Shown here: positions 1 through 64,000 of the stretch, piece after piece
Numbering within the stretch: the first letter of the stretch is position 1
How the letters are laid out: every line of letters begins with the position of its first letter
Source of the DNA: Lactiplantibacillus garii
GTDB lineage: Bacteria; Bacillota; Bacilli; Lactobacillales; Lactobacillaceae
Assembly: GCF_003885105.1 (NCBI RefSeq)
Contig: NZ_QWZQ01000007.1
Coordinates: forward strand, 1 to 64,000
DNA: 64,000 bases
Reading direction: 5' to 3'
Notes under the pieces: model-generated
What the model saw: only the letters and a program-made list of their open reading frames with translations
Told to the model about the DNA's origin: nothing
Databases searched by the model: none
Program-made: the position numbers and the translations under genes

Positions 1-193
1 CTATATCAATTTCTTTTTACATTTAATAACCTGTTTTACAGACCATGAATGCTTGAATTAACGGGGTTAACCCATCCATTTCCCATCAAAATCATTATCA
101 ATTATAATAATATTTTCCATAAACAAATTAGAAATGCCTTTTACGAATATTTATCGATAATTAGGCCCTAAAATACGACTATTATTTTTTAAA

Positions 194-230
194 TTACACA
201 AAAGGACCCCGTCTGGGGCCCTTTGTGTAA
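194..230 (-). terminator. Probable intrinsic terminator of the secreted-protein gene
   Basis: Two complementary arms, TTACACAAA..GGACCCC and GGGGCCCTTTGTGTAA, form a long G+C-capped hairpin just past the stop codon at 256. The trailing T run on the minus strand is short, so termination strength is uncertain. The 190 bases before it hold only A+T-rich sequence with no gene that I can see. Confidence 0.6.
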
Positions 231-255
231 TAACGGTTACTCATCAACTAACCGA

Positions 256-861
256 CTAGAATTGATAGTCCTGACGGTATTCAGCTTTAACCATGGTACT
301 ATGCTTTAACAAATATTTTTTATTAACAAGTTTAAACTTAAGCGTACGCTTCTTAGGGGTGAATTTTCCTTCCTGAGCTAAACTACTCTTACGCCCATTA
401 ATTCTGGTAATGGCACTGGTTGATTGATACAGTGCCGCTTTATAGGTGTTACGTCCTGTACGCACTAATTTAATTGTACCGCTACCCTTAACCACGCCAT
501 CTGAATGGTGGGCTCCCTTTACTTTGCTGGGTTTCAGCTTAAGGGTCATCTTATTTCCTTTTACCTTTTGACTGGTGATTTGATAGTCTTGACTACCAGA
601 TTCGTCTAGTCGAGCATCAATAATCCGTAACGTTTTCGCACTACGTTGACTGAGTGTTACACCAAACCCCCACGCGTGAATCGTCTCACTAAACATAAAT
701 TGCTTGTGACTTTTCAGAACTTTCTTACTAATTTTATAAGTCTTAGATGATTTCGCAGCAACTGCATGGGCCCCCGCATTGATTGGAGTTGCCGCAGTAG
801 CTAACGGTGCAATCGTGATAGCTGTCAATGTAACCATGCCTAATCTAGTAACTAAATTCAT
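256..861 (-). CDS. Secreted protein of unknown function
   Basis: This encodes about 201 residues. The start at 861 is preferred over the upstream ATG at 882 because GAGGGG lies at normal spacing in front of it and because it places a standard Sec signal peptide at the N-terminus: a short charged start, a hydrophobic stretch MVTLTAITIAPLATAA and an Ala-x-Ala type cleavage region. The mature part is Lys- and Ser-rich, with many short beta-type segments and no cysteines or sorting motif, so it is probably released or held electrostatically at the wall. I do not recognise a named family. It stands alone, with a terminator behind it and trpS transcribed the same way upstream. Confidence 0.75.
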   Translation of the reverse strand: MNLVTRLGMVTLTAITIAPLATAATPINAGAHAVAAKSSKTYKISKKVLKSHKQFMFSETIHAWGFGVTLSQRSAKTLRIIDARLDESGSQDYQITSQKVKGNKMTLKLKPSKVKGAHHSDGVVKGSGTIKLVRTGRNTYKAALYQSTSAITRINGRKSSLAQEGKFTPKKRTLKFKLVNKKYLLKHSTMVKAEYRQDYQF

Positions 862-1041
862 AATAATATCCCCTCGCATCAAAATATTTATGGTTCGATT
901 AGAATTATTACGCTAACCAATCTAAAAATCTAGTTCTGTTTGTTTATTTAAATCCTAAACTGATTACAGCATTCATCGACCTGGCTACCCAAAGCATCAC
1001 TAAGTACGCCACCACGTATAACCCCCAACTTCATAATTAGT

Positions 1042-1100
1042 AAAACAAAAGCTCACGTAACAACCGAGCACGGATAGTCCGGTCAAACGTAAGCTTTATT
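1042..1100 (-). terminator. Probable trpS terminator
   Basis: Arms AAAGCTCACGT (1048-1058) and ACGTAAGCTTT (1087-1097) pair with one mismatch, and the minus strand continues with TGTTTTACT. It lies directly behind the trpS stop codon. The loop is long, so confidence is moderate. Confidence 0.55.
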
Positions 1101-1126
1101 TTAGTTTATAGTCCTCAAAAAGTTAT

Positions 1127-2410
<1,284 letters not shown>

Positions 2411-2414
2411 GTCT

Positions 2415-2443
2415 AGTTTAAGCGTTATCGCGGAGACTGTCAA
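2415..2443 (-). promoter_or_regulatory. Promoter of the trpS T-box leader
   Basis: A -35 TTGACA (2438-2443) and a -10 TAAACT (2415-2420) are separated by exactly 17 bases, on the minus strand, just upstream of the T-box leader. Confidence 0.8.
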
Positions 2444-2465
2444 AATTAAATTTCAGCTCATCACT

Positions 2466-3635
2466 TTAAAATAGGTCTAGTTTACCGACCCGTTCCACGG
2501 CTTCCGTCAACCGTTCCTCCGATACCAATAGTCCAATCCGCACGTAACCTTCCCCGTGCTTCCCAAAGCCGTTACATGGCGCCACTGCCACGCTAGCCTG
2601 GTCGAGTAATAAGTTTGCAAACTGTTCACTCGTGTACCCCGCTGGAACTTTCATCAACGTGTAAAAGGCACCCCCCGGCTTATACGCGGGCCAGTTAATC
2701 TTCGCCGCAGCGGCCAATAAGGCGTTTCGCCGTGATTCGTAACGGTCACTAATTTCCTGAGCCGCGCTTTGATCACTGTTTAACGCCGCGATGCCCGCCC
2801 GTTGAATGGCCGGAAAGACGCTAACAAACAGGTGATCCTGAATCAAATTAATGGCTTCGATCATATCGGGATTCCCAACGGCAAAACCTAAACGCCAACC
2901 CGCCATGTTGTAAGTCTTGGAGAAGGAATAAAATTCAATCCCAACGTCCTTGGCTCCCGGCGTCTGAAGGAAACTAATCGGTCGCTGATGATCGTAACCG
3001 ATCGCCCCGTAGGCAAAATCACTGACCACGCCAATCTGGTGTTGCTTCGCGTAGGCCACCGTTTGTTCATAAAATTCGGGGGTGGCGACCGCACCGGTCG
3101 GGTTGTTCGGGTAATTCATGTAAAGCAGCTTGGCCGCGTCCGCAACCTTAGGATCAAGTTGGTCAAAGTCCAATAAGAAGTTGTTCTTTTCTAACAGTGG
3201 GTAAGTCGCCAACTTGACTTGCGCTAAGGCCACCCCCGAAAAGTAGTCCGGGTAGCCCGGGTCCGGCATTAAAATCGTTTCACCGGGGTTCATTAACGCG
3301 TAGGGCAGTTCCACTAAGCCGATCTTGGTCCCACCTAAAACGGCGACTTCTTTTTCGGGATCAAGCTGCACGCCGTATTCGCGTTCGTAGAAGTCCGCGC
3401 AAGCCTGCTTAAAGTCGGGCTGACCACGAAACTGGGCGTACTTATGGGTCGCCGGGTCCTGCGCCGCCGTGGCTAACGCTTCAACGATGAACGGCGGCGT
3501 CGGTTGGTCGGGATTTCCCTGACCCAAGTTAATGACGTCGGCGCCACTCGCAACCTTCGCGTTAACCCGTTGAACTAAACTAGCAAAAAATTGTTTTGGT
3601 AAATGCTGTAAAATCGTTGATTCTGGAAATTCCAT
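2466..3635 (-). CDS. Class I/II PLP-dependent aminotransferase, MtnE-like
   Basis: This is a fold-type I aminotransferase of about 389 residues. The Schiff-base lysine lies in SFSKTYNMAGWRLGF near residue 236. The NYPNNPTGA motif and the GQGNPDQPTPPF N-terminal segment are typical of the family. It lies 26 bases behind a nitrilase-superfamily gene and is transcribed with it. The same pairing occurs in Bacillus methionine salvage, where the transaminase MtnE uses glutamine and the partner amidase removes the 2-oxoglutaramate product. I infer a glutamine-linked transaminase for a methionine-type or aromatic 2-oxo acid; general aspartate or aromatic aminotransferase activity cannot be excluded. 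Confidence 0.85.
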   Translation of the reverse strand: MEFPESTILQHLPKQFFASLVQRVNAKVASGADVINLGQGNPDQPTPPFIVEALATAAQDPATHKYAQFRGQPDFKQACADFYEREYGVQLDPEKEVAVLGGTKIGLVELPYALMNPGETILMPDPGYPDYFSGVALAQVKLATYPLLEKNNFLLDFDQLDPKVADAAKLLYMNYPNNPTGAVATPEFYEQTVAYAKQHQIGVVSDFAYGAIGYDHQRPISFLQTPGAKDVGIEFYSFSKTYNMAGWRLGFAVGNPDMIEAINLIQDHLFVSVFPAIQRAGIAALNSDQSAAQEISDRYESRRNALLAAAAKINWPAYKPGGAFYTLMKVPAGYTSEQFANLLLDQASVAVAPCNGFGKHGEGYVRIGLLVSEERLTEAVERVGKLDLF

Positions 3636-3661
3636 GAAGGCACCACTTTCTATTTTTATCT

Positions 3662-4438
3662 TTAATATAATTCGGGACGCCGGTCGTTAAAGACCGGAAT
3701 CTGTCCCCGAACTTGTTCAACTTGATCCAAGTCCAGCTTCGCCGTGACTAACTGGGCGTGAGCACCCGCAATGGCCATAATTTGGCCGAGCGGGTCGATG
3801 ACTAGTGACTGCCCACCAAAATCATTATCGGGGTCGCTGCCAACCCGGTTCACGGCCACAACGAAGGCTTGATTTTCAATTGCCCGGGCCTGTAGCAGCA
3901 GCCGCCACTGTGGTAAGCGTACCGTCGGCCATTCAGCGCTAACGAAGATCACTTTCGGCCCCTGCGCCGCTTGTTTACGCAACCATTCCGGAAAACGGAT
4001 ATCGTAACAAATGACGCCCATCGCGGGAACGTCGTCAATGGGGAACAAGTTCTCCGTTTGACCGGCGGTGATGTATTGATCCTCCGCCATTAGACCGAAC
4101 CGGTGAACTTTATCGTAACGGCTCAATAGTGCCCCCTGGCGGTTAACCACTAACATTTCGTTATAATACCGACCGTCCCGAGCCACCGCGACCGAACCGC
4201 CGACAATGTTAACTTTAAATTCGGTTGCTAAGCGGCTCAGTAACTTCTGGGTCCGCTGCCCCTCGTCGTCCGCCAACACGTTTAAGCGTTTTAAAGCGTA
4301 GCCGGTGTTCCACATTTCAGGTAACACCACCACGTCCACGCTCTGTTCCGCGGCTTTTTGTACGGCCGTTTCGACCTGGGCGTAGTTGGCGTCCGGATCA
4401 CCAAACTGAATATTAATTTGTGCTAAGGCTACTCGCAA
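3662..4438 (-). CDS. Carbon-nitrogen hydrolase, omega-amidase-like
   Basis: This nitrilase-superfamily protein has 258 residues. The Glu-Lys-Cys triad is visible as LPEMWNTGY (Glu41), YDKVHRFG (Lys near 112) and GVICYDIRFPEW (Cys near 146). Residues around these sites resemble the omega-amidase/YafV-MtnU group that hydrolyses 2-oxoglutaramate or 2-oxosuccinamate. The start is a TTG at 4438 behind GGGGTGGGG; an upstream ATG is out of frame. It is first in a two-gene unit with the aminotransferase, which supports a coupled transamination-deamidation role. The exact substrate is not visible in the sequence. Confidence 0.83.
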   Translation of the reverse strand: MRVALAQINIQFGDPDANYAQVETAVQKAAEQSVDVVVLPEMWNTGYALKRLNVLADDEGQRTQKLLSRLATEFKVNIVGGSVAVARDGRYYNEMLVVNRQGALLSRYDKVHRFGLMAEDQYITAGQTENLFPIDDVPAMGVICYDIRFPEWLRKQAAQGPKVIFVSAEWPTVRLPQWRLLLQARAIENQAFVVAVNRVGSDPDNDFGGQSLVIDPLGQIMAIAGAHAQLVTAKLDLDQVEQVRGQIPVFNDRRPELY

Positions 4439-4540
4439 TTCCCCACCCCATTAATTAGAATTATTAAAATCATATTAGAATACTTTGGGGGCGCATGCAA
4501 GCACCTCACCCAAATAATCACCCTTTACCAAACGCTTTAA

Positions 4541-4569
4541 TTGACACGTCCCGTAAATCCGCCTAGAAT
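4541..4569 (+). promoter_or_regulatory. Promoter of helD
   Basis: A -35 TTGACA (4541-4546) and a -10 TAGAAT (4564-4569) are separated by 17 bases, 45 bases ahead of the helD GTG start. Confidence 0.8.
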
Positions 4570-4614
4570 TGTTCAAGCAATTTAGACGACTTAACAGACG
4601 GGAGGCCCTCTTCA

Positions 4615-6924
4615 GTGGCAACATCAGAGCAGGAACAACAACAGGAACAGCAACGGGTCGATCGGGTCATCGAACAAGTCAAAGCACGGTCCAAACAAAC
4701 CGACGACTTACTCGCCAAGGCCCATCGTGAAACCGATGTGATTCAGAAAAACTATGGTGATAACAACTCCGTCAACACGTTTGAAGTCGACGACCGGATC
4801 GAAACCAACGCCGAACTTCAACAACAAAAACAAATGGTCGAACGGGCCGTGGAATCCGAATCCATTTTAAAACGCCAAGTCGGGGTTTTAAAGGATTTGA
4901 GCAACTCGCCCTACTTCGGTCGGATTGACATTCAAGACGAGCCTGGCGACGACCCCGAACGGCTCTACATCGGGACCGCGTCGTTCGTGGACGCCGACCA
5001 AAACTTTCTAGTTTACGACTGGCGGGCACCGATTTCTTCAGTTTATTACAACGGAACACTTGGCAAGGTTCAGTACCAAACCCCCGCTGGTCAACAAACC
5101 ACCGAATTAATGAAAAAGCGTCAATTTCAAATTGATCAGGGTCAGATCAAAAACATGTTTGATACTAACGAGACCGTGGGTGACGAGATCCTACAATCGG
5201 TCCTCGGTGAACAAAACGACGCCTACATGCAAAACATCGTGGCGACCATTCAAAAGGAACAAAACGACATTATTCGGGACACTTACAGTGATTTACTGGT
5301 GGTTCAAGGAGTCGCTGGTTCCGGCAAAACATCCGCCATTTTACAACGAATCGCGTTTTTGCTATACCATTCGCGGGCGTCGCTTGAAGCCGACCAGATG
5401 GTTCTATTTTCTCCCAACCGCCTATTCAGTCACTACATTTCAGAAGTGCTGCCTAGTCTAGGTGAACGGAACATGCGCCAAGTGACCCTCGCCGAATTTT
5501 TGAGTGCCCGTTTCCAGGGGCTCACGGTTGAAAGCCTCTTTGAGCGTTACGAAAGTGACCGCCAAAGTGACGCGCTGACCCCGGCTATCCGTGACTTTCA
5601 GGAAAGTGCCAACTTTATGAAACAAGTTGACCACTACTGCCACACGCTTTCTGCCGAGCAAATGCGGTTCACCAACATCGTCTTTAACGGCGAAATTTTC
5701 TTCCACAAAGCTGCCATTGAAAAAATTGCGGCGAGCTTACCAGCCGCCATGCAACCGGCCGACCGGTTTTTAGCCATCAAAAACACGCTGATCAAACGCT
5801 TAAAACACCGCATTGATGACGAAGCTCAGGCCGACTGGGTCAACGACATCATCGACCAGCTCACCGACGAGGCCTACCACGACCTGCTGGGCAATAAACG
5901 TCGCGGGGACTTTCAATCGATGGACGACGAAGTCTTCTATATTGGTAAGCAAATTGTGACCAAGCGGCTGCGTCAAGTCTACGACGCCATTTACAACGGT
6001 TACTTCTTAGACACCTACGAACAGTACAACGACTTCCTGGGCCAAATTGAACGACCGGATGCCGTGGCCCCCGCACAGTGGCGGGCCCGGATGCAAACGT
6101 TCCGGCGCGGCATTGAATACCACAAAATTGCGTTAGTGGACTGTGCCCCGCTACTCTTATTACGGGACATTTTAACCGGGAGTGGTCAGAACCGGCGGAT
6201 GCAGTACATCTTCGTCGACGAAATGCAGGACTATTCGTTAGCCCAGTTACTCTACATTAAACACGCCTTCCCGTTGGCCAAGTTTACGCTGTTGGGCGAT
6301 AGTGAGCAGGCCCTGTTTAAGGGCATCGAACTCCCCCAGCAATTATTAGAACGCTTACGGGACGCTTTTAACGTGCGGCGCGCGAACCTGATTACCTTGA
6401 ACAAGAGTTACCGGTCAACTAAACAGATCACTAACTTTGCCAAGGCCCTGTTACCGGATGGCGACCAAATTCAGGCGTTTACCCGTGAAGGCGACCTGCC
6501 GAAAGTGATGATCCGTTACGGTCAGGACGCGGCGCTTAGCGGCTTACTAAGTGAAGTTAACCACCAACTCAAAGCCACCCACACCGTCGCCGTTTTGACT
6601 AAGGACCTTGCCGAAAGTAAACACGTTTACCAGTACCTAAAGCACCACACGGTCACCACGCTAATGGCGGACAGCGACCGTACGATGCCGCAGGGGGTTA
6701 TCGTCATGCCAATCTACTTAGCAAAGGGACTGGAATTTGACGCGGTCGTGGCCTACGACGTTTCCGCCAGCAACTATCCGGATGACGCTTCCATCGGGGT
6801 CCTCTACACGATTGCGTCGCGGGCAATGCACCACTTGACGCTCCTCAGTATTGGGGACGTTTCGCCGTTAATTGCCCACCTCGACCCGACGCTGTTTACG
6901 ATTGAACACCAGGTCCGGGTCTAA
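4615..6924 (+). CDS. helD: HelD-type RNA polymerase recycling ATPase (superfamily 1)
   Basis: This 769-residue protein has a Glu/Gln-rich N-terminal coiled coil (residues 5-45), a Walker A motif GVAGSGKTS near residue 232 and a Walker B motif FVDEMQDYS near residue 534. The C-terminal UvrD-like motor domain carries LNKSYRST and AKGLEFDAV motifs. This arrangement is that of HelD (YvgS), which in Firmicutes binds RNA polymerase and clears stalled complexes. The start is GTG, with GGGAGG nine bases upstream. It is monocistronic, with a strong promoter in front and a hairpin behind. A general DNA helicase is the older annotation; the long N-terminal arm favours HelD. Confidence 0.93.
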   Translation: MATSEQEQQQEQQRVDRVIEQVKARSKQTDDLLAKAHRETDVIQKNYGDNNSVNTFEVDDRIETNAELQQQKQMVERAVESESILKRQVGVLKDLSNSPYFGRIDIQDEPGDDPERLYIGTASFVDADQNFLVYDWRAPISSVYYNGTLGKVQYQTPAGQQTTELMKKRQFQIDQGQIKNMFDTNETVGDEILQSVLGEQNDAYMQNIVATIQKEQNDIIRDTYSDLLVVQGVAGSGKTSAILQRIAFLLYHSRASLEADQMVLFSPNRLFSHYISEVLPSLGERNMRQVTLAEFLSARFQGLTVESLFERYESDRQSDALTPAIRDFQESANFMKQVDHYCHTLSAEQMRFTNIVFNGEIFFHKAAIEKIAASLPAAMQPADRFLAIKNTLIKRLKHRIDDEAQADWVNDIIDQLTDEAYHDLLGNKRRGDFQSMDDEVFYIGKQIVTKRLRQVYDAIYNGYFLDTYEQYNDFLGQIERPDAVAPAQWRARMQTFRRGIEYHKIALVDCAPLLLLRDILTGSGQNRRMQYIFVDEMQDYSLAQLLYIKHAFPLAKFTLLGDSEQALFKGIELPQQLLERLRDAFNVRRANLITLNKSYRSTKQITNFAKALLPDGDQIQAFTREGDLPKVMIRYGQDAALSGLLSEVNHQLKATHTVAVLTKDLAESKHVYQYLKHHTVTTLMADSDRTMPQGVIVMPIYLAKGLEFDAVVAYDVSASNYPDDASIGVLYTIASRAMHHLTLLSIGDVSPLIAHLDPTLFTIEHQVRV

Positions 6925-6982
6925 TCCGCCACTTCACTAATAATTCCGGATAAACGCACGGGTTTTCGTTAAAAGTAATTCA

Positions 6983-7045
6983 AAAAATAAGTGGTTCCCC
7001 ATTTCGCGAAATTAATCGCTGGTGGGGAACCACTTATTTAGTTTG
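6983..7045. terminator. Bidirectional terminator between helD and the antiporter gene
   Basis: Arms AATAAGTGGTTCCCC and GGGGAACCACTTATT flank a 23-base loop, with an A run before and T-rich sequence after. The hairpin can serve both convergent genes. Confidence 0.75.
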
Positions 7046-7170
7046 CTAGTCAAAATCAATCGCTTGAATTTTGATTCCCCCGTTCATGGTTGGCCGGGGG
7101 ACTATGTGTGCCGCTTACGTCAGTCACTATGTTTAATCTAGGCCTAATTTAAATCCGAACGTGCTGACGA

Positions 7171-8370
7171 TTAGTTTTCTTCCACCGAGTGCGGCGTGTC
7201 AGGCGTTGCCGGTGCGCGGTGAATGGCGTCCTTCAATACAAACGGCGCAATCATCGTCACCAGGATAATCACTAAGATCACGTCCGAATAGTAATCACCC
7301 GAAAGCAGGTGCGCCGAAAACCCAATTTGCGCGGTAATCAACGCCATTTCTCCCCGGGAGATCATCCCGGCCCCGACTAAGTAGTTACTGTGGCCGCTAA
7401 AGCCGTTCAGCTTAGCACCGAGGCCGCAACCAAAGAGCTTCGTAAGCACTCCCAATACGGTCATCACCGCGATAAACGGTAAGGCCTGCCAGAAGCCCTT
7501 AAAGGTCATGTTCAGACCCACGCTAACGAAAAATAGCGGGATAAACATGGTGTAGCCGACCGGTTCAACCGAGACGTCAACGACGTGCTGGTAATCAGTC
7601 TGCGCAATGGCCACGCCGGCAAAAAACGCCCCGATGGCCCCACTCAAACCAACCAAATCGGCTAACCAAGCCATGGCCAAGCAAATAATAATGGCCACAA
7701 TCGTTGGTCCGGCCGCCATCAGTAGGTGGTCGCTTAATCCCATGAGGTACGGGGCCACCCACTTGATCACGGCAAATACCCCGATAAAAAAGGCCAGTTG
7801 TTCTAACAACACCACGCCTAAGTTCGTTTGGCTAACGCCGCTTTGCCGTCCCATCATCGAAATCATTACACTTAACAAAATGACCCCGATAATGTCGTCA
7901 GCCACGGCCGCCCCCAGAATGGTTGCGCCCTCCTTAGTATCCAAGGCCTTAAATTCTTTGAGCACTTCAACGGAAATTGAGACCGACGTGGCGGAAAAGA
8001 TCACCCCAATAAACAGGGATTCAAACCAGCTAAACTGGAATAACCGACTCGCAACGCCCATGATCACCACCGGGAAGACCACCCCGATAATTGCCACCAC
8101 GATGGCGGGCCGTAAATACTTGCGCAACAGCGCTAGGTTGCTTTCCAGGCCGCCGATGAACATCAACACGACCACCCCGATGTCCGAAAATGTTTGGACC
8201 ATGCTGGTTAAGTGCACCCAGTTAAGGATGGCGGGGCCTAAAACGACCCCCACCAAAATCTCACCAATCACGGCGGGAATTCCCGCCCGGTGCGCAAAGT
8301 GCCCGGCCAAAGTCGTCGCAAATATTAACAAACAAAGTATTCCCAGAAAAGCCATCGACTCACCATCCAT
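7171..8370 (-). CDS. CPA2 family Na+(K+)/H+ antiporter
   Basis: This integral membrane protein of 399 residues has about 12 hydrophobic segments. The ion-site signature GAAVADDIIG near residue 152 has the double aspartate of electrogenic CPA2 exchangers of the NapA type. The N-terminal GEILVGVVLGPAIL segment is also characteristic. No TrkA-N/RCK regulatory domain follows, so it is the membrane unit only. It probably expels Na+ (or K+) in exchange for protons and supports pH and salt tolerance. A second in-frame ATG at 8355 (MAFLG) is an alternative start. It is monocistronic and convergent with helD. Confidence 0.87.
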   Translation of the reverse strand: MDGESMAFLGILCLLIFATTLAGHFAHRAGIPAVIGEILVGVVLGPAILNWVHLTSMVQTFSDIGVVVLMFIGGLESNLALLRKYLRPAIVVAIIGVVFPVVIMGVASRLFQFSWFESLFIGVIFSATSVSISVEVLKEFKALDTKEGATILGAAVADDIIGVILLSVMISMMGRQSGVSQTNLGVVLLEQLAFFIGVFAVIKWVAPYLMGLSDHLLMAAGPTIVAIIICLAMAWLADLVGLSGAIGAFFAGVAIAQTDYQHVVDVSVEPVGYTMFIPLFFVSVGLNMTFKGFWQALPFIAVMTVLGVLTKLFGCGLGAKLNGFSGHSNYLVGAGMISRGEMALITAQIGFSAHLLSGDYYSDVILVIILVTMIAPFVLKDAIHRAPATPDTPHSVEEN

Positions 8371-8399
8371 TAAATTTGTTACTTTCTATCATACACCAT

Positions 8400-9776
8400 C
8401 TAGTTTTGATTCATTTTATAAGCGTGCGCCGTTAATGCTTGCCGAACCACGTGCCAGCTAAGCCCAATCATTAAGCCAATTAACGCTGGCAAGGCCCAGT
8501 CCAGCCCAATCTTTGCGAGTGGGAAGTACTTATCATCGAAGGCTAACAAGCCTTGGACCCACCCCAAACGGGTGATCACGGCAGGCGCCGAACCCAGCGC
8601 GTCAAAGCACGCCGGAATCAGGGTTAAGGCCGTTGTCCAACGGTAAACGACCGGGTCGTGCCGGAAAAGGGGTGAGGCAATCGACAAAATGATCAGGGTA
8701 ATGGCGAGCGGGTACAAGAACATCAACATCGGTGTTGACCAAGCAATGATCTGATCCAGGCCAATGTTGGCAATCAGGAAGGACGCCCCGCAGGATAGGC
8801 GGTTCCAAGTCCGGTAACTAATGCTTGGAAACTTGTCATGTAAGGCTTCCGAAAACGACGTTGCTAATCCCACCGCCGTCGTTAAGCAGGTCAACGTCGC
8901 CATGATGGCTAAAATCAATTCCCCGGGAACGCCCATAAAGGCGTTGGCGATTTGTGAAAAGGCAATCCCGCCGTCCGCCGATAATTTAAATTGGGATAAC
9001 GACGTCGCCCCAATCCAAATCAAGCCGAGGTAAATCACCGCTTCGAGGCTGATACTGAGTAAACTTGACTTAGCCGCGGTCTTCGCAACCGCTCCCGGTT
9101 CCTTTTGACCTAAGCCACGAATGGTCGTGACCACCGCAATTCCAAATAACAGGGCGGCCAACGCGTCCATGGTGTTATAGCCTTGTAAGAAACCGTTCAA
9201 GAAAGCCCCGTTTTGATAAGCGGCCGCAACGTTGGCCGTCCGGGCGCTCCCCAGTGGGTGGGTAAACGCAATCCCAAAAATCAACGCGAGTAGGATCAGA
9301 AACGCCGGGTTTAGTAGCTTACCAATGGTGTCAATGATGCCGGTTGGTTTGCGGGACGCCCAGTAAGTGATACTGAAGAAAACCAGTGAATAAATCAGTA
9401 AGTACAACGGCGCCTGGCTTGCGCTAACGTAACTGGCAATCCCGATTTGAAACGGGGTCGTTGCCGTCCGGGGAGTCGCAAACAGCGGCCCCAGTGTGGC
9501 GCAAGTTAAAATCATAAAGAGCGTGGCGTAACGTTTACCAATCGGTTTAGCGAGGTCGTAAATACCGCTACTGCGGGTCACGCTGATGGCAATGATTCCC
9601 AACAACGGCAACAATGTCCCCGTCAGCAGGAACCCCCAGCCGGCCGTCAACCAGTGGGCCCCGGCAAGTTGGCCGAGGTGGATCGGAAAAATTAAATTGC
9701 CGGCACCAAAGAACATTCCGAAAAGCATGGAGCCAATAATAACGTAATGTTTAAACGATAATTTTTGTGTTTGCAT
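8400..9776 (-). CDS. brnQ: Branched-chain amino acid:cation symporter BrnQ (LIVCS family)
   Basis: This membrane carrier of 458 residues with about 12 helices imports Leu, Ile and Val. The N-terminal HYVIIGSMLFGMFFGAGNLI and IFPIHLGQLAG are hallmarks of BrnQ. The start at 9776 has GGAGG eight bases upstream; the longer frame that reaches 9878 includes leader sequence with no family similarity. The gene is preceded by a T-box leader with a leucine-type specifier and a strong promoter, so uptake should rise when tRNA-Leu is uncharged. Confidence 0.96.
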   Translation of the reverse strand: MQTQKLSFKHYVIIGSMLFGMFFGAGNLIFPIHLGQLAGAHWLTAGWGFLLTGTLLPLLGIIAISVTRSSGIYDLAKPIGKRYATLFMILTCATLGPLFATPRTATTPFQIGIASYVSASQAPLYLLIYSLVFFSITYWASRKPTGIIDTIGKLLNPAFLILLALIFGIAFTHPLGSARTANVAAAYQNGAFLNGFLQGYNTMDALAALLFGIAVVTTIRGLGQKEPGAVAKTAAKSSLLSISLEAVIYLGLIWIGATSLSQFKLSADGGIAFSQIANAFMGVPGELILAIMATLTCLTTAVGLATSFSEALHDKFPSISYRTWNRLSCGASFLIANIGLDQIIAWSTPMLMFLYPLAITLIILSIASPLFRHDPVVYRWTTALTLIPACFDALGSAPAVITRLGWVQGLLAFDDKYFPLAKIGLDWALPALIGLMIGLSWHVVRQALTAHAYKMNQN

Positions 9777-9892
9777 GGAAAAAACCTCCGTTGTTTGTCT
9801 TGAAGTAACGGACCAACAATTAGGCTTGCACTCGATACAGCCCACCATCACTACTCTGATAATTCCACATACGCTCAATTCTCCTTTGAGAT

Positions 9893-10200
9893 CAAAAAAG
9901 CGTCCTTACTAAAACCGAATTAGTTTTAGTAAGGACGCTTCCGCGTGGTACCACCTTATCTTCGTATTTTGCTAACGGCAAAATACCTCATCACGTACGG
10001 CACGCTAAGTTGGTAGTTTGAACCGGTTGGGCACAACCCCCAGCCTAGCTAGCGATACGTTTGTCCGATAATGGGGACCCCCAGCCGACACTCGTTATGA
10101 CTTGCACCGGCAGTTCACAGGTTACTTTCAGTCTAAGTTCGGTGCCACTTTTCAGATACCAGCGACTCTCTGTAACCACTCTTAAACTTACTCTCCTGAT
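9893..10200 (-). promoter_or_regulatory. T-box leader (leucine-type) of brnQ
   Basis: The T-box AAGGTGGTACCACGCGG lies at 9941-9957 on the minus strand, followed by a terminator (9894-9940) with long perfect arms built on AAGCGTCCTTACTAAAAC and ending in six T. In Stem I the sequence CCGAACTTAGAC offers CUU or UUA as specifier at 10134-10137. Both registers decode leucine, matching a branched-chain transporter. The assignment of the specifier loop is by eye. Confidence 0.9.
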
Positions 10201-10236
10201 CTTCACGATTAATCTCATTTATTTTTAATATTTGCA

Positions 10237-10265
10237 ATCATAAACTCATTTTAGCAATCTGTCAA
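10237..10265 (-). promoter_or_regulatory. Promoter of the brnQ T-box leader
   Basis: A consensus -35 TTGACA (10260-10265) and a -10 TATGAT (10237-10242) are 17 bases apart on the minus strand. Confidence 0.82.
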
Positions 10266-10312
10266 GTATCCATTCCGTTCACACGTCCTAAAAATTGAAA
10301 GGAGTACTAATC

Positions 10313-11128
10313 CTAATCGATCAACGCTAATTTTTGAATTGCATCGCCAACGCCACCCGCATCGTTCGTACCGGTGACGTAATCGGCCGCTTCCTTCGCC
10401 GCGGCACTCCCGTTACCCATGGCAACCGCGGTACCGGCAAAGGCAAACATCGGTAAGTCGTTCTTTTCGTCCCCCATCGCCATCACTTCGTCGGCCTGTA
10501 AACCAAGAACCCGGGCTAGATCCTTAACCGCCTGGCCCTTATTGACCCGGGCGTTCATCAGTTCCAAGAAATTGGTCGCGGCCCGCACCACGTACAAGTC
10601 ATCTCCAAAGGTCGCCTTAACGAGGGATTCTACGGCGTCCAACTGGGGACCCTCACCCACGAACAACCCCTTCGCAATTTGAAAATCAGCCGGCAAATCG
10701 TCCGGATCCCGAACTAACAACCCGGCCTTATTTTCCCACGCCTGAACCACCGTCACCCAGTTAACGTCACGGTCCGCCGTGTAAATCGTACTCTCCGCAT
10801 CCAGCACGTTAAACGGCACGTGGTGGGCCTTACCGAAGGCCGTCATTTGACGGTAATGATTGTTGTCCACCAAGTGCTTCGCCACGACCCGGCCGGCGAC
10901 ACTTTCAATGACGGCCCCGTTGTACGTAATCACGTACTGATTGTCACCTTCAATCCCCAATTCGTCTAAGTACGGTTTGACCCCTGCTAGTGGCCGACCG
11001 GTACAGAGGACAATTTTGATACCCTGCGCCGTCGCTTTTTGGACCGCTTGAATCGTACTTGGGAGTAACTTGCCCTCCGAGTTAAGTAACGTATCGTCAA
11101 TATCGATTGCAATGAGTTGAATATCCAT
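10313..11128 (-). CDS. Cof-type HAD-IIB sugar phosphatase, YidA-like
   Basis: This 271-residue haloacid dehalogenase-like hydrolase has motif I DIDDTLLNS at residues 8-16, motif II CTGRP near residue 42, and the metal-binding motif IV MGDEKNDLPMF near residue 217. The large cap between motifs II and III defines the Cof/HAD-IIB group, which hydrolyses sugar phosphates and other small phosphoesters. The exact substrate is not predictable. AAAGGAAA precedes the start. It is monocistronic and divergent from the AraC-type regulator; the brnQ leader promoter lies just beyond its 3' end. Confidence 0.9.
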   Translation of the reverse strand: MDIQLIAIDIDDTLLNSEGKLLPSTIQAVQKATAQGIKIVLCTGRPLAGVKPYLDELGIEGDNQYVITYNGAVIESVAGRVVAKHLVDNNHYRQMTAFGKAHHVPFNVLDAESTIYTADRDVNWVTVVQAWENKAGLLVRDPDDLPADFQIAKGLFVGEGPQLDAVESLVKATFGDDLYVVRAATNFLELMNARVNKGQAVKDLARVLGLQADEVMAMGDEKNDLPMFAFAGTAVAMGNGSAAAKEAADYVTGTNDAGGVGDAIQKLALID

Positions 11129-11288
11129 GGTTAAATTTCCTTTCGTTCGCGAATACGGTTACAATTAAATTAATCACCGGCAACGCTTTCTTGATTAGCC
11201 TTAATATAGCACGGCCATTCCGTTAAAAAGGTTGATTTTTGAAAGCTGCTGGTGTCATTTTTAAGACTTTAATCAAACGAGGCATTCC

Positions 11289-12161
11289 ATGGAAATTTTA
11301 CACGAAGCGGTCCAAACCATCCCGCGCTTACCCTTTAAATTTTACGAACACGATCCGCTAACCCCGATCACTGTCAACCCCCACTGGCACCAGGGGATCG
11401 AATTAAACTATTTAAAGGCCGGTGACCCGTTAAAATTCGTCACCGACGGCCACACAACCGAATACCGCCCGGGGGACCTGTGGGCCGTTAACCGGCGGGT
11501 CGTTCACAGTGCGACCGGCCCCGAACAGGTTGATTGGGACGAGTTCGGCCTAATCATTGACGACGACTTTTTAACGAACCGGGTCCCCGAAAGCGTTAAT
11601 TGGCAACTTAATTTGAACGGGGCCGTCTCCAGTCAAGCGCACCCCAACGCCTACCGGTTGATCCGCGAACACCTTGTTGCCATCCGCCAGCTGTTAAAAC
11701 AATCGCCGACCGACCTGTTGCGCTTAGAGATTCTAAGCCACTTTTACGGTCTGTTAGCCACACTCGGACACGTCTTCACCACGCCGTTAGTGGAAACCGA
11801 TGTCAACCCGAACACGTCCCTAGTCGATGACGTGATGACCGCCATTAACCAGCGTTACGCCGAGCCCATTACCGGGAATACGCTGGCCCACGAGTTTCAC
11901 GTATCGCTTACGACCCTTAACCAGCAGTTCAACGCCAACGTTCAGTTATCCGTCAACCGTTACCTGCGACTGATTCGCCTAATGAACGCCCGCCGCTTGC
12001 TCCTTGAAAGCGACCTAAAGATCGAATACGTCGCCGCCAGTTGCGGCTTTCCCAACGGCAAAACGTTAAACCGCAATTTCAAGGCTTGGAAAAAAATGAC
12101 GCCAACGGAGTATCGCCAAGCTTACGCCCGCTACCACCGAATTGACACCAGTTGCTTATAA
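11289..12161 (+). CDS. AraC family transcriptional regulator with cupin sensor domain
   Basis: The protein has 290 residues. The N-terminal half (residues 15-110) is a cupin with PHWHQGIELNYL and the VVHSATGP turn, presumably a sugar sensor. The C-terminal 95 residues hold the double helix-turn-helix with NRYLRLIRLMNARRLL and the SCGFPNGKTLNRNFKAW recognition region. The ligand is unknown. It lies immediately upstream of a HAD phosphatase, an MFS exporter and an acetyltransferase read in the same direction, which it may control. A GAGG site precedes the ATG. Confidence 0.88.
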   Translation: MEILHEAVQTIPRLPFKFYEHDPLTPITVNPHWHQGIELNYLKAGDPLKFVTDGHTTEYRPGDLWAVNRRVVHSATGPEQVDWDEFGLIIDDDFLTNRVPESVNWQLNLNGAVSSQAHPNAYRLIREHLVAIRQLLKQSPTDLLRLEILSHFYGLLATLGHVFTTPLVETDVNPNTSLVDDVMTAINQRYAEPITGNTLAHEFHVSLTTLNQQFNANVQLSVNRYLRLIRLMNARRLLLESDLKIEYVAASCGFPNGKTLNRNFKAWKKMTPTEYRQAYARYHRIDTSCL

Positions 12162-12169
12162 AAATGCGA

Positions 12170-12217
12170 CTTGTTTAGTTAAGCACCGTGTTAAACTACG
12201 GCCATCAACTAAACAAG
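12170..12217 (+). promoter_or_regulatory. Inverted repeat in the leader of the HAD phosphatase gene
   Basis: Perfect 11-bp arms CTTGTTTAGTT (12170-12180) and AACTAAACAAG (12207-12217) flank 26 bases. The right arm ends directly at the GGAG ribosome binding site. It may be an operator or a structure that limits translation; no T run follows, so it is not a normal terminator. Confidence 0.5.
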
Positions 12218-12226
12218 GGAGTTTTT

Positions 12227-13021
12227 ATGATGATCAAATTAATGGCAACCGACATGGACGGCACGTTTCTAAAAGACGATATGACTTATAACGAAGCTAA
12301 ATTTGCGCTGCTTTACCAGCAGATGCAACTCCGCGGGATTCGGTTCGTCGTGGCGAGTGGTAACCAGTATTACCAGTTACGGTCATTTTTCAAGGACTAT
12401 CCCGAAATGATCTACGTTGCCGAAAACGGCGCCTACATTCGGGATCAGAACCACGTTTATGCCCAACACGCGTTTGCACCGGCGATTGTTCAACAAATTT
12501 TAGCTAAAATTGCCACGATTCCCGAATTAAAACTACTCGTTTGTGGTGCCAAGAGTGCTTACACCCTAACCACCACCGACCCGGACCATGTTAAACTCGT
12601 CCGGCACTACTACCACCGCTTAGCCGTGATCAAAAGTTACGATCACTTGGACGACGACGTCTTAAAATTCGCCATCACCTGTCCGCCAGAAAAAACGGCC
12701 GCCATCGTTGAACAGTTGCGTACGGCCCTCGTAGGGTTAGGTGAACCGACTAGCAGTGGTCACGGCGACATCGACATCATCCAACCGGGAATGAATAAAG
12801 CCGCGGGTCTAAAAGAACTGGGCAACGTACTCGGTATCGAGCTCGCCGACATGGTCGCCTTTGGTGACGGCGGTAACGACCTAGAAATGCTCCGGGAAGT
12901 GGGACTGGGCATCGCCATGGCCAACGCTCAGCCCGCCGTAACGGCCGTGGCGGATCAAACAACCACGACCAATCAGGAACAGGGTGTGTTGACCGCTATT
13001 AGTCAACTGTTGGGTAACTAA
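12227..13021 (+). CDS. Cof-type HAD-IIB phosphatase
   Basis: This 264-residue protein has motif I ATDMDGTFLKDD near its N-terminus and motif IV FGDGGNDLEML near residue 218, so it is a magnesium-dependent small-molecule phosphatase of the Cof group. Two adjacent ATG codons (12227 and 12230) follow AAGGGAG; the second has the better spacing. The longer frame from 12188 would run through the upstream inverted repeat and is unlikely. The next gene starts two bases after its stop, so it probably forms an operon with the MFS and acetyltransferase genes. Confidence 0.9.
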   Translation: MMIKLMATDMDGTFLKDDMTYNEAKFALLYQQMQLRGIRFVVASGNQYYQLRSFFKDYPEMIYVAENGAYIRDQNHVYAQHAFAPAIVQQILAKIATIPELKLLVCGAKSAYTLTTTDPDHVKLVRHYYHRLAVIKSYDHLDDDVLKFAITCPPEKTAAIVEQLRTALVGLGEPTSSGHGDIDIIQPGMNKAAGLKELGNVLGIELADMVAFGDGGNDLEMLREVGLGIAMANAQPAVTAVADQTTTTNQEQGVLTAISQLLGN

Positions 13022-13023
13022 CA

Positions 13024-14193
13024 ATGACCGGTCAACCAAGTTTTAAAACGACGATCAGTATTTTAAGCCTCTCCACCGTTAGTAGCGTTGCCACCGTCAT
13101 TACCGGTACCATCCCGCAACTAAAACAAACTTTCCCGACCGTCCCCACCACCGTTATCGAATGGCTCGTGACGGTCGCCAACCTGAGTGCCCTAGTGACG
13201 TTATTATTGAACCCGTGGCTGGTCAAAAGGTGGGGCATTCAAAATACCGTCATAACTGGACTACTGCTGAGCGCAGTGGTCGGTGTAGTCCCGGCTTTAA
13301 CTGATAATTTTACCGCCATCATGTTAAGCCGGATTTTGTTGGGATTCGGCATCGGGTTATTTTCACCCCACGCCATCAGCCTAATCGCCCACAGCTACCA
13401 CGGGGACTTGCGGGCCCGATTGCTGGGTTACCAAACGGGGTTATCGGCCCTCGGTAACGCGGTGCTGCTCAGTCTGGCCGGGTTATTAATTGGGGTTAGC
13501 TGGCACGCCGTTTTCTGGCTACACGGCTTATTAGCTGGTATTGCGGTGCTGGTCTTTTTAAACGTCCCGGAGCCTCAACAAATAGCGGTGGTGGCCCCGA
13601 CCACGTCAGGAATTAGCAGTTTGCCGCACCGCCAACGGTTACTAGTCGGATTGACCTTTATCACCTACCTACTAATTTGGGGCGTACAACTTAAACTACC
13701 TAGTTATTTTGAAAACCGGCAATTCGGTGACGCCCGTGTGCTTAACCTAACCCTAGCGGCGATGAACGTGGGGGGCTTACTCGCCGGGCTTAGTTTCGGC
13801 GCCCTGCATAAGCACCTCCACCGCTTCACCCTAACGCTTGGTTACGCCGGGGCGGCCGGGGCGGTTTTCCTACTATGGTCCACTGCCAACGCTAATATTG
13901 CTATCATTGCGGCGATTGGTTTTAATTTTATCTACTCGTACACCGGCCCCTACCTGGTCTTTACTAGCAATAGCGGACTCGCTCCCGACCAAATCAACGC
14001 CCTGAGCAGTACCTTGACAATTGCGACCATCATCAGCGCCTTCTTCGCACCGCTGATCTGGAACCTGATTGGTCAGTTGGGACCGCAAACTCTAACTGAT
14101 AACGTATTACTCTGGATTACCGTAACGCTGACTGCCTTGGCCGTTCTAACGTTACTAGTTCCCACGGAAAGGAAGGGCAATCATGACCACTAA
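13024..14193 (+). CDS. MFS transporter, probable exporter
   Basis: This 389-residue membrane protein has about 12 hydrophobic segments in two homologous halves. A segment after helix 2 (NPWLVKRWGIQNT) corresponds to the MFS loop, followed by SRILLGFGIGLFSPHAISL, typical of the YceL/AraJ-type exporter group. The start is two bases after the phosphatase stop, and its end overlaps the acetyltransferase start by 11 bases, showing translational coupling. The substrate is unknown; the linked acetyltransferase raises the possibility of a sugar or sugar derivative. Confidence 0.87.
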   Translation: MTGQPSFKTTISILSLSTVSSVATVITGTIPQLKQTFPTVPTTVIEWLVTVANLSALVTLLLNPWLVKRWGIQNTVITGLLLSAVVGVVPALTDNFTAIMLSRILLGFGIGLFSPHAISLIAHSYHGDLRARLLGYQTGLSALGNAVLLSLAGLLIGVSWHAVFWLHGLLAGIAVLVFLNVPEPQQIAVVAPTTSGISSLPHRQRLLVGLTFITYLLIWGVQLKLPSYFENRQFGDARVLNLTLAAMNVGGLLAGLSFGALHKHLHRFTLTLGYAGAAGAVFLLWSTANANIAIIAAIGFNFIYSYTGPYLVFTSNSGLAPDQINALSSTLTIATIISAFFAPLIWNLIGQLGPQTLTDNVLLWITVTLTALAVLTLLVPTERKGNHDH

Positions 14194-14800
14194 TAACCAG
14201 CGCCTCCACACGGGCGAACTCTATTTACCAAACGACGCCGCACTCGAAAAGGAACAGTTCAGTTACCTGGATCAACTCTACGACTTTAACCAGACCCGTC
14301 CCAGTGAAATGACTAAACGCCAAGTATTGTTACAAAAAATGTTGGCAGCAATTGGTCCGAACTGTTACGTCGAACCCCCGTTTCATAGTAACTGGGGCGG
14401 CCACCACGTACACTTTGGAACCGGCGTTTACGCCAACTTTAACCTAACCTGCGTGGACGACACTCACATCTACGTGGGCGACCACGTCATGTTCGGCCCA
14501 AACGTCACCCTGGCAACGGCCGGGCACCCGATCCTGCCAAGTTTACGTGAGCGGGGGTACCAGTACAACGCGCCAATTCACATCGGTGATAACTGCTGGT
14601 TCGGGGCCGGCGCAATCGTCCTTCCCGGTATCACCGTTGGTAAAAACGTCGTCGTGGGGGCTGGCAGCGTGGTCACTAAGGATTTACCCGCCAACGTGGT
14701 TGCAGTTGGCAACCCCGCCCGCATCCTACGCCCCGTGAACGAACACGACCGTCAGACTTACTTTAAGCACCGACCAATTGACCCGAAATTGCTTAACTGA
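14183..14800 (+). CDS. Maltose/galactoside O-acetyltransferase-like (left-handed beta helix)
   Basis: The protein has 205 residues. The N-terminal maltose acetyltransferase-type segment (residues 1-60) includes LYDFNQTRPSEM. It is followed by hexapeptide repeats and the signature FGPNVTLATAGHPI, whose His is the usual catalytic base, then WFGAGAIVLPGITVGKNVVVGAGSVV. It transfers acetyl from acetyl-CoA to a sugar hydroxyl and acts as a trimer. The start ATG overlaps the end of the MFS gene. The true acceptor is not known. Confidence 0.92.
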   Translation: MTTNNQRLHTGELYLPNDAALEKEQFSYLDQLYDFNQTRPSEMTKRQVLLQKMLAAIGPNCYVEPPFHSNWGGHHVHFGTGVYANFNLTCVDDTHIYVGDHVMFGPNVTLATAGHPILPSLRERGYQYNAPIHIGDNCWFGAGAIVLPGITVGKNVVVGAGSVVTKDLPANVVAVGNPARILRPVNEHDRQTYFKHRPIDPKLLN

Positions 14801-14831
14801 TTATACGGAAATGAGCGTAAAACCAAACTTT

Positions 14832-14884
14832 AAAACGCATCAATTACTCAAAACAAACTGGGTAATTGATGCGTTTCATTTTTT
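14832..14884 (+). terminator. Terminator of the HAD-MFS-acetyltransferase operon
   Basis: Perfect arms ACGCATCAATTAC and GTAATTGATGCGT with a short loop are followed by TTCATTTTTT. Confidence 0.85.
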
Positions 14885-14961
14885 CTGGTAATGGTAGTGA
14901 AACGTGCGCCAAAGGTCAGTTGGCCCCACTCCCAAATGTGCAGATTGTTTTTTTATTTTAA

Positions 14962-15834
14962 CTAGTCGTTAGCATGAACGTCAAACGCGGATAACAACAT
15001 TTCTTGCACTCCGGGAGCGTCCGGATTGTGACGACCCTTCCCCATATCGAGGGTCCGTAACTGGGCCACTTCGTCCACCGTTAATTCAAAGTCAAAGATT
15101 TCACGGTTACTCTTAATCCGAGCTTCATGGACCGACTTTGGAAAGACGATAACGCCTTCCTGATTTTCAAAACGCAGAATAATTTGACCCGCATCCTTGT
15201 GGTACTTGGTCGCTAACTGCTGAATCAGCGGTTCACCAAACAGGGACTGGTTGCCCTGACCTAGTGGTGCCCACGCTTCCAGCTTAACGTCCTTTTCCGT
15301 TAATAACTGCCGTAACGGTCGTTGCTGGAAGTAAGGGTTAAATTCCACCTGGTTGACCGCCGGTACGGTTTCAAATTGCGGAACGAACTTCTGCCAAATG
15401 GTGGGGGTCATGTTGGAGACCCCAATGGACCGAATCTTCCCAGCCCGCTTTGCGGCTTCCATTGCTTGCCAAGCCCCCGGTACGTCACCATATGGTTGGT
15501 GAATCAAATACAAATCAATGTAGTCCAATCCAAGCTTTTCTAAAGAACGGTCGATGGCTTTGCTAGCCGCTTCAAAGCCGTAATCTTGAAGCCATAACTT
15601 ACTGGTCACCCAGATTTGGTCACGGGAAACACCACTATCACGAACGGCGCGGCCAACTTCGTCTTCGTTGAAGTACGCCACCGCGGTATCAATGTGCCGG
15701 TAACCCAAGGCCAGTGCATCTTTTACGGCTTGGTAAGTCGCACCGTCGTCGGGGATCTGGAACGTTCCAAATCCGATTGCCGGAATTTCGTTACCGTCGT
15801 TTAGTTTAATTGTTGGGTTTGTCTTAGTCGTCAT
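14962..15834 (-). CDS. Aldo/keto reductase (2,5-diketogluconate reductase type)
   Basis: This 290-residue NADPH-dependent carbonyl reductase has a TIM-barrel fold. The catalytic tetrad is complete: Asp49 in GYRHIDTA, Tyr54, Lys79 in VTSKLW and His112 in LIHQPYGD. The cofactor region VFPKSVHEARIKSNR near the C-terminus favours NADPH. It lies 12 bases after a close paralogue, probably in one transcript, with a divergent LysR regulator upstream. Physiological substrates may be short aldehydes or diketones. Confidence 0.92.
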   Translation of the reverse strand: MTTKTNPTIKLNDGNEIPAIGFGTFQIPDDGATYQAVKDALALGYRHIDTAVAYFNEDEVGRAVRDSGVSRDQIWVTSKLWLQDYGFEAASKAIDRSLEKLGLDYIDLYLIHQPYGDVPGAWQAMEAAKRAGKIRSIGVSNMTPTIWQKFVPQFETVPAVNQVEFNPYFQQRPLRQLLTEKDVKLEAWAPLGQGNQSLFGEPLIQQLATKYHKDAGQIILRFENQEGVIVFPKSVHEARIKSNREIFDFELTVDEVAQLRTLDMGKGRHNPDAPGVQEMLLSAFDVHAND

Positions 15835-15846
15835 TTTAAACCACTC

Positions 15847-16713
15847 CTATTCGTGTAGTTGTTTTAAGCTGGAACCAAAAATTTGTTCAATCGTCACCGG
15901 ATCACGGTGGTCAAAGAACTGACTTTCCTGCCGGTCCAAACCGGCCATAGTAGCCATTTCAGTGGTCGTTAGTTCAAAGTCGAAAACGTTCAGATTTTCC
16001 GCCATGCGTTCGGGGTGGACCGACTTAGGAATCACCGTAATCCCGCGCTGCAGTAACCACCGCAAAATAACTTGACCGGTCGTTTTACCGTGCGCCTTAG
16101 CAATTGTTTGGATCGTTGAGTCGGTAAAGATGCCGTGCTTACCCTCCGCGAACGGTGCCCAGGCTTCGACGCGAACCTGTTCGTGCTGATTAAACTGAAC
16201 CTCAGCGGGTTGCTGATACCACGGGTTCACCTCAATTTGATTCACGACGGGTTGCACGTTCATCGTTAGTTCCAAATTTTTCAGTTGGTCAGCGTAAAAG
16301 TTAGAAACCCCGATTGCCCGAATTTTCCCCGCGTGGTAGGCTTCTTCCATGGCCCGCCAAGCGCCCATCACGTCGCCGTACGGTTGGTGTAACAAGTACA
16401 GGTCCATATAATCCAAACCGAGCCGTTTTAAAGAAGCGTCGATCCCTTTTTTAGCCCGTTCGTAAGTAAATTCCGAAACCCACAGCTTGGACGTGACGAA
16501 CAGGTCTTCACGTTTTAAGCCACTTTTTTGAATCGCCCGACCAACCGCAGCCTCGTTTTGATAGGCGGTCGCGGTGTCAATTAAGCGGTAACCCGCTTGC
16601 AAGGCCGCCGTAACGGCCGCTTCGCATTCATCTAAGTTCGGCACTTGAAACACCCCAAACCCAAGTTGGGGCATGTTGACCCCGTTATTTAACGTTGTTG
16701 TTGGAATTGTCAT
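15847..16713 (-). CDS. Aldo/keto reductase, tandem paralogue
   Basis: This 288-residue aldo/keto reductase has a full tetrad: Asp46 in GYRLIDTA, Tyr51, Lys76 in VTSKLW and His109 in LLHQPYGD. It shares HQPYGDV.GAW.AME and the RAIGVSN motif with its downstream neighbour, so the pair arose by tandem duplication and then diverged. It is first in the two-gene unit and shares its upstream region with a LysR regulator. The distinct C-terminal tail suggests a different substrate range. Confidence 0.92.
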   Translation of the reverse strand: MTIPTTTLNNGVNMPQLGFGVFQVPNLDECEAAVTAALQAGYRLIDTATAYQNEAAVGRAIQKSGLKREDLFVTSKLWVSEFTYERAKKGIDASLKRLGLDYMDLYLLHQPYGDVMGAWRAMEEAYHAGKIRAIGVSNFYADQLKNLELTMNVQPVVNQIEVNPWYQQPAEVQFNQHEQVRVEAWAPFAEGKHGIFTDSTIQTIAKAHGKTTGQVILRWLLQRGITVIPKSVHPERMAENLNVFDFELTTTEMATMAGLDRQESQFFDHRDPVTIEQIFGSSLKQLHE

Positions 16714-16837
16714 TTAATCGTCGTCCCTTCGTTCTTAATTGCAAGAACTAGCATACGACCAAACTAAATACTTGAAAATTACCACTTATCAATACTAGTA
16801 TACAAGCAACGTATACTACGAATGGAGGCCTTTTGCG

Positions 16838-17710
16838 TTGGAAAACTACCTGTTAGAAGAACTCGTCACGTTCGCTAAGACTAAAACACTAGCAAAAACG
16901 GCCGCGGCCCTAAACGTGACGCAGCCCACCATCACCCGCGGCATGCAGAAACTGGAAGATGAACTGAACGTACCCCTCTTTGACCGTCAGCCGAACCGTA
17001 TCACCCTCACCGCAACCGGGCAGTTGGCCGCGCGGGAGGCCGCTAAACTATTGACTCAACAACGAGCTTTCGTGACCACGGTGCAAAACTTTAACCGCAG
17101 TTTGACCGTTTTGCCAGTGGAAACGACCCTTCCCGGCCCGCTCATCCTGCTAAAGCATTTACAGCCACAATTACCCCCGAACTTACGGGTTAACCATCAA
17201 CTCATTGCGCCGAATCAAATTATCCCCCACCTGACAAACCGCCAGGCGGCCCTAATCTTTTCTGACCAGGAATTATTCACGGATACCGTGGAATCCCGCT
17301 TCATTGGTAACGAAAATTTGATTGTGCATTTACAAAAATTTATGTACCAAGCCAACCAGCAAAGGATCACGTTTAAAGAGCTGGCGGGACTGAGTTTCGT
17401 CGTGCTAAATGCTATCGGGATTTGGAAAACCATTATTCAGCAAGCTATTCCGGACGCTAAGTTTTTATACCAGCCGCAGCGAACCGCCTTCACAGAAATT
17501 ACCAAGTACTCGGATTTTCCGTACTTTAGTACTAACTTAACGCCTTTAGAATCCCCACAGGCCACAAACCCGGCCGCTGAGGATAACCGGGTCGCAATTC
17601 CAATCACCGATACCAGCGCCCACTTGCCGATTTACGTCAACTATTTGATCAGTGAGCGGTCGCGGCTGACCCCGCTACTCCAACAATTCACAACTGCTTG
17701 GCCTAACTAA
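16838..17710 (+). CDS. LysR family transcriptional regulator
   Basis: The protein has 290 residues. The N-terminal winged helix (residues 1-60) has AKTAAALNVTQPTITRGMQKLEDEL and PLFDR. The remainder is the periplasmic-binding-protein-like effector domain. The start is TTG at 16838, with GGAGG nine bases upstream; no better ATG is in frame. It is transcribed away from the two aldo/keto reductase genes across about 125 bases, the standard arrangement for a LysR activator of its neighbours. The inducer is unknown. Confidence 0.9.
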   Translation: MENYLLEELVTFAKTKTLAKTAAALNVTQPTITRGMQKLEDELNVPLFDRQPNRITLTATGQLAAREAAKLLTQQRAFVTTVQNFNRSLTVLPVETTLPGPLILLKHLQPQLPPNLRVNHQLIAPNQIIPHLTNRQAALIFSDQELFTDTVESRFIGNENLIVHLQKFMYQANQQRITFKELAGLSFVVLNAIGIWKTIIQQAIPDAKFLYQPQRTAFTEITKYSDFPYFSTNLTPLESPQATNPAAEDNRVAIPITDTSAHLPIYVNYLISERSRLTPLLQQFTTAWPN

Positions 17711-17713
17711 TAA

Positions 17714-17762
17714 TTAAAGCGTCATCCACCGGTGCATAACCATGCCGTGAATAACGCTTTAA
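17714..17762. terminator. Hairpin between convergent lysR and flavoprotein genes
   Basis: Nine-base arms TTAAAGCGT and ACGCTTTAA flank a 31-base loop in the gap between two stop codons. There is no strong T run, so it is only a probable terminator. Confidence 0.5.
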
Positions 17763-17771
17763 TATTCTGGA

Positions 17772-19106
17772 TTAATAAAGGTACGGTAAGTCACTAGCCG
17801 GTGTCGGGTAGGCCAGGACGATTTGTTGAAGATCCGCTAACGTTAGGTGCTGTTCAATGAGTAACGTCAAATAATTGATCAGCTCGTCCGCCAGGTCACT
17901 AAGAACGGTCGCCCCAACCACTTGGCCGGTCGTTTGGTCCACGATCACCTTAGCCAACGCCTGTTGAGCGCCAAAACGGTAATACGTAAACCACTTCGTC
18001 ATATCAAGTTCGTTGACCCGGTAACGTTCCGATTGGTTAGTAGCCGTTGCCGCCCCCATGCCAACCTGGGCCAGCTTCGGCGAGGCGTAAACTTGGGTGG
18101 GAACGACCGGATACGTAATGGCTTGGCCCGGTTGTGTCAGCTGTGTCACCAAATAACGAGCTTCATAACCCGCCAACGGTGTCAACTTCGGTACCGGCGT
18201 ATCACTAACGTCTCCGATGGCGTAAATATGCGGGTTGGCCGTTTGTAAATGGTCGTTGACTGCAATTCCGTGACGTCCAAACCGGACCCCAACGTTTTCT
18301 AGACCGAGGTGGTCATCGTTGGGTAACCGCCCAGCCGAACAAACGACGAGGTCGGTCACCAGTTCAAACCCGTCCGCAGCGATTAAGTGTAAGCCGTCCG
18401 CTTGCTGTTCAATAGTTTGTAAATCCCGATTCAGGTCAAAAGTAATTCCCGCCGTGGTCAGGTTAGTCATCAAGGCTTGAACCATACCGGCGTCAAACGC
18501 TTTAAGTGGCCGGGTATTATGGTGAATCAGGTGAACGTCGGCCCCGGCCGCGTTCGCAATCGTTGCCAATTCAAACCCAACGTAACCGCCACCCACAAAG
18601 GTCACCCGTTTAGGCATTTGGTCTAAGTTTAGAAAGTCGGTACTGGTTTTAAAGTATTCGTGTCCCGTAATCGGTAAAATGGCGGGACGCTGGCCGGTTG
18701 CAACCACCACGTCGGTCGTGGCAATTTTTTCACCATCCACCGTTAATTGACCGTCTGCCCGGAAGTAAGCTTGGCCGTGCATGGTCGCAATTTTCTGACC
18801 CTTCAAACCGTTTAGGGTCCCGGCACTGATGCCATCCGTATACCCCCGCTTATGCCGCATCAAGGCCGGCCAGTCTACACTCGGTATCCCAGTCAAGCCT
18901 TTTTGCTGCAAATTTTCCACGGCCGTCTTTGCTTCAACGGCGCTCAGCAAGATTTTCTTAGGGTCACACCCCCGGTTAGGACAAGTACCGCCCCACAAGT
19001 CGTTTTCCACAATCAGCACGTTTTTCCCCCGCGCCTTCAACCCGCTGGCCATTGCCGTACCGGCCGGGCCACCACCAATTACCACTACGTCATACGCTGT
19101 TGCCAT
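17772..19106 (-). CDS. FAD-dependent pyridine nucleotide-disulfide oxidoreductase, glutathione-reductase-like
   Basis: This 444-residue protein has the FAD dinucleotide motif IGGGPAGTAMA at residues 10-20, the redox pair Cys42-Cys47 in GGTCPNRGCDPKK, the NAD(P) motif VGGGYVGFELA near residue 170 and the FAD-binding IYAIGDVSD. The C-terminal dimerisation domain ends in AYPTPASDLPYLY where active disulfide reductases carry HPTxxE. The catalytic His-Glu pair of the opposing subunit is therefore absent. Annotations as glutathione reductase or mercuric reductase should be treated with care; it may reduce another electrophile or a metal ion. It is monocistronic. Confidence 0.85.
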   Translation of the reverse strand: MATAYDVVVIGGGPAGTAMASGLKARGKNVLIVENDLWGGTCPNRGCDPKKILLSAVEAKTAVENLQQKGLTGIPSVDWPALMRHKRGYTDGISAGTLNGLKGQKIATMHGQAYFRADGQLTVDGEKIATTDVVVATGQRPAILPITGHEYFKTSTDFLNLDQMPKRVTFVGGGYVGFELATIANAAGADVHLIHHNTRPLKAFDAGMVQALMTNLTTAGITFDLNRDLQTIEQQADGLHLIAADGFELVTDLVVCSAGRLPNDDHLGLENVGVRFGRHGIAVNDHLQTANPHIYAIGDVSDTPVPKLTPLAGYEARYLVTQLTQPGQAITYPVVPTQVYASPKLAQVGMGAATATNQSERYRVNELDMTKWFTYYRFGAQQALAKVIVDQTTGQVVGATVLSDLADELINYLTLLIEQHLTLADLQQIVLAYPTPASDLPYLY

Positions 19107-19169
19107 GCAAAGTCCTCCCTAATTTAAATAATCATTGATTAACTTTAAACGTTCGTTGACTAACCACGG

Positions 19170-20138
19170 TCACACTTCTTCGTGGGCGCTAAGGTAGGCC
19201 ATGACGGTCTGGCGGTCGAGGTAACCCTGAACCTGGTCGTCCTCAGTCACCGCCACGTAATCGTGGTCACTAAGCGCGTCGAAAACGGTTCGTAACGGGG
19301 CTTGAACATCTAAATTTTGAATTAAGCCGGCCGCTACTGCCGGTCTCGTTTTTAGATACCCCTGCACGAGTCCAACTCGGCCCGCGTAAACGTCGTACAC
19401 GTTTTTAGCCCGACTAGCCCCAAAAAAGTCGCGGACAAAGTCGTTGACCGGGTGCTGTGCTAACGCTGTCGGGGTGTCCACTTGTAGTAGTTGGCCGTGC
19501 CGCATGATCCCGATGCGGTCACCCAATTTTAACGCTTCGTTCATGTCATGGGTCACAAAAACGATCGTATTGTGGTAGCGGGCGTGCAGCCGTAAAACTA
19601 ACTCCTGTAACTGTTGACGTGACAGCGGATCAAGGGCACTGAACGGTTCGTCCATCAACACCGTCTTAGGATTAGCCGCGATGGCCCGCAGAATTCCGAT
19701 TCGCTGTTGTTCCCCGCCGGATAATTCCCGTGGTAACCGGTCACGGTACTCGTGCGGGTCCAACCCGACTTCGGTTAACAGATCATCGATGGTTTGACTG
19801 ATTTCCTTTTTGGGCGTTCCCTTCATTTCTGGAATCACCGCAATGTTTTGAGCAACCGTCATGGTTGGAAACAGGGCAATCTGTTGTAAAACGTAGCCCA
19901 TCTGCCACCGAAGATCCCGCACGGGGACGGTCGTCGTGTCGGTCCCGTTAACTAGAATCTTTCCCGCGGTCAGGGGCTCCAAACGGTTGATCATCTTTAG
20001 TGAGGTGGTCTTCCCGCTCCCGGACGTTCCGACGAGGACGAACAGTTCCCCCTGATCAATCGTCAAATTTAAATCGGGGATCACCGTTTGACCGTTAAAG
20101 TCCTTCTGCACGTGTTGAAATTCAATTGCCGTGGTCAT
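19170..20138 (-). CDS. Osmoprotectant ABC transporter ATPase with CBS domain (OpuCA/ProV type)
   Basis: This 322-residue ATPase has Walker A GTSGSGKTT near residue 37, signature LSGGEQQR near residue 142 and Walker B TVLMDEPFSALDP. After the ATPase core (about 240 residues) it has a CBS-type region ending in YVAVTEDDQVQGYLDRQ, the usual ionic-strength sensor of Opu systems. Its start is directly adjacent to the permease stop, with no gap. Together they energise uptake of glycine betaine, carnitine or choline during osmotic stress. Confidence 0.92.
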   Translation of the reverse strand: MTTAIEFQHVQKDFNGQTVIPDLNLTIDQGELFVLVGTSGSGKTTSLKMINRLEPLTAGKILVNGTDTTTVPVRDLRWQMGYVLQQIALFPTMTVAQNIAVIPEMKGTPKKEISQTIDDLLTEVGLDPHEYRDRLPRELSGGEQQRIGILRAIAANPKTVLMDEPFSALDPLSRQQLQELVLRLHARYHNTIVFVTHDMNEALKLGDRIGIMRHGQLLQVDTPTALAQHPVNDFVRDFFGASRAKNVYDVYAGRVGLVQGYLKTRPAVAAGLIQNLDVQAPLRTVFDALSDHDYVAVTEDDQVQGYLDRQTVMAYLSAHEEV

Positions 20139-21665
20139 TTAGTTATCCCCCTTCAATAAACCGTGCTTAACCAAGTAAGTATGCGCCACCGTCGCGGCCG
20201 ATTTATTTTTAACGTTCACTTCGTAGTTCATTTCCTGCATATCCGTTTCTGAAATGTGACCCGCCAGCTTATTAAGGGCCGTGACGACTTGCGGGTGGCG
20301 CTTAGCAAAGCTCGTCTTCATCAGTGGGGCCCCCTGGTAAGTCGGGAAGAAGTGTTGGTTATCTTTCAAAAGGGCCAGGTGGTATTGGCGGAGTTCACTG
20401 TCGGTTGAATAGGCGTCAACTAGGTTGATGCGGCCCTTATTAATGGCTTCGTAACGCAATGCCGGCTCCATTGACTTGGCCGTCACGTCTAAGTTATAAG
20501 CTTTTTTTAACCCCTTTAACCCGTCGTTTCGGTCAATAAATTCGAGGGTCATTCCCGGTTTCAAAATCGATTCGACCCGTGTTAGGTCACTAATATTGGT
20601 GAGTTGATGCTCGCGTTTAAACTGCTTAGTAACGGCCAAGGCATACGTGTTATTGTACTTCATCGGCTCCAGTAACGACATTTGTTCCTGCTTAGCCAGC
20701 CGTTTTTTAGCTAAAGCGTACGTTTGCTGCGCCGTCATCCCCTTAGGGTTACTCCCCTTAACTAGGGTTTCCAAAACCGAACCCGTAAACTCGGGATAAA
20801 TCTGAATTTGATCGTGCTGTAGCGCACTGAACAGGAAGGTCGTTTTCCCAAAGTTAGGCTTTAAAGTGACTTTCACGTGCTTATCCTGCGCTTCAATCAG
20901 GTCCTTATACATGTTAATCAGAATTTCGGGTTCCGACCCGAGTTTACCGGCAATCGTGATGGTCTCGACCCGGTTAGCGTAGACACTATAGGCACCGCCC
21001 CCACCAAGCAACACGAGAATGGCCACGAACACTGTCAGGGCCCGGCGTGGTTTGGCCGTTTGGAACCACCGCACCAGCGCGCTCAGCAGGATCGCTAACA
21101 GCGCCGACGAAACCGCCCCGATTAACAGTAACGCGGTGTCATTCCGGTCGATTCCGAGCATGATGAAGGTCCCCAGACCACCGGCCCCAATTAATGCGGC
21201 TAAGGTGGCAGTCCCAATAATCAGGACTAGGGCGGTCCGAATCCCTGAAATAATCTGGGGCATCGCAATTGGTAACTCGACTTTAAACAGTTTCCGCATC
21301 CGCGACATTCCGAACGCGTCGGCAGCTTCTTCGATGGAAGCGTCAATTTCTGAAATACCTAAATAGGTATTTTGAAAAATTGGCAGCAAAGCGTAGATCA
21401 CCAACGCAATCACCGCCGGCACCGTTCCAATTCCGACTAACGGAATCAGTAGCCCTAGCAGGGCAAGTGACGGAATCGTCTGTAAAACACTCGTTAGTTG
21501 TAACAATCCCTCGGCCCACTTAGGGCGCCGACAGGCCCAGATGGCCAGTGGAATTGCAATCACCATCGCAATGACCAGTGCCGCAATCGAAATTCCTAAG
21601 TGTTGCCATAACGCGGTCAATAAGTCTCCGCGCCGTTCCATAAACGTTTGAATTAAGGTGTGCAT
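20139..21665 (-). CDS. Fused Opu permease and substrate-binding protein (OpuCB-OpuCC type)
   Basis: This 508-residue fusion begins with an ABC permease domain (residues 1-210, about six helices) carrying the EAA loop EEAADAFGMSRMRKLFKVELP. A final membrane segment (FVAILVLLGGGGAYSVYA) tethers a C-terminal substrate-binding domain that starts at ETITIAGKLGSEPEI and belongs to the quaternary-amine group (OpuAC/ProX type). The fusion means each half-transporter brings its own receptor. It is first of two genes, and the ATPase follows without a gap. The substrate is inferred to be betaine-like. Confidence 0.92.
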   Translation of the reverse strand: MHTLIQTFMERRGDLLTALWQHLGISIAALVIAMVIAIPLAIWACRRPKWAEGLLQLTSVLQTIPSLALLGLLIPLVGIGTVPAVIALVIYALLPIFQNTYLGISEIDASIEEAADAFGMSRMRKLFKVELPIAMPQIISGIRTALVLIIGTATLAALIGAGGLGTFIMLGIDRNDTALLLIGAVSSALLAILLSALVRWFQTAKPRRALTVFVAILVLLGGGGAYSVYANRVETITIAGKLGSEPEILINMYKDLIEAQDKHVKVTLKPNFGKTTFLFSALQHDQIQIYPEFTGSVLETLVKGSNPKGMTAQQTYALAKKRLAKQEQMSLLEPMKYNNTYALAVTKQFKREHQLTNISDLTRVESILKPGMTLEFIDRNDGLKGLKKAYNLDVTAKSMEPALRYEAINKGRINLVDAYSTDSELRQYHLALLKDNQHFFPTYQGAPLMKTSFAKRHPQVVTALNKLAGHISETDMQEMNYEVNVKNKSAATVAHTYLVKHGLLKGDN

Positions 21666-21882
21666 AGTAGCCTCCCCGGGTACTTCCTTGATTTCTTAAT
21701 CGTAGCATAACCACTTCAAAAGCCCAGTAATTTGCATTACCATTTCGGCTTACATGTAACTTTAAAAGTTTCAAGCACAATAATAAAACTTAACTGTTCG
21801 CGTGTCAATTTAAATGGTTTCGTCCCTAACTTACGAACGTATTAATAGACCGTCACTTTGAATTCATCAGAAAGGTGATTAC

Positions 21883-22329
21883 ATGACTGCCATTTACGTT
21901 TACGTTGCCAGTAGCGCAACGATGCCTGATCAACCTCAGGGTCCCGCCGGCTGGTCCGCGGTTTTGACTTATCAAGAGCATCACAAAGTTCTTACAGCGG
22001 GCGCCCGTGGCCAATCCTGCGCAGCAATGACCCTAACCGCCCTCGTTCGAACCCTAGAAACTTTAAAACGTCACGACTTACCCGTGATCATCGTTGTTCC
22101 GGCCGGTGAAATCCTAACCGCCTTTAACCAGCAAGCTTACCTCGGTTGGGCCCACAACAATTGGCAAACCGGGGAGACCCCCGTACCTAATCAACGGTTA
22201 TGGCAACGATTAGTGGCACTCAGCAAAACGTTTCCCGACCTCACCCTGCGCGAACGCACCACGGTTAAAAATGAAATGCTGACGCGAGCCGACAGCGTAC
22301 TTGCGGCAACCCTTACCAAGTTATCGTAG
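21883..22329 (+). CDS. RNase HI-like protein lacking the catalytic acids
   Basis: This 148-residue protein aligns by eye over its whole length with RNase HI: GPAGWSAVLTY matches the GPGGYGAIL strand, MTLTALVRTLETLK matches MELMAAIVALEALK, and PVPNQRLWQRLVAL matches PVKNVDLWQRLDAAL. The four metal-binding acids are mostly replaced: E. coli Asp10 by Ala9, Glu48 by Thr50 and Asp70 by Pro73; only a C-terminal Asp (RADSVLA) remains. The His of the GHAGHPEN loop is also gone. It should not cleave RNA/DNA hybrids and may instead bind them or a protein. AAAGGTGA precedes the ATG. It is monocistronic with a hairpin behind. Confidence 0.75.
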   Translation: MTAIYVYVASSATMPDQPQGPAGWSAVLTYQEHHKVLTAGARGQSCAAMTLTALVRTLETLKRHDLPVIIVVPAGEILTAFNQQAYLGWAHNNWQTGETPVPNQRLWQRLVALSKTFPDLTLRERTTVKNEMLTRADSVLAATLTKLS

Positions 22330-22355
22330 TCGCCAATAGAATCAGTCTAGCAATT

Positions 22356-22384
22356 AAATCCTGCCACCGTTTGGCAGGATTTGT
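22356..22384 (+). terminator. Terminator of the RNase HI-like gene
   Basis: Perfect 11-bp arms AAATCCTGCCA and TGGCAGGATTT with a five-base loop are followed by GTTGCG; the T run is partly inside the stem. Confidence 0.7.
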
Positions 22385-22467
22385 TGCGTATTCAAAAAGC
22401 ACTAAGCCGGCCCACAAAAAAGTTGCCGATGATGAACTCACCCGCAACTTTTCAATGATTATTTGGT

Positions 22468-23379
22468 TTAATTCGTGGCATCCTTAGTCCGTCCGTGTTG
22501 GTAATGACGACTCCCAACCCGCCGATCTGGTCGCCGAATGACGCGAGCCAACTTAGCCGCACCGTTCACTGACTGGGCCATTGCCCGGTCAAACTGCCGA
22601 TCAGTCAACCACTTACGGGCCGTTAAGGATAAGCCGGCCGCCATGCCCGCGTGGTAGCGGGTCTTCGGTTTAACGTCGTTGACTGCCCGCGCCATGAGCT
22701 TGGCAATCACACCCGGATTCGACGCGAACTGGTCAAACAATGAGAGCATGGCACCAACCTTAACGGCCTGTTCGCCGTAAGCCGTGTCACCAGAAACTTC
22801 TAATAACTTCTTTTCGGCAATGCCCGCCCACTCGGTTTTAATGCCGCCGGGTTCAATCAGAATGACGTCGATTCCAAATGGTGCCACTTCCATCCGCAGC
22901 GAATCACTCATCCCTTCAATGGCATGCTTAGTCCCCATGTACCAGGCACTCAACGGCTGATAAATTTTACCACCGATCGATGACGTGTTAATGATGCGAC
23001 CGCGGTGCTGGGCCCGCATCATCGGTAAGACCAGCTGGGTCAAGCGCATGACACCAAAAACGTTGACTTTAAACTGGTACTCACCTTCGGACAACGGAAC
23101 GTCTTCTAACGCCCCGTACGACCCGTAACCAGCGTTGTTGATCAAAACGTCGAGCCGGCCCTGTTCAACTTGAATCGTTTTAACCGCGGCTACCAGCGTC
23201 TGCTCATCAGTCACGTCGATTTTCAGCACGTGCACCCCGGCCGCGGCCAAATCGGTCATCTTCTCAATTCGGCGCGCCGCTCCGTAAACGATATTGCCCT
23301 GAGCTTGTAACTTCAAAGCCGTCGCTTTACCGATTCCCGAAGACGCCCCCGTGATTAAAATCACTCGTGGTTGATTCAT
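22468..23379 (-). CDS. Short-chain dehydrogenase/reductase
   Basis: This 303-residue classical SDR has the cofactor motif TGASSGIGKAT near residue 8, the NNAGYGSYG motif near residue 78, and the catalytic Ser..Tyr-x-x-x-Lys as SSIGG and WYMGTK. A C-terminal extension of about 40 residues beyond the usual core is Arg-rich. The start at 23379 has GGAGG nine bases upstream; the ATG at 23406 lies before this site and is rejected. The substrate is unknown. It is divergent from the nucleoside hydrolase gene. Confidence 0.92.
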   Translation of the reverse strand: MNQPRVILITGASSGIGKATALKLQAQGNIVYGAARRIEKMTDLAAAGVHVLKIDVTDEQTLVAAVKTIQVEQGRLDVLINNAGYGSYGALEDVPLSEGEYQFKVNVFGVMRLTQLVLPMMRAQHRGRIINTSSIGGKIYQPLSAWYMGTKHAIEGMSDSLRMEVAPFGIDVILIEPGGIKTEWAGIAEKKLLEVSGDTAYGEQAVKVGAMLSLFDQFASNPGVIAKLMARAVNDVKPKTRYHAGMAAGLSLTARKWLTDRQFDRAMAQSVNGAAKLARVIRRPDRRVGSRHYQHGRTKDATN

Positions 23380-23516
23380 AGTTGATTTCCTCCATCGTTT
23401 CATCATTTTACTGTCATGCTACGTCAATCGCCGTGCAAATGCAATCGAATTCATAGTACCGGTTATGCTAAAATAGAACTATCTTAAAGACGCCATTAAT
23501 TGGAGGTACTGCTACT

Positions 23517-24428
23517 ATGTCAACCAAGATTATTATGGATACCGACCCGGGGATTGACGACGCCGCGGCCATCACGATCGCGCTGAATCATCCCGACTTA
23601 GACTTACAGTTAATCACCACGGTGGCCGGTAACGTGACCGTCGATAAAACCACGCTTAACGCGTTAAAATTGACCCGCTTTTTTAATAGCAGCGTTCCGG
23701 TCGCGGCCGGTGCGCCGCAACCCCTACTTAAGCCGTTTGAAGACGCCGTGCGTATTCACGGCGTTTCCGGTATGCCGGGTTACGACTTTCCAACCGACTT
23801 AGCCGCCCCACTTTCTAAGACGGCCGTCGAAGCCCTACGCGATCAAATTATGGCAGCCGACGAACCGATCACCTTAGTGCCAACCGGTGCCTACACCAAC
23901 GTGGCCCTGCTTTTCAAAACTTATCCCGAAGTGTTGCCGCACATCAAGGAAATCGTCGCAATGGGGGGCGCTCTCGGTAAAGGGAACATGACCAGTGCCG
24001 CGGAATTTAACGTCTTTACCGACCCCCACGCGGCTGAAATTATGTATCAGGCCGGCGTCCCAATCGTCATGGTCGGCTTAGACGTAACCATGAAAGCCCT
24101 ACTGACACCCGCTACCATGGAAAAACTGCCAACGGTTGGCCGCACGGGCAAAATGCTACACGCCCTGTTCAACCATTACAACGACGGTGACCAGGTGGGC
24201 ATCCCAATGCACGACGTTAATACGCTCTTTTACTTACTACACCCAGAGGCCTTCACGACCGAAAAAATGTGGATCGACGTGCAAACGGACGGTCCCGCCA
24301 ACGGTGAAACTGTCGGTGACATTCGTGGGGCATACCACGACGGTAAGACTAACGCCACGGTCTGCGTCGACATTGACGCGGCCGCCTTTAACCGGTGGTT
24401 CTTATCCACCGTCGCCGCGATTGGCTAA
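23517..24428 (+). CDS. Ribonucleoside hydrolase (IunH/Rih family)
   Basis: This 303-residue hydrolase cleaves the N-glycosidic bond of ribonucleosides. The calcium-binding signature MDTDPGIDDAAAI is at residues 7-19, AAEFNVFTDPHAA near residue 160 contains substrate-binding residues, and MHDVNTLFYLL near residue 230 carries the active-site His-Asp. A TTGGAGG-type site precedes the ATG. It stands alone, with no linked nucleoside transporter. Base specificity (pyrimidine or purine) cannot be read from the sequence. Confidence 0.93.
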   Translation: MSTKIIMDTDPGIDDAAAITIALNHPDLDLQLITTVAGNVTVDKTTLNALKLTRFFNSSVPVAAGAPQPLLKPFEDAVRIHGVSGMPGYDFPTDLAAPLSKTAVEALRDQIMAADEPITLVPTGAYTNVALLFKTYPEVLPHIKEIVAMGGALGKGNMTSAAEFNVFTDPHAAEIMYQAGVPIVMVGLDVTMKALLTPATMEKLPTVGRTGKMLHALFNHYNDGDQVGIPMHDVNTLFYLLHPEAFTTEKMWIDVQTDGPANGETVGDIRGAYHDGKTNATVCVDIDAAAFNRWFLSTVAAIG

Positions 24429-24550
24429 TTTAAACTTAACGACCATAAAGCAAAGCCAACCTTGGGATAAAAGGATTAAAGTCCAGCTTCATTTTTAATC
24501 CGTGGTGCCAAGATGGGCTTCAAAAGCCAGCTTATGCCGTTTAACAAAAA

Positions 24551-24594
24551 TTAACCGATTATTCCTGTTTTTGGAATAATCGGTTAGTTTTTGT
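24551..24594. terminator. Bidirectional terminator between the nucleoside hydrolase and AccB-like genes
   Basis: Perfect 14-bp arms TAACCGATTATTCC and GGAATAATCGGTTA are followed by GTTTTTGTT and preceded by AACAAAAAT, so it works on both strands. Confidence 0.88.
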
Positions 24595-24640
24595 TACGCT
24601 CACAAACTGAGCGGCTTGTGGCCCACTCTGTTTTTTTACT

Positions 24641-25183
24641 TTAAATATCGTCCGGGGTATCCGGAATTAATTGAATCAACGGCTGGCCAAAGTTCACTTC
24701 GTCACCGTTCTTAACGAGTAAGGCCTTGACCTGACCTGATTGTTTGGCCACGACTGGCCGCATCATTTGCATAGCCTGGATCAACCCCACCTGCTGGCCA
24801 ACACTCACGTGGTCACCCAGCTTAACGTACGGGGCCTCTTCCGATGAATGGGCCTGGTAGTAAATGCCCACGACCGGCGCCGTGACGCACTCCTTCGGGT
24901 CAATTGGCGCGGGCTGTGGTGCCCGGGTCGCTTCGGGGGTCGACGCGACCGTTGGGGCGGGCTCGGCAGCCGGCGCTACCGGCGTACTGACCGGGGTCGG
25001 TGCGACCGGCGCCTGACTTTCCGCGGGTTGTGCGGGTAACGGCGTGGGTTGCGTCGAAACGACCGGCTTGCCGTGACCCTTTTTGCCCATTTGAATCTCA
25101 AACTCTTGATCACGATACTCAAAATTCGTTAAATTACTTTGTTCAAACTTATCCATTAATTGATAAATCTTATCTAATTCCAT
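24641..25183 (-). CDS. AccB-like biotin carboxyl carrier protein without the biotin-accepting lysine
   Basis: The protein has 180 residues. The N-terminus (1-35) has the AccB-type MELDKIYQLMDKFEQ helix. A Pro/Ala-rich linker covers residues 40-93, and the C-terminal 80 residues form a biotinyl domain with TAPVVGIYY, VKLGDHVSVGQQVG and SGQVKALLVKNGDEVNFGQPL. Where carriers have EAMKM, this protein has QAMQM: Gln139, codon CAA at 24767-24769, replaces the biotinylated lysine. The fold seems intact but biotinylation should be impossible. It stands alone, without accC, accD or accA nearby. The start at 25183 follows GGAGGG. It may be a decoy or regulatory paralogue, or a recent loss-of-function allele. 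Confidence 0.88.
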   Translation of the reverse strand: MELDKIYQLMDKFEQSNLTNFEYRDQEFEIQMGKKGHGKPVVSTQPTPLPAQPAESQAPVAPTPVSTPVAPAAEPAPTVASTPEATRAPQPAPIDPKECVTAPVVGIYYQAHSSEEAPYVKLGDHVSVGQQVGLIQAMQMMRPVVAKQSGQVKALLVKNGDEVNFGQPLIQLIPDTPDDI

Positions 25184-25286
25184 CAAACAACCCTCCAGTG
25201 GTTACGCATTGATTATAACGCATAGTTTACCGCAGGATTGTGGTGGAAGTATGAACGCTTCTTTAAGAATTCATTTATTTTCCGCG

Positions 25287-25607
25287 CTATGCCGATGCTA
25301 AGGCGTCGTTAGTGGGTAACACTTTAAATAAAAACAACGGTGCCGGGGACTTACCGGCGTTCGCGTAGGCCAGCACTGCGTCCACGTGGTCTAACTGCAA
25401 CAACCGGTTATCCAACTGCCACAACCCCCGTTGGTAATAATCGTGACAATACTGAACGAGGTTGGTCAGAAAATTACCAACCGCCTCGTTGACCGTATCC
25501 CCGCGACCATCCACACCCCAAAAGTCAGCGGATTCCACCCAGTAACGATTTTCTGAAAATTCACGGTAACGTCCCTCTTCGTGAACTAAAACTAAACGTG
25601 GTTTCAT
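25287..25607 (-). CDS. Small protein with HicB-like N-terminal half, function unknown
   Basis: This encodes about 106 residues. Residues 10-55 (YREFSENRYWVESADF..GDTVNEAVGNFLTNL) recall the HicB/DUF1902 fold, in which a beta-strand pair precedes GDTxxEA and a helix. There is no DNA-binding C-terminus and no adjacent HicA-like toxin, so it is not a complete toxin-antitoxin pair. The ATG at 25607 has GGGG eight bases upstream; a TTG at 25613 is the alternative. The resemblance is weak and rests on pattern only. Confidence 0.6.
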   Translation of the reverse strand: MKPRLVLVHEEGRYREFSENRYWVESADFWGVDGRGDTVNEAVGNFLTNLVQYCHDYYQRGLWQLDNRLLQLDHVDAVLAYANAGKSPAPLFLFKVLPTNDALASA

Positions 25608-25755
25608 TGCCAAGGCCCCTTTCGACTCTACCTACTAACATTGGGTCTACGATAGCATCACACCTAGGAGCTGACAATACGAAACGGCCAACCCGTTTCG
25701 AATTAAGGTTGTTAAGTAGTACCACCTTAATAAGTAACCTGGCTCGCCGTTTTAA

Positions 25756-26226
25756 TTAAGATTCTAAATGGGCTTCACGCGCTAAAAAGTAGCCGTGATG
25801 GTGTAGATCTTCCCTTAGATCCGCCATCGTAAACTGGTGATAGTAGTCGCGGTACTGCCGATCAGCCACGGTAAAGAGGTCCGTTAACGTCTCACTAATA
25901 TTAGCGGCAATCGGGGAGTGTCCCGCCTGTTCATCAGTCTTGGACGGCCCCGTGATAAAGCGCGCGTAACTCAACGTTGGCGGAATCGTTAAGTCGTAAA
26001 GGTCCCCCAAGTTCATGGCAGCGAGATCCTTTCCCAGCTGGTAACCACCATTTTTTCCAACCGTTCCAATCAAATATCCCTGCTTATGCAACACGGACAA
26101 AATGTTTCGAATCATGACCGGGTTTAAATTCAACGACTGTGCCAATTCCCGACTAGAGACCTTATTGGGTCGGTGGGCGTCTAAATAAAGTATACTGTGC
26201 ACCGCTACCGAAAAATCGAGTTTCAT
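25756..26226 (-). CDS. Rrf2 family transcriptional regulator
   Basis: The protein has 156 residues. The N-terminal winged helix contains KVSSRELAQSLNLNPVMIRNILSVLHKQGYL followed by GKNGGYQLGKD, the Rrf2 signature wing. The protein contains no cysteine at all, so it cannot bind the iron-sulfur cluster seen in IscR or NsrR and belongs with the CymR/YwnA-like cluster-free members. It is divergent from the DUF2075 ATPase gene across about 110 bases, which may be its target. The signal is unknown. Confidence 0.9.
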   Translation of the reverse strand: MKLDFSVAVHSILYLDAHRPNKVSSRELAQSLNLNPVMIRNILSVLHKQGYLIGTVGKNGGYQLGKDLAAMNLGDLYDLTIPPTLSYARFITGPSKTDEQAGHSPIAANISETLTDLFTVADRQYRDYYHQFTMADLREDLHHHGYFLAREAHLES

Positions 26227-26336
26227 AAAACCCCTCCCGCCTTTACTTTAATAGCCTTATTCTACCACCAACTGTAACTAGTATCATTTCAATTAACTTT
26301 CTTCTTGGGTTATAATGGCGCTCGGGAGGGAAAAAT

Positions 26337-27533
26337 ATGCAAGCATCCATTAGCGCTGCCACGTTTAAACTGGCAGATCAGGCCGCCCTATCACCGGCCC
26401 AACAACGATTAGAAGCCCAACTACTTACCTTTATCACGGCACACTTAAACCAGGCGCAGCCCGGACTCTTCGTCATTCACGGGGACGCTGGAACCGGAAA
26501 AAGCGCCGTCTTAGCGGCTGCCTTCAGTCAACTGCAGGCTCGCAGCCGGGATTCCAAGCCCACCGCCTTACAGGGAACGGATAACTACTTAGTCGTCAAC
26601 CACAACGAAATGTTAAAAATTTACAAACGCCTCGCCGCTGACGACCCCGATTTACGAAAAAAAGACTTTCAAAAACCCACACCCCTAATCAACCGGCTAA
26701 CCAAACAGGAGCGCCAAGCCGACGTCGTTTTCATTGACGAGGCCCACCTCCTATTAACGCAACCCGACCGTTACAATAAATTTACCGGGCAAAATCAACT
26801 GAGTGAATTAATTAAACGCAGTCGGGTGGTCGTCCTAGTTTTTGACACCCGCCAAGTCTTAAAGCTCAAAAGTTATTGGCAAGCAAACGATCTACAACCG
26901 TTTTTAGACCAGTATCCCCACCAAACCTTTAACCTAGACCAACAGTTCCGGGTTACCGGTAATCAACAAGTTGTCGATTGGATCGACAGTTTTGGTCAGG
27001 GCCACCTTTTACCACGGCCCACCGACCCTAACTTTGACTTTAAAATTTTCGCCGACGGGCAACCGATGTACGACCTGATTCGTCAAAAAGACCGTCACGG
27101 CGGGCTGGCACGGATGGTGGCGACCGCAGACTTTCCGTACGTCGTTAACCACGGCACCTGGTACGTCACGGCGGGCAGCCTCAAGCTTCCGTGGGACAAA
27201 GTTAACTTAACCGACGACCCCTGGGCGTTACGCCCTGAAACGTTAAACGAAGTGGGGTCGATCTACACGATCCAGGGGTTTGACCTCAACTACGCCGGTG
27301 TAATTCTCGGGCCGTCGGTGGGCTACGACGAAGTCCACGACCGAGTAATCGTTAAACCCGACAAATACGAAGACCAGGAAGCCTTCAAAAATCGCGACGA
27401 CCTTGGCCAACTGGAACCGCTAAAACGCGCGATTATTTTTAACTCGATCAACGTATTAATGAAGCGGGGCCGTTACGGTCTATACCTGTACGCGGTCGAC
27501 CCGGTACTACGGCGGCACCTATTAGCGTTATAA
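26337..27533 (+). CDS. DUF2075 P-loop ATPase/helicase-like protein
   Basis: The protein has 398 residues. Walker A GDAGTGKSAVL is near residue 49 and Walker B VVFIDEAHLLL near residue 136. The helicase-like motif LDQQFRVTGNQQVVDWI and the GSIYTIQGFDLNYAGVILGP motif near residue 307 match the DUF2075/Schlafen-associated superfamily 1 core. It is much shorter than the nuclease-fused versions (often with a GIY-YIG or N-terminal endonuclease). The role is unknown; nucleic-acid remodelling or defence are possible. A GAGG site precedes the ATG. A PEBP gene follows after 29 bases. Confidence 0.85.
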   Translation: MQASISAATFKLADQAALSPAQQRLEAQLLTFITAHLNQAQPGLFVIHGDAGTGKSAVLAAAFSQLQARSRDSKPTALQGTDNYLVVNHNEMLKIYKRLAADDPDLRKKDFQKPTPLINRLTKQERQADVVFIDEAHLLLTQPDRYNKFTGQNQLSELIKRSRVVVLVFDTRQVLKLKSYWQANDLQPFLDQYPHQTFNLDQQFRVTGNQQVVDWIDSFGQGHLLPRPTDPNFDFKIFADGQPMYDLIRQKDRHGGLARMVATADFPYVVNHGTWYVTAGSLKLPWDKVNLTDDPWALRPETLNEVGSIYTIQGFDLNYAGVILGPSVGYDEVHDRVIVKPDKYEDQEAFKNRDDLGQLEPLKRAIIFNSINVLMKRGRYGLYLYAVDPVLRRHLLAL

Positions 27534-27562
27534 TAAAAGTAATTATTAAGGAGGGATTCCAC

Positions 27563-28072
27563 ATGCAAGTTTCAATTCCAACGACGAACGGTGCGCTAGC
27601 CGCGCTGTATTCTAAGCAAGCCGCTCCCGCGCAAACGTACAAGGGCCACCCGATTATCTCGTTTCCCATTAACATCAGTGACGTTCCGGCGGGCACCCAC
27701 TCGCTAGCCTTTTCGTTTGTTGACCACGACGCGATTCCGGTGGGGGGCTTTACCTGGATTCACTGGATTGCCGCTAACATTCCGGCAACGACGACCCAGA
27801 TTCCGGAAAACGCTAGTCAAACCGGCGCCATTCCGATGGTTCAAGGTAATAATTCAACGGCCGGGCGTTACGTTGGTGAAACTGACGTGAAAGTCACCCA
27901 ACACTACGTTGGCCCCTACCCGCCTGACAAGGATCACCGCTATTCATTCAAATTATTCGCGTTGGATACCGAGCTACCGTTAGAATCCGGTTACTGGCTC
28001 AACGAATTTCACGACGCCATCGCTGGTCACGTCCTCGCCACGGCGAAGACCCAGGTCATCGGGCGCGCTTAA
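27563..28072 (+). CDS. YbhB/YbcL family Raf kinase inhibitor-like protein (PEBP)
   Basis: This 169-residue protein is of the bacterial phosphatidylethanolamine-binding protein fold. It has the DHDAIPVGGFTWIHWIAANIP motif near residue 50 and the YVGPYPPDKDHRYSFKLFALD ligand-pocket strand in two parts. No signal peptide is seen, so it is cytoplasmic. The family binds small anions or phospho-ligands; the physiological role in bacteria is unclear. AAGGAGGG precedes the ATG. It may be co-transcribed with the upstream ATPase and ends at a strong terminator. Confidence 0.92.
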   Translation: MQVSIPTTNGALAALYSKQAAPAQTYKGHPIISFPINISDVPAGTHSLAFSFVDHDAIPVGGFTWIHWIAANIPATTTQIPENASQTGAIPMVQGNNSTAGRYVGETDVKVTQHYVGPYPPDKDHRYSFKLFALDTELPLESGYWLNEFHDAIAGHVLATAKTQVIGRA

Positions 28073-28074
28073 TC

Positions 28075-28113
28075 AAAAAAATGGTGTTTGGAAAAATCCA
28101 AGCACCATTTTTT
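28075..28113. terminator. Bidirectional terminator between the PEBP and DUF1304 genes
   Basis: Arms AAAAAATGGTGTTTGG and CCAAGCACCATTTTTT with one mismatch and a six-base loop give A and T runs on both sides. Confidence 0.88.
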
Positions 28114-28120
28114 ATGACAA

Positions 28121-28489
28121 CTAAGCTAAATAAACCAGAATAAACGCAATCAACGCGGGCACACCCTGCACAACGATGATTGACTTGCTAGCAGTGACAC
28201 TACCATACACGGCCGCGACCATCACGCAGGCCAGGAAAAATAAGGTTGCGCCGGCGCTGGCCACGGCGGGCATGACAAACAAACTGAATAGGATTCCCAC
28301 GGCCAAAAAGCCGTTATACAAGCCCTGGTTCTTAAAAAGTGTTTGAACCTCCGGCGTTTTTAATAACTGCCGTGGTACCCCGAAGGCCGCGGCCGCCATA
28401 TCACTATCCGCGTTAAACATTTCTAACCACAAAATAAAAAAATGTTCGATGGCGACTAGTACCGCCATAATCGTTGCAATGAGCTGCAT
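28121..28489 (-). CDS. DUF1304 small integral membrane protein
   Basis: The protein has 122 residues with four hydrophobic helices. The segment EHFFILWLEMF followed by NKxGLYNGFLAVG-like text (NQGLYNGFLAVG) is characteristic of DUF1304. The biochemical function is unknown. It lies between the PEBP and multicopper oxidase genes in its own unit, with an inverted repeat and leader of about 120 bases separating it from the oxidase gene behind. Confidence 0.9.
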   Translation of the reverse strand: MQLIATIMAVLVAIEHFFILWLEMFNADSDMAAAAFGVPRQLLKTPEVQTLFKNQGLYNGFLAVGILFSLFVMPAVASAGATLFFLACVMVAAVYGSVTASKSIIVVQGVPALIAFILVYLA

Positions 28490-28609
28490 CTTTTATTCCT
28501 CCCGTTTAAAAAAGCGGCTAGTCAGCGTGAACGCTAACCAGCCGCCGATCCTCACTTTTAGTATAACTTTTCATTCGTTAACTTGAGAATCAATTGCACA
28601 TTTTAATTT

Positions 28610-30115
28610 TTAGCAGCCGGGCATCCAAACGTCTTCCGGCTTAACACCCTTTTCCTTAGCAAAGGCGTTCCGCAACGTTTCCATGTCCATTAAATGGTAC
28701 GTTTGTGGGTGCTTTGGATCATAGGATTCAATTTGTGCCATCATCCCGCCATCTTCGTGTTCAATGATGTGGCAGTGGTACATATAAACCCCGGTCAAAT
28801 CGAACTTAACCTTGATTCGAACGGTTTCACCCGGATTGACCCCGACGGTATCCTTCAACCCGTGTTCGTTCGGGTAAACCGGACCGTCATTACGGGCAAG
28901 AACCCGGAACTGTGTCCCGTGAACGTGGAACGGGTGAACCATCCCGTTTTTGGTACTGTTCGTATTACGAATTTCCCAAATCGCGACGTCGCCGACTTTT
29001 TGGCGGGCGTCGATCCGTTGCATGTCGAACTTCTTACCGTCCATTGCCACCTGTTCATCCATGCCATCCATGGTGATCTTGCGAACGGGCAAACCAGGGG
29101 TCGGTTCCTCGTCCTTAATATCAACTAAATGGTCGGGTAACTTGGTGTTGTCCGGTGCAAACGCCTTGATGCGGAAATGGCAAAGCGGCGTATCGTCGGT
29201 CATTAATGTCACTTCGTCGCCGGGCTGGTACTTGCCAAAGTCAACGACTAATTCGTCCCGTTCCGCACAAGTCATCATGACTTTGTTCATATAAACGGGT
29301 TCGGGCATAATACCACCGTCAGAACCTACTTGGGCAAATTCCAAATCGTCATCAAAGTGTAACCGCCATTCCCGCCGGTTGGAACCATCCAAGATCCGTA
29401 ACCGGACCCGTTGGGTAGTGACGTCAAAGTACGGGTTAACGGTCCCGTTGACTAAAGCGGTGTGCCCTTGCACGCCATCCGGATCGTAATCGGCTTTGTA
29501 ATCAAACTGGTTGTCTTCATGAAATTCGCGGTCTTGCAAAACTAACGGAATGTCATCGACCCCGTAGTTGCGTGGTAACGGTAACTTATCTTCAACGGCA
29601 TCCTTAATAATTACCATTGTAGCTAAACCCTTCCAAACCTGGGTCGCCGTTGATGGACACGGGTGCGCGTGTAACCAGATCGTTGCGGCCGGTTGCATGA
29701 CGTTAAAGTCAATGTGGTTCGTTTCACCCGGATAAACCGGTGCGTGACAGCCACCGTCGGTAATCGGGCCGGGTACGTTTAACCCGTGCCAGTGGAACGT
29801 CGTTAATTCGGGTAACTCGTTCTTTAAATCTATGTGGGTCTTTTTCCCATCACGGAAAACGATCGTTTGGCCCAGGAAGCCCGCGTTATAACCCCACGTC
29901 TTGGTCTTCTTGCCCGGTAAAAATTGCGTTTCACTGGCCTGGGCCGTGACGGTGTAGTAGTCGTCCGTAGCCGTTTGCTTATCCGGCTTTAACAGCGGCG
30001 GAATTGCTAACGGTTGTGGCGCCGTCTTGGGCGTCACTAACGGAATATAACCACCGTCGTGTGTATTGTAAGCTGGTTCATCAAAAAAATAATCAGTATA
30101 GACTTTTTTTGCCAT
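28610..30115 (-). CDS. Multicopper oxidase (laccase/SufI-like), cytoplasmic
   Basis: The protein has 501 residues and three cupredoxin domains. All four copper-binding motifs are present: TFHWHGLNVPG near residue 105, WLHAHPC near 148, HPFHVHGTQF near 398, and the type 1 site HCHIIEHEDGGMM near 450 with its axial Met. No signal peptide or Tat motif is present, so it is probably intracellular. In lactobacilli, related enzymes oxidise phenols and have been reported to degrade biogenic amines. It ends in an unusual MPGC tail. It is monocistronic with a consensus promoter. Confidence 0.95.
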   Translation of the reverse strand: MAKKVYTDYFFDEPAYNTHDGGYIPLVTPKTAPQPLAIPPLLKPDKQTATDDYYTVTAQASETQFLPGKKTKTWGYNAGFLGQTIVFRDGKKTHIDLKNELPELTTFHWHGLNVPGPITDGGCHAPVYPGETNHIDFNVMQPAATIWLHAHPCPSTATQVWKGLATMVIIKDAVEDKLPLPRNYGVDDIPLVLQDREFHEDNQFDYKADYDPDGVQGHTALVNGTVNPYFDVTTQRVRLRILDGSNRREWRLHFDDDLEFAQVGSDGGIMPEPVYMNKVMMTCAERDELVVDFGKYQPGDEVTLMTDDTPLCHFRIKAFAPDNTKLPDHLVDIKDEEPTPGLPVRKITMDGMDEQVAMDGKKFDMQRIDARQKVGDVAIWEIRNTNSTKNGMVHPFHVHGTQFRVLARNDGPVYPNEHGLKDTVGVNPGETVRIKVKFDLTGVYMYHCHIIEHEDGGMMAQIESYDPKHPQTYHLMDMETLRNAFAKEKGVKPEDVWMPGC

Positions 30116-30191
30116 GTTGACATCCCCTTAAAATTCTAAACCTCAAATACTTGTGAACATAAGTGCTGATAGCGCTTTACGCACTATCTTT

Positions 30192-30220
30192 AGTTTAGAA
30201 TTACTTTAAACAAGTGTCAA
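30192..30220 (-). promoter_or_regulatory. Promoter of the multicopper oxidase gene
   Basis: A -35 TTGACA (30215-30220) and a -10 TAAACT (30192-30197) lie 17 bases apart. Just downstream is an imperfect inverted repeat GATAGTGC..GCGCTATC in the leader, which could be an operator. No CopY-type TACAnnTGTA box is seen. Confidence 0.75.
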
Positions 30221-30389
30221 TTGGCCGTCCGGTTAAATTTCCCATTTTTCACGGAATTTTTAATCATAAAAAAAGAAACCATGACGGCAAGTCACAGTCC
30301 CCCCGGGTACGGCGTTGGTATAGTACCAAAGTGGGGTCAGCCATACCCCTGCTATTAATGGCAACTCCGCTTGATGACCAACTCAAAAC

Positions 30390-30953
30390 TTAAAGTTCGC
30401 CAACTGGTAACCGATAACGTAATTTAACAGCTGCCACGTCCGCCTTACTAATCCCGTTATAGCGGTTATCGGCTAACATGACACTGTGCTTATCCTTACT
30501 GTGTTGAAGCCCCATACTATGCCCCAATTCATGCTCCGCTACGTGGACTTCGTTTGAGTAAGAGTAACGGTAAGCCCTTAAATTCCGCGTCAGCAGTAAC
30601 ACTTTGGCCTTCGTATAATACCCGTTCGGATACCCCGTTGTAAACGTGATTCCCGCTAAGTGGTAATATTCTCCAGTCGTTGCGTTACTCGTGGACAGCG
30701 TCACTTGGTGGTGTGCCGCCGTCCCCGCAACAAATTTAAATTGCCCGGTTCTGTTCCAGGCCTTAACGGCGGCGTGATAAACCCGCCGATCATAGCTGGC
30801 CCCTTTGATCACGTAAGTAACCCTTGGTTTTGGCCAACGATTACGGGCAAACGGCGTTGCTGACGCGTTGGCGTTCGTCATCGGTGCTACTCCTAATCCA
30901 ATCAATACTGCTAACATCGTTAAACCTAACTTTGTTCTTCTCTTTCTGCTCAT
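30390..30953 (-). CDS. Secreted matrixin-type zinc metalloprotease
   Basis: This 187-residue exported protease has a basic start MSRKRRTKLG, a hydrophobic core and a signal cleavage region near NANASA. The zinc motif HELGHSMGLQH near residue 144 (HExxHxxGxxH) and the preceding Glu/Asn-rich strand are those of peptidase family M10A. No propeptide cysteine switch is evident. It likely acts at the cell surface on protein or peptide substrates. The start at 30953 has AGAAGG eight bases upstream; the longer frame to 30977 is rejected. It is monocistronic. Confidence 0.88.
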   Translation of the reverse strand: MSRKRRTKLGLTMLAVLIGLGVAPMTNANASATPFARNRWPKPRVTYVIKGASYDRRVYHAAVKAWNRTGQFKFVAGTAAHHQVTLSTSNATTGEYYHLAGITFTTGYPNGYYTKAKVLLLTRNLRAYRYSYSNEVHVAEHELGHSMGLQHSKDKHSVMLADNRYNGISKADVAAVKLRYRLPVGEL

Positions 30954-31173
30954 TGCTGAAACCTTCTTCCGCCACAACGAAGGTTGCCATCAACAGCCCC
31001 ATTGTACCGGCTCCCTTAATCAGCTGTCATTGGAATTACCAGCAATTGTGCCCCGTAACCAGTAACTTTACGTTTCACACGTTAGTTAATTGCGTTATCC
31101 CCGGGTGAGCGTGCTATCATAAAACTAACTTGACCGCTAGACAACGGTCCCATTCAAATTGGAGGAAATCAAC

Positions 31174-31842
31174 ATGGACATTAAACAGGCCATCGTACAG
31201 CGAGCCCTACCCCTCATTAAGCCCCACATGGTCGTCGGTTTTGGCGGCGGTACAACCGTAGGCGAACTGGTTAAGGAAGCGGCTGACCACGTTAACGACA
31301 TTACCGTCGTGACCCCGTCACCAACCACCCGGCAGTTAGCCACCGTCTTGGGCTACACCGTCATTGAAACCCAGTACTGCGACCGCATCGACATCGCTTT
31401 TGACGGTTGTGACCAGTTAGACCACCACGGCAACACCTTAAAGAGTGGCGGCGGTATTCACGCTAACGAAAAAATCATTGCCAGCTTAGCGGACGAATAC
31501 TGGTTATTAACGAAGCGGGAACGGTTAGTTGACCACTTTGACACCAAGGTACCGCTAGTCGTGGAGGTGCTCCCCGCCGCCCTTTCCTTAGCTATGCGTA
31601 CCATCAGCGACTTAGGCGGTCAAGCCACGATTCGAACGGCCGATAACCGGGACGGTTTTACGTTGACCGACAACGGTAACCTACTGATTAACTGCCACTT
31701 TCCAAGCTACGCTAACATCGCGGCTCTAAACACCGAACTAGCCACCCTGGCCGGTGTCGTTGAAACGTCGTACTTTGACCACTTAGTCACTAACGCCTTC
31801 TTAGGCGACGAGCAGCAACAGACTGTTGAGCAGCTCTTTTAA
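31174..31842 (+). CDS. rpiA: Ribose-5-phosphate isomerase A
   Basis: This 222-residue enzyme of the pentose phosphate route interconverts ribose 5-phosphate and ribulose 5-phosphate. The active-site segment FDGCDQLDHHGN..KSGGGIHANEKI contains the conserved Asp, Lys and Glu. The phosphate loop reads VGFGGGTTVGELV instead of the usual GxGTGSTA, so it is a divergent member, perhaps a second isozyme with different substrate preference. The start at 31174 has GGAGG eight bases upstream. It is monocistronic and ends at a hairpin. Confidence 0.92.
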   Translation: MDIKQAIVQRALPLIKPHMVVGFGGGTTVGELVKEAADHVNDITVVTPSPTTRQLATVLGYTVIETQYCDRIDIAFDGCDQLDHHGNTLKSGGGIHANEKIIASLADEYWLLTKRERLVDHFDTKVPLVVEVLPAALSLAMRTISDLGGQATIRTADNRDGFTLTDNGNLLINCHFPSYANIAALNTELATLAGVVETSYFDHLVTNAFLGDEQQQTVEQLF

Positions 31843-31926
31843 ACACAACCAACTCGTGGCGAAATAGCAACCGGGACAGGCCCCACAGCCTGCCAATGCT
31901 CGCTTCAGTACATCACCATGGTAAAT

Positions 31927-31976
31927 AAAGGGCGACAGTGACTTGTAAAATTAAGTCATTGCCGCCCTTTAAACTT
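31927..31976 (+). terminator. Terminator of rpiA
   Basis: Eighteen-base arms (31927-31944 and 31953-31970) built on AAAGGGCG and CGCCCTTT pair with one mismatch, followed by AAACTTTT. Confidence 0.75.
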
Positions 31977-32010
31977 TTCCAATTTTCTTCTTGATATTAG
32001 CGAACTTTCA

Positions 32011-33327
32011 TTACCTGAAACGTTCCCGGTGGTTCATCAGTTGCGACAGTTGTCCCTTAAATTCATCACTGTGGTGTTGAATATCACTTAGTTCCTTACT
32101 CATCGGTACGGTGTAATCGGCAACTTCGCCGTGCTCACCCTGATCCAACCCAAGGGCTTCTTCGCGTTCATCAACCCGCATTTTAACCACCCGCCGGAGT
32201 AAAACGATGATAACGCTGCAGACCACGGCAGTAAAAATAATCGTAAAAGCGGTCGCTAATAATTGCAGACCAAACAACTTGAACCCACCACCGTAAAACA
32301 GGCCATTCAGTGCGATGGAACCGTTAACTTGTTTGCTAGCAAATAACCCGGTCAAGATACTCCCGACAATTCCGGAGACCCCGTGACAACCGAACGCGTC
32401 CAGTGCGTCGTCGATACCTAGCCGGGGTTTTAATACGCTGATAAAGGCATAACTGGTCAACGTTGCCACTAATCCGATCCAAAACGCACCGGACACCGTT
32501 ACGTACCCGCAGGCCGGCGTAATTCCAACTAGCCCACACAACGTCCCGGTACAAACACCCACTAGGGTCGGTTTACCCTTAGTCAGCATGTCAACCACCA
32601 TCCAAGTCATCATGGAAGTGGCGGTCGCGACCGTGGTCGTCAAGAAAGCCTGGACCGCAATGTCATTCATGGCTAACGCCGAACCGGCGTTAAAGCCGTA
32701 CCACCCGATCCATAAAATGGCGGTCCCCAGCAATACCCATAAAACGTTGTAGTGCTGTTCGGGCTGTTCACCAAATTTGTGTCGGGGTCCGAGAAAAATC
32801 GAGAGTACCAGGGCAGTTACCCCGGCATTAATGTGGACAACCGTTCCCCCGGCAAAGTCGATCACCCCGAGGCTAGCCAAAAAACCATTGTCCCAAACCA
32901 TGTGGACCATCGGGTAATAAATCAGCAACGACCAGCAAATAATAAACGATAATAAAAATTTAAACCGAATCCGGCCGACCACCGCCCCAACGAACAGGGC
33001 CGGCGTGATAATCGCAAACATCATCTGAAAAATGAGGTAAAGCCCGTTCGGAATCTTAGTCGGGGTCAGTGCCGTCAAATCAACGCCGTGTAGCCATACC
33101 GCTTTCAAATCACCGATGATACCGCCAACGTTGCCGGAAAATGAAAGTGAATAGCCAAACGCTAACCATAGCATGATAGCTAACCCGCAGATCATAAAAA
33201 CGGATAATAACGTATTGACAACGTTGCGTTTAGAAACTAGTCCACCGTAGAAGAACGCCAAACCAGGGGTCATAAAAAAGACCAATATACTAGAAAGCAC
33301 TAAAAACGTTGAGTTTGCAGCGTTCAT
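32011..33327 (-). CDS. amtB: Ammonium transporter AmtB
   Basis: This 438-residue channel protein has 11 membrane helices and conducts ammonium. It has the signature DFAGGTVVHINAGVTALV near residue 163, twin-His pore residues, and a cytosolic C-terminal tail with EREEALGLDQGEHGE where GlnK would dock. No glnK gene is adjacent. The start at 33327 has GGGAG eight bases upstream. The promoter carries a perfect GlnR box overlapping the -10, so it is expected to be shut off when nitrogen is plentiful. Confidence 0.96.
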   Translation of the reverse strand: MNAANSTFLVLSSILVFFMTPGLAFFYGGLVSKRNVVNTLLSVFMICGLAIMLWLAFGYSLSFSGNVGGIIGDLKAVWLHGVDLTALTPTKIPNGLYLIFQMMFAIITPALFVGAVVGRIRFKFLLSFIICWSLLIYYPMVHMVWDNGFLASLGVIDFAGGTVVHINAGVTALVLSIFLGPRHKFGEQPEQHYNVLWVLLGTAILWIGWYGFNAGSALAMNDIAVQAFLTTTVATATSMMTWMVVDMLTKGKPTLVGVCTGTLCGLVGITPACGYVTVSGAFWIGLVATLTSYAFISVLKPRLGIDDALDAFGCHGVSGIVGSILTGLFASKQVNGSIALNGLFYGGGFKLFGLQLLATAFTIIFTAVVCSVIIVLLRRVVKMRVDEREEALGLDQGEHGEVADYTVPMSKELSDIQHHSDEFKGQLSQLMNHRERFR

Positions 33328-33355
33328 AATCAAAACTCCCATCCATACCATTTGA

Positions 33356-33392
33356 TGTGAGAAATTATAACATTAAAAATTGTCAAAACCCA
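33356..33392 (-). promoter_or_regulatory. amtB promoter overlapped by a GlnR box
   Basis: The 17-mer TGTGAGAAATTATAACA at 33356-33372 fits TGTNA-N7-TNACA exactly. The -10 TATAAT (33364-33369, minus) lies within it; the -35 TGGGTT at 33387-33392 is weak. Confidence 0.75.
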
Positions 33393-33470
33393 AAATTTTT
33401 TAATATTTAGCTAAATCAACCGAATATTTTCGGAACTACCACGTTAATTTAGTGAATTTCCATAAAAACG

Positions 33471-33487
33471 TGTTATATCTTTTAACA
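33471..33487. promoter_or_regulatory. Second GlnR box in the amtB upstream region
   Basis: TGTTATATCTTTTAACA matches TGTNA-N7-TNACA exactly, 115 bases from the first box. The rest of the 364-base gap between amtB and the dehydrogenase gene is A+T-rich and holds the two promoters. Confidence 0.65.
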
Positions 33488-33592
33488 CTAACTATCTAGT
33501 TTATTATCTTAACCGGCCAGTCGGAGGTTTGGGAAAAGTGCCACTCTGAAGTTAAGAAAACAACTTAGTCCAATTTAAATCGTTTTCACTAA

Positions 33593-33621
33593 TTGACGTT
33601 AAAAAAAAGGCGCTGTAAACT
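33593..33621 (+). promoter_or_regulatory. Promoter of the L-hydroxyacid dehydrogenase gene
   Basis: A -35 TTGACG (33593-33598) and a -10 TAAACT (33616-33621) are separated by 17 bases, about 70 bases upstream of the start codon. Confidence 0.7.
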
Positions 33622-33691
33622 GATCACCGTTAAATTAAAATACAATTAGATTATTAGCTATAGTCTTAATAATTAAATGGAGGTTCAGCTT

Positions 33692-34651
33692 ATGCGAAAA
33701 TATGCCATCATCGGGGTGGGCCATGTCGGTGCCACCATTGCCTATACACTCGTTTGTAAAGGAATTGCCGACGAATTAATTTTAATCGACACCAACGTTG
33801 GGAAGGCCCGCGCCGAACAACTTGATTTGCAGGACGCTCAGGCCCGCTTGGATAGTCGGACCATTATTAAAATCAACGATTATTCTGAATTGACCGATAC
33901 GGACATTCTCTTCATTACTAGTGGTAACATTCACGCCTTGGACCACGCTTCTGGTAACCGGTGGGCCGAATTTGAATACACGAAACAAATTGTCCAAGAC
34001 ATTGCACCTAAGGTTAAGGCAACCGGGTTTAACGGGGTCGTTATTGATACGATGAACCCCTGTGACGCCATTACATATTATTTCCAACAAGCCACCGGTC
34101 TATCCAAACAACAAGTCTTCGGGACCGGGACGTTCCTCGACACCGCCCGGATGCAAAAGGTGGTTGCCGAAGCTTTCAACTGCGACCCCAAGAACGTATC
34201 CGGCTACGTTTACGGTGAACACGGCGAATCTCAATTTAGTGCTTGGTCCACCGTTCAAGTCAACGGTATTCCGATTACCAAGCTCGTTAAGTCCCACCAC
34301 CTCGACTTGGACGCCCTCGAAGCTGAAGCCCGGCACGGTGGTTGGGCCGTCCATTCCGGCAAGGGATACACTAGTTTTGCCATCGCCACCTGCGCGGTCA
34401 AACTAAGTGAAGCCGTCTTTGCCAACGCCCGCTTAGCCTGCCCAGTTTCCGCCTATAGTGAACGCTTTGGGACCTATGTCGGCCAACCAGCCATTATCGG
34501 TAAGGACGGGGTCGAAAGCATCACAAAGCTGGAGTTGACCGCCGAAGAAGAGGCTAAGTTCCAAAATTCTGCCGATACAATTATTGAAAAATTCCACGCC
34601 TTTGACGACGTTTTACCCGGTCAAAAAGCCGAACAACGTAAGCAAGCTTAA
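33692..34651 (+). CDS. L-2-hydroxyisocaproate/L-lactate dehydrogenase family protein
   Basis: The protein has 319 residues. The NAD motif IIGVGHVGATIAYTL is at residues 5-19, the catalytic Arg region LDTARMQ near 150 and the catalytic His in YGEHGESQFSAWS near 180. The sequence resembles L-HicDH of Weissella (IGTGTLLDTARMQ, GEHGNSQFVAWSTV) more than classic lactate dehydrogenases, so branched 2-oxo acids from amino-acid catabolism are the probable substrates. The start at 33692 has GGAGG eight bases upstream; the ATG at 33677 overlaps that site. It is monocistronic. Confidence 0.92.
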   Translation: MRKYAIIGVGHVGATIAYTLVCKGIADELILIDTNVGKARAEQLDLQDAQARLDSRTIIKINDYSELTDTDILFITSGNIHALDHASGNRWAEFEYTKQIVQDIAPKVKATGFNGVVIDTMNPCDAITYYFQQATGLSKQQVFGTGTFLDTARMQKVVAEAFNCDPKNVSGYVYGEHGESQFSAWSTVQVNGIPITKLVKSHHLDLDALEAEARHGGWAVHSGKGYTSFAIATCAVKLSEAVFANARLACPVSAYSERFGTYVGQPAIIGKDGVESITKLELTAEEEAKFQNSADTIIEKFHAFDDVLPGQKAEQRKQA

Positions 34652-34769
34652 AAGTTGGCCTTACCAACCCGCTAAATTCCGGTAGTAGCTGGAAAACACC
34701 CACTATCAATGTTAAAATTTTACTAAACAGAACATTCAACGCATTAACTATTAGATGGTGGGATTAAGC

Positions 34770-35036
34770 ATGCAACGACAACTAACAACGCGCCAACGTT
34801 GGTTGGCCATTATTATTTTGACAGCTATTGGTATCGGTAGCGCCCTGCTCGGACGGTGGGGCCGTCTGCTGAGTGTGATTTTAATCGGGGTGACCCTCAC
34901 CGTTTTAATGAGTGGTTGTTTAAACTTTTGTCAGTCCCGGGGCTTTAAGCAAGGAAGCGGCATGCTCTTGTCGTTAATTATTGCCGCGGGCTACGTCCTC
35001 ATTATTTTAGGGAGTTATGGCTACCTGCGCGGTTAA
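34770..35036 (+). CDS. Small membrane protein, function unknown
   Basis: This predicted protein of about 88 residues has three hydrophobic segments (IIILTAIGIGSALLG, VILIGVTLTVLMSG and LLSLIIAAGYVLIILGSYG). No family is recognised. The start at 34770 follows GTGGGA; the ATG at 34755 lies before that site. It sits between a dehydrogenase gene and a strong bidirectional terminator and may be co-transcribed with the former. Confidence 0.65.
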   Translation: MQRQLTTRQRWLAIIILTAIGIGSALLGRWGRLLSVILIGVTLTVLMSGCLNFCQSRGFKQGSGMLLSLIIAAGYVLIILGSYGYLRG

Positions 35037-35042
35037 TTGATC

Positions 35043-35084
35043 AAAAAGTGGTCCAATTCATTTTTCGAATTGGACCACTTTTTT
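35043..35084. terminator. Bidirectional terminator between the small membrane protein and efflux genes
   Basis: Perfect 17-bp arms (35043-35059 and 35067-35083) with a seven-base loop give five A before and six T after. Confidence 0.92.
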
Positions 35085-35104
35085 GATAGTATTCACAATC
35101 AGTT

Positions 35105-36538
35105 TTAAGCGCGGTGCCGCTGCAACAACCGCACACCGGTGATTACGGTCGCAATTAAGCAGATCACTAGCGAAACCGTAAAGGCGACCCGCATCCCGTC
35201 AATAAAGATTTCCGGGTGCGCCGGCAAATACGACGTCACTTTGTACCCCGCCGAACGACTCATCGCGGAGAACAAGACCGTGGTCGCCGCAGAGATTCCG
35301 ATAATCATTCCGAGTTCGCGGGCCAACGCGTTGATTCCGCCCGCAACACCAAGGTCCTTGACCGGTACGGAACTCATCACGATCGAATTGTTGGGAGCCA
35401 TAAAAATACCGTTCCCAAAACCAACCAACCCGATGAAGCCCATGAACACCCACAGCGGCGTGGCCAAGGTGGCTAACATGTAGCCCACCTGACTAATTGA
35501 AATTAGGACGAGTCCGATAAACGTCAGCAGTTCCGGTCCAATTTTATCCGAGATTGTCCCGGCAATCGGCGCCACGATCACTTGCACAATCGGGAACGTC
35601 ATTAGGGCGTAACCGGCGTAATTAGCGGCCAACCCGCGGGCGTTTTCCAAGTAAAACGGCGCAATGACGTTAAAGAAGAAGTTCGCGATAAAAATTAGCA
35701 GCGCGCACAAAATACTAATACTAAAGCGCGAATTTTTAAATAATTTTAAGGCCAACACCGGGTTAGCGTGCCGGAGCTCAACTTGAATAAAGGCAATTAA
35801 GAGCACCGCGGATACGGCAAACAACGCGAGAATTACTGGCTGGGTAAACCCAACCTCCTGTCCAATAAAGATCCCCGCAAACAGGGTCACCATCAAAACG
35901 GCAAACAGTCCCGACCCCCACTTATCTAGCGGTTGAGCAGTCGTCGTCACGTCCTTAGGTAAAATCACCGCGCCCAGGATCATCGCAATAATACCGACCG
36001 GGACGTTAATCCAGAAAATATAGCCCCAACTCAGGTGGGCCAAAATCAGGCCTCCAATTCCGGGACCGGCAATGCTGCCTAGCGCCACGAAGGAACCAAT
36101 CATACCAAGAGCCCGCCCCCGCTCTTTAAACGGGAAAACTTCGGTAATAATACCGTTATTAGTACTCATCGTCATCGACGCCCCAACGGCTTGAACTGAC
36201 CGTGAAACTAGCAGCAACGTTAATCCGGAATTAAACCCGGAAAGGAGCGACCCCACCGTAAATAGTACCGAGCCAATTTTAAAAATGCGGATTTTCCCGA
36301 CGGTGTCGCCTAGTTTGCCAAATAATAGTAATAACGCACAAATCACGATCAAGTAGATTGAAACGACCCATTCCGCTTGGTTCATTGGAATGGCTAAATC
36401 TTTGCTCATCACCGGCAACGCAATGTTCACGATGCTGCCGTCCAGCGTGGACATAAACGTAAATAAACACACCGCGATTAAAATCCACCAGCGGTGCTTT
36501 TGAATCTGCGGGTCTTCCGCAAACGCCGTATTTTTCAT
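35105..36538 (-). CDS. MFS drug exporter of the DHA2 (EmrB/QacA) family, 14 helices
   Basis: The protein has 477 residues and about 14 membrane segments. Motif C-like sequence SFVALGSIAGPGIGGLIL near residue 145 and motif A-like LGDTVGKIRIF near residue 80 place it among proton-driven DHA2 multidrug exporters. It begins three bases behind a PadR-type regulator and shares its promoter, as in many PadR-controlled efflux units. The natural substrate is unknown. Confidence 0.93.
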   Translation of the reverse strand: MKNTAFAEDPQIQKHRWWILIAVCLFTFMSTLDGSIVNIALPVMSKDLAIPMNQAEWVVSIYLIVICALLLLFGKLGDTVGKIRIFKIGSVLFTVGSLLSGFNSGLTLLLVSRSVQAVGASMTMSTNNGIITEVFPFKERGRALGMIGSFVALGSIAGPGIGGLILAHLSWGYIFWINVPVGIIAMILGAVILPKDVTTTAQPLDKWGSGLFAVLMVTLFAGIFIGQEVGFTQPVILALFAVSAVLLIAFIQVELRHANPVLALKLFKNSRFSISILCALLIFIANFFFNVIAPFYLENARGLAANYAGYALMTFPIVQVIVAPIAGTISDKIGPELLTFIGLVLISISQVGYMLATLATPLWVFMGFIGLVGFGNGIFMAPNNSIVMSSVPVKDLGVAGGINALARELGMIIGISAATTVLFSAMSRSAGYKVTSYLPAHPEIFIDGMRVAFTVSLVICLIATVITGVRLLQRHRA

Positions 36539-36541
36539 TTT

Positions 36542-37084
36542 TTACTCCTTCTCCCGTTCCATTCGTGTTAATAACGCCGTGACCCACTTAAGCTGGGCCT
36601 CGGCTCGAACCCGTTGTAAATCGTTGACCAATAGTGCGTCCTGAATATCAGCTGCCAGCATGTGTGGATTATTCGTCACGTGCCCCGCCTGGTCGGCCAA
36701 GCGTTGGAGCTGACCGCTGACAAACTGGCGAAAGTCCGTTAAGACGGTCATCCGCTGAGTTGCCGTCAATAAATGCAAAAAGTTGACCTTCATTTGGTAC
36801 GTCAGTTGGGTCTGCTTATTCAGTGCAACCGGGGTCAGTACTAAGGTCATAAACCGCTGTCGCCCCGTTGCCGTGATGGTCGCTAATTTTTGGGGCCGTT
36901 TACTGGCCGTTTGTTTAAAGTCCATCGTTAGCACCCCCGCGGCAGCCAGCTTATCCAAGAGCGGGTACAACGCGCCAAAACTAATCGTCAGTTCCTGGCC
37001 AACCACGTTAATCAACGCTTTGCGCAACTGGTAACCAGTCATCGAATGGTCCATCAATTGTCCAAGAATAAAAAGTTCGTACAT
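36542..37084 (-). CDS. PadR family transcriptional repressor
   Basis: The protein has 180 residues. The N-terminal winged helix MYELFILGQLMDHSMTGYQL is typical of PadR, with SFGALYPLLDKLAAAG in the recognition region, followed by a helical C-terminal dimerisation domain (subfamily with about 180 residues). It is the first gene of a two-gene unit with the DHA2 exporter. A perfect inverted repeat lies between the -35 and -10 of its own promoter, indicating autorepression relieved by an exporter substrate or phenolic compound. Confidence 0.92.
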   Translation of the reverse strand: MYELFILGQLMDHSMTGYQLRKALINVVGQELTISFGALYPLLDKLAAAGVLTMDFKQTASKRPQKLATITATGRQRFMTLVLTPVALNKQTQLTYQMKVNFLHLLTATQRMTVLTDFRQFVSGQLQRLADQAGHVTNNPHMLAADIQDALLVNDLQRVRAEAQLKWVTALLTRMEREKE

Positions 37085-37115
37085 AACTCACTGTCACCTA
37101 ACTTTCGCGTTGTCT

Positions 37116-37144
37116 AGTATATATATCTTTTCGATATATTACAA
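37116..37144 (-). promoter_or_regulatory. PadR-exporter promoter with operator in the spacer
   Basis: A -35 TTGTAA (37139-37144) and a -10 TATACT (37116-37121) are 17 bases apart. Perfect arms ATATATC (37121-37127) and GATATAT (37133-37139) occupy the spacer, well placed for repressor binding. Confidence 0.72.
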
Positions 37145-37245
37145 GCCCAGTCACTTATCAAACCCCGGCAAACGGTGACTAAAAATCCCGGCAATTAATC
37201 AAAAAGTGCTATCATAAGGCATACTAACTAAGGGGGTTAGACACG

Positions 37246-38412
37246 ATGAGCACAATTATGGAAGACCTGCAAGTAGCAGCAAAACAAGCCCACCTCATCA
37301 ATCTTTATCAGGCCAATAGCGAAGTGGTTTACACCGGCTATATCGATAGTCTGGCACCCGATGGCGTGGTCATGGATACCTACGATGACGCCGGGGTACA
37401 GGATGGTGCCGTCTTCATGCGTTACGACGTTATCGACGAAGTTGAAATGATGAGTGAAGACTTAGACAACATGGCATTTCGACTAGAAAACGCCACGACT
37501 GAGCGGCTCAACGCGGTGCCCCAAGAACCGTTGCACCTCGACGACCGCCACAACGTTTTACCACAGATCATGGCCCAATCGGCGACTAGTCAACAAGTGA
37601 TTCTGCTCGTACTGGCCAACAACGACAAGTACCTCGAGGGTCAGGTCACTAACGCAACCGCCCAAGACTTTAGTTTCAAAACTTTCGATAAATTTAACTT
37701 TCGCCACAACGGGACTCAGGACCTCGATTTAAGTGCGGTCCAAATCGTTGAGTTTCGGGGTAACGAACTACTACTGGAGAGTGCCTTCGTTAAAACGGAC
37801 TACCACCACGAGGACACCGTTAAAGTTTCTGGCCAACTCGCAACTGCGGCAACGTTAAGACGAGCTCAGCAAGAACACCAACTGATCGCCATCCGGTCCG
37901 CGGACGGTACCGACATGTTCTTCGTTGGTTTCATCAACGCCTTAAATGACGACAGTGTTCTGCTAAACTTAGTCGACATGACCGGTCAGTTCGGAGGGTA
38001 CACCCTTTGCCGGCGGTCGCTGATCGAATCGGTCACGATTCAGTCCGACTACCTCCAAACAATGCGCGGGTTTATTGAACTCAACCGGCAATACGAACTA
38101 AACGTCCAACCGGTACTCAATAACGAGCGTTTATTTGACGCGACGACCGATTTGTTCGACGCGGTTCTTCGCCAAGCGGGCACCTTCAACAACCTGGTTC
38201 ACTTAACGTCCGAAAATCCGATGCTCCCCGCCATGACGGGGTATCCCGGAACCGTTACTAACGGACACTTCATTTTCTACAACATTGACGATGACAACCA
38301 GATCAACCACGTGGGTACCATGATCGAACTTGACCAAGTCGTGGAACTATCCTTTGGCTACATGGACGCCTACCTACTGGAAAAGCGGCTTAAAAGTACC
38401 GGTAATTTATAA
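37246..38412 (+). CDS. Protein of unknown function with four related beta-rich repeats
   Basis: This acidic soluble protein has 388 residues and no signal peptide or membrane helix. Four segments show a shared pattern of a Gly-containing strand, a hydrophobic strand, an acidic turn and an Ile/Val-Glu strand: VYTGYIDSLAPDGVVMDTY, YLEGQVTNATAQDFSFKTF, FFVGFINALNDDSVLLNLV and YPGTVTNGHFIFYNI, each followed 20-30 residues later by a variant of DEVEMM, IVEFRG, IESVTI or VVELSF. This resembles tandem small Sm-like barrels. I do not recognise a named family. It starts behind AAGGGGG and ends before a parS-like site. Confidence 0.7.
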   Translation: MSTIMEDLQVAAKQAHLINLYQANSEVVYTGYIDSLAPDGVVMDTYDDAGVQDGAVFMRYDVIDEVEMMSEDLDNMAFRLENATTERLNAVPQEPLHLDDRHNVLPQIMAQSATSQQVILLVLANNDKYLEGQVTNATAQDFSFKTFDKFNFRHNGTQDLDLSAVQIVEFRGNELLLESAFVKTDYHHEDTVKVSGQLATAATLRRAQQEHQLIAIRSADGTDMFFVGFINALNDDSVLLNLVDMTGQFGGYTLCRRSLIESVTIQSDYLQTMRGFIELNRQYELNVQPVLNNERLFDATTDLFDAVLRQAGTFNNLVHLTSENPMLPAMTGYPGTVTNGHFIFYNIDDDNQINHVGTMIELDQVVELSFGYMDAYLLEKRLKSTGNL

Positions 38413-38417
38413 AAATT

Positions 38418-38433
38418 AGTTTCACGTGAAACA
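38418..38433. other. parS-like chromosome partition site
   Basis: AGTTTCACGTGAAACA differs from the Firmicutes parS consensus TGTTNCACGTGAAACA at the first base only, and contains the perfect 14-bp palindrome GTTTCACGTGAAAC. It lies in a gap between a stop codon and a terminator, free of coding constraint. It would be a ParB (Spo0J) loading site. Confidence 0.75.
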
Positions 38434-38441
38434 ATCACGCA

Positions 38442-38477
38442 AAAAAAGCTTTCCGTCAACTTCGGGAAGCTTTTTTG
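38442..38477. terminator. Bidirectional terminator between the four-repeat gene and birA
   Basis: Arms AAAAAAGCTTTCC and GGGAAGCTTTTTT pair with one mismatch across a nine-base loop. A and T runs lie on the respective sides. Confidence 0.85.
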
Positions 38478-38492
38478 GTAACCAATCGTTAT

Positions 38493-39464
38493 TTATCGAA
38501 CCCGGGTAACTTCGCCACTGGTAAAACTTTCTCGTTGCCCCGTTGGTAACGTTAGGACGAGTCCCCCACGATCATCAATGGTGTCCGCAATACCGGTAAC
38601 GGCGCGCTGACCCACTTGCAACGTGACCGGCCGGCCTAAAATTACCGACTTTTCACGGTAAAATGGCAATAGTGCCGTGGAAGGGTATTGCTGATAAGCC
38701 GCATTAATTGCCACTAAAAGTGCGGCGGCCAACTGGTTACGATCTACGCTTGCCGTGGGAGCAATACCCTGCGCAATCGCAGTCAGTTCCGTCGGGAAGT
38801 CCTTAGTCGTTAAGTTCAGCCCGACCCCCACGATGAAAGCGGCGGTCGAAGTGGACTCCAACTCCATACTGGCCTCGGTGATGATGCCACCGACCTTGTG
38901 TTGGTTTAAAAAAATATCGTTGACCCACTTTAGGCCAAAGTCTTTGGTTGGAAAAAATCGTTGAAGAACTTTGACCACGCTCACCACCACCCCGGTCGTC
39001 AGCAACCCGACTTGCGAGAGATCATTAGTTGGATTCGGCAACACCAAACTAAAGTACAGGCCGGTTTGTGCCGGTGAATAGAACGTGCGTCCTAAGCGTC
39101 CGTACCCCGCCGTTTGCTGGTCGGCTAAAAACGCGGCAACTTGCGGCTGGGCCTGGCGACTCAGCGACTGTTTAGCTAAATACTGGGTCGACGCGGTGGT
39201 CGTAGCCACCTCGATTGGCCCGGTAAAGCCACTCCCCGCGGCCACTTTAATGGCCAAGGCGTCCAATTGCCGACTACCAGCGTACTGGTAACCCCGGTTC
39301 TTACGGCTGTCAATTTGATGACCACGTTTACGCAGCGCGTTGATTGCCTTCCAGACACTTTCCCGACTAATTCCGACCTGCTGTGCGAGTTGGTCTCCCG
39401 ATAGCCATTCGTCCGGGTGCGCCATTAACTGGGTTAAAATTTGTTGTTTGGTTGAACCACTCAT
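38493..39464 (-). CDS. birA: Bifunctional biotin-protein ligase/biotin operon repressor
   Basis: The protein has 323 residues. The N-terminal winged helix (residues 1-65) has WLSGDQLAQQVGISRESVWKAI. The ligase core shows GYGRLGRTFYSP (biotinyl-AMP loop) near residue 120, KWVNDIFLNQHKVGGI near residue 185 and a C-terminal SH3-like domain. It attaches biotin to carrier proteins and, as biotinyl-AMP holorepressor, binds the bioY promoter. It follows bioY by nine bases in one operon. Confidence 0.96.
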   Translation of the reverse strand: MSGSTKQQILTQLMAHPDEWLSGDQLAQQVGISRESVWKAINALRKRGHQIDSRKNRGYQYAGSRQLDALAIKVAAGSGFTGPIEVATTTASTQYLAKQSLSRQAQPQVAAFLADQQTAGYGRLGRTFYSPAQTGLYFSLVLPNPTNDLSQVGLLTTGVVVSVVKVLQRFFPTKDFGLKWVNDIFLNQHKVGGIITEASMELESTSTAAFIVGVGLNLTTKDFPTELTAIAQGIAPTASVDRNQLAAALLVAINAAYQQYPSTALLPFYREKSVILGRPVTLQVGQRAVTGIADTIDDRGGLVLTLPTGQRESFTSGEVTRVR

Positions 39465-39473
39465 GTTTTCCTC

Positions 39474-40037
39474 CTACGCTGGAATTTCAAAATCAATAAC
39501 GTTGCGGACCCGCCGCGCGATCATCACGGCAAAGGTCGCCTTGATCAAGTCGCCCGGAATAAACGCCAAGTTTGAAAGTAACGCCGGAGCTAGTCCCATG
39601 TTAGACTGAATTGCTAACCACACGGCCCCGACCACGTCGATAAATCCGATCCCGGCGATCCAAACGATCAATAATTCACGCCACCAGTTTTTAGCCATCA
39701 ACGCGTGGGTGCGCTGAAAAAGCGTCCCCATCAACACCGGTGCCAACAGCCACGCGACGAGGTAACCACCGGTTGGGCCAACAAAAACGGCTAACCCGCC
39801 ACGACCACCGGACAGGACGGGAAGTCCCAACGCGGCCAATGCCAGAAACAGACCCACGGCGACCGTACCGTACTTCCGACCTAACAGTTCCGCAGCCAAA
39901 AAGATGCCCATATTCTGTAAAATAATTGGAACCGGAATAAAGCCCACCGGAATTCCCGGAAAAAAGCCTAGAATAATTAATAGTGCCGTTACCATGGCAG
40001 TCTGTGTTAAGTGTTTAATGCGTTGTTGATTCGTCAT
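39474..40037 (-). CDS. bioY: Biotin transporter substrate-binding subunit BioY
   Basis: This 187-residue S component of an energy-coupling factor transporter has about six helices and the signature GGRGGLAVFVGPTGGYLVAW near residue 85 in the middle of the protein. It takes up biotin using a shared EcfAA'T module encoded elsewhere. The start at 40037 has GGGG ten bases upstream; the longer frame to 40097 reads through the operator. It is first in a bioY-birA operon under a BirA operator, consistent with a biotin auxotroph that scavenges the vitamin. Confidence 0.95.
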   Translation of the reverse strand: MTNQQRIKHLTQTAMVTALLIILGFFPGIPVGFIPVPIILQNMGIFLAAELLGRKYGTVAVGLFLALAALGLPVLSGGRGGLAVFVGPTGGYLVAWLLAPVLMGTLFQRTHALMAKNWWRELLIVWIAGIGFIDVVGAVWLAIQSNMGLAPALLSNLAFIPGDLIKATFAVMIARRVRNVIDFEIPA

Positions 40038-40068
40038 CGTCCGCACGCCCCTTTTATGAATTACTAAC

Positions 40069-40119
40069 AGTATAAGATAATAGTAACCCATTATCAATAC
40101 TATGGGTTACTATTATCTT
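40069..40119 (-). promoter_or_regulatory. bioY promoter with BirA operator
   Basis: Perfect 18-bp arms AAGATAATAGTAACCCAT (40074-40091) and ATGGGTTACTATTATCTT (40102-40119) flank ten bases. The half-sites ATAGTAACC and GGTTACTAT are 16 bases apart, the spacing seen in BirA boxes. The minus-strand promoter TTGATA (40092-40097) and TATACT (40069-40074), 17 bases apart, is covered by the repeat. Confidence 0.85.
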
Positions 40120-40167
40120 AACAAAAGTGACCCAACCAAGGGCGGGCCACTTATTGAAACGTTGTCG

Positions 40168-40413
40168 TTATGCTTTGGGAAGTCGCTTCTCAATGTGATA
40201 CTTGCGTGCTTGTGGTTTAGGACCATCCGTCGAAATCAGGTCATCCGCGTAAAATACGGAATAACCGTGATCTTCCTCTAACGGCCGTGCAATCAGTAAT
40301 CCCCGTTTACGACCGTGCTGAGCGTTATAAATGTCAGCGCTCCGGAGCGCTTCGTTATAATCATGGGATTCTGAAATCGCATCGCCTGGATTAAAAAGAA
40401 CGTTTTCATCCAT
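40168..40413 (-). CDS. Small acidic/basic protein of unknown function
   Basis: This encodes about 81 residues. The protein has DENVLFNPGDAISESHDYNEAL followed by RSADIYNAQHGRKRGLLIARPLEED, then a basic tail ending in EKRLPKA (split here for length). No membrane segment, cysteine or named domain is seen. The start at 40413 has GGAG nine bases upstream; a TTG at 40422 overlaps that site. It is monocistronic, upstream of the dipeptidase gene on the same strand but behind it in transcription order. Confidence 0.65.
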   Translation of the reverse strand: MDENVLFNPGDAISESHDYNEALRSADIYNAQHGRKRGLLIARPLEEDHGYSVFYADDLISTDGPKPQARKYHIEKRLPKA

Positions 40414-40475
40414 CTCGATCAACTCCTTAGGATTGGTACCTTAATTATACACACTTACCACGTTTTGGCGAAAGT

Positions 40476-41888
40476 TTAAAGGTTGATATCCACGTTGTAG
40501 GTCAGTTTAGATAACGTTAACCCCTTGGTGACGAGTTCGCCGATAAAGGCCTGGGCCTTATCCCGCATCATGGCAACCATGACTTTATCCTGTTCCGTTA
40601 AGAAGGCGGTTAACTCATCACCGGATAACTTGGCCGCTTTCTTGTCGGTTTCAGCGACAAATTGTCCCAATTCGATTCGGCATTCCTTTAAGTAATCAAC
40701 GTTGTCCTGCACAAAGTCGGCGTAGTGAGTTTCGGTCATCATTGAAACCGTCCGGTATAGCCAGTAAGCACTCTTAATGTCGTACTTCAACGGCGTGTTA
40801 GCAAAGCTCGGGTCCGTTTCCGAAACGTTCGCGTGGAACGGTAGGAACGGCGCAAACGCCGGGGTCCCAAAGGTCATCCACATAATGGCACTCTGTTCTT
40901 CGGGCACGTCGTTACGAATCTGCATCACGTGAGAGTTTTGCGTCCGGTTCATGGAAATTGGCCGGAATTTTTTGGCTTCCGGCGTGTTCAAAAATGGATC
41001 ATACTTAGTTTCGTTGTAGTGCGAACCCAAAACGTATTCCACGTCAGCCACCGAAATTTTCTTAGCGGCGTGGCAAATGAATGGGAGTTCGCTGGATTGC
41101 GGATCCTGTTCAATTTCCGGGTTGAAGTAGTGTTGGCCGTACCAAACCCGTGGTGTGTTGTAGTGCCGGTCCTTTTCATTATCGGTTCCAAAGATGTGAC
41201 GGAAGTTGAAGCCTTCCTTGTCCGGGTTCAAGTGGTGTTCTTCAACGAATTCTTGAATTCCGTCGGACCACATAAAGTTATCGGGATCGTTAAAGTCGAC
41301 CCATTGGATGGCAACTTGGTTAGCAGCTACCGCGTAGGCGTCGTCCGGAATCCGTTGTGCGACCCAGTGGTGCCCCGTCACGATTTCCATGTACCAAACG
41401 TCATTTTTATCGTTAAAGAGTACCCCGTTACCTTCGGGTGAACCGTACTTAGCAATCAGCTGGCCCAAGTATTCAACCCCACCACGGGCGGAATCGATAA
41501 ACGGGGTCAACATCGTTGGTAAGGAGTCTTCTGCCAGACCATTCTTAACAAAGGGGTCAAACGTCAATGTATGTTCATTACCATAAACACTTTCAGTGGA
41601 AGAAACCCCGACGTTCTTTTCGTTAAAGCCGTTTTCTTCAAAAACACCCTTTTCGGCAACTTCGATGTTTGGTACGGCTTGGTAACGGTAACCGTCTGCT
41701 GGAAGTGGCGCGGTAAAGCCGTTCTTACCGGAAGTCAACGTTTCGTGACGGCCGTGAACCGCGGGGTGAACAATAAACTTTTGTGGTGTAATCGGCATAA
41801 AAGTATCGTCATTACGAGCAATGATCGTGGAACCGTCCACGGTTGCTTTTTTCCCTACTAAAATAGTGGTACATGCTTGTTCATTCAT
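40476..41888 (-). CDS. C69 family dipeptidase (PepD type)
   Basis: This 470-residue Ntn-hydrolase has Cys6 (MNEQACTTILVGKKATVDGS) as catalytic nucleophile, exposed after removal of a short N-terminal piece. The segments IIARNDD and VAANQVAIQWVDFNDP are typical of PepD/PepDA. It hydrolyses dipeptides in the cytoplasm and feeds amino-acid supply. Length matches lactobacillar PepD proteins. It is preceded by a 200-base A+T-rich upstream region. Confidence 0.94.
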   Translation of the reverse strand: MNEQACTTILVGKKATVDGSTIIARNDDTFMPITPQKFIVHPAVHGRHETLTSGKNGFTAPLPADGYRYQAVPNIEVAEKGVFEENGFNEKNVGVSSTESVYGNEHTLTFDPFVKNGLAEDSLPTMLTPFIDSARGGVEYLGQLIAKYGSPEGNGVLFNDKNDVWYMEIVTGHHWVAQRIPDDAYAVAANQVAIQWVDFNDPDNFMWSDGIQEFVEEHHLNPDKEGFNFRHIFGTDNEKDRHYNTPRVWYGQHYFNPEIEQDPQSSELPFICHAAKKISVADVEYVLGSHYNETKYDPFLNTPEAKKFRPISMNRTQNSHVMQIRNDVPEEQSAIMWMTFGTPAFAPFLPFHANVSETDPSFANTPLKYDIKSAYWLYRTVSMMTETHYADFVQDNVDYLKECRIELGQFVAETDKKAAKLSGDELTAFLTEQDKVMVAMMRDKAQAFIGELVTKGLTLSKLTYNVDINL

Positions 41889-42112
41889 GTAAACACGCTC
41901 CTATCAGATTAATGTATACGTTCTCAAGTTTAATGATACACGCTCTCTTTAAAATTACCACCATGCCGGAAGCGCTAACATTGAATTCTTACGTAATTCT
42001 AATTGCGCGTGGCACTTAAGAAAAACAAGTTTTTTCATTATTTAATGAATTATTCTTAAATTTGAAAAATCATCGCCACACTTTCTTCACAATTCGTTGG
42101 TACTATGTATTC

Positions 42113-42350
42113 ATAGCAATTGAGGATCCCCCTCCAAGATTGCTATTATAATAATTAACATTCTTTTCATTTACTCCTCCAAAGTAATGAAATCCGTTAA
42201 AGTGTAAAAACTTTAACAGCTTGGTGAGCGGCATGTGAACGTCCCCCCGCTTATATGAATAAACGCTCATCAAGTTTATCAGCATATGATTCCCCGTCAT
42301 ATGCTGACCTACTCCTTTTGACCTTCGTATTCCCGTACGAAGGTTTTTTT
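42113..42350 (+). ncRNA. Candidate structured RNA: five successive hairpins ending in an intrinsic terminator
   Basis: Plus strand, in order: ATAGCAAT/ATTGCTAT (42113-42146); GTTAAAG/CTTTAAC (42196-42217); CTTGGTGAGCG/CGCTCATCAAG (42220-42274, one mismatch); TCAGCATATGA/TCATATGCTGA (42279-42307, perfect); and the terminator ACCTTCGTA/TACGAAGGT with seven T (42321-42350). No gene is downstream on this strand within reach, so a free small RNA is plausible. The minus strand holds a 19-codon frame (42111-42170, MKRMLIIIIAILEGDPQLL) with a strong GGAGGAG site, so a type I toxin-antitoxin arrangement is one possibility. No known RNA family is recognised and no convincing promoter was found. Confidence 0.4.
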
Positions 42351-42352
42351 GT

Positions 42353-42443
42353 GTAGAGTGTGAGATTCAAGCGGGTTGGGGCCGAGGATTAGCCTAGCGG
42401 GCAGCGGTATGCGGGTTTGGCATATTGCTGGTCGCGTAGCTAA
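42353..42443. repeat. Dispersed 91-bp repeat, copy 1
   Basis: This 91-bp segment is about 91% identical (eight differences by eye, no gaps) to 56092-56182. Both copies begin with GTAGAGTGTGAG immediately after the T run of an intrinsic terminator. No open frame is conserved between the copies in a way that suggests protein coding. Confidence 0.8.
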
Positions 42444-42472
42444 CCGGAAGACCCAGCTTGACCCGAGCACGT

Positions 42473-42589
42473 TTATCCCTTCAACACGCCCACGATCAGA
42501 ACCCCCAGAAACACTAAGGCACTCAAATAAACGATGATCCAAAAGATATCAACGATTAAACTGTTATCATCATAATTTGTCTGTTTCAT
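42473..42589 (-). CDS. 38-residue single-helix membrane peptide
   Basis: A short frame MKQTNYDDNSLIVDIFWIIV... encodes 38 residues: a polar acidic start, one hydrophobic helix (residues 12-35) and a Lys-Gly end. GGAGG lies seven bases before the ATG. The size and shape match small membrane regulators or membrane-damaging peptides; no family is recognised. A second hydrophobic frame lies just upstream on the same strand. Confidence 0.55.
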   Translation of the reverse strand: MKQTNYDDNSLIVDIFWIIVYLSALVFLGVLIVGVLKG

Positions 42590-42635
42590 TTTAAAGCCTC
42601 CTACGAATATTTAGTAATTTATGGCCAATCAAAAC

Positions 42636-42770
42636 TTAATTTAACGCAAACACACCCCAAATAAAGTAAATGCACACACCTAACAATACTAACGATACTA
42701 AGGTAAATAGTAGCCATCCAATTAAGCTAAAGAGGAGCGCGATTCCCTCAAAAAACCATTCTAAAAAATC
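42636..42770 (-). pseudogene. Startless frame for a hydrophobic peptide, possible broken small gene
   Basis: A 44-codon open frame beginning DFLEWFFEGIALLFS and ending FIWGVFALN is strongly hydrophobic and ends 47 bases before the 38-residue peptide. It has no in-frame ATG, GTG or TTG, although AGGGGGAG at 42782-42789 looks like a ribosome binding site and a TTG at 42770-42772 sits one frame away. A one-base lesion, or a non-standard start codon, could explain this. The rest of 42590-43015 contains only A+T-rich sequence, a doubtful 53-64 codon frame (42799-42993) and a TATAAT. Confidence 0.35.
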
Positions 42771-43015
42771 AAGCCTATTTGCTCCCCCTGTTTTTCTATT
42801 AATTATAACCCGCTTTAAGTTCCGCGACCATCACATATAAAGCGTTCTCATTACCGGTTCTCAATTTCCCCACGCACGCGTCACCGGTAGTTACCAAAAC
42901 CAAATTAACGGTTATCGGGCCAAATAACGTCGGCCCGTTCCCACTCCCTTGCACTACCATTCCGTCACTAAACGGCTTATAATTAAGTATCACAAAGATA
43001 AGGTGGAGAACGGCT

Positions 43016-43234
43016 ATGCAAGAAGGATACTTAGATCAGCGCTTAATTGGTCGGCGTTTCGTGTTGCAAGCAAGTGATTTGACCGACGGCGTTGCGTTCT
43101 ACGGTATTTTTTACCACTTACGTTCAAACCAACCGCTACACGCCGGGGACACCGTCGAAATCACTGCAACCAGTGCGCACGGATTGACGGTAACGGTGGT
43201 CGCACCACCACATCAGGGGGAGGACACAATATGA
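43016..43234 (+). CDS. Short NfeD-like OB-fold protein
   Basis: This 72-residue protein corresponds to the C-terminal beta-barrel of NfeD proteins (GRRFVLQASDLTDG, LHAGDTVEITATSAHGLTVTVV), without the membrane domain that NfeD normally has. It overlaps the SPFH gene by four bases (ATGA), so the two are translationally coupled. NfeD and SPFH/flotillin proteins are a well-known partnership in membrane domain organisation. GGTGGAG precedes the ATG. Confidence 0.7.
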   Translation: MQEGYLDQRLIGRRFVLQASDLTDGVAFYGIFYHLRSNQPLHAGDTVEITATSAHGLTVTVVAPPHQGEDTI

Positions 43235-44136
43235 TTCAGCTTATTATTGGCATTATTGTCATCATTTTAGTTTTATTGGTGTTGGCCGCGTCGATTCGCA
43301 TCATCACCCAACCCAATCAGGGGGTCGTTTTAACCTTCGGGAAATTTGAACGGGTACTTAGTTCCGGCTTCCACTTCATTAAACCGTTTATTTCACACGT
43401 CATCACGGTCAATACCGCGCAAACACCGGTTGATTTAAACCAACAAGTTGTCATCACTAAGGATAACGCCGAGATTTCGGTCAAGATTTCCTTAAAATAC
43501 CACGTCACTAACATCGAAGACTTTGTCTTTAAAAACGAAGATTCTGTGCGGAGCATGATCCAAGATACCCGGGCCGCTCTGCGGGGCATTATCGGGAACA
43601 AAGAACTGAACGAAGTCTTGAACGGGACCCAGGAAATCAACGCCGCGTTGTTTAAAGAAATTTCTTCCGTCACGGCTGGTTACGGGCTGAACGTTGACCG
43701 GGTCAACATTGATTCGGTCAACCCGTCCGCTGATATTCAAGCTTCCATGAACAAATTACTGCAAGCTACCCGGGAACGGGATGCCACCATTGCGACCGCC
43801 GAAGGTAAAAGCCGGTCGATCACCTTGGAAAACGAAGCCAATAACCGGGCCCTACTAGCAACCAACAAGGCCCAAAACGAAGCGCTCGTTAACAGCGCCA
43901 AGGCCAAGGCCACCGCTGTTCAAACCGAAGCGGACGCCGATGCTTACCGCACCCGGATTTTAAACGAAGCGTTGACCGCTTCATCCGAAAACTACTTTAT
44001 CTTCCAAAACACCGAAGCCGTCAAAGCGTTAGCCGACGGTAGTGCCAACACCGTGGTCTTACCTAACCAGACGCTGGATAGTTTGGGATTGATTCCCGCG
44101 CTAACGAAGGTTGGCAAAATGGGCACTAAGGCCTAA
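43231..44136 (+). CDS. SPFH/Band 7 (stomatin-type) membrane protein
   Basis: This 301-residue protein has one N-terminal membrane helix (residues 3-22), then the SPFH domain with IITQPNQGVVLTFGKFERVL and DTRAALRGIIGNKELNEVLN. An Ala/Glu-rich coiled coil follows (residues 170-250; NKAQNEALVNSAKAKATAV). It belongs with the QmcA/HflC-like stomatins that form oligomeric membrane scaffolds, often controlling proteases. It is coupled to the short NfeD-like gene in front and ends at a strong terminator. Confidence 0.94.
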   Translation: MIQLIIGIIVIILVLLVLAASIRIITQPNQGVVLTFGKFERVLSSGFHFIKPFISHVITVNTAQTPVDLNQQVVITKDNAEISVKISLKYHVTNIEDFVFKNEDSVRSMIQDTRAALRGIIGNKELNEVLNGTQEINAALFKEISSVTAGYGLNVDRVNIDSVNPSADIQASMNKLLQATRERDATIATAEGKSRSITLENEANNRALLATNKAQNEALVNSAKAKATAVQTEADADAYRTRILNEALTASSENYFIFQNTEAVKALADGSANTVVLPNQTLDSLGLIPALTKVGKMGTKA

Positions 44137-44161
44137 GCACCCGCAGTACGGCTAAAACTTT

Positions 44162-44212
44162 AAACCGCGTAAATGACTCACATCAACTGAGTCATTTACG
44201 CGGTTTTAGTTT
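44162..44212 (+). terminator. Terminator of the NfeD-SPFH operon
   Basis: Perfect 19-bp arms at 44162-44180 and 44188-44206 (AAACCGCGTAAATGACTCA and its complement) are followed by TAGTTTC. The rest of the 317-base gap up to 44453 shows no gene or clear promoter. Confidence 0.88.
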
Positions 44213-44453
44213 CATGATCACAATACTAACCCGACTCGTCAAAGCTGATTCATTTCACTGAACCATTGGCGCAAACCATTTTTAGTTCACTTTCTTTGAC
44301 GATAAAAGTCGGGTCAGCCTAAAATAACACCGACTAACTTACTTGGACAACTAACTCGTAACCCCAACTAACACCGTAATAAGCCGATAACTGTTACCAA
44401 CCGTTAAAATGGTTTAAGATTAAATTGTCTAAAATAGATTACGAGGTGATACT

Positions 44454-45776
44454 TTGAACCAACCATGGCAAACCGCTTGGCCGGAGCGAATCAGTTACGG
44501 ACTAAGTGACGCCGCGGATAACCTGGTCTTTCAAATGATGACCACTTACCTGCTATTTTTCTACACCGACGTTTACGGACTGTCAACGAGTGCGGCCGCC
44601 ATCCTGTTTATTGTCGCCCGGTTGGCGGACGTCGTTGAAAGTTTGATTATTGGCATTATGATCGACCATACCCATTCACGGTTTGGTAAGAGCCGCCCTT
44701 TCTTCCTGTGGTACGCCTTACCCTACGTCCTTTTTGCGGTGTTAACGTTTGTGACCCCCGATTTTAGTGCCAACGGTAAGTTAATTTGGGCGTACGTGAC
44801 CTACCTGGGCCTGGGGTTCTTCTACACCGCGGTCAACCTGCCAATTACGTCGATTTTACCGGCCCTGTCACAAAATGAGCAGGAGTTAACGTTACTTGGC
44901 GTTATTCGTCAATTTTTCGGGAGTAGTGTTCAGATCATTGTCGCCGTCTTTACGTTACCGTTAGTGGCGTTCTTCGGTAAGGGTGACCAGCAGCGGGGCT
45001 TTTTATTAACGATCGTCCTCTTTGGTCTGATTTCACTGGCTTTGATCTGGAACACCTTTTTCCAAGTCCGCGAACGTTTTAGCCGGCCCGAACAGCCCCA
45101 CCAATCATTCAAAGCCGTTTGGGGCATGTTAAAGCAAAATCAACCCTGGTTTATTTTATCAACCGTCATCCTACTGTACTGGCTAACGACGGCGATTAAA
45201 AACCAAACGACTATTTACTATTTTAAATATTTGATCAACCAAGAAAATCTCGTGCCGGCCGTTAACGCTTTTACCTTCGCCGCACTCATCGGGGTTGTCC
45301 TGATTGTCGCCCTAGCAAAACACCACGGCAAAAAGAACACCATGTTAGCCGGGATTGCCATCGCGGCCACTGGACAACTGATCTTAGCGTGTGGCAGCGT
45401 GGGACGGTGGTTACCCTTAATTTTTGGCGGAACGCTGATTAACGCGGTTGGTAACGGCCTCATCATCGGACTAGTTTCCATCATGATTGCCGATACCATC
45501 CGTTACGGTACTGCGCTAGGGATTCAAGCGGAGGGGATTCTAGCTTCCACCGACGACTTCGGGGTAAACGTTGGGCTCGGCCTAGGTGGTCTGGTTACCG
45601 CCGGGTTATTCCATTTATCCGGCTACGTTGCTAACCACCCCCAAAACGTCGCAACCCAACACATGATCACCCTGAACTACGCGTGGATTCCACTGGCACT
45701 CTACGCGGCCATGTTCATCATCCTGCTGTTTTACAATGAGCGGCAATTACAAACTGCCATCCGGCAACCCCATTAA
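44454..45776 (+). CDS. GPH family sugar:cation symporter (MelB/XylP type)
   Basis: This 440-residue transporter has 12 membrane segments. The N-terminal ERISYGLSDAADNLVFQMMTTY-type sequence (split: ISYGLSDAADNLVF) and DHTHSRFGKSRPFFLW near residue 75 are GPH hallmarks. No C-terminal EIIA-like domain is present, unlike LacS, so it is not directly PTS-regulated by phosphorylation. Substrate may be a beta-glycoside, xyloside or melibiose. The start is TTG behind GAGGTGA. No sugar hydrolase is adjacent. Confidence 0.92.
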   Translation: MNQPWQTAWPERISYGLSDAADNLVFQMMTTYLLFFYTDVYGLSTSAAAILFIVARLADVVESLIIGIMIDHTHSRFGKSRPFFLWYALPYVLFAVLTFVTPDFSANGKLIWAYVTYLGLGFFYTAVNLPITSILPALSQNEQELTLLGVIRQFFGSSVQIIVAVFTLPLVAFFGKGDQQRGFLLTIVLFGLISLALIWNTFFQVRERFSRPEQPHQSFKAVWGMLKQNQPWFILSTVILLYWLTTAIKNQTTIYYFKYLINQENLVPAVNAFTFAALIGVVLIVALAKHHGKKNTMLAGIAIAATGQLILACGSVGRWLPLIFGGTLINAVGNGLIIGLVSIMIADTIRYGTALGIQAEGILASTDDFGVNVGLGLGGLVTAGLFHLSGYVANHPQNVATQHMITLNYAWIPLALYAAMFIILLFYNERQLQTAIRQPH

Positions 45777-45780
45777 CAAC

Positions 45781-45827
45781 AACAAAGTGTGCCAAAAGTC
45801 GGTTAAGCGGAACCAGCTGACTTTTGG
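45781..45827 (+). repeat. Dispersed short repeat and hairpin behind the GPH gene
   Basis: The first 25 bases (45781-45805, beginning AACAAAGTGTGCCAAAAGTC) recur exactly at 63924-63948. Here CCAAAAGTC pairs with GACTTTTGG at 45819-45827 to form a hairpin. Both copies lie directly after a stop codon. Confidence 0.6.
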
Positions 45828-45862
45828 AATCCGTTTCGACAATGATTGTTCGGGGATAAAAC

Positions 45863-45893
45863 AGAGGCTGTGACTTTTGTCACAGCCTCTTTA
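45863..45893 (+). terminator. Terminator behind the GPH symporter gene
   Basis: Perfect 12-bp arms AGAGGCTGTGAC (45863-45874) and GTCACAGCCTCT (45879-45890) with a four-base loop are followed by TTAG. Confidence 0.8.
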
Positions 45894-45916
45894 GTAGCCC
45901 GTTCATTTTTTTGCAC

Positions 45917-45945
45917 AAAAAAAGCCGACCGCAGTCGACTTTTTC
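45917..45945 (-). terminator. Terminator of fba
   Basis: Arms AAAAAGCCGAC and GTCGACTTTTT with one mismatch give a long T run on the minus strand just beyond the fba stop. Confidence 0.8.
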
Positions 45946-45963
45946 TCTGAGTCAAAAATCCAA

Positions 45964-46827
45964 TTATTTAACAGATGGAGTCATGAACCAGCCAATACGT
46001 GACGTCATAACGTCAACCATGGCTTGCTTACCAGGTGCTAATAACTTACGAGGATCGTAGCCCTTACCGATTTGGTCTGCGCCAGATTCGATGTAAGCAC
46101 GGGTAGCGTTAGCGAAAGCAATTTGGTTTTCGGTGTTAACGTTAACCTTGCTGATACCCATCTTAACAGCCTTAACGATTTGGTCCTTAGGAATACCTGA
46201 ACCACCGTGAAGTACTAATGGCATCTTAACGGCGTCTGAGATTTCTTGTAAACGTTCGAAGTGCAAACCTTTCCAGTTTTCTGGGTATTTGCCGTGAATG
46301 TTACCAATCCCAGCAGCTAAGTTGTCAATACCAGTGTCAGCTAAAGTCTTAGCTTCTTCAACAGAGGCTAATTCACCTTCACCGATGATACCGTCTTCTT
46401 CACCACCGATTGAACCAACTTCGGCTTCAACAGAGATGCCCTTGGCGTGAGCCAACTTAACGATTTCCTTAGTCTTTTCCAAGTTTTCAGCAAATGGTAA
46501 GTCGTGGCCATCAAACATAACTGATGAGAAACCAACTTCGATACATTCTTTAGCAGCTTCGTAGTTACCGTGATCCAAGTGCATTACAACTGGAACGGTA
46601 ATGTTCATGCTTTCCATTTCGTCAGCAACTAAGTCCATAACCAGCTTGTAGCCACCCATGTACTTAGCAGCACCCATGGAAACTTGAAGAATAACAGGGG
46701 TGTTAGTATCCTGAGCACTCTTTAAGATGCAACGAGTCCATTCAAGGTTGTTAGTGTTGAACGCACCAATAGCGTAATGGTTCTTGTATGCGTCTTGTGT
46801 CATATCAACAGTATTAACAAATGACAT
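45964..46827 (-). CDS. fba: Class II fructose-bisphosphate aldolase
   Basis: This 287-residue zinc enzyme cleaves or condenses fructose 1,6-bisphosphate. The zinc motif HLDHGNYEAAKECI near residue 83, the GSIGGEEDG loop and LHGGSGIPKDQI near residue 210 are diagnostic. Codon use is far more biased than in neighbours (for example GGT, AAC, TTC dominate), fitting very high expression. AGGAGGG precedes the ATG. It is monocistronic with its own promoter. Confidence 0.97.
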   Translation of the reverse strand: MSFVNTVDMTQDAYKNHYAIGAFNTNNLEWTRCILKSAQDTNTPVILQVSMGAAKYMGGYKLVMDLVADEMESMNITVPVVMHLDHGNYEAAKECIEVGFSSVMFDGHDLPFAENLEKTKEIVKLAHAKGISVEAEVGSIGGEEDGIIGEGELASVEEAKTLADTGIDNLAAGIGNIHGKYPENWKGLHFERLQEISDAVKMPLVLHGGSGIPKDQIVKAVKMGISKVNVNTENQIAFANATRAYIESGADQIGKGYDPRKLLAPGKQAMVDVMTSRIGWFMTPSVK

Positions 46828-46878
46828 AAAAATAACCCTCCTAGGTTAATTAAGAGATACGATTTTTGAATCACATTC

Positions 46879-46908
46879 ATTTTAGCACACTTTAGTTAGC
46901 AGTGATAA
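46879..46908 (-). promoter_or_regulatory. Probable fba promoter
   Basis: A -35 TTATCA (46903-46908) and a -10 TAAAAT (46879-46884) are 18 bases apart on the minus strand. A Rex-like half-site TTGTGATATTTATTAACC begins near 46914. Confidence 0.55.
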
Positions 46909-47071
46909 CCGATTTGTGATATTTATTAACCAATAGAATCCCTTAAACAGCGGTATGTTTGTCCACTTTCTAATGTAAGCCTTTCCATTTACGGACCATG
47001 AATAAGCCCTAAGTAACGCTATCATCATAAATTCAATAATTTTAGTTAATTTTCCATTAACTATTTGCAAA

Positions 47072-47089
47072 TTGTGAAATAAATAACAT
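47072..47089. promoter_or_regulatory. Rex-like box upstream of acetaldehyde dehydrogenase
   Basis: TTGTGAAATAAATAACAT carries the TTGTGAAAT half of the Rex consensus TTGTGAAnnnnTTCACAA. A similar half lies at 47206 and a better match at 47232. The right half is degenerate. Confidence 0.45.
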
Positions 47090-47107
47090 CGTGGCGAAAC
47101 AGCGATA

Positions 47108-47122
47108 TTGTAAGCGGTTACT
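47108..47122. promoter_or_regulatory. Catabolite-response element (cre)
   Basis: TTGTAAGCGGTTACT matches the CcpA consensus WTGNAANCGNWNNCW at every position, about 80 bases upstream of the acetaldehyde dehydrogenase -35. It predicts glucose-dependent control by CcpA of that gene, or of fba. Confidence 0.75.
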
Positions 47123-47198
47123 TAAATTTCACTAAACATCGTTATTAAACCGGCGTTATCGCAACTAGATAATTTTTCGATGAAACCAAAACTCCCTA

Positions 47199-47249
47199 TT
47201 TACATTTGTGAAGAAATGACTATAATGAGACTTGTGAAATAAACAACAA
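47199..47249 (+). promoter_or_regulatory. Acetaldehyde dehydrogenase promoter with Rex-like box
   Basis: A -35 TTTACA (47199-47204) and a -10 TATAAT (47221-47226) are 16 bases apart. TTGTGAAATAAACAACAA at 47232-47249 is close to the Rex palindrome and sits at the start of the transcript, so an NADH-sensing repressor could block it. Confidence 0.65.
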
Positions 47250-47278
47250 GTACCGTATTGCTTAGGAGGAACCACTCG

Positions 47279-48649
47279 ATGTTGAAAGAAATTGATGCAA
47301 AAACTGATATTAAACAATCAATTGATCGCCTTGTGTTAAACGCCTCTTTGGCTGCCAACCGCTTGGAAGTCATGGATCAGGATCAGATTGACGAAGCCGT
47401 AACTGCCATGGCGCACGCCGCCCACGCAGCACGGGGCATGTTAGCCGCCATGGCCGTGGAAGAAACGGGTCGTGGCAACTACCGGGACAAAGTTGCTAAA
47501 AACGATTTTGCCGCTAAAAACGTTTATAACTACATTAAGGACGATAAAACGGTCGGAATTATTAACGACGACCCCGTCAGCGGGATCACTAAAGTTGCCG
47601 AACCCGTTGGGATCATTGCCGGGGTCACCCCGGTAACCAACCCAACCTCCACCGTCATTTTTAACGCGATGTTGGCCTTAAAGACCCGCAACCCCATTAT
47701 CTTTGGCTTCCACCCGTTTGCTCAAAAGTGCTGTGTTGAAACCGGCCGCATCATCCGGGACGCCGCCGTTGCCGCGGGTGCTCCCAAGGACTGGATTCAG
47801 TGGATTAAGGAACCTAGCCTTGAAGCAACCAACACGCTGATGAACCATAAGGGTGTGGCCACCATCATCGCCACTGGTGGTGCCGGCATGGTCAAAACCG
47901 CTTACTCAACCGGGAAGCCCGCTTTAGGCGTTGGCCCCGGCAACGTACCGTGCTTCATCGAAAAGACGGCCAACGTCAAACAGGCGGTCAGTGACGTCAT
48001 TACTTCTAAGGCTTTTGACAACGGGATGATTTGTGCCTCCGAATCTAACCTGATCGTTGATGACAGCATTTACGACCAAGTTAAAACGGAATTAAGTCAA
48101 AACGGCGTTTACTTTGTCGGCGAAGACCACTTCAAAGCCCTCGAAAGTACCGTAATGAACTTGAAGAAACAGGCCGTTAACCCGAAAGTTGCCGGTCAAA
48201 CACCGTGGCAAATTGCCCAGTGGGCGGGATTTGAAGTACCAACCGATACCAAAGTGTTGGCCGTTGAAATTCCCGACATTGGTGGGGACCAAGTCTTTTC
48301 ACGTGAAAAATTATCACCCGTTCTGGCGGTCGTTCACGCCAAGGATACCCAAACTGGATTTAACTTAATGAAGCGGAGCCTTTCCTTGGGTGGCTTAGGC
48401 CACACGGCAACGCTGCACACGACCGACGAAAAAGTCATGAACCAGTTTGCCCTTGAAATGACGGCTTGCCGGGCATTGATCAACGTACCCTCTTCGCAAG
48501 GGGCGATTGGCTTTAAGTACGATAACGTCGCTCCTTCCTTAACGTTGGGTTGTGGGACGTGGGGTCATAACTCCATTTCACATAACTTGGAAGACTGGGA
48601 TTTATTAAACATTAAAACCGTTGCTAAGCGCCTCAACAAGATTCGTTAA
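47279..48649 (+). CDS. Acetaldehyde dehydrogenase (acetylating)
   Basis: This 456-residue aldehyde dehydrogenase reduces acetyl-CoA to acetaldehyde with NADH. It matches the N-terminal half of AdhE: EPVGIIAGVTPVTNPTSTVI near residue 117, catalytic Cys in FDNGMICASESNLIV near residue 250, and GGLGHTATLHT. No alcohol dehydrogenase domain is fused, so a separate ADH must complete the ethanol branch. The start at 47279 has GGAGG nine bases upstream; a TTG at 47258 is rejected. Cre and Rex-like boxes upstream fit a redox-balancing gene. Confidence 0.94.
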   Translation: MLKEIDAKTDIKQSIDRLVLNASLAANRLEVMDQDQIDEAVTAMAHAAHAARGMLAAMAVEETGRGNYRDKVAKNDFAAKNVYNYIKDDKTVGIINDDPVSGITKVAEPVGIIAGVTPVTNPTSTVIFNAMLALKTRNPIIFGFHPFAQKCCVETGRIIRDAAVAAGAPKDWIQWIKEPSLEATNTLMNHKGVATIIATGGAGMVKTAYSTGKPALGVGPGNVPCFIEKTANVKQAVSDVITSKAFDNGMICASESNLIVDDSIYDQVKTELSQNGVYFVGEDHFKALESTVMNLKKQAVNPKVAGQTPWQIAQWAGFEVPTDTKVLAVEIPDIGGDQVFSREKLSPVLAVVHAKDTQTGFNLMKRSLSLGGLGHTATLHTTDEKVMNQFALEMTACRALINVPSSQGAIGFKYDNVAPSLTLGCGTWGHNSISHNLEDWDLLNIKTVAKRLNKIR

Positions 48650-48683
48650 TCCTTCAATGATATAAGTTCAATTTGCCGCTAAC

Positions 48684-48730
48684 AAAAGCACCTGATCGAG
48701 TCAGTAGAGCTGACTGGTCAGGTGCTTTTT
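48684..48730 (+). terminator. Terminator of acetaldehyde dehydrogenase
   Basis: Arms AAAAGCACCTGA and TCAGGTGCTTTT with an inner AGTCAG/CTGACT stem are followed by TAG. Confidence 0.85.
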
Positions 48731-48738
48731 AGTGGTGC

Positions 48739-48954
48739 TTAATTACGGTGCGCGCGGCGGTGCCACCGCTGAACGGCTAAAATAATGGTCGTGACCAGGG
48801 CTAACACTAACAACCCGTAACCCACCGGTAACAAGAAAAAGGGTTCCCGCAAAAAGCCATCGGCGTCCACGTAACTCCCCAGCATCATTTTCAAAATAAA
48901 ACACAACGCGGCACTAAGCCACAGCATTCCACAAACTGAGCGGTGCATTCGCAT
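48739..48954 (-). CDS. DUF3955 small membrane protein
   Basis: This 71-residue protein has two hydrophobic helices joined by GSYVDADGFLREPFFLLPVG, a segment characteristic of the DUF3955 family of Firmicutes. The function is unknown. GGAGG lies seven bases before the ATG. It is separate from the acetaldehyde dehydrogenase gene (convergent) and lies behind the ABC transporter operon on the same strand. Confidence 0.85.
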   Translation of the reverse strand: MRMHRSVCGMLWLSAALCFILKMMLGSYVDADGFLREPFFLLPVGYGLLVLALVTTIILAVQRWHRRAHRN

Positions 48955-49008
48955 GTCATGACCTCCTTAAGTTCTGCTTACTCGGACGTTAAGTGCTAAT
49001 TGTTCAAG

Positions 49009-50010
49009 TTACGCCAACTTTTTAAACGTCCACGCATCCCGGAAATGATCCGGACGGTACAAAAACCACCGCCCTAAACTCCAGGTTAAGTACCCGACCA
49101 CAACGGCCATCACAACCGCCGTTCCAAACGGCATACTCTCCCGGTAATTATCGGTAATTAAGCCCAGGATCTCTAATCCAAACTCCGAGCAACTGGTTGC
49201 GATTACTAAATAAATAATTGAAAACCATAAAACGGCTGAACGGAGTTGGGGAAAGCGGAAAAATTCCCGACTGTTTTCCAATGACAGGTGGTCAAAGCCC
49301 CACGCATTTAACCAGTACAGGAAACCACCGAAGACAATCCCGGCACCGATGATTATGATCAGCCCGGACCAAGCGCCTTCACTGACCCGATTCAAAACAT
49401 CAACTTGACGATAACTTGACCGGGTAATACCGGCAATTAAGTTAATGACACCGTTATAGGCAAAAATCAAACTGCAGCAGAAGACGAACCCGGCGAAGGC
49501 GCTGGCAAAGACGTGCCCGACCCACAGGCCAAAGGTCACCCCAATCAGCATCAGCACCCAAAACAGAATTAATTGACCAAGTTGAATGCGCCAAGAATTA
49601 CCCCAAACAAAGTACGCGTGCTGCTTAGCCAATGCCGATTGAATGATCAACCAGTAAACGGCTTGCATGAGCACGTAGCCAACCGTGGTGGCTAGAACTA
49701 ACAGTCCCATTTTTTGACGGTAGATTCGCCGCCGTACCACGGGTAGTGCAAATAAATAGTGGTTAAAGTGCGTCCAATTATCATGTAAAAAGATTGTGAG
49801 TCCCAGACTAAAATATACGACGATGGCAACCATGATTCGCAGGCCCCCACCATCTTCCAATTTGAACGCTCCGGCCGGCATGTAGAGTTCGGGCTGGTTA
49901 ACCACACTAAACCCTTCCTTGACCCCCGCGGCCACTAGCGCAATAACGGCCGTTAAAAAAAAGACCCGGTAATGCTGCCAGAGTAACTGACGTAATTTTT
50001 GATTTGACAT
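49009..50010 (-). CDS. ABC transporter permease, YtrC/YtrD-like
   Basis: This 333-residue membrane protein has about seven hydrophobic segments and no recognisable substrate-binding part. It follows the ATPase gene by 14 bases and is the last gene of a GntR-ATPase-permease operon, the layout of ytr-type transporters in Firmicutes. These are induced by cell-wall antibiotics in Bacillus. The export or sensing substrate is unknown. GGTGGG precedes the ATG. Confidence 0.83.
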   Translation of the reverse strand: MSNQKLRQLLWQHYRVFFLTAVIALVAAGVKEGFSVVNQPELYMPAGAFKLEDGGGLRIMVAIVVYFSLGLTIFLHDNWTHFNHYLFALPVVRRRIYRQKMGLLVLATTVGYVLMQAVYWLIIQSALAKQHAYFVWGNSWRIQLGQLILFWVLMLIGVTFGLWVGHVFASAFAGFVFCCSLIFAYNGVINLIAGITRSSYRQVDVLNRVSEGAWSGLIIIIGAGIVFGGFLYWLNAWGFDHLSLENSREFFRFPQLRSAVLWFSIIYLVIATSCSEFGLEILGLITDNYRESMPFGTAVVMAVVVGYLTWSLGRWFLYRPDHFRDAWTFKKLA

Positions 50011-50024
50011 GTTCCCACCCGCTC

Positions 50025-50918
50025 CTATGATAATAATTCGTAATCCGCTTCGTCCGTTAGGTTCGCCATGAACAAGTCGGTCAACGAAAGCGGTAATTCT
50101 TCTTGGAAGACCGGGTTAGTCGTATCTAATCGGGCCTTTAATTCCGGCGTATAGTTTTCAAAAACGACCACGATGACCCGGCCGGATACGTGCACGACCC
50201 GCCCCGTTTTCCGCAAGAGGTCCGGCACTTTTTTATCCCGGTACACGAGTTGCACCTTCCGTGCCCGACTCCGCATTTCCTCTAACTGGTAATCGTTCAC
50301 GATCCGCCCGGTTTTAAGCATTAAGGCCCGGTCAATGACGCCTTCCAACTCAACCAGATTATGGGAAGCAATCAAAATGGAGCGCTGACCCCCGGCAACT
50401 TCCTCAATCAGGATACTCAGAATGTTTTTCCGTACCAGAACGTCCAACCCGTCCAGCGGTTCGTCTAAGAACAAGTACGGCGCGTTGGTCGCAACGCTCA
50501 GAATAATCGTGAACAAGCCAAACATTCCTTTGGAAAAATGCCGTAACTTTTGATTTTCCGTTAAGTGGTAACGATTCAATAATTGATTAAACTTAGTCGT
50601 ATCAAACTTAGGGTATGCAGCTTGGTAGTATGCCTTTATTTGACTAATAGTGGTTCCACGGAAAAAGTTTGCCAACGGATCAATGAAGCACAACTCCGTT
50701 TTTAGTTGCGGGTGACGTGCCAAATCCTGACCATCCACGGTAATGTTTCCACTGTCAGCCAAATACTGCCCGTTGATCGTTCGAAACAGGGTCGTTTTAC
50801 CAACCCCGTTACGGCCAATCACACCAATAATTTGGCCGGGGGCCACGGTAAAGCTGACCGCGTCTAGTGTCGCCTGCTGGTCAATTTGTTTACTTAACTT
50901 ATTAATTACTAAACTCAT
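50025..50918 (-). CDS. ABC transporter ATPase, YtrB-like
   Basis: This 297-residue ATPase has Walker A GRNGVGKTTLF near residue 35, a Walker B region LFLDEPLDGLDVL near residue 155 and HFSKGMFGLF in the signature position. The C-terminal 90 residues form an added domain. Its start overlaps the GntR gene by four bases, so the two are coupled. It powers the adjacent permease. Confidence 0.93.
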   Translation of the reverse strand: MSLVINKLSKQIDQQATLDAVSFTVAPGQIIGVIGRNGVGKTTLFRTINGQYLADSGNITVDGQDLARHPQLKTELCFIDPLANFFRGTTISQIKAYYQAAYPKFDTTKFNQLLNRYHLTENQKLRHFSKGMFGLFTIILSVATNAPYLFLDEPLDGLDVLVRKNILSILIEEVAGGQRSILIASHNLVELEGVIDRALMLKTGRIVNDYQLEEMRSRARKVQLVYRDKKVPDLLRKTGRVVHVSGRVIVVVFENYTPELKARLDTTNPVFQEELPLSLTDLFMANLTDEADYELLS

Positions 50919-51274
50919 AACGGGTTCCCTTCCATCTGGTCAAGCCAACTGTGCAGTTCCGTAAAACTAACTCCCGCCTGCTGGGCTTGACTAACGATCT
51001 GTTGTAACTTTTTCTGCAACTCGCTACGGACCGAAGTCGGGGTCACGGCGTTAACGTAAGTCCCCTTCCCCGGCACCGTGCGAATAATTTGCTGCGTTTC
51101 CAACTGCTTATACGCTTTGCTAACCGTGTTCGGGTTAAGTAAGTGTTGCTTCGCCATTTCACGGACGGATGGCAACTGGTCATCCACCCGCAAAATACCG
51201 TGCGCAACGTCCTGTTTAACGCCTTCAACCAACTGGGCGTAGTACGGTTGGCCGCTAACGTGATCAATTTGCAT
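50915..51274 (-). CDS. GntR family regulator, YtrA subfamily
   Basis: This 119-residue repressor has the winged helix QLPSVREMAKQHLLNPNTVSKAYKQLE (given here as two parts: QLPSVREMAKQHLLNPN and TVSKAYKQLE) and PGKGTYV. Only a short C-terminal helix pair follows, the mark of the YtrA subfamily. It is the first gene of the ABC operon. A nested palindromic operator lies 17-66 bases upstream of its start codon. Confidence 0.93.
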   Translation of the reverse strand: MQIDHVSGQPYYAQLVEGVKQDVAHGILRVDDQLPSVREMAKQHLLNPNTVSKAYKQLETQQIIRTVPGKGTYVNAVTPTSVRSELQKKLQQIVSQAQQAGVSFTELHSWLDQMEGNPL

Positions 51275-51290
51275 GGGCCGCTACCTTTCT

Positions 51291-51340
51291 ACTGTACTAT
51301 GCTGTACTATTGTTTTATATATAGTACAGCGTAGTACGGT
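51291..51340. promoter_or_regulatory. Nested operator array for the GntR-type repressor
   Basis: Four copies of one 10-mer: ACTGTACTAT (51291) and GCTGTACTAT (51301), then ATAGTACAGC (51321, perfect complement of the second) and GTAGTACGGT (51331, two mismatches to the first). The central 10 bases are TGTTTTATAT. Confidence 0.75.
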
Positions 51341-51447
51341 CAAAAGCAACTGGAGCTATAAAATTATCTCGTGGTATGATTAGAACAATTAAAACTTAGT
51401 TTGGATAACTTTATCCGCTACACCACGCCACAGGAAGAGGGACGGAC

Positions 51448-52461
51448 ATGGCATCGATTCGCGAAGTTGCCAAAGCCGCGGGGGTCTCGGTCGGTAGTAT
51501 TTCACGCTACCTCAACGGGCAACAACTCAAAGCGGCTAACATGCAAAAAATTAAACGGGCAATTGACGACTTAGGCTACCAGGAAAATATCATCGCTAAG
51601 GGCCTGAAAAACAACCAGAGTTTCGCGGTGGGGTTGCTAATGAACAACCTAGCTAGTCGGCTGAGTATGGACATCGTGTCCAGTATTGAAGCAGTCATGG
51701 AACAAGCTGGTTACAGCATTCTGTTAAGTGGCTTTCAAGGTTCTTCAACGTTAGCCGCTAACAAGGTCGACTACCTGCTTAGTCACGCGGTGGACGGCCT
51801 GATCCTCTTTGAGGCCGATCAGAACTGGCCCGGCATGGCGCGTTTAGCAGACGTTCAGGTCCCAGTCATCTCACTCAACAGTCCCAACGGGCTTGCCAAC
51901 GTTGATTCCATTCTCGTGGACGACCGCGGCAGTGTCCGCCGACTTGTTCAACACTTGATCGCGCAGGGACACCGTCGTATCGGGGTCCTCGCCGCGCCAC
52001 AAACCGACTATACCGCACACGAACGGTTAACCGGGGTACGAGAAGCCGTGCGAAGCCACCCGCACGTTGAAGCCACCGTCTATTACGGCGACTATTCGCG
52101 CCCCAGTGGCTTTGAAGGTGCTCAAAAGCTGATCGACGACCACGTTGACGCCCTATTCGTCTGCAACTTCAACATGGCACTCGGTGCACTGGAATATTGC
52201 AACCGGGCGGGTATCCGCATTGATCAGGATTTAGCCTTTAGTCATTTTGACTACTTGGACGAAATGAGCAGCTTAATTTCAAACCGGCTCGTTATTCAAC
52301 AACCAGCCAAAGAAATTGGTAAGATGTGCGCGGAACGGTTATTAAGCCGTATCAACCACCAATCTGAAAACGTGGGCGCCACCTTTGTCTTCGATAACTT
52401 GATCGTTGGCTTAGGTGACGACCCTCACGCCGAGACTCAACCAACCATCGTGACGCCGTAA
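51448..52461 (+). CDS. LacI family transcriptional regulator
   Basis: The protein has 337 residues. The N-terminal helix-turn-helix is SIREVAKAAGVSVGSISRYL with the hinge NIIAKGLKNNQS. The remainder is the two-lobed sugar-binding domain. It is read towards a 6-phospho-beta-glucosidase gene, and a 26-bp palindrome with a central CG, the usual LacI-type operator form, lies at that gene's promoter. The inducer may be a phosphorylated beta-glucoside. Confidence 0.93.
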   Translation: MASIREVAKAAGVSVGSISRYLNGQQLKAANMQKIKRAIDDLGYQENIIAKGLKNNQSFAVGLLMNNLASRLSMDIVSSIEAVMEQAGYSILLSGFQGSSTLAANKVDYLLSHAVDGLILFEADQNWPGMARLADVQVPVISLNSPNGLANVDSILVDDRGSVRRLVQHLIAQGHRRIGVLAAPQTDYTAHERLTGVREAVRSHPHVEATVYYGDYSRPSGFEGAQKLIDDHVDALFVCNFNMALGALEYCNRAGIRIDQDLAFSHFDYLDEMSSLISNRLVIQQPAKEIGKMCAERLLSRINHQSENVGATFVFDNLIVGLGDDPHAETQPTIVTP

Positions 52462-52469
52462 CTGAGCAT

Positions 52470-52505
52470 AAAAGGCCCGCAAATCGCGTGATTTGCGGGC
52501 CTTTT
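52470..52505. terminator. Bidirectional terminator between lacI-type and glucosidase genes
   Basis: Perfect 16-bp arms AAAAGGCCCGCAAATC and GATTTGCGGGCCTTTT with a four-base loop. Confidence 0.92.
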
Positions 52506-52532
52506 ATACTTTACTTTAATTTTAATGATTGA

Positions 52533-53906
52533 TTACGATAAGTTGGCCCCGTTACTAGCAATGACCCGTTTAAACCAGTTAAACGACTTCTTAGGAATCC
52601 GTTTAAGATTCTTAACGTCACGGTTAGTCCGGTTAACGTAAACCATCCCGTAACGTTTATCAACGTTACCGCTAGAACTTGGAATATCAATTAAGCCCCA
52701 TCCTAAGTACCCCAACACTTGAACACCATCTTCAAAGATCGCGTTCTTCATCGCCTGGATGTGTTGGCGGTGGTAGTCAATTCGGTAATCATCCTGAATC
52801 TCGTGCCCGTCATTCTTTTCCCGGACACCAATTCCGTTTTCAATTGGAAACATCGGGATACCGTACTCGTTGTAAACCCGGGTCAAAACGTCCCGGAAAC
52901 CGAGCGGGTCAACGTTCCACTCCCACTCGTTATACGGGGTATACGAATTGTGAACCGAGCCATAATCCACGTAACGGTTCGGGATCGTGTTAACCGGGAC
53001 CCGACTCGCATCGATCAAACCACTGCGGTAGTACGAAAAGGCGATAAAATCACTTTTAAGCTGGTCAAAGTCACGTTGGTCCGCGGCCGTAAAATCAAAG
53101 TCAAGGTGGTGATTTCGCGCATAGGTCATAACCTGATTGGAATAGTGACCGTGCGCGTACACGTCTAACAAGTTCCGGTTCATAAATTCGTTGATTTGGC
53201 GGGCAAACTGGTTATCCCGCGGGTTAGCCGTAGCGGCGTAACACTCTTCGTACGCCAGCATTCCGCCAATTTGTGCCTTAGTCGTTGCGTGGACGTAGTT
53301 AGCCACTTGCGCGTGGGCCACCATCACGTGGTGGGCAATCGTGTAGATTTCCTGGTCACTTTCGCCACCGGTCAAACAGCCCGCGTATACCCGTGAATAA
53401 CTCGTAGAATAGAGGTTCTGCTCATTAAAAGTGATCCAATAAGGGACTTTATCCGCAAACTCATCGACCATCCGTTTACCGAAACGGACAAAGGCGTCCA
53501 CCACGTGCCGACTCAAGAAGCCGTTATACTTTTGCGCTAACGTCAACGGCATGTCAAAGTGGTATAAACAAACCATCGGCGTAATGTTGCGCGCAATTAA
53601 CGCGTCAATTAGCCGGTGATAAAACGCAATGCCTTCGGGATTAAATTCCCCGTCACCGTCCGGACAGACCCGACTCCAAGAAATCTGTAGCCGGTAACAA
53701 TTCATGTTCATCGCCCGCATTAAATCGTAATCCTCAGCGTAACGGTGGTACTCGTCAATCGTCACGTCCCAGTCGGCGTTATTGGGGCCGGCCTTACGTA
53801 AATCATAGACCGACGCGCCCTTACCGCCTTCGTGGGTGGCACCCTCCGTTTGCATGCTTGAAGTTGAATTTCCCCATAAAAAACCGCTCGGTAATTGTTG
53901 TTCCAC
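52533..53906 (-). CDS. Glycoside hydrolase family 1, 6-phospho-beta-glucosidase
   Basis: The protein has 457 residues. The acid/base Glu lies in WITFNEQN near residue 167 and the nucleophile in FPIENGIGVRE near residue 360. The Ser/Lys region near residue 426 (IDIPSSSGNVDKRYGMVYV, with KRYG) fits the phosphate-binding loop of 6-phospho-glucosidases. It cleaves PTS-imported beta-glucosides such as cellobiose or arbutin phosphate. The start is GTG at 53906 with AAGGGAAG upstream at rather long spacing. No PTS permease is adjacent. Confidence 0.93.
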   Translation of the reverse strand: MEQQLPSGFLWGNSTSSMQTEGATHEGGKGASVYDLRKAGPNNADWDVTIDEYHRYAEDYDLMRAMNMNCYRLQISWSRVCPDGDGEFNPEGIAFYHRLIDALIARNITPMVCLYHFDMPLTLAQKYNGFLSRHVVDAFVRFGKRMVDEFADKVPYWITFNEQNLYSTSYSRVYAGCLTGGESDQEIYTIAHHVMVAHAQVANYVHATTKAQIGGMLAYEECYAATANPRDNQFARQINEFMNRNLLDVYAHGHYSNQVMTYARNHHLDFDFTAADQRDFDQLKSDFIAFSYYRSGLIDASRVPVNTIPNRYVDYGSVHNSYTPYNEWEWNVDPLGFRDVLTRVYNEYGIPMFPIENGIGVREKNDGHEIQDDYRIDYHRQHIQAMKNAIFEDGVQVLGYLGWGLIDIPSSSGNVDKRYGMVYVNRTNRDVKNLKRIPKKSFNWFKRVIASNGANLS

Positions 53907-53971
53907 TATTCATCAGCTTCCCTTCGTTTAATTTAATTCGGTTATTTTAGCGGTCAAAACCACGTTCATTT

Positions 53972-53997
53972 TTATTTTTGAACCGGTTCAAAAATAA
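53972..53997. promoter_or_regulatory. 26-bp perfect palindrome, LacI-type operator
   Basis: Arms TTATTTTTGAACC and GGTTCAAAAATAA meet with no spacer around a central CCGG, 66 bases upstream of the glucosidase start. The form TGAACCGGTTCA is typical of LacI/GalR operators. Confidence 0.8.
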
Positions 53998-54045
53998 GTA
54001 TAATCCATCTACAAGTTATTGCAAGGGCTTCCATGTACGCGAACA

Positions 54046-54074
54046 AAAAGGGCCCTTCCGCGAAGAAGGACCCG
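54046..54074 (-). terminator. Terminator of the small membrane protein gene
   Basis: On the minus strand GGGTCCTTC pairs with GAAGGGCCC and five T follow; the loop is TTCGCG. Confidence 0.8.
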
Positions 54075-54078
54075 TAAA

Positions 54079-54264
54079 CTATTTTTTCCGCAGTTCGTAC
54101 GCGGCGTATTCCATAATTCCCATCAAGGCAACTAAACTAATCGGAAAGGCGATGACGCTAAGCCGCAAGCTTGCGGTCAGTTCAAAGAAATAAAAGATGC
54201 CAAGCAATAACACAATCGCAACAATCAGCATCCCGGTATCGGCCTTTCCCCACCGTTTAATCAT
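54079..54264 (-). CDS. Small two-helix membrane protein, function unknown
   Basis: This 61-residue protein has hydrophobic helices at MLIVAIVLLLGIFYFF and LSVIAFPISLVALMGIM, with a basic C-terminus ending in RKK. No family is recognised. The start at 54264 has AGG nine bases upstream; the ATG at 54300 is rejected. It is in its own short unit with a terminator. Confidence 0.65.
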   Translation of the reverse strand: MIKRWGKADTGMLIVAIVLLLGIFYFFELTASLRLSVIAFPISLVALMGIMEYAAYELRKK

Positions 54265-54367
54265 CGTATTTATCCTCATTTCTTTATTATTGATCACCAT
54301 GAGTGTAACACGAATCGCATCAGTTTAGGTGGCCGGACACGTAAGAGTTCAATTAGAATTTAATGGC

Positions 54368-54895
54368 CTATTTTAACGGGCGGAACATAGTTGTCACCGC
54401 TAACCGGTCACCGTGAGTTAACGGTAAAAAGAGCTGATCCCCATCCTCAAAGCCCAGGCCTTCCCAGAAATTTTTAACCCCGGTATCGGCTGTGACCCGG
54501 GTCAGTTGTAAGCAAACGACGTTACTCTTTAACGCAGCTTGCATCAAGCCGGTGACAATGACCTTTCCCACCGTTTTTCGTTGGTAAGCCTGGTTAACCA
54601 TCAAAAGCCCGATAAACAAAAATTGTTCTTGAGGATACTGGTTTAAAACGTCCAGCACGGCCACTAAATGGTGCGCTAAGTAAAATCCAAAAACCTGTTT
54701 TTGTTCCGTTGCCACTTCACCGGGCGTGGCGGTCAAATCACGCTGGACTTCTTCAACCGTTAACGGTTCCGGTGAAAAATATCGATGGTACTCGGGATTA
54801 CTCTGTTCGAGTTGCATCAACTCCGCTTGATCCTTCAAAGTTAATAACCGAATTTTAAAATTAGGCAGTTCCGCTTGTAACGTTGCTAATTTCAT
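54368..54895 (-). CDS. GNAT family N-acetyltransferase
   Basis: The protein has 175 residues. The acetyl-CoA region appears as LLMVNQAYQRKTVGKVIVTGLM near residue 98, written in parts LLMVNQAYQR and KTVGKVIVTGLM, a variant of the Q/RxxGxG/A motif. NFWEGLGFEDGD near residue 143 is the usual motif B end. The substrate is unknown. It follows another GNAT gene by six bases, so the two form a pair. Confidence 0.85.
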   Translation of the reverse strand: MKLATLQAELPNFKIRLLTLKDQAELMQLEQSNPEYHRYFSPEPLTVEEVQRDLTATPGEVATEQKQVFGFYLAHHLVAVLDVLNQYPQEQFLFIGLLMVNQAYQRKTVGKVIVTGLMQAALKSNVVCLQLTRVTADTGVKNFWEGLGFEDGDQLFLPLTHGDRLAVTTMFRPLK

Positions 54896-54901
54896 CTTAA
54901 A

Positions 54902-55384
54902 TTACCAGACTTTCTCTAAATTGTACCAAGTTTCACCGGCGTGCGTGGATTCCGCCACCCCTTGATTAGTGAAACCGTTGCCCTCATAAAACGGGACGAG
55001 TCGCTCTAAGCAGGTCAACGCCATACTCGTCCGCTGGTGAGCGCGCGCGTCAGTTTCCAGGGCCGCTAATAATTGACTACCCACCCGCTGATGCCGGGCT
55101 AGCGGTGAAACGGCTAGTGTAAAGACCAGCTGGTGCCCACCGCGTTCAAGGTTCGTTGGCGTGGTCACAAACATTTCGTCTTGAATGTAACGCTCCTTCG
55201 TGGCCGGTCCCACGATAAAACCCAGGACCACGGCCTCGTTACGGGCAACTAAAAAGGTGCTTCCCAATTTCTCGATGCGTTCCTGATAAGCCGCCGTACT
55301 GCCCGCCTCCGCGTCGGAAAAGCCCGCTTTTTCAATGGCCATAATTTGTGGTAGGTCCGCCATTTTAACCGGTGTAATTTGCAT
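54902..55384 (-). CDS. GNAT family N-acetyltransferase, AANAT-like
   Basis: The protein has 160 residues. It has the strong acetyl-CoA motif LAVSPLARHQRVGSQLLAAL near residue 98 and VPFYEGNGFTNQG near residue 132. The sequence layout resembles the arylalkylamine-acetyltransferase-like subgroup. The start at 55384 has AGGGGG seven bases upstream; the longer frame to 55432 reads through the ribosome binding site. First of two GNAT genes. Confidence 0.88.
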   Translation of the reverse strand: MQITPVKMADLPQIMAIEKAGFSDAEAGSTAAYQERIEKLGSTFLVARNEAVVLGFIVGPATKERYIQDEMFVTTPTNLERGGHQLVFTLAVSPLARHQRVGSQLLAALETDARAHQRTSMALTCLERLVPFYEGNGFTNQGVAESTHAGETWYNLEKVW

Positions 55385-55521
55385 ATCGTTACCCCCTATT
55401 GGTAATCCCATTATAGCAAAATCCCACCCCATGAGTTTCGGTAATGATTAGTCACGGAATTTCTATCCCAAAAGCGGTCGCGTCCGTGTCGTTTTACGCA
55501 GTGGCATGCTATACTTAGGTT

Positions 55522-55551
55522 GTGAATTCGGTTACATAGCACTGAATTCAC
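55522..55551. promoter_or_regulatory. Inverted repeat upstream of the ASCH gene
   Basis: Perfect 8-bp arms GTGAATTC (55522-55529) and GAATTCAC (55544-55551) flank 14 bases, a spacing suited to a dimeric regulator. The regulator is unknown. Confidence 0.45.
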
Positions 55552-55578
55552 TATTCTTATCGAAATTAGGTGATGCTT

Positions 55579-56046
55579 ATGCCAGCACAATCAGCGGAAC
55601 AATTATGGAAAGCATATAACGAAACGACCGATACTAACGGCGCCTCTTATCAAACGCGCTGGTTCGGTGATCAAAAGAATCCCACCGAAGTACAAGCCTT
55701 GACCGATGCCGTCTTAAATGGAACCAAAACGGCGACAACGACGCCCCTCGATACTTACACCAACGAACAGGTTGCGATTCCACAACCCGGTGATTACAAC
55801 GTCCTGTTAAACGGTGACATGAAAGCCGTTGCCATCATTAAAACGGTGGTTTCCGAACTAATTCCATTCTACCGAATTTCTGCGGAACACGCGTGGCACG
55901 AAGGCGATGGTGACCGAACAATCGGTGACTGGCGCAAGCGCAAGGAGGAAGAATTCACGCCATCCTTGGAGGCCCACGGACGCAGCTTATCGTCGGACAC
56001 CCCGATGGTTAGTGAAGTCTTTGAAGTGGTGTACCGTGCCGACTAA
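55579..56046 (+). CDS. ASCH domain protein
   Basis: This 155-residue protein has the ASCH/PUA-like motif LNGTKTATTTPLDTY near residue 45 and the final strand region HAWHEGDGDRTIGDWRKRKEEEF. ASCH proteins bind RNA or modified nucleosides; a related E. coli enzyme (YqfB) is an N4-acetylcytidine amidohydrolase. The Lys in GTK and the downstream Glu fit that type. The ATG at 55579 follows AGGTGA. Monocistronic with a strong terminator. Confidence 0.88.
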   Translation: MPAQSAEQLWKAYNETTDTNGASYQTRWFGDQKNPTEVQALTDAVLNGTKTATTTPLDTYTNEQVAIPQPGDYNVLLNGDMKAVAIIKTVVSELIPFYRISAEHAWHEGDGDRTIGDWRKRKEEEFTPSLEAHGRSLSSDTPMVSEVFEVVYRAD

Positions 56047-56061
56047 CTTAATACTCACAAC

Positions 56062-56091
56062 GGCCTAAGACCGATGTCTTGGGCCTTTTTT
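56062..56091 (+). terminator. Terminator of the ASCH gene
   Basis: Arms GGCCTAAGAC (56062-56071) and GTCTTGGGCC (56076-56085) with a four-base loop, one G-U pair, and six T. The second copy of the dispersed repeat begins immediately after. Confidence 0.88.
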
Positions 56092-56182
56092 GTAGAGTGT
56101 GAGGTTCAAGCAGGTTGGGGCCGAGGATTAGCCTAGCAGGCAGCAGTATGCGGGTTGGGCATATTGCTGGTTGCCTAGCTAG
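56092..56182. repeat. Dispersed 91-bp repeat, copy 2
   Basis: About 91% identical to 42353-42443, with eight substitutions and no gaps by eye. It again begins at the end of a terminator T run. Both copies are outside genes. The rest of the 306-base gap before the XRE gene holds the pot promoter and inverted repeat. Confidence 0.8.
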
Positions 56183-56240
56183 CTTCCCTAATATCAGCCG
56201 AGTTTCAGAGTTCTTTTTTAAAATAAAATGAATTAAAACG

Positions 56241-56336
56241 CTTAGTTTCATCAGTAATTTTTAACTTGTCACGCGTCAAAATTTCGTTATAATTAAAGCT
56301 CGTACTAAACTTATTGTTTACTTTAACGAAACTAAG
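56241..56336. promoter_or_regulatory. pot operon promoter region with flanking inverted repeat
   Basis: A -35 TTGTCA (56266-56271) and a -10 TATAAT (56288-56293) are 16 bases apart on the plus strand. CTTAGTTTC (56241-56249) and GAAACTAAG (56328-56336) are perfect complements that bracket the promoter and could be paired binding sites for the encoded XRE regulator. Confidence 0.65.
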
Positions 56337-56352
56337 ATTCGAGGTGAATGTC

Positions 56353-56895
56353 ATGGACATCGGTCAACGAATCCGTAATTTACGGATGCAAAAACAACTG
56401 ACGCAAGAAGAACTTGGGGAACGTACGGACCTCAGCAAGGGCTACATATCACAATTGGAACACGACCAATCTTCCCCTTCGATGGAAACGTTCTTTGCCA
56501 TTTTGGAAGTACTGGGCGTAACCCCGGCCGCCTTCTTTGCGCCTGAAAAACCTAGCCCAAAGGTGGTTTACCACCCGACGGAACACAGAATTTATGACGA
56601 TGAAGCACTGGGATACCAGTTAAAGTGGCTGGTGCCGGCTTCGAATGAAAATGAACTCGAACCCGTCACCATCACGTTAGCGCCCAACGGTTGCTTCAAA
56701 CCCTTTGAGCCTTCGCCGGCGGAGACCTTTATCATGGTCCAAACCGGCACTTTAAGCTTACGGTTAGGCAATCAGGATTACTCGGCAACGGCCGGTGATA
56801 CGCTTTACTTTCACGCAACCAAGACGCACCAAATTCGCAACTTGGGACCGACGTCCTGTACGTTCACCCTGGTTACGACCGCGTCCTACTTATAA
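56353..56895 (+). CDS. XRE family regulator with cupin domain, PuuR-like
   Basis: The protein has 180 residues. The N-terminal helix-turn-helix (residues 1-60) is IGQRIRNLRMQKQLTQEELG plus LSKGYISQLE. The C-terminal cupin (residues 105-178) has TFIMVQTGTLSLRLG and GDTLYFHATKTHQIRN. This domain order is that of PuuR, which senses putrescine. It is the first gene of the potABCD operon, so polyamine-dependent control is likely. The start at 56353 has GAGGTGA upstream. Confidence 0.94.
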   Translation: MDIGQRIRNLRMQKQLTQEELGERTDLSKGYISQLEHDQSSPSMETFFAILEVLGVTPAAFFAPEKPSPKVVYHPTEHRIYDDEALGYQLKWLVPASNENELEPVTITLAPNGCFKPFEPSPAETFIMVQTGTLSLRLGNQDYSATAGDTLYFHATKTHQIRNLGPTSCTFTLVTTASYL

Positions 56896-56915
56896 ACATT
56901 TAGGAGGTCCTTTCC

Positions 56916-58013
56916 TTGGCGGTTAACACCCAACCGATCGTGCGGTTAAATCACGTTTATAAAAGTTATGGAGATCATCAGATTCTTAAGGACATCAACT
57001 TGGAACTCGAAGCCGGTAAATTTTACACGTTACTCGGCCCGTCCGGTTGTGGTAAAACCACGATCTTACGGACGGTGGCCGGTTTTACGGCGGTTACTTC
57101 TGGTGACGTTGAATTCGACGGTGCGGTCATCAACGACCTTCCCGCTAACCAGCGCCAAGTGAACACGGTTTTTCAGGATTACGCGCTCTTTCCGCACATG
57201 AACGTGGCAGAAAACGTCGCGTTCGGCTTAAAACTCCATAAAGTTCCTAGAAATGAAATTGACCAGCGGGTTCAAGAAGCCTTAGCAATGGTCCAACTAG
57301 CCGATTTTGGTGACCGGGAGATTAGTGAAATCTCCGGGGGCCAGCAGCAACGGGTGGCCATCGCACGGGCGCTGGTCATGCGGCCAAAAGTACTACTCCT
57401 CGACGAACCGCTGTCCGCACTAGACGCTAAGTTACGTAAGGACATGCAGTACGAACTACGTGATTTACAGCAGCGGCTCGGCATCACCTTCCTGTTTGTG
57501 ACTCACGATCAGGAAGAGGCCCTCGCGATGAGTGACGAAATCTTTGTCATGAACGCGGGTAAAATTTTACAGGGCGGTACTCCGGTCGACATTTACGACG
57601 AACCCATCAACCACTTCGTTGCCAACTTTATTGGGGAAAGCAACATCATCCCCGGCAAAATGCTGAAAGATTATCAGGTTGAATTCGTCGGTAAAACTTT
57701 TGAATGTGCCGACGGTGGGATGCGCCCTAACGAAGCCGTAGAAGTCGTTTTGCGCCCCGAAGACTTGGACATCGTTGCTGCTGATCAGGGGAAACTGGTC
57801 GTGACGGTGGATTCACAACTGTTCCGAGGGAACTACTTTGAAATCGTGGCCTACGACAGTGACCATAACGAGTGGCTGGTCCACTCAACCAACCCGGCGG
57901 ACGAAGGGGAACCCATTGGATTGACCTTTGATCCTCAGGACATCCACGTCATGCGGCTCAACGAAAGCGAAGCCGCCTTTGATGCCCGGCTTGAACAGTA
58001 CGAAGACGATTAG
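56916..58013 (+). CDS. potA: Spermidine/putrescine ABC transporter ATPase
   Basis: This 365-residue ATPase has Walker [13 protein letters not shown] near residue 38, signature [15 protein letters not shown] near residue 142 and Walker [16 protein letters not shown]. The C-terminal 120 residues are the TOBE regulatory domain ([11 protein letters not shown]). It powers polyamine import with PotB, PotC and PotD. The start is TTG behind AGGAGG. It lies between the XRE regulator and potB. Confidence 0.96.
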
Positions 58014-58024
58014 GGGGGACAACC

Positions 58025-58858
58025 ATGCAACGTAAACAACGCTTGAGCCGTAATACGGCCTACTTCATCCCCTACATGCTGTGGATCGTCCTATTCGTCA
58101 TTGCACCGGTCCTACTGTTAATTTATCAATCTTTTTTTGACATTAACGGCCAGTTGACCCTGGCTAATTACCAGACGTACTTTTCGTCCAACACCTATTT
58201 AATGATGACGTTAAATTCAGTCTGGTACGCCTTTTTGATTACGTTAGCGACGCTGATCATCAGTTACCCTACCGCGTACGTGCTTAACGAGACCAAGCAC
58301 CCGCAACTATGGTTATTACTGATCATTATGCCGACCTGGATCAACTTGTTATTAAAAGCCTACGCGTTCATCGGGATCTTCAGTCAGGCGGGCATTGCGA
58401 ACCAATTTTTAAGTTTTATTGGGATTGGGCCCAAACAGTTACTTTTTACCAACTTTAGTTTTATTTTTGTAGCGGCCTACATCCAAATTCCATTCATGGT
58501 TCTGCCCATTTATAATTCCATCAGCGAATTAAACCCGTCCTACGTCAACGCTAGCCGGGACTTGGGTGCCACTAACTGGCAGACTTTTAGCAAAGTTATT
58601 TTTCCGTTAACGTTACCCGGCGTTAAGGCCGGGATTCAGGCCGTTTTCATCCCGTCCCTCTCACTCTTCATGTTGACCCGCTTAATTGGCGGTAACAAGG
58701 TGATCACGTTAGGGACGGCCATTGAAGAACACTTCCTGACGACTATGAACTGGGGAATGGGTTCAACTATCGGCGTCGTGTTGATCATCGCGATGGTCAT
58801 CATCATGTTACTCACGGGTGGCGGTAAACGCCGGACACGAAAGGGGCTGACAAAATGA
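58025..58858 (+). CDS. potB: Spermidine/putrescine ABC transporter permease PotB
   Basis: This 277-residue permease has six membrane segments, with the EAA loop NASRDLGATNWQTFSKVIFP near residue 182. It forms the channel with PotC. It starts 11 bases after potA (AGGGGGG site) and ends with a four-base ATGA overlap into potC, so the genes are translationally coupled. Confidence 0.95.
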   Translation: MQRKQRLSRNTAYFIPYMLWIVLFVIAPVLLLIYQSFFDINGQLTLANYQTYFSSNTYLMMTLNSVWYAFLITLATLIISYPTAYVLNETKHPQLWLLLIIMPTWINLLLKAYAFIGIFSQAGIANQFLSFIGIGPKQLLFTNFSFIFVAAYIQIPFMVLPIYNSISELNPSYVNASRDLGATNWQTFSKVIFPLTLPGVKAGIQAVFIPSLSLFMLTRLIGGNKVITLGTAIEEHFLTTMNWGMGSTIGVVLIIAMVIIMLLTGGGKRRTRKGLTK

Positions 58859-59670
58859 GCTTACATCGCTTTAAGTGGCGTAACCTGTACCTCTGGCTCG
58901 TTTTCATCGTGCTGTACGCCCCAATTATTTTTCTGATCGTTTACTCCTTTAGTAAGGGCGACACCATGAATAACTTTCACGGTTTTACTTGGAGCCATTA
59001 CCAGGACCTCTTTGCCGACAGCCGGCTGATTGCCATCTTTCTGGATACGCTGCTGATTGCCCTGTTATCCTCCATTTTGGCAACGGTGATTGGGACCCTT
59101 GGCGCTTTGGGAATCAACAATACGACTAAGGCAATTACAAAAAATACGCTGCTCTCCCTAAACAACATTTTAATGGTGTCCCCCGACGTCATTATCGGGG
59201 CCAGCTTCTTGATCTTTTTCACGGCTCTCAAAATTCCGTTGGGGTTTGGCTCGGTCCTTCTAAGCCACATCGCCTTTTCAATTCCAATCGTCGTATTGAT
59301 GGTACTGCCCAAGATTCAGGAAATGAGCGGGAGTTTACTCGACGCGGCCGCCGACCTCGGCGCCAATAACTGGCAACTGCTTAGTCAGGTAGTCGTCCCC
59401 TACATCATGCCGGGAATTTTTTCGGGCTTTTTCATGGCTCTGACCTACTCGTTAGACGACTTTGCCGTGACCTTCTTCGTGACGGGGAACGGCTTTTCAA
59501 CCCTATCCGTTGAAATTTACTCGCGGGCCCGGCAAGGAATCAACCTAGAGATCAACGCGTTATCCGGTTTAATGTTCTTAATGGCCTTAGTGTTAGTGGT
59601 CGGCTACTACTTTATCAATCAGTACAGTAGTCGTCACCGGCACACGGCAACGAGGGGGCGGCGAAAATGA
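58855..59670 (+). CDS. potC: Spermidine/putrescine ABC transporter permease PotC
   Basis: This 271-residue permease has six membrane segments, with the EAA loop DAAADLGANNWQLLSQVVVP near residue 165. It is the partner of PotB. Both ends overlap neighbours by four bases (ATGA), giving tight stoichiometry within the operon. Confidence 0.95.
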   Translation: MSLHRFKWRNLYLWLVFIVLYAPIIFLIVYSFSKGDTMNNFHGFTWSHYQDLFADSRLIAIFLDTLLIALLSSILATVIGTLGALGINNTTKAITKNTLLSLNNILMVSPDVIIGASFLIFFTALKIPLGFGSVLLSHIAFSIPIVVLMVLPKIQEMSGSLLDAAADLGANNWQLLSQVVVPYIMPGIFSGFFMALTYSLDDFAVTFFVTGNGFSTLSVEIYSRARQGINLEINALSGLMFLMALVLVVGYYFINQYSSRHRHTATRGRRK

Positions 59671-60737
59671 AAAAATTATTTAGTGTCATCCTTGCATTGT
59701 TCGCAGTCTGCGGGTTGCTCGCGTTTGGGGCCAAGCAACTCCAAACGACTTCCGGTAGTACCGGTAAAAAGGTTCTCAACCTGTATACCTGGGGCGATTA
59801 CATTGACCCCAGTCTCCTAACTAAGTTTCAAAAACAGACCGGTTACCACGTTAACGTCGAAACTTTCGATAGTAACGAGGCCATGTTTACTAAGATCAAG
59901 CAGGGCGGTACTAGTTACGACTTAACGGTACCGAGTGATTACATGATTGAAAAAATGAAAAAGGCCCACTTATTATTACCGTTAGATAAAAGTAAGTTGA
60001 CCGGCATGCATAATTACGACCCCCGTTTTATGAACTTAGACTTCGATCGTCATAATAAGTACTCGGTACCCTATTTCTGGGGTACTCTGGGAATCATCTA
60101 TAACGATAAATACGTGAAGCCCGGCAGTATTCAACATTGGAACGATCTTTGGGAAAAACGGTATAAAAATAAAGTCATGCTCATTGATAGTGCCCGCGAC
60201 GTCATGGGCTTTGCCCTGGCTTCCATGAACCAATCAATGAACACGACCGACCCAGCGACCCTGTTAGCCGCCCGTAATAAACTTAACCGACTATCCCCGA
60301 ACGTTAAAGCGGTCGTGGCCGATGAGATCAAGATGTACATGATCCAAAACGAAGCGGCCGTGGCGGTCGACTGGTCCGGTGAAGCGAGTGAAATGCTGGA
60401 CGAAAATTCGCACCTGCACTACGTTGTGCCGTCCGAAGGGAGTAACCTCTGGTTTGACAACCTAGTCATCCCGAAAACGGCCAAACACTTTAAGGCCATC
60501 TACGCCTTTTTAAACTTTATGAGCGAGCCCAAGAACGCGGCGCAAAATGCCGAGTACATCGGTTATGCCACCCCAAACAAGCGGGCCAAAGCCCGTTTGC
60601 CAAAATCGATTCGTAACGATCGTCAGTTTTATCCTGACAGCCAAACGATCAAGCACTTGCAGATCTACAAGGACCTCTCACCCGCTAAGGTGGGACTGTA
60701 TAACGACCGCTACCTCGAATTTAAAATGCACCACTAA
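59667..60737 (+). CDS. potD: Polyamine-binding protein PotD
   Basis: This 356-residue extracytoplasmic binding protein has an N-terminal hydrophobic anchor (FSVILALFAVCGLLAFG). The Cys there is preceded by Ala-Val, which is not a good lipobox, so it may be retained as an uncleaved anchor. The mature start VLNLYTWGDYIDPSLL and the acidic pocket residues in YDLTVPSDYMIEKM and VDWSGEASEM fit PotD. It delivers putrescine or spermidine to PotBC. Confidence 0.95.
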   Translation: MKKLFSVILALFAVCGLLAFGAKQLQTTSGSTGKKVLNLYTWGDYIDPSLLTKFQKQTGYHVNVETFDSNEAMFTKIKQGGTSYDLTVPSDYMIEKMKKAHLLLPLDKSKLTGMHNYDPRFMNLDFDRHNKYSVPYFWGTLGIIYNDKYVKPGSIQHWNDLWEKRYKNKVMLIDSARDVMGFALASMNQSMNTTDPATLLAARNKLNRLSPNVKAVVADEIKMYMIQNEAAVAVDWSGEASEMLDENSHLHYVVPSEGSNLWFDNLVIPKTAKHFKAIYAFLNFMSEPKNAAQNAEYIGYATPNKRAKARLPKSIRNDRQFYPDSQTIKHLQIYKDLSPAKVGLYNDRYLEFKMHH

Positions 60738-60766
60738 GTTAGCTTTTCAGCAGGAAGGAAGTCGCC

Positions 60767-61540
60767 ATGCATAATTTTAAGCGGGGGTTCGGGCTAGCAC
60801 TACTACTCTTTATTTGGGTCATCGCCCTCTTTTTCGCATCAGCCACGTTCGTTAGTTTCGGGTGGGTCCCCATGCGTTACTCGGGGATCGTCCAGGATGC
60901 AATCGTTTTGATCGGCGTCGGAATCTTCAACCACTACCTTGCACACGTTCCGGTACTCTTTTGGAACCGCCGCAACGGCTGGGGACAGCTGGAACAGGCC
61001 GTGCCGGCATTACTAATCGTTGGACTGCTCGTTTCGGCCAACCTGCCTAAACTATTGACCGTCCATTTTCAACCGCTAATATTACTCTACCTCGGGTACG
61101 TCATTTTAATCGGTTTAACCGAAGAGTACGTTTTTCGGGGCGTCCTAATTCCGTTACTGGCCCGGTCGTTCCCGAATAACAACGTCGTTACCGTCTTACT
61201 TTCAAGTCTATTATTCGGTGGGCTCCACATCATCAATAGTACCCACCTGTCACTGACCTACGTTTTACCCCAGATTCTCTTTGCCATGGCCATCGGGACC
61301 CTGTTCGCCGGTGTTTATATCCGGACGCACAACCTGGGACTAACCATCTTAATGCACGCTGCGACCGATTTATCAGTAGTTGTCCAACTGGTCGAACACC
61401 CGACCAGTAGCGCCAACCTCAACTTGAGTCCGTCCGTCTCCATAGCGGTTTCAATTTTTTATGGCCTCCTGTTGGTCATCGCAATCCTCGTTGCAAAACG
61501 GCAAACTCGCCACGTCAAAATTCCAACGGAACTGTCATGA
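60767..61540 (+). CDS. CPBP family intramembrane metalloprotease
   Basis: The protein has 257 residues and about seven hydrophobic segments. The CPBP (Abi) motifs are visible as LTEEYVFRGVL near residue 120 (EExxxR), FGGLHIINS near 148, and a third His in LMHAATDL near 200. It is a glutamate-type membrane protease relative; some members process peptides or confer bacteriocin immunity. It follows potD by 29 bases and may share its transcript, but has its own AGGAAGGAAG site. Confidence 0.9.
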   Translation: MHNFKRGFGLALLLFIWVIALFFASATFVSFGWVPMRYSGIVQDAIVLIGVGIFNHYLAHVPVLFWNRRNGWGQLEQAVPALLIVGLLVSANLPKLLTVHFQPLILLYLGYVILIGLTEEYVFRGVLIPLLARSFPNNNVVTVLLSSLLFGGLHIINSTHLSLTYVLPQILFAMAIGTLFAGVYIRTHNLGLTILMHAATDLSVVVQLVEHPTSSANLNLSPSVSIAVSIFYGLLLVIAILVAKRQTRHVKIPTELS

Positions 61541-61545
61541 CGACT

Positions 61546-61586
61546 AAAAAACACTGATTCGGAAAATTTCCGGATCAGTGTTTTTA
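61546..61586. terminator. Bidirectional terminator between CPBP and ndh genes
   Basis: AAAAACACTGATTCGG and CCGGATCAGTGTTTTT pair with one mismatch and give runs on both sides. Confidence 0.88.
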
Positions 61587-61591
61587 CATTC

Positions 61592-62794
61592 TTAGTGGTA
61601 AAGGTCAAAGCGACCCTTGCTAAAGACGGTTCCTAAGTGAGCACTTTCTAACAGTGAACGGTCGGTGATGACCTTCTTTAAAACCGAAGCCGAATACCCC
61701 TTAACTGGGCGGTTATTACTGAAAATTTCGCCGATGCCGTCACGGTCACTTAACGATGCGACCGTCCCGCTGGACTGGTAGTTAAACGGAGTCGTGGCTT
61801 TGCCACCGCGTAACGCCACGATATTTTTGGCGGCCTGCTCCCCACAAGCCAGCGCAATCTGCGCCGTTGTTGGGTACGGCCGTTGACCGTCGGGTGGGAA
61901 GACCGCCGCCACGTCACCCACGATAAAGACTTCGGGATGGTCTTTTAGCGACAAATCGGGTTGGACCGTGACCCGGTTACGGCGCTGTTCAAATCCGGAA
62001 TCCGCGATCACGTGCGACCCGCTAACACCAACCGTCCAAATAATGGTGTTCGCTGTAAACTCATGATCCGCCTTGTTGGCGTCCGTATACGCCACGGCCC
62101 CGGGCTTAATCGCCGTAATCACAGAGCCCAACCGCATTTCAACGTTGTGTTTTTCCATGAAAGCCAGTGCGTAGTCGCGCAATTCCTGGTTAAACATTGG
62201 TAAAATTGATGGCATCCGTTCCAAACAAACTAACTTAACGGCCGGAACTTGGTACTTCGCCTGTAATTTCGGTAGGGACTGGGTCAGTTCACCTAACAGT
62301 TCAATTCCAGTAAAACCGGCCCCACAAACCGCAATCTTCAAATCATTACGATCCTTGCTCGTCCGGTAGGCTTTAATGCGCGCTTCAATGTACTGGTAAA
62401 CGGCTTCAGACGTTGCCAGGTCGTCCATTGGTAACGCGTTTTCGTCGGCTCCCGGGACACCAAACGTTTCGGATTGAAAGCCCAACGCCAAGACTAAGTA
62501 ATCGTAACTGATCGTTGGGTGGGCTTCAAAACTAACTTCCTTATTTTTAATATCGACGTTTTTGACGGTCGCTTGCACAAATTTAACCCGTTTAGCGATA
62601 ATTGACGGAATATTGTAAGTAATCTTTTCCGGATCAATCGTCCCGGCCGCGACCTCGTGTAGATTCGTTTTTTCCGTGTGGGTCGGCGTTTGGTCAACTA
62701 AAATCAGCTGATCACCACTGGGCAACCCCTTCGTTAGAAATTTAACGGCCCGCATCCCTGCGTAGCCCCCACCAAGCACTAAAGTTGTTGACAT
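61592..62794 (-). CDS. ndh: Type II NADH dehydrogenase
   Basis: This 400-residue monotopic flavoprotein oxidises NADH without proton pumping. The FAD motif VLGGGYAGMRAVKFL is at residues 6-20, the NADH motif VCGAGFTGIELLGEL near residue 158 and VFIVGDVAAVFPPDGQ near residue 290. The C-terminus is amphipathic for membrane contact. In lactobacilli it feeds a quinone/bd oxidase chain or serves NADH re-oxidation. Monocistronic. Confidence 0.94.
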   Translation of the reverse strand: MSTTLVLGGGYAGMRAVKFLTKGLPSGDQLILVDQTPTHTEKTNLHEVAAGTIDPEKITYNIPSIIAKRVKFVQATVKNVDIKNKEVSFEAHPTISYDYLVLALGFQSETFGVPGADENALPMDDLATSEAVYQYIEARIKAYRTSKDRNDLKIAVCGAGFTGIELLGELTQSLPKLQAKYQVPAVKLVCLERMPSILPMFNQELRDYALAFMEKHNVEMRLGSVITAIKPGAVAYTDANKADHEFTANTIIWTVGVSGSHVIADSGFEQRRNRVTVQPDLSLKDHPEVFIVGDVAAVFPPDGQRPYPTTAQIALACGEQAAKNIVALRGGKATTPFNYQSSGTVASLSDRDGIGEIFSNNRPVKGYSASVLKKVITDRSLLESAHLGTVFSKGRFDLYH

Positions 62795-62963
62795 ACTTTA
62801 TTAACCCCTTTCACCGTTTAACCAAAACAACCCGCGGCCAGCCACAACTGGCCACGGGTCGCAAGACGATCAGTTCCAACACTAATTCGTTTATACCTAC
62901 ATCGTACACTGCTAATACGTAAAATTCAGCTAAAACGGTGTTTAAATTTAAGTTGGCGGGTCA

Positions 62964-63386
62964 TTATTCCAACCGTTGTTCCACGTTCGTCGTCACCAGG
63001 GTGAGACTTTCAAATAGTACCTGTTGTTGCCCCGGTGTTAACCGTTCCCCCACTATGTCCGCACACCACTGCTCATAAGCGTGGAGCTCCGGGTAAAGGG
63101 CTTGACCCGCGGCGGTTGGATACAGGCAGCGGACCTTCTTATTCTCGGGATGGTTGCTTTTGACCACGTAGCCCTTCTTAATTAAATTCTGAACGGCGCG
63201 GTAGTTAGTCGTCCGATCCATCTTCATTTGATCCGCTAACTGACTAAAAAAGAGTCCTGGTTGTTCACAAATCCGAATTAAATAAATAAATTGATTATTA
63301 TTCAGGCCGTACTTCGCGAAACGCTGGTTACCTTCATTCATCACCAGGCGCGACAACGTACCCATTAATCTTAAAATTGGTATCAT
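62964..63386 (-). CDS. MarR family transcriptional regulator
   Basis: This 140-residue protein has the winged helix SQLADQMKMDRTTNYRAVQNLIKKGYV, written here in two parts SQLADQMKMDRTTN and YRAVQNLIKKGYV, and the wing KSNHPENKKVRCLYPT. The start at 63386 has AGGAG five bases upstream; the longer frame extends over the promoter of the divergent gene. It faces away from an ElaA-type GNAT gene, with a perfect palindrome between them. Confidence 0.92.
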   Translation of the reverse strand: MIPILRLMGTLSRLVMNEGNQRFAKYGLNNNQFIYLIRICEQPGLFFSQLADQMKMDRTTNYRAVQNLIKKGYVVKSNHPENKKVRCLYPTAAGQALYPELHAYEQWCADIVGERLTPGQQQVLFESLTLVTTNVEQRLE

Positions 63387-63402
63387 TTTTTCTCCTATCA
63401 TT

Positions 63403-63432
63403 ATTGCATATGCAATCATTTGGTGATAAACT
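63403..63432 (+). promoter_or_regulatory. GNAT gene promoter with MarR-type operator
   Basis: The perfect 14-bp palindrome ATTGCATATGCAAT (63403-63416) overlaps a -35 TTGCAT (63404-63409); the -10 TAAACT (63427-63432) follows at 17 bases. Binding would block the GNAT gene and probably marR itself. Confidence 0.7.
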
Positions 63433-63459
63433 AGGCACCATCTTAAAGGGGGCATCACC

Positions 63460-63900
63460 ATGTGGTCGGTCAAAACTTTTTCGGAATTAACAACAACTGA
63501 ATTATACGCCATTTATGAATTACGCGTCAAAACGTTCGTTGTAGAACAACAACGAGTTTATCAAGAAGTCGATGACATTGACTTAAACGCGGTTCACATT
63601 TTTAAAACGGTGCACCACAAAATCGTTGCATATGCACGGGTGTTCAAAGAAGGCGCACACTTATCCTTTGGGCGAGTCGTGGTTGCTGAAAACCTGCGGG
63701 GACATCACGTTGGGGCGGCCCTGATGGACCAGATCCTGACCGTTGCACGGACCCGTTTCGCCGGGCTAAACATGCAGATTGAAGCACAAATCCAAGTTCA
63801 AAACTTTTATAAACACTTTGGTTTTGTTCCGAGTGGCGCGCCCTTCATCTTTAACCACACCGAGCACATTAAGATGCTAAAAGACGCCCAGAGCGCGTAA
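63460..63900 (+). CDS. ElaA-like GNAT acetyltransferase
   Basis: The protein has 146 residues. It has the ElaA-type N-terminal LYAIYELRVKTFVVEQQRVYQEVDDID (in parts: LYAIYELRVKTFVVEQQ and VYQEVDDID), the acetyl-CoA motif LRGHHVGAALMDQIL near residue 80, and AQIQVQNFYKHFGFVPSG. The substrate is unknown. It is regulated in all likelihood by the adjacent divergent MarR protein. Confidence 0.92.
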   Translation: MWSVKTFSELTTTELYAIYELRVKTFVVEQQRVYQEVDDIDLNAVHIFKTVHHKIVAYARVFKEGAHLSFGRVVVAENLRGHHVGAALMDQILTVARTRFAGLNMQIEAQIQVQNFYKHFGFVPSGAPFIFNHTEHIKMLKDAQSA

Positions 63901-63923
63901 CCAGCATGGTTTAATCACAATAA

Positions 63924-63948
63924 AACAAAGTGTGCCAAAAGTCGGTTA
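63924..63948 (+). repeat. Dispersed short repeat, second copy
   Basis: Twenty-five bases identical to 45781-45805, again directly downstream of a stop codon; the element may extend beyond the window end. Confidence 0.6.
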
Positions 63949-64000
63949 GCTGGTGAGCATTAACGGCGTATGGCGAATAATCCTGGGCTTGGATTGTCTG

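Follow-up and report, generated by a model that had tools for sequence, protein, structure and literature searches.

A genus-wide BCCP paralogue of Lactiplantibacillus with Gln in place of the biotin-accepting Lys

What could a protein built like a biotin carboxyl carrier protein (BCCP, AccB) do once the residue that accepts biotin has been replaced? This question is raised by a gene of Lactiplantibacillus garii, whose product is here termed Q-BCCP. The gene lies in the window, i.e., the whole stretch of 64,000 nucleotides analysed (contig NZ_QWZQ01000007.1 of assembly GCF_003885105.1, positions 1 to 64,000). A sequence-only reading of the window had proposed either a stable non-biotinylated paralogue, acting as a decoy, an adaptor or a BirA sensor, or a recent loss of the attachment site.

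The protein and its substituted attachment site

The Q-BCCP frame starts with an ATG at position 25183, with GGAGGG ahead of it at 25196-25191 (Table 1). The Pfam family Biotin_lipoyl matches residues 100-172 (2.5e-15), and the NCBIfam BCCP family TIGR00531 matches residues 1-171 (5.2e-32) with 111.5 bits, below its curated equivalog cut-off of 115.2 bits. As the TIGR00531 alignment begins at residue 1, the AccB N-terminal segment is retained, and the features by which AccB/BCCP proteins are recognized, namely this segment, the linker and a fold with thumb and hairpin, are all found in Q-BCCP. The domain aligns without gaps, thumb included, with E. coli BCCP (4hr7_B, 1bdo), its best solved relative. 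An otherwise intact biotinyl domain with AccB N-terminus and linker, as first described, is thus borne out.

In this alignment, the biotinyl Lys of E. coli BCCP faces Gln139 and the Glu at the -3 position faces Gln136; the motif EAMKM of biotin carriers accordingly reads QAMQM, and both substitutions are evident in the codons (CAA for 139, CAG for 136). The nearest Lys of Q-BCCP, Lys147, lies off the hairpin tip and is Gln in two of 21 orthologues.

A structure model of the domain, based on 29 alignment rows, has a pLDDT of about 95 and contains strands 131-137 and 140-145, which places residues 138-139 at the hairpin tip. The top Foldseek matches of this model include 1bdo (the E. coli BCCP biotinyl domain), chains of 4hr7 (a BCCP–BC complex) and 9a87 (Arabidopsis BCCP1), with TM-scores of 0.89-0.94 by target length. 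Confidence is low for the predicted N-terminal helix and two strands (block means 48-58), and an earlier model built from genus rows alone (mean pLDDT 50) was set aside. The fold adopted in the cell would be that of the domain model.

Table 1. Features of the Q-BCCP locus and related genes in the window
Feature	Position	Strand	Basis or remark
Q-BCCP gene (AccB/BCCP paralogue, predicted non-biotinylatable, 180 aa)	24641..25183	-	ORF, Pfam, NCBIfam, alignment, structure model
N-terminal segment, helix and two strands	residues about 1-34		
Pro/Ala linker	residues 35-94		
Biotinyl domain	residues 95-172		
Gln136 (CAG), replaces Glu at -3	24776..24778	-	invariant Gln, 21/21
Gln139 (CAA), replaces biotinylated Lys, predicted hairpin tip	24767..24769	-	invariant, 21/21
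Conserved -10, TATAAT	25212..25217	-	exact in 18/21 upstream regions
Conserved upstream element TTCTTAANNAANNNTTCAYAYTTCC, candidate activator/operator site	25245..25269	-	upstream-region comparison
Probable terminator, inverted repeat then T run	24553..24585	-	read by eye
108-aa protein, sub-threshold PHD_like match	25287-25613	-	upstream of Q-BCCP, same strand
Rrf2-family regulator	25756-26226	-	best NCBIfam match HypR, 85 bits versus cut-off of 180
BirA with HTH, adjoining BioY	38493-40097	-	

Conservation, distribution and origin

An orthologue with an intact frame is present in each of the 21 Lactiplantibacillus genomes examined, and the 20 besides that of the window are 64-84% identical to it over the tblastn segment. 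All share the hairpin motif VGLIQAMQMMRPVVA, so the biotin-accepting Lys is replaced by Gln139 throughout (21/21), and Asn at position 164 is likewise invariant. The two Gln codons vary only synonymously (codon 136, CAA in 14 and CAG in seven; codon 139, CAA in 10 and CAG in 11). A recent loss is excluded by the identical motif in all 21 genomes; an isolated error in a gene whose orthologues keep Lys is contradicted as well, as no orthologue has Lys and the Gln codons have diverged synonymously.

Nei-Gojobori comparisons of the 210 pairs gave pN/pS ratios of 0.011 for the hairpin (residues 129-148), 0.093 for the domain (residues 95-172), 0.115 for residues 1-34 and 0.509 for the linker; the ratios are relative rather than absolute, because synonymous differences are close to saturation. 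No stretch of the protein is thus under tighter constraint than the former biotin hairpin, which shows that the site is in use and not decaying. Together with the fixed Gln and a Lys-bearing AccB elsewhere in the genome (see below), this purifying selection upholds the proposal of a stable non-biotinylated paralogue.

Several searches point to restriction of the Gln form to this genus. In a genus-profile search of 301 Lactobacillaceae genomes, including 15 of Lactiplantibacillus, the lowest genus orthologue scored 296.7 bits and the best outsider among the matches listed 96.3 bits. Lys was present in all 63 further BCCP loci fetched, a subset of the profile matches listed; one of the 63 (L124) is from a Lactiplantibacillus genome. 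Alignment of 96 non-Q BCCP frames (94 distinct; loci L063 upward, 14 Q-clade frames omitted), 77 from outside the genus and 19 in-genus paralogues (10 next to fabF, eight of a mini-cluster type, one pxp-type), revealed Lys at 139 and Glu at 136 in every frame, and Glu (73), Asp (17), Gly (five) or Gln (one) at 164 but no Asn. A scan of contigs from 84,980 species yielded 15 loci, of which 13 were named Lactiplantibacillus and one, with the same motif, came from an uncultured Lactobacillus MAG; the last, from Agathobacter, was rejected as a BCCP with Lys. A DNA pattern for QAMQMM matched 22 of 397 family genomes, i.e., all 21 of the genus plus G156, in which the match proved to be a frame of a UvrD/PcrA-type helicase. 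Both the scan and the pattern require exact short words, so that diverged Gln forms elsewhere could escape them, and beyond Lactobacillaceae the distribution is that given by the exact-word scan. A literature search by titles and abstract openings, mostly outside subscription journals, returned no bacterial BCCP without the Lys.

In a phylogenetic tree (near-duplicate rows L071 and L080 dropped beforehand, with a warning of long branches), the 21 Q-BCCPs form one clade on a long stem (support 100/99). Its neighbours, placed with weak support (90/38), are BCCPs encoded beside PxpB/PxpC-like and AccC genes; the AccB of fab operons is not the nearest relative. Genes of such 5-oxoprolinase clusters go by the names KipI/KipA and PxpA/B/C. 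The BCCPs of pxp/kip-accB-accC clusters in Lactobacillaceae also have the hairpin wording closest to that of Q-BCCP (e.g., VGQTVGVIEAMKMMHEVKA), but they are Lys-bearing and clustered with accC, whereas Q-BCCP is neither. PxpB/PxpC-like genes with their own accB and accC were seen at L124 (genome G012), L067-L070, L072-L074, L078 and L079, and the L124 cluster includes a PxpA-like gene too. Compared with the AccB/BCCP of acetyl-CoA carboxylase (ACC; TIGR00531, 1bdo, 4hr7), Q-BCCP has the fold, thumb, N-terminal segment and linker in common and, unlike it, lacks the biotin-accepting Lys, the Glu at -3 and an accC neighbour.

Down-regulation of an L. plantarum gene named accB3 in olive oil has been reported. 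This accB3 could be either the Q-BCCP gene or a pxp-type accB as in G012 (L124), and because of this ambiguity the observation was kept out of the evidence.

Promoter, neighbours and other carboxylase genes

The 25-base upstream pattern is exact in 16 of the 21 upstream regions, and its TCTTAA is present in all 21. It has no second exact match in the genome, and shuffles of the window give a mean of 0.03 matches with up to three mismatches. Given this conserved 5' block, Q-BCCP is probably transcribed from a regulated promoter of its own. As for a wider regulon, one exact site and three sites with three mismatches, compared with one in a reversed control, are too few to define one.

At the 14 contig-scan loci compared, the gene of the Rrf2-family regulator is always upstream on the same strand, and genes for a Schlafen-g3 helicase-domain protein and a PEBP-like protein lie further upstream on the opposite strand (14/14 each). 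The gene of the 108-aa protein is upstream at 13 of them, but this protein was rejected as part of a system, as it has no useful match and no homologous frame of at least 60 aa was seen at its place in L. herbarum (L025). A nucleoside hydrolase gene directly follows Q-BCCP at six of the 14 loci, and other genes do so elsewhere. The Q-BCCP gene is not clustered with accC and is unlinked to any ACC gene: accA, accC and further biotinyl domains have no match on the contig of the window, in agreement with the absence of further ACC genes nearby noted in the first reading.

A separate ACC cluster (the mini-cluster), fabH-accB-accC-accD-accA, is present elsewhere in the genome and is the only fabH-accBCDA cluster found in it; AccD and AccA were named from gene order and sequence. 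Its AccB (L010, 9646-10038, minus strand) bears ESMKLF and lacks the thumb, and is the second, Lys-bearing AccB for which a search had been suggested. The scores for this enzyme lie under the curated cut-offs: accA has a single match in the genome at 149.7 bits (cut-off, 319.3), and accC scores 459 bits (cut-off, 626.5). There are two strong accC-type matches, one being pyruvate carboxylase and the other accC. Residues 1-433 of the 441 of the cluster AccC align with solved biotin carboxylases, and catalytic-site motifs known from biotin carboxylases are present. The genome has six Biotin_lipoyl matches, and another BCCP with EAMKM is encoded in a decarboxylase-type locus.

With the AccB of the mini-cluster as query, matches were obtained in 11 genus genomes; the 20 misses listed, besides 182 further ones, include no genome of the genus. 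BCCPs with 33-45% identity to this AccB, possibly of the same type, exist in other genera, and no Q-BCCP was seen there; ACC of the mini-cluster kind may thus do without Q-BCCP.

FabF scores above its cut-off in 10 of the 21 genus genomes, the L. garii genome not being among them; ten others have no match and one (G011) has a partial match of 114 bits. FabD-type matches of 193-225 bits, none reaching the curated cut-off, occur in the same 10 FabF genomes, whereas the 11 FabF-poor genomes have no match of at least 190 bits (G018 has one of 147 bits). FAS II thus seems to have been lost in about half of the genus genomes, while ACC remains, as fabH-accBCDA in the L. garii genome. As Q-BCCP is present in all 21, including the 11 without FabF above the cut-off, its role is independent of FAS II elongation.

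Proposed function of Q-BCCP and alternatives

Proteins of comparable construction are known in plants: BADC (biotin attachment domain-containing) proteins, non-catalytic subunits of ACCase, are reported to be BCCP relatives without AMKL that act as glue or inhibitors (PMC11926652) and to compete with BCCP for biotin carboxylase (BC; PMC7712654). Like these, Q-BCCP is a BCCP homologue without the biotinylation motif and coexists with a Lys-bearing BCCP and with BC, both recognized by sequence. It differs in being bacterial and observed in a single genus, with lactobacillar BCCPs as nearest matches, and the likeness to BADC is one of organization.

We give about an even chance to the view that Q-BCCP is a non-biotinylated BCCP paralogue serving as a BADC-like regulatory or assembly subunit of a biotin carboxylase subcomplex. 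With Gln for Lys, it should neither accept biotin nor carry CO2; it would take a BCCP place in the AccC/BCCP subcomplex of ACC as a non-catalytic member, present its QAMQM hairpin to the partner, as plant BADC proteins do, and thereby tune ACC activity or assembly. Retention of the architecture, loss of the Lys and maximal constraint on the hairpin form the pattern expected of a pseudo-carrier whose hairpin docks into a partner, and the AccB-type N-terminus and thumb are most in keeping with an AccC/AccB subcomplex, which would be that partner. The effect would be either inhibition or assembly. The fuller version, to which we assign somewhat less than an even chance, holds that a BADC-like BCCP evolved in Lactiplantibacillus separately from plants, that with its Gln hairpin it occupies the docking site of biotin carboxylase (or carboxyltransferase) and sets malonyl-CoA output, and that it persists even in genomes without FAS II elongation. 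Several points weigh against a BADC-like role: a different biotin enzyme could be the partner; the gene is unlinked to ACC genes; its neighbours in the tree, with weak support, are pxp-type BCCPs and not the AccB of fab operons; the accA and accC scores under their cut-offs make the supposed partner complex itself unusual; and ACC of the mini-cluster kind may do without Q-BCCP.

The first of these points amounts to the strongest alternative, which we consider doubtful but worth keeping in mind: Q-BCCP may be a regulatory subunit of a different biotin enzyme (pyruvate carboxylase, the decarboxylase or a pxp-type carboxylase), or an adaptor that has the biotinyl fold but an unrelated partner. 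The nearest Lys-bearing tree relatives in pxp clusters with their own AccC, the pyruvate carboxylase and decarboxylase-type BCCP encoded in the genome and the distance from ACC genes are all consistent with this. The tree placement is weak, however, the six Biotin_lipoyl matches of the genome include no pxp-type BCCP, and the N-terminal segment and thumb favour an AccC/AccB-type partner.

Less probable still is a decoy or biotin-status sensor for BirA, an unmodifiable substrate that would set the choice of BirA between ligation and repression. The window contains a bioY-birA pair at a distance of about 14 kb, and a BPL-family gene is located 12-23 kb from Q-BCCP on the same contig in 10 of 21 genomes; another BPL-family match in the L. 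garii genome is a 335-aa frame on contig C114. Mutants of E. coli BCCP point to a role of E119 and E147 in recognition by BirA; of these features, the Glu at -3 and the acid at 164, both have been lost in Q-BCCP along with the Lys (Gln136 and Asn164, 21/21), although position 164 alone is indecisive, being Gly in five of the 96 Lys-bearing frames. Some Q-BCCP genomes, e.g., G002 and G004, moreover have only one BPL-family match above 50 bits. Of the functions first suggested, the BirA decoy has thus lost ground through replacement of the -3 Glu and residue 164, and a carboxylase adaptor or regulator appears to fit the sequences best.

Attachment of a different kind, with another hairpin residue or Gln itself bearing a ligand, is very improbable: the extreme conservation of the hairpin would suit a modification site, but Lys147 is variable and away from the tip, and we know of no ligase that joins a swinging arm to Gln. 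That the gene is dead or decaying, or its sequence in error, as the missing catalytic Lys and the score slightly under the TIGR00531 cut-off might suggest, is refuted by conservation, i.e., by 21 intact frames with one motif, the hairpin pN/pS of 0.011 and the conserved promoter block.

If Q-BCCP is a BADC-like subunit, it would bear on a question disputed in plants, namely whether BADC proteins act on the carboxylase as inhibitors or as assembly factors (PMC11926652; PMC7712654). With a counterpart in bacteria of a non-pathogenic genus open to genetic work, a clean test of these roles would become possible. Also, counts of accB in lactobacilli may take in a protein that is non-biotinylatable.
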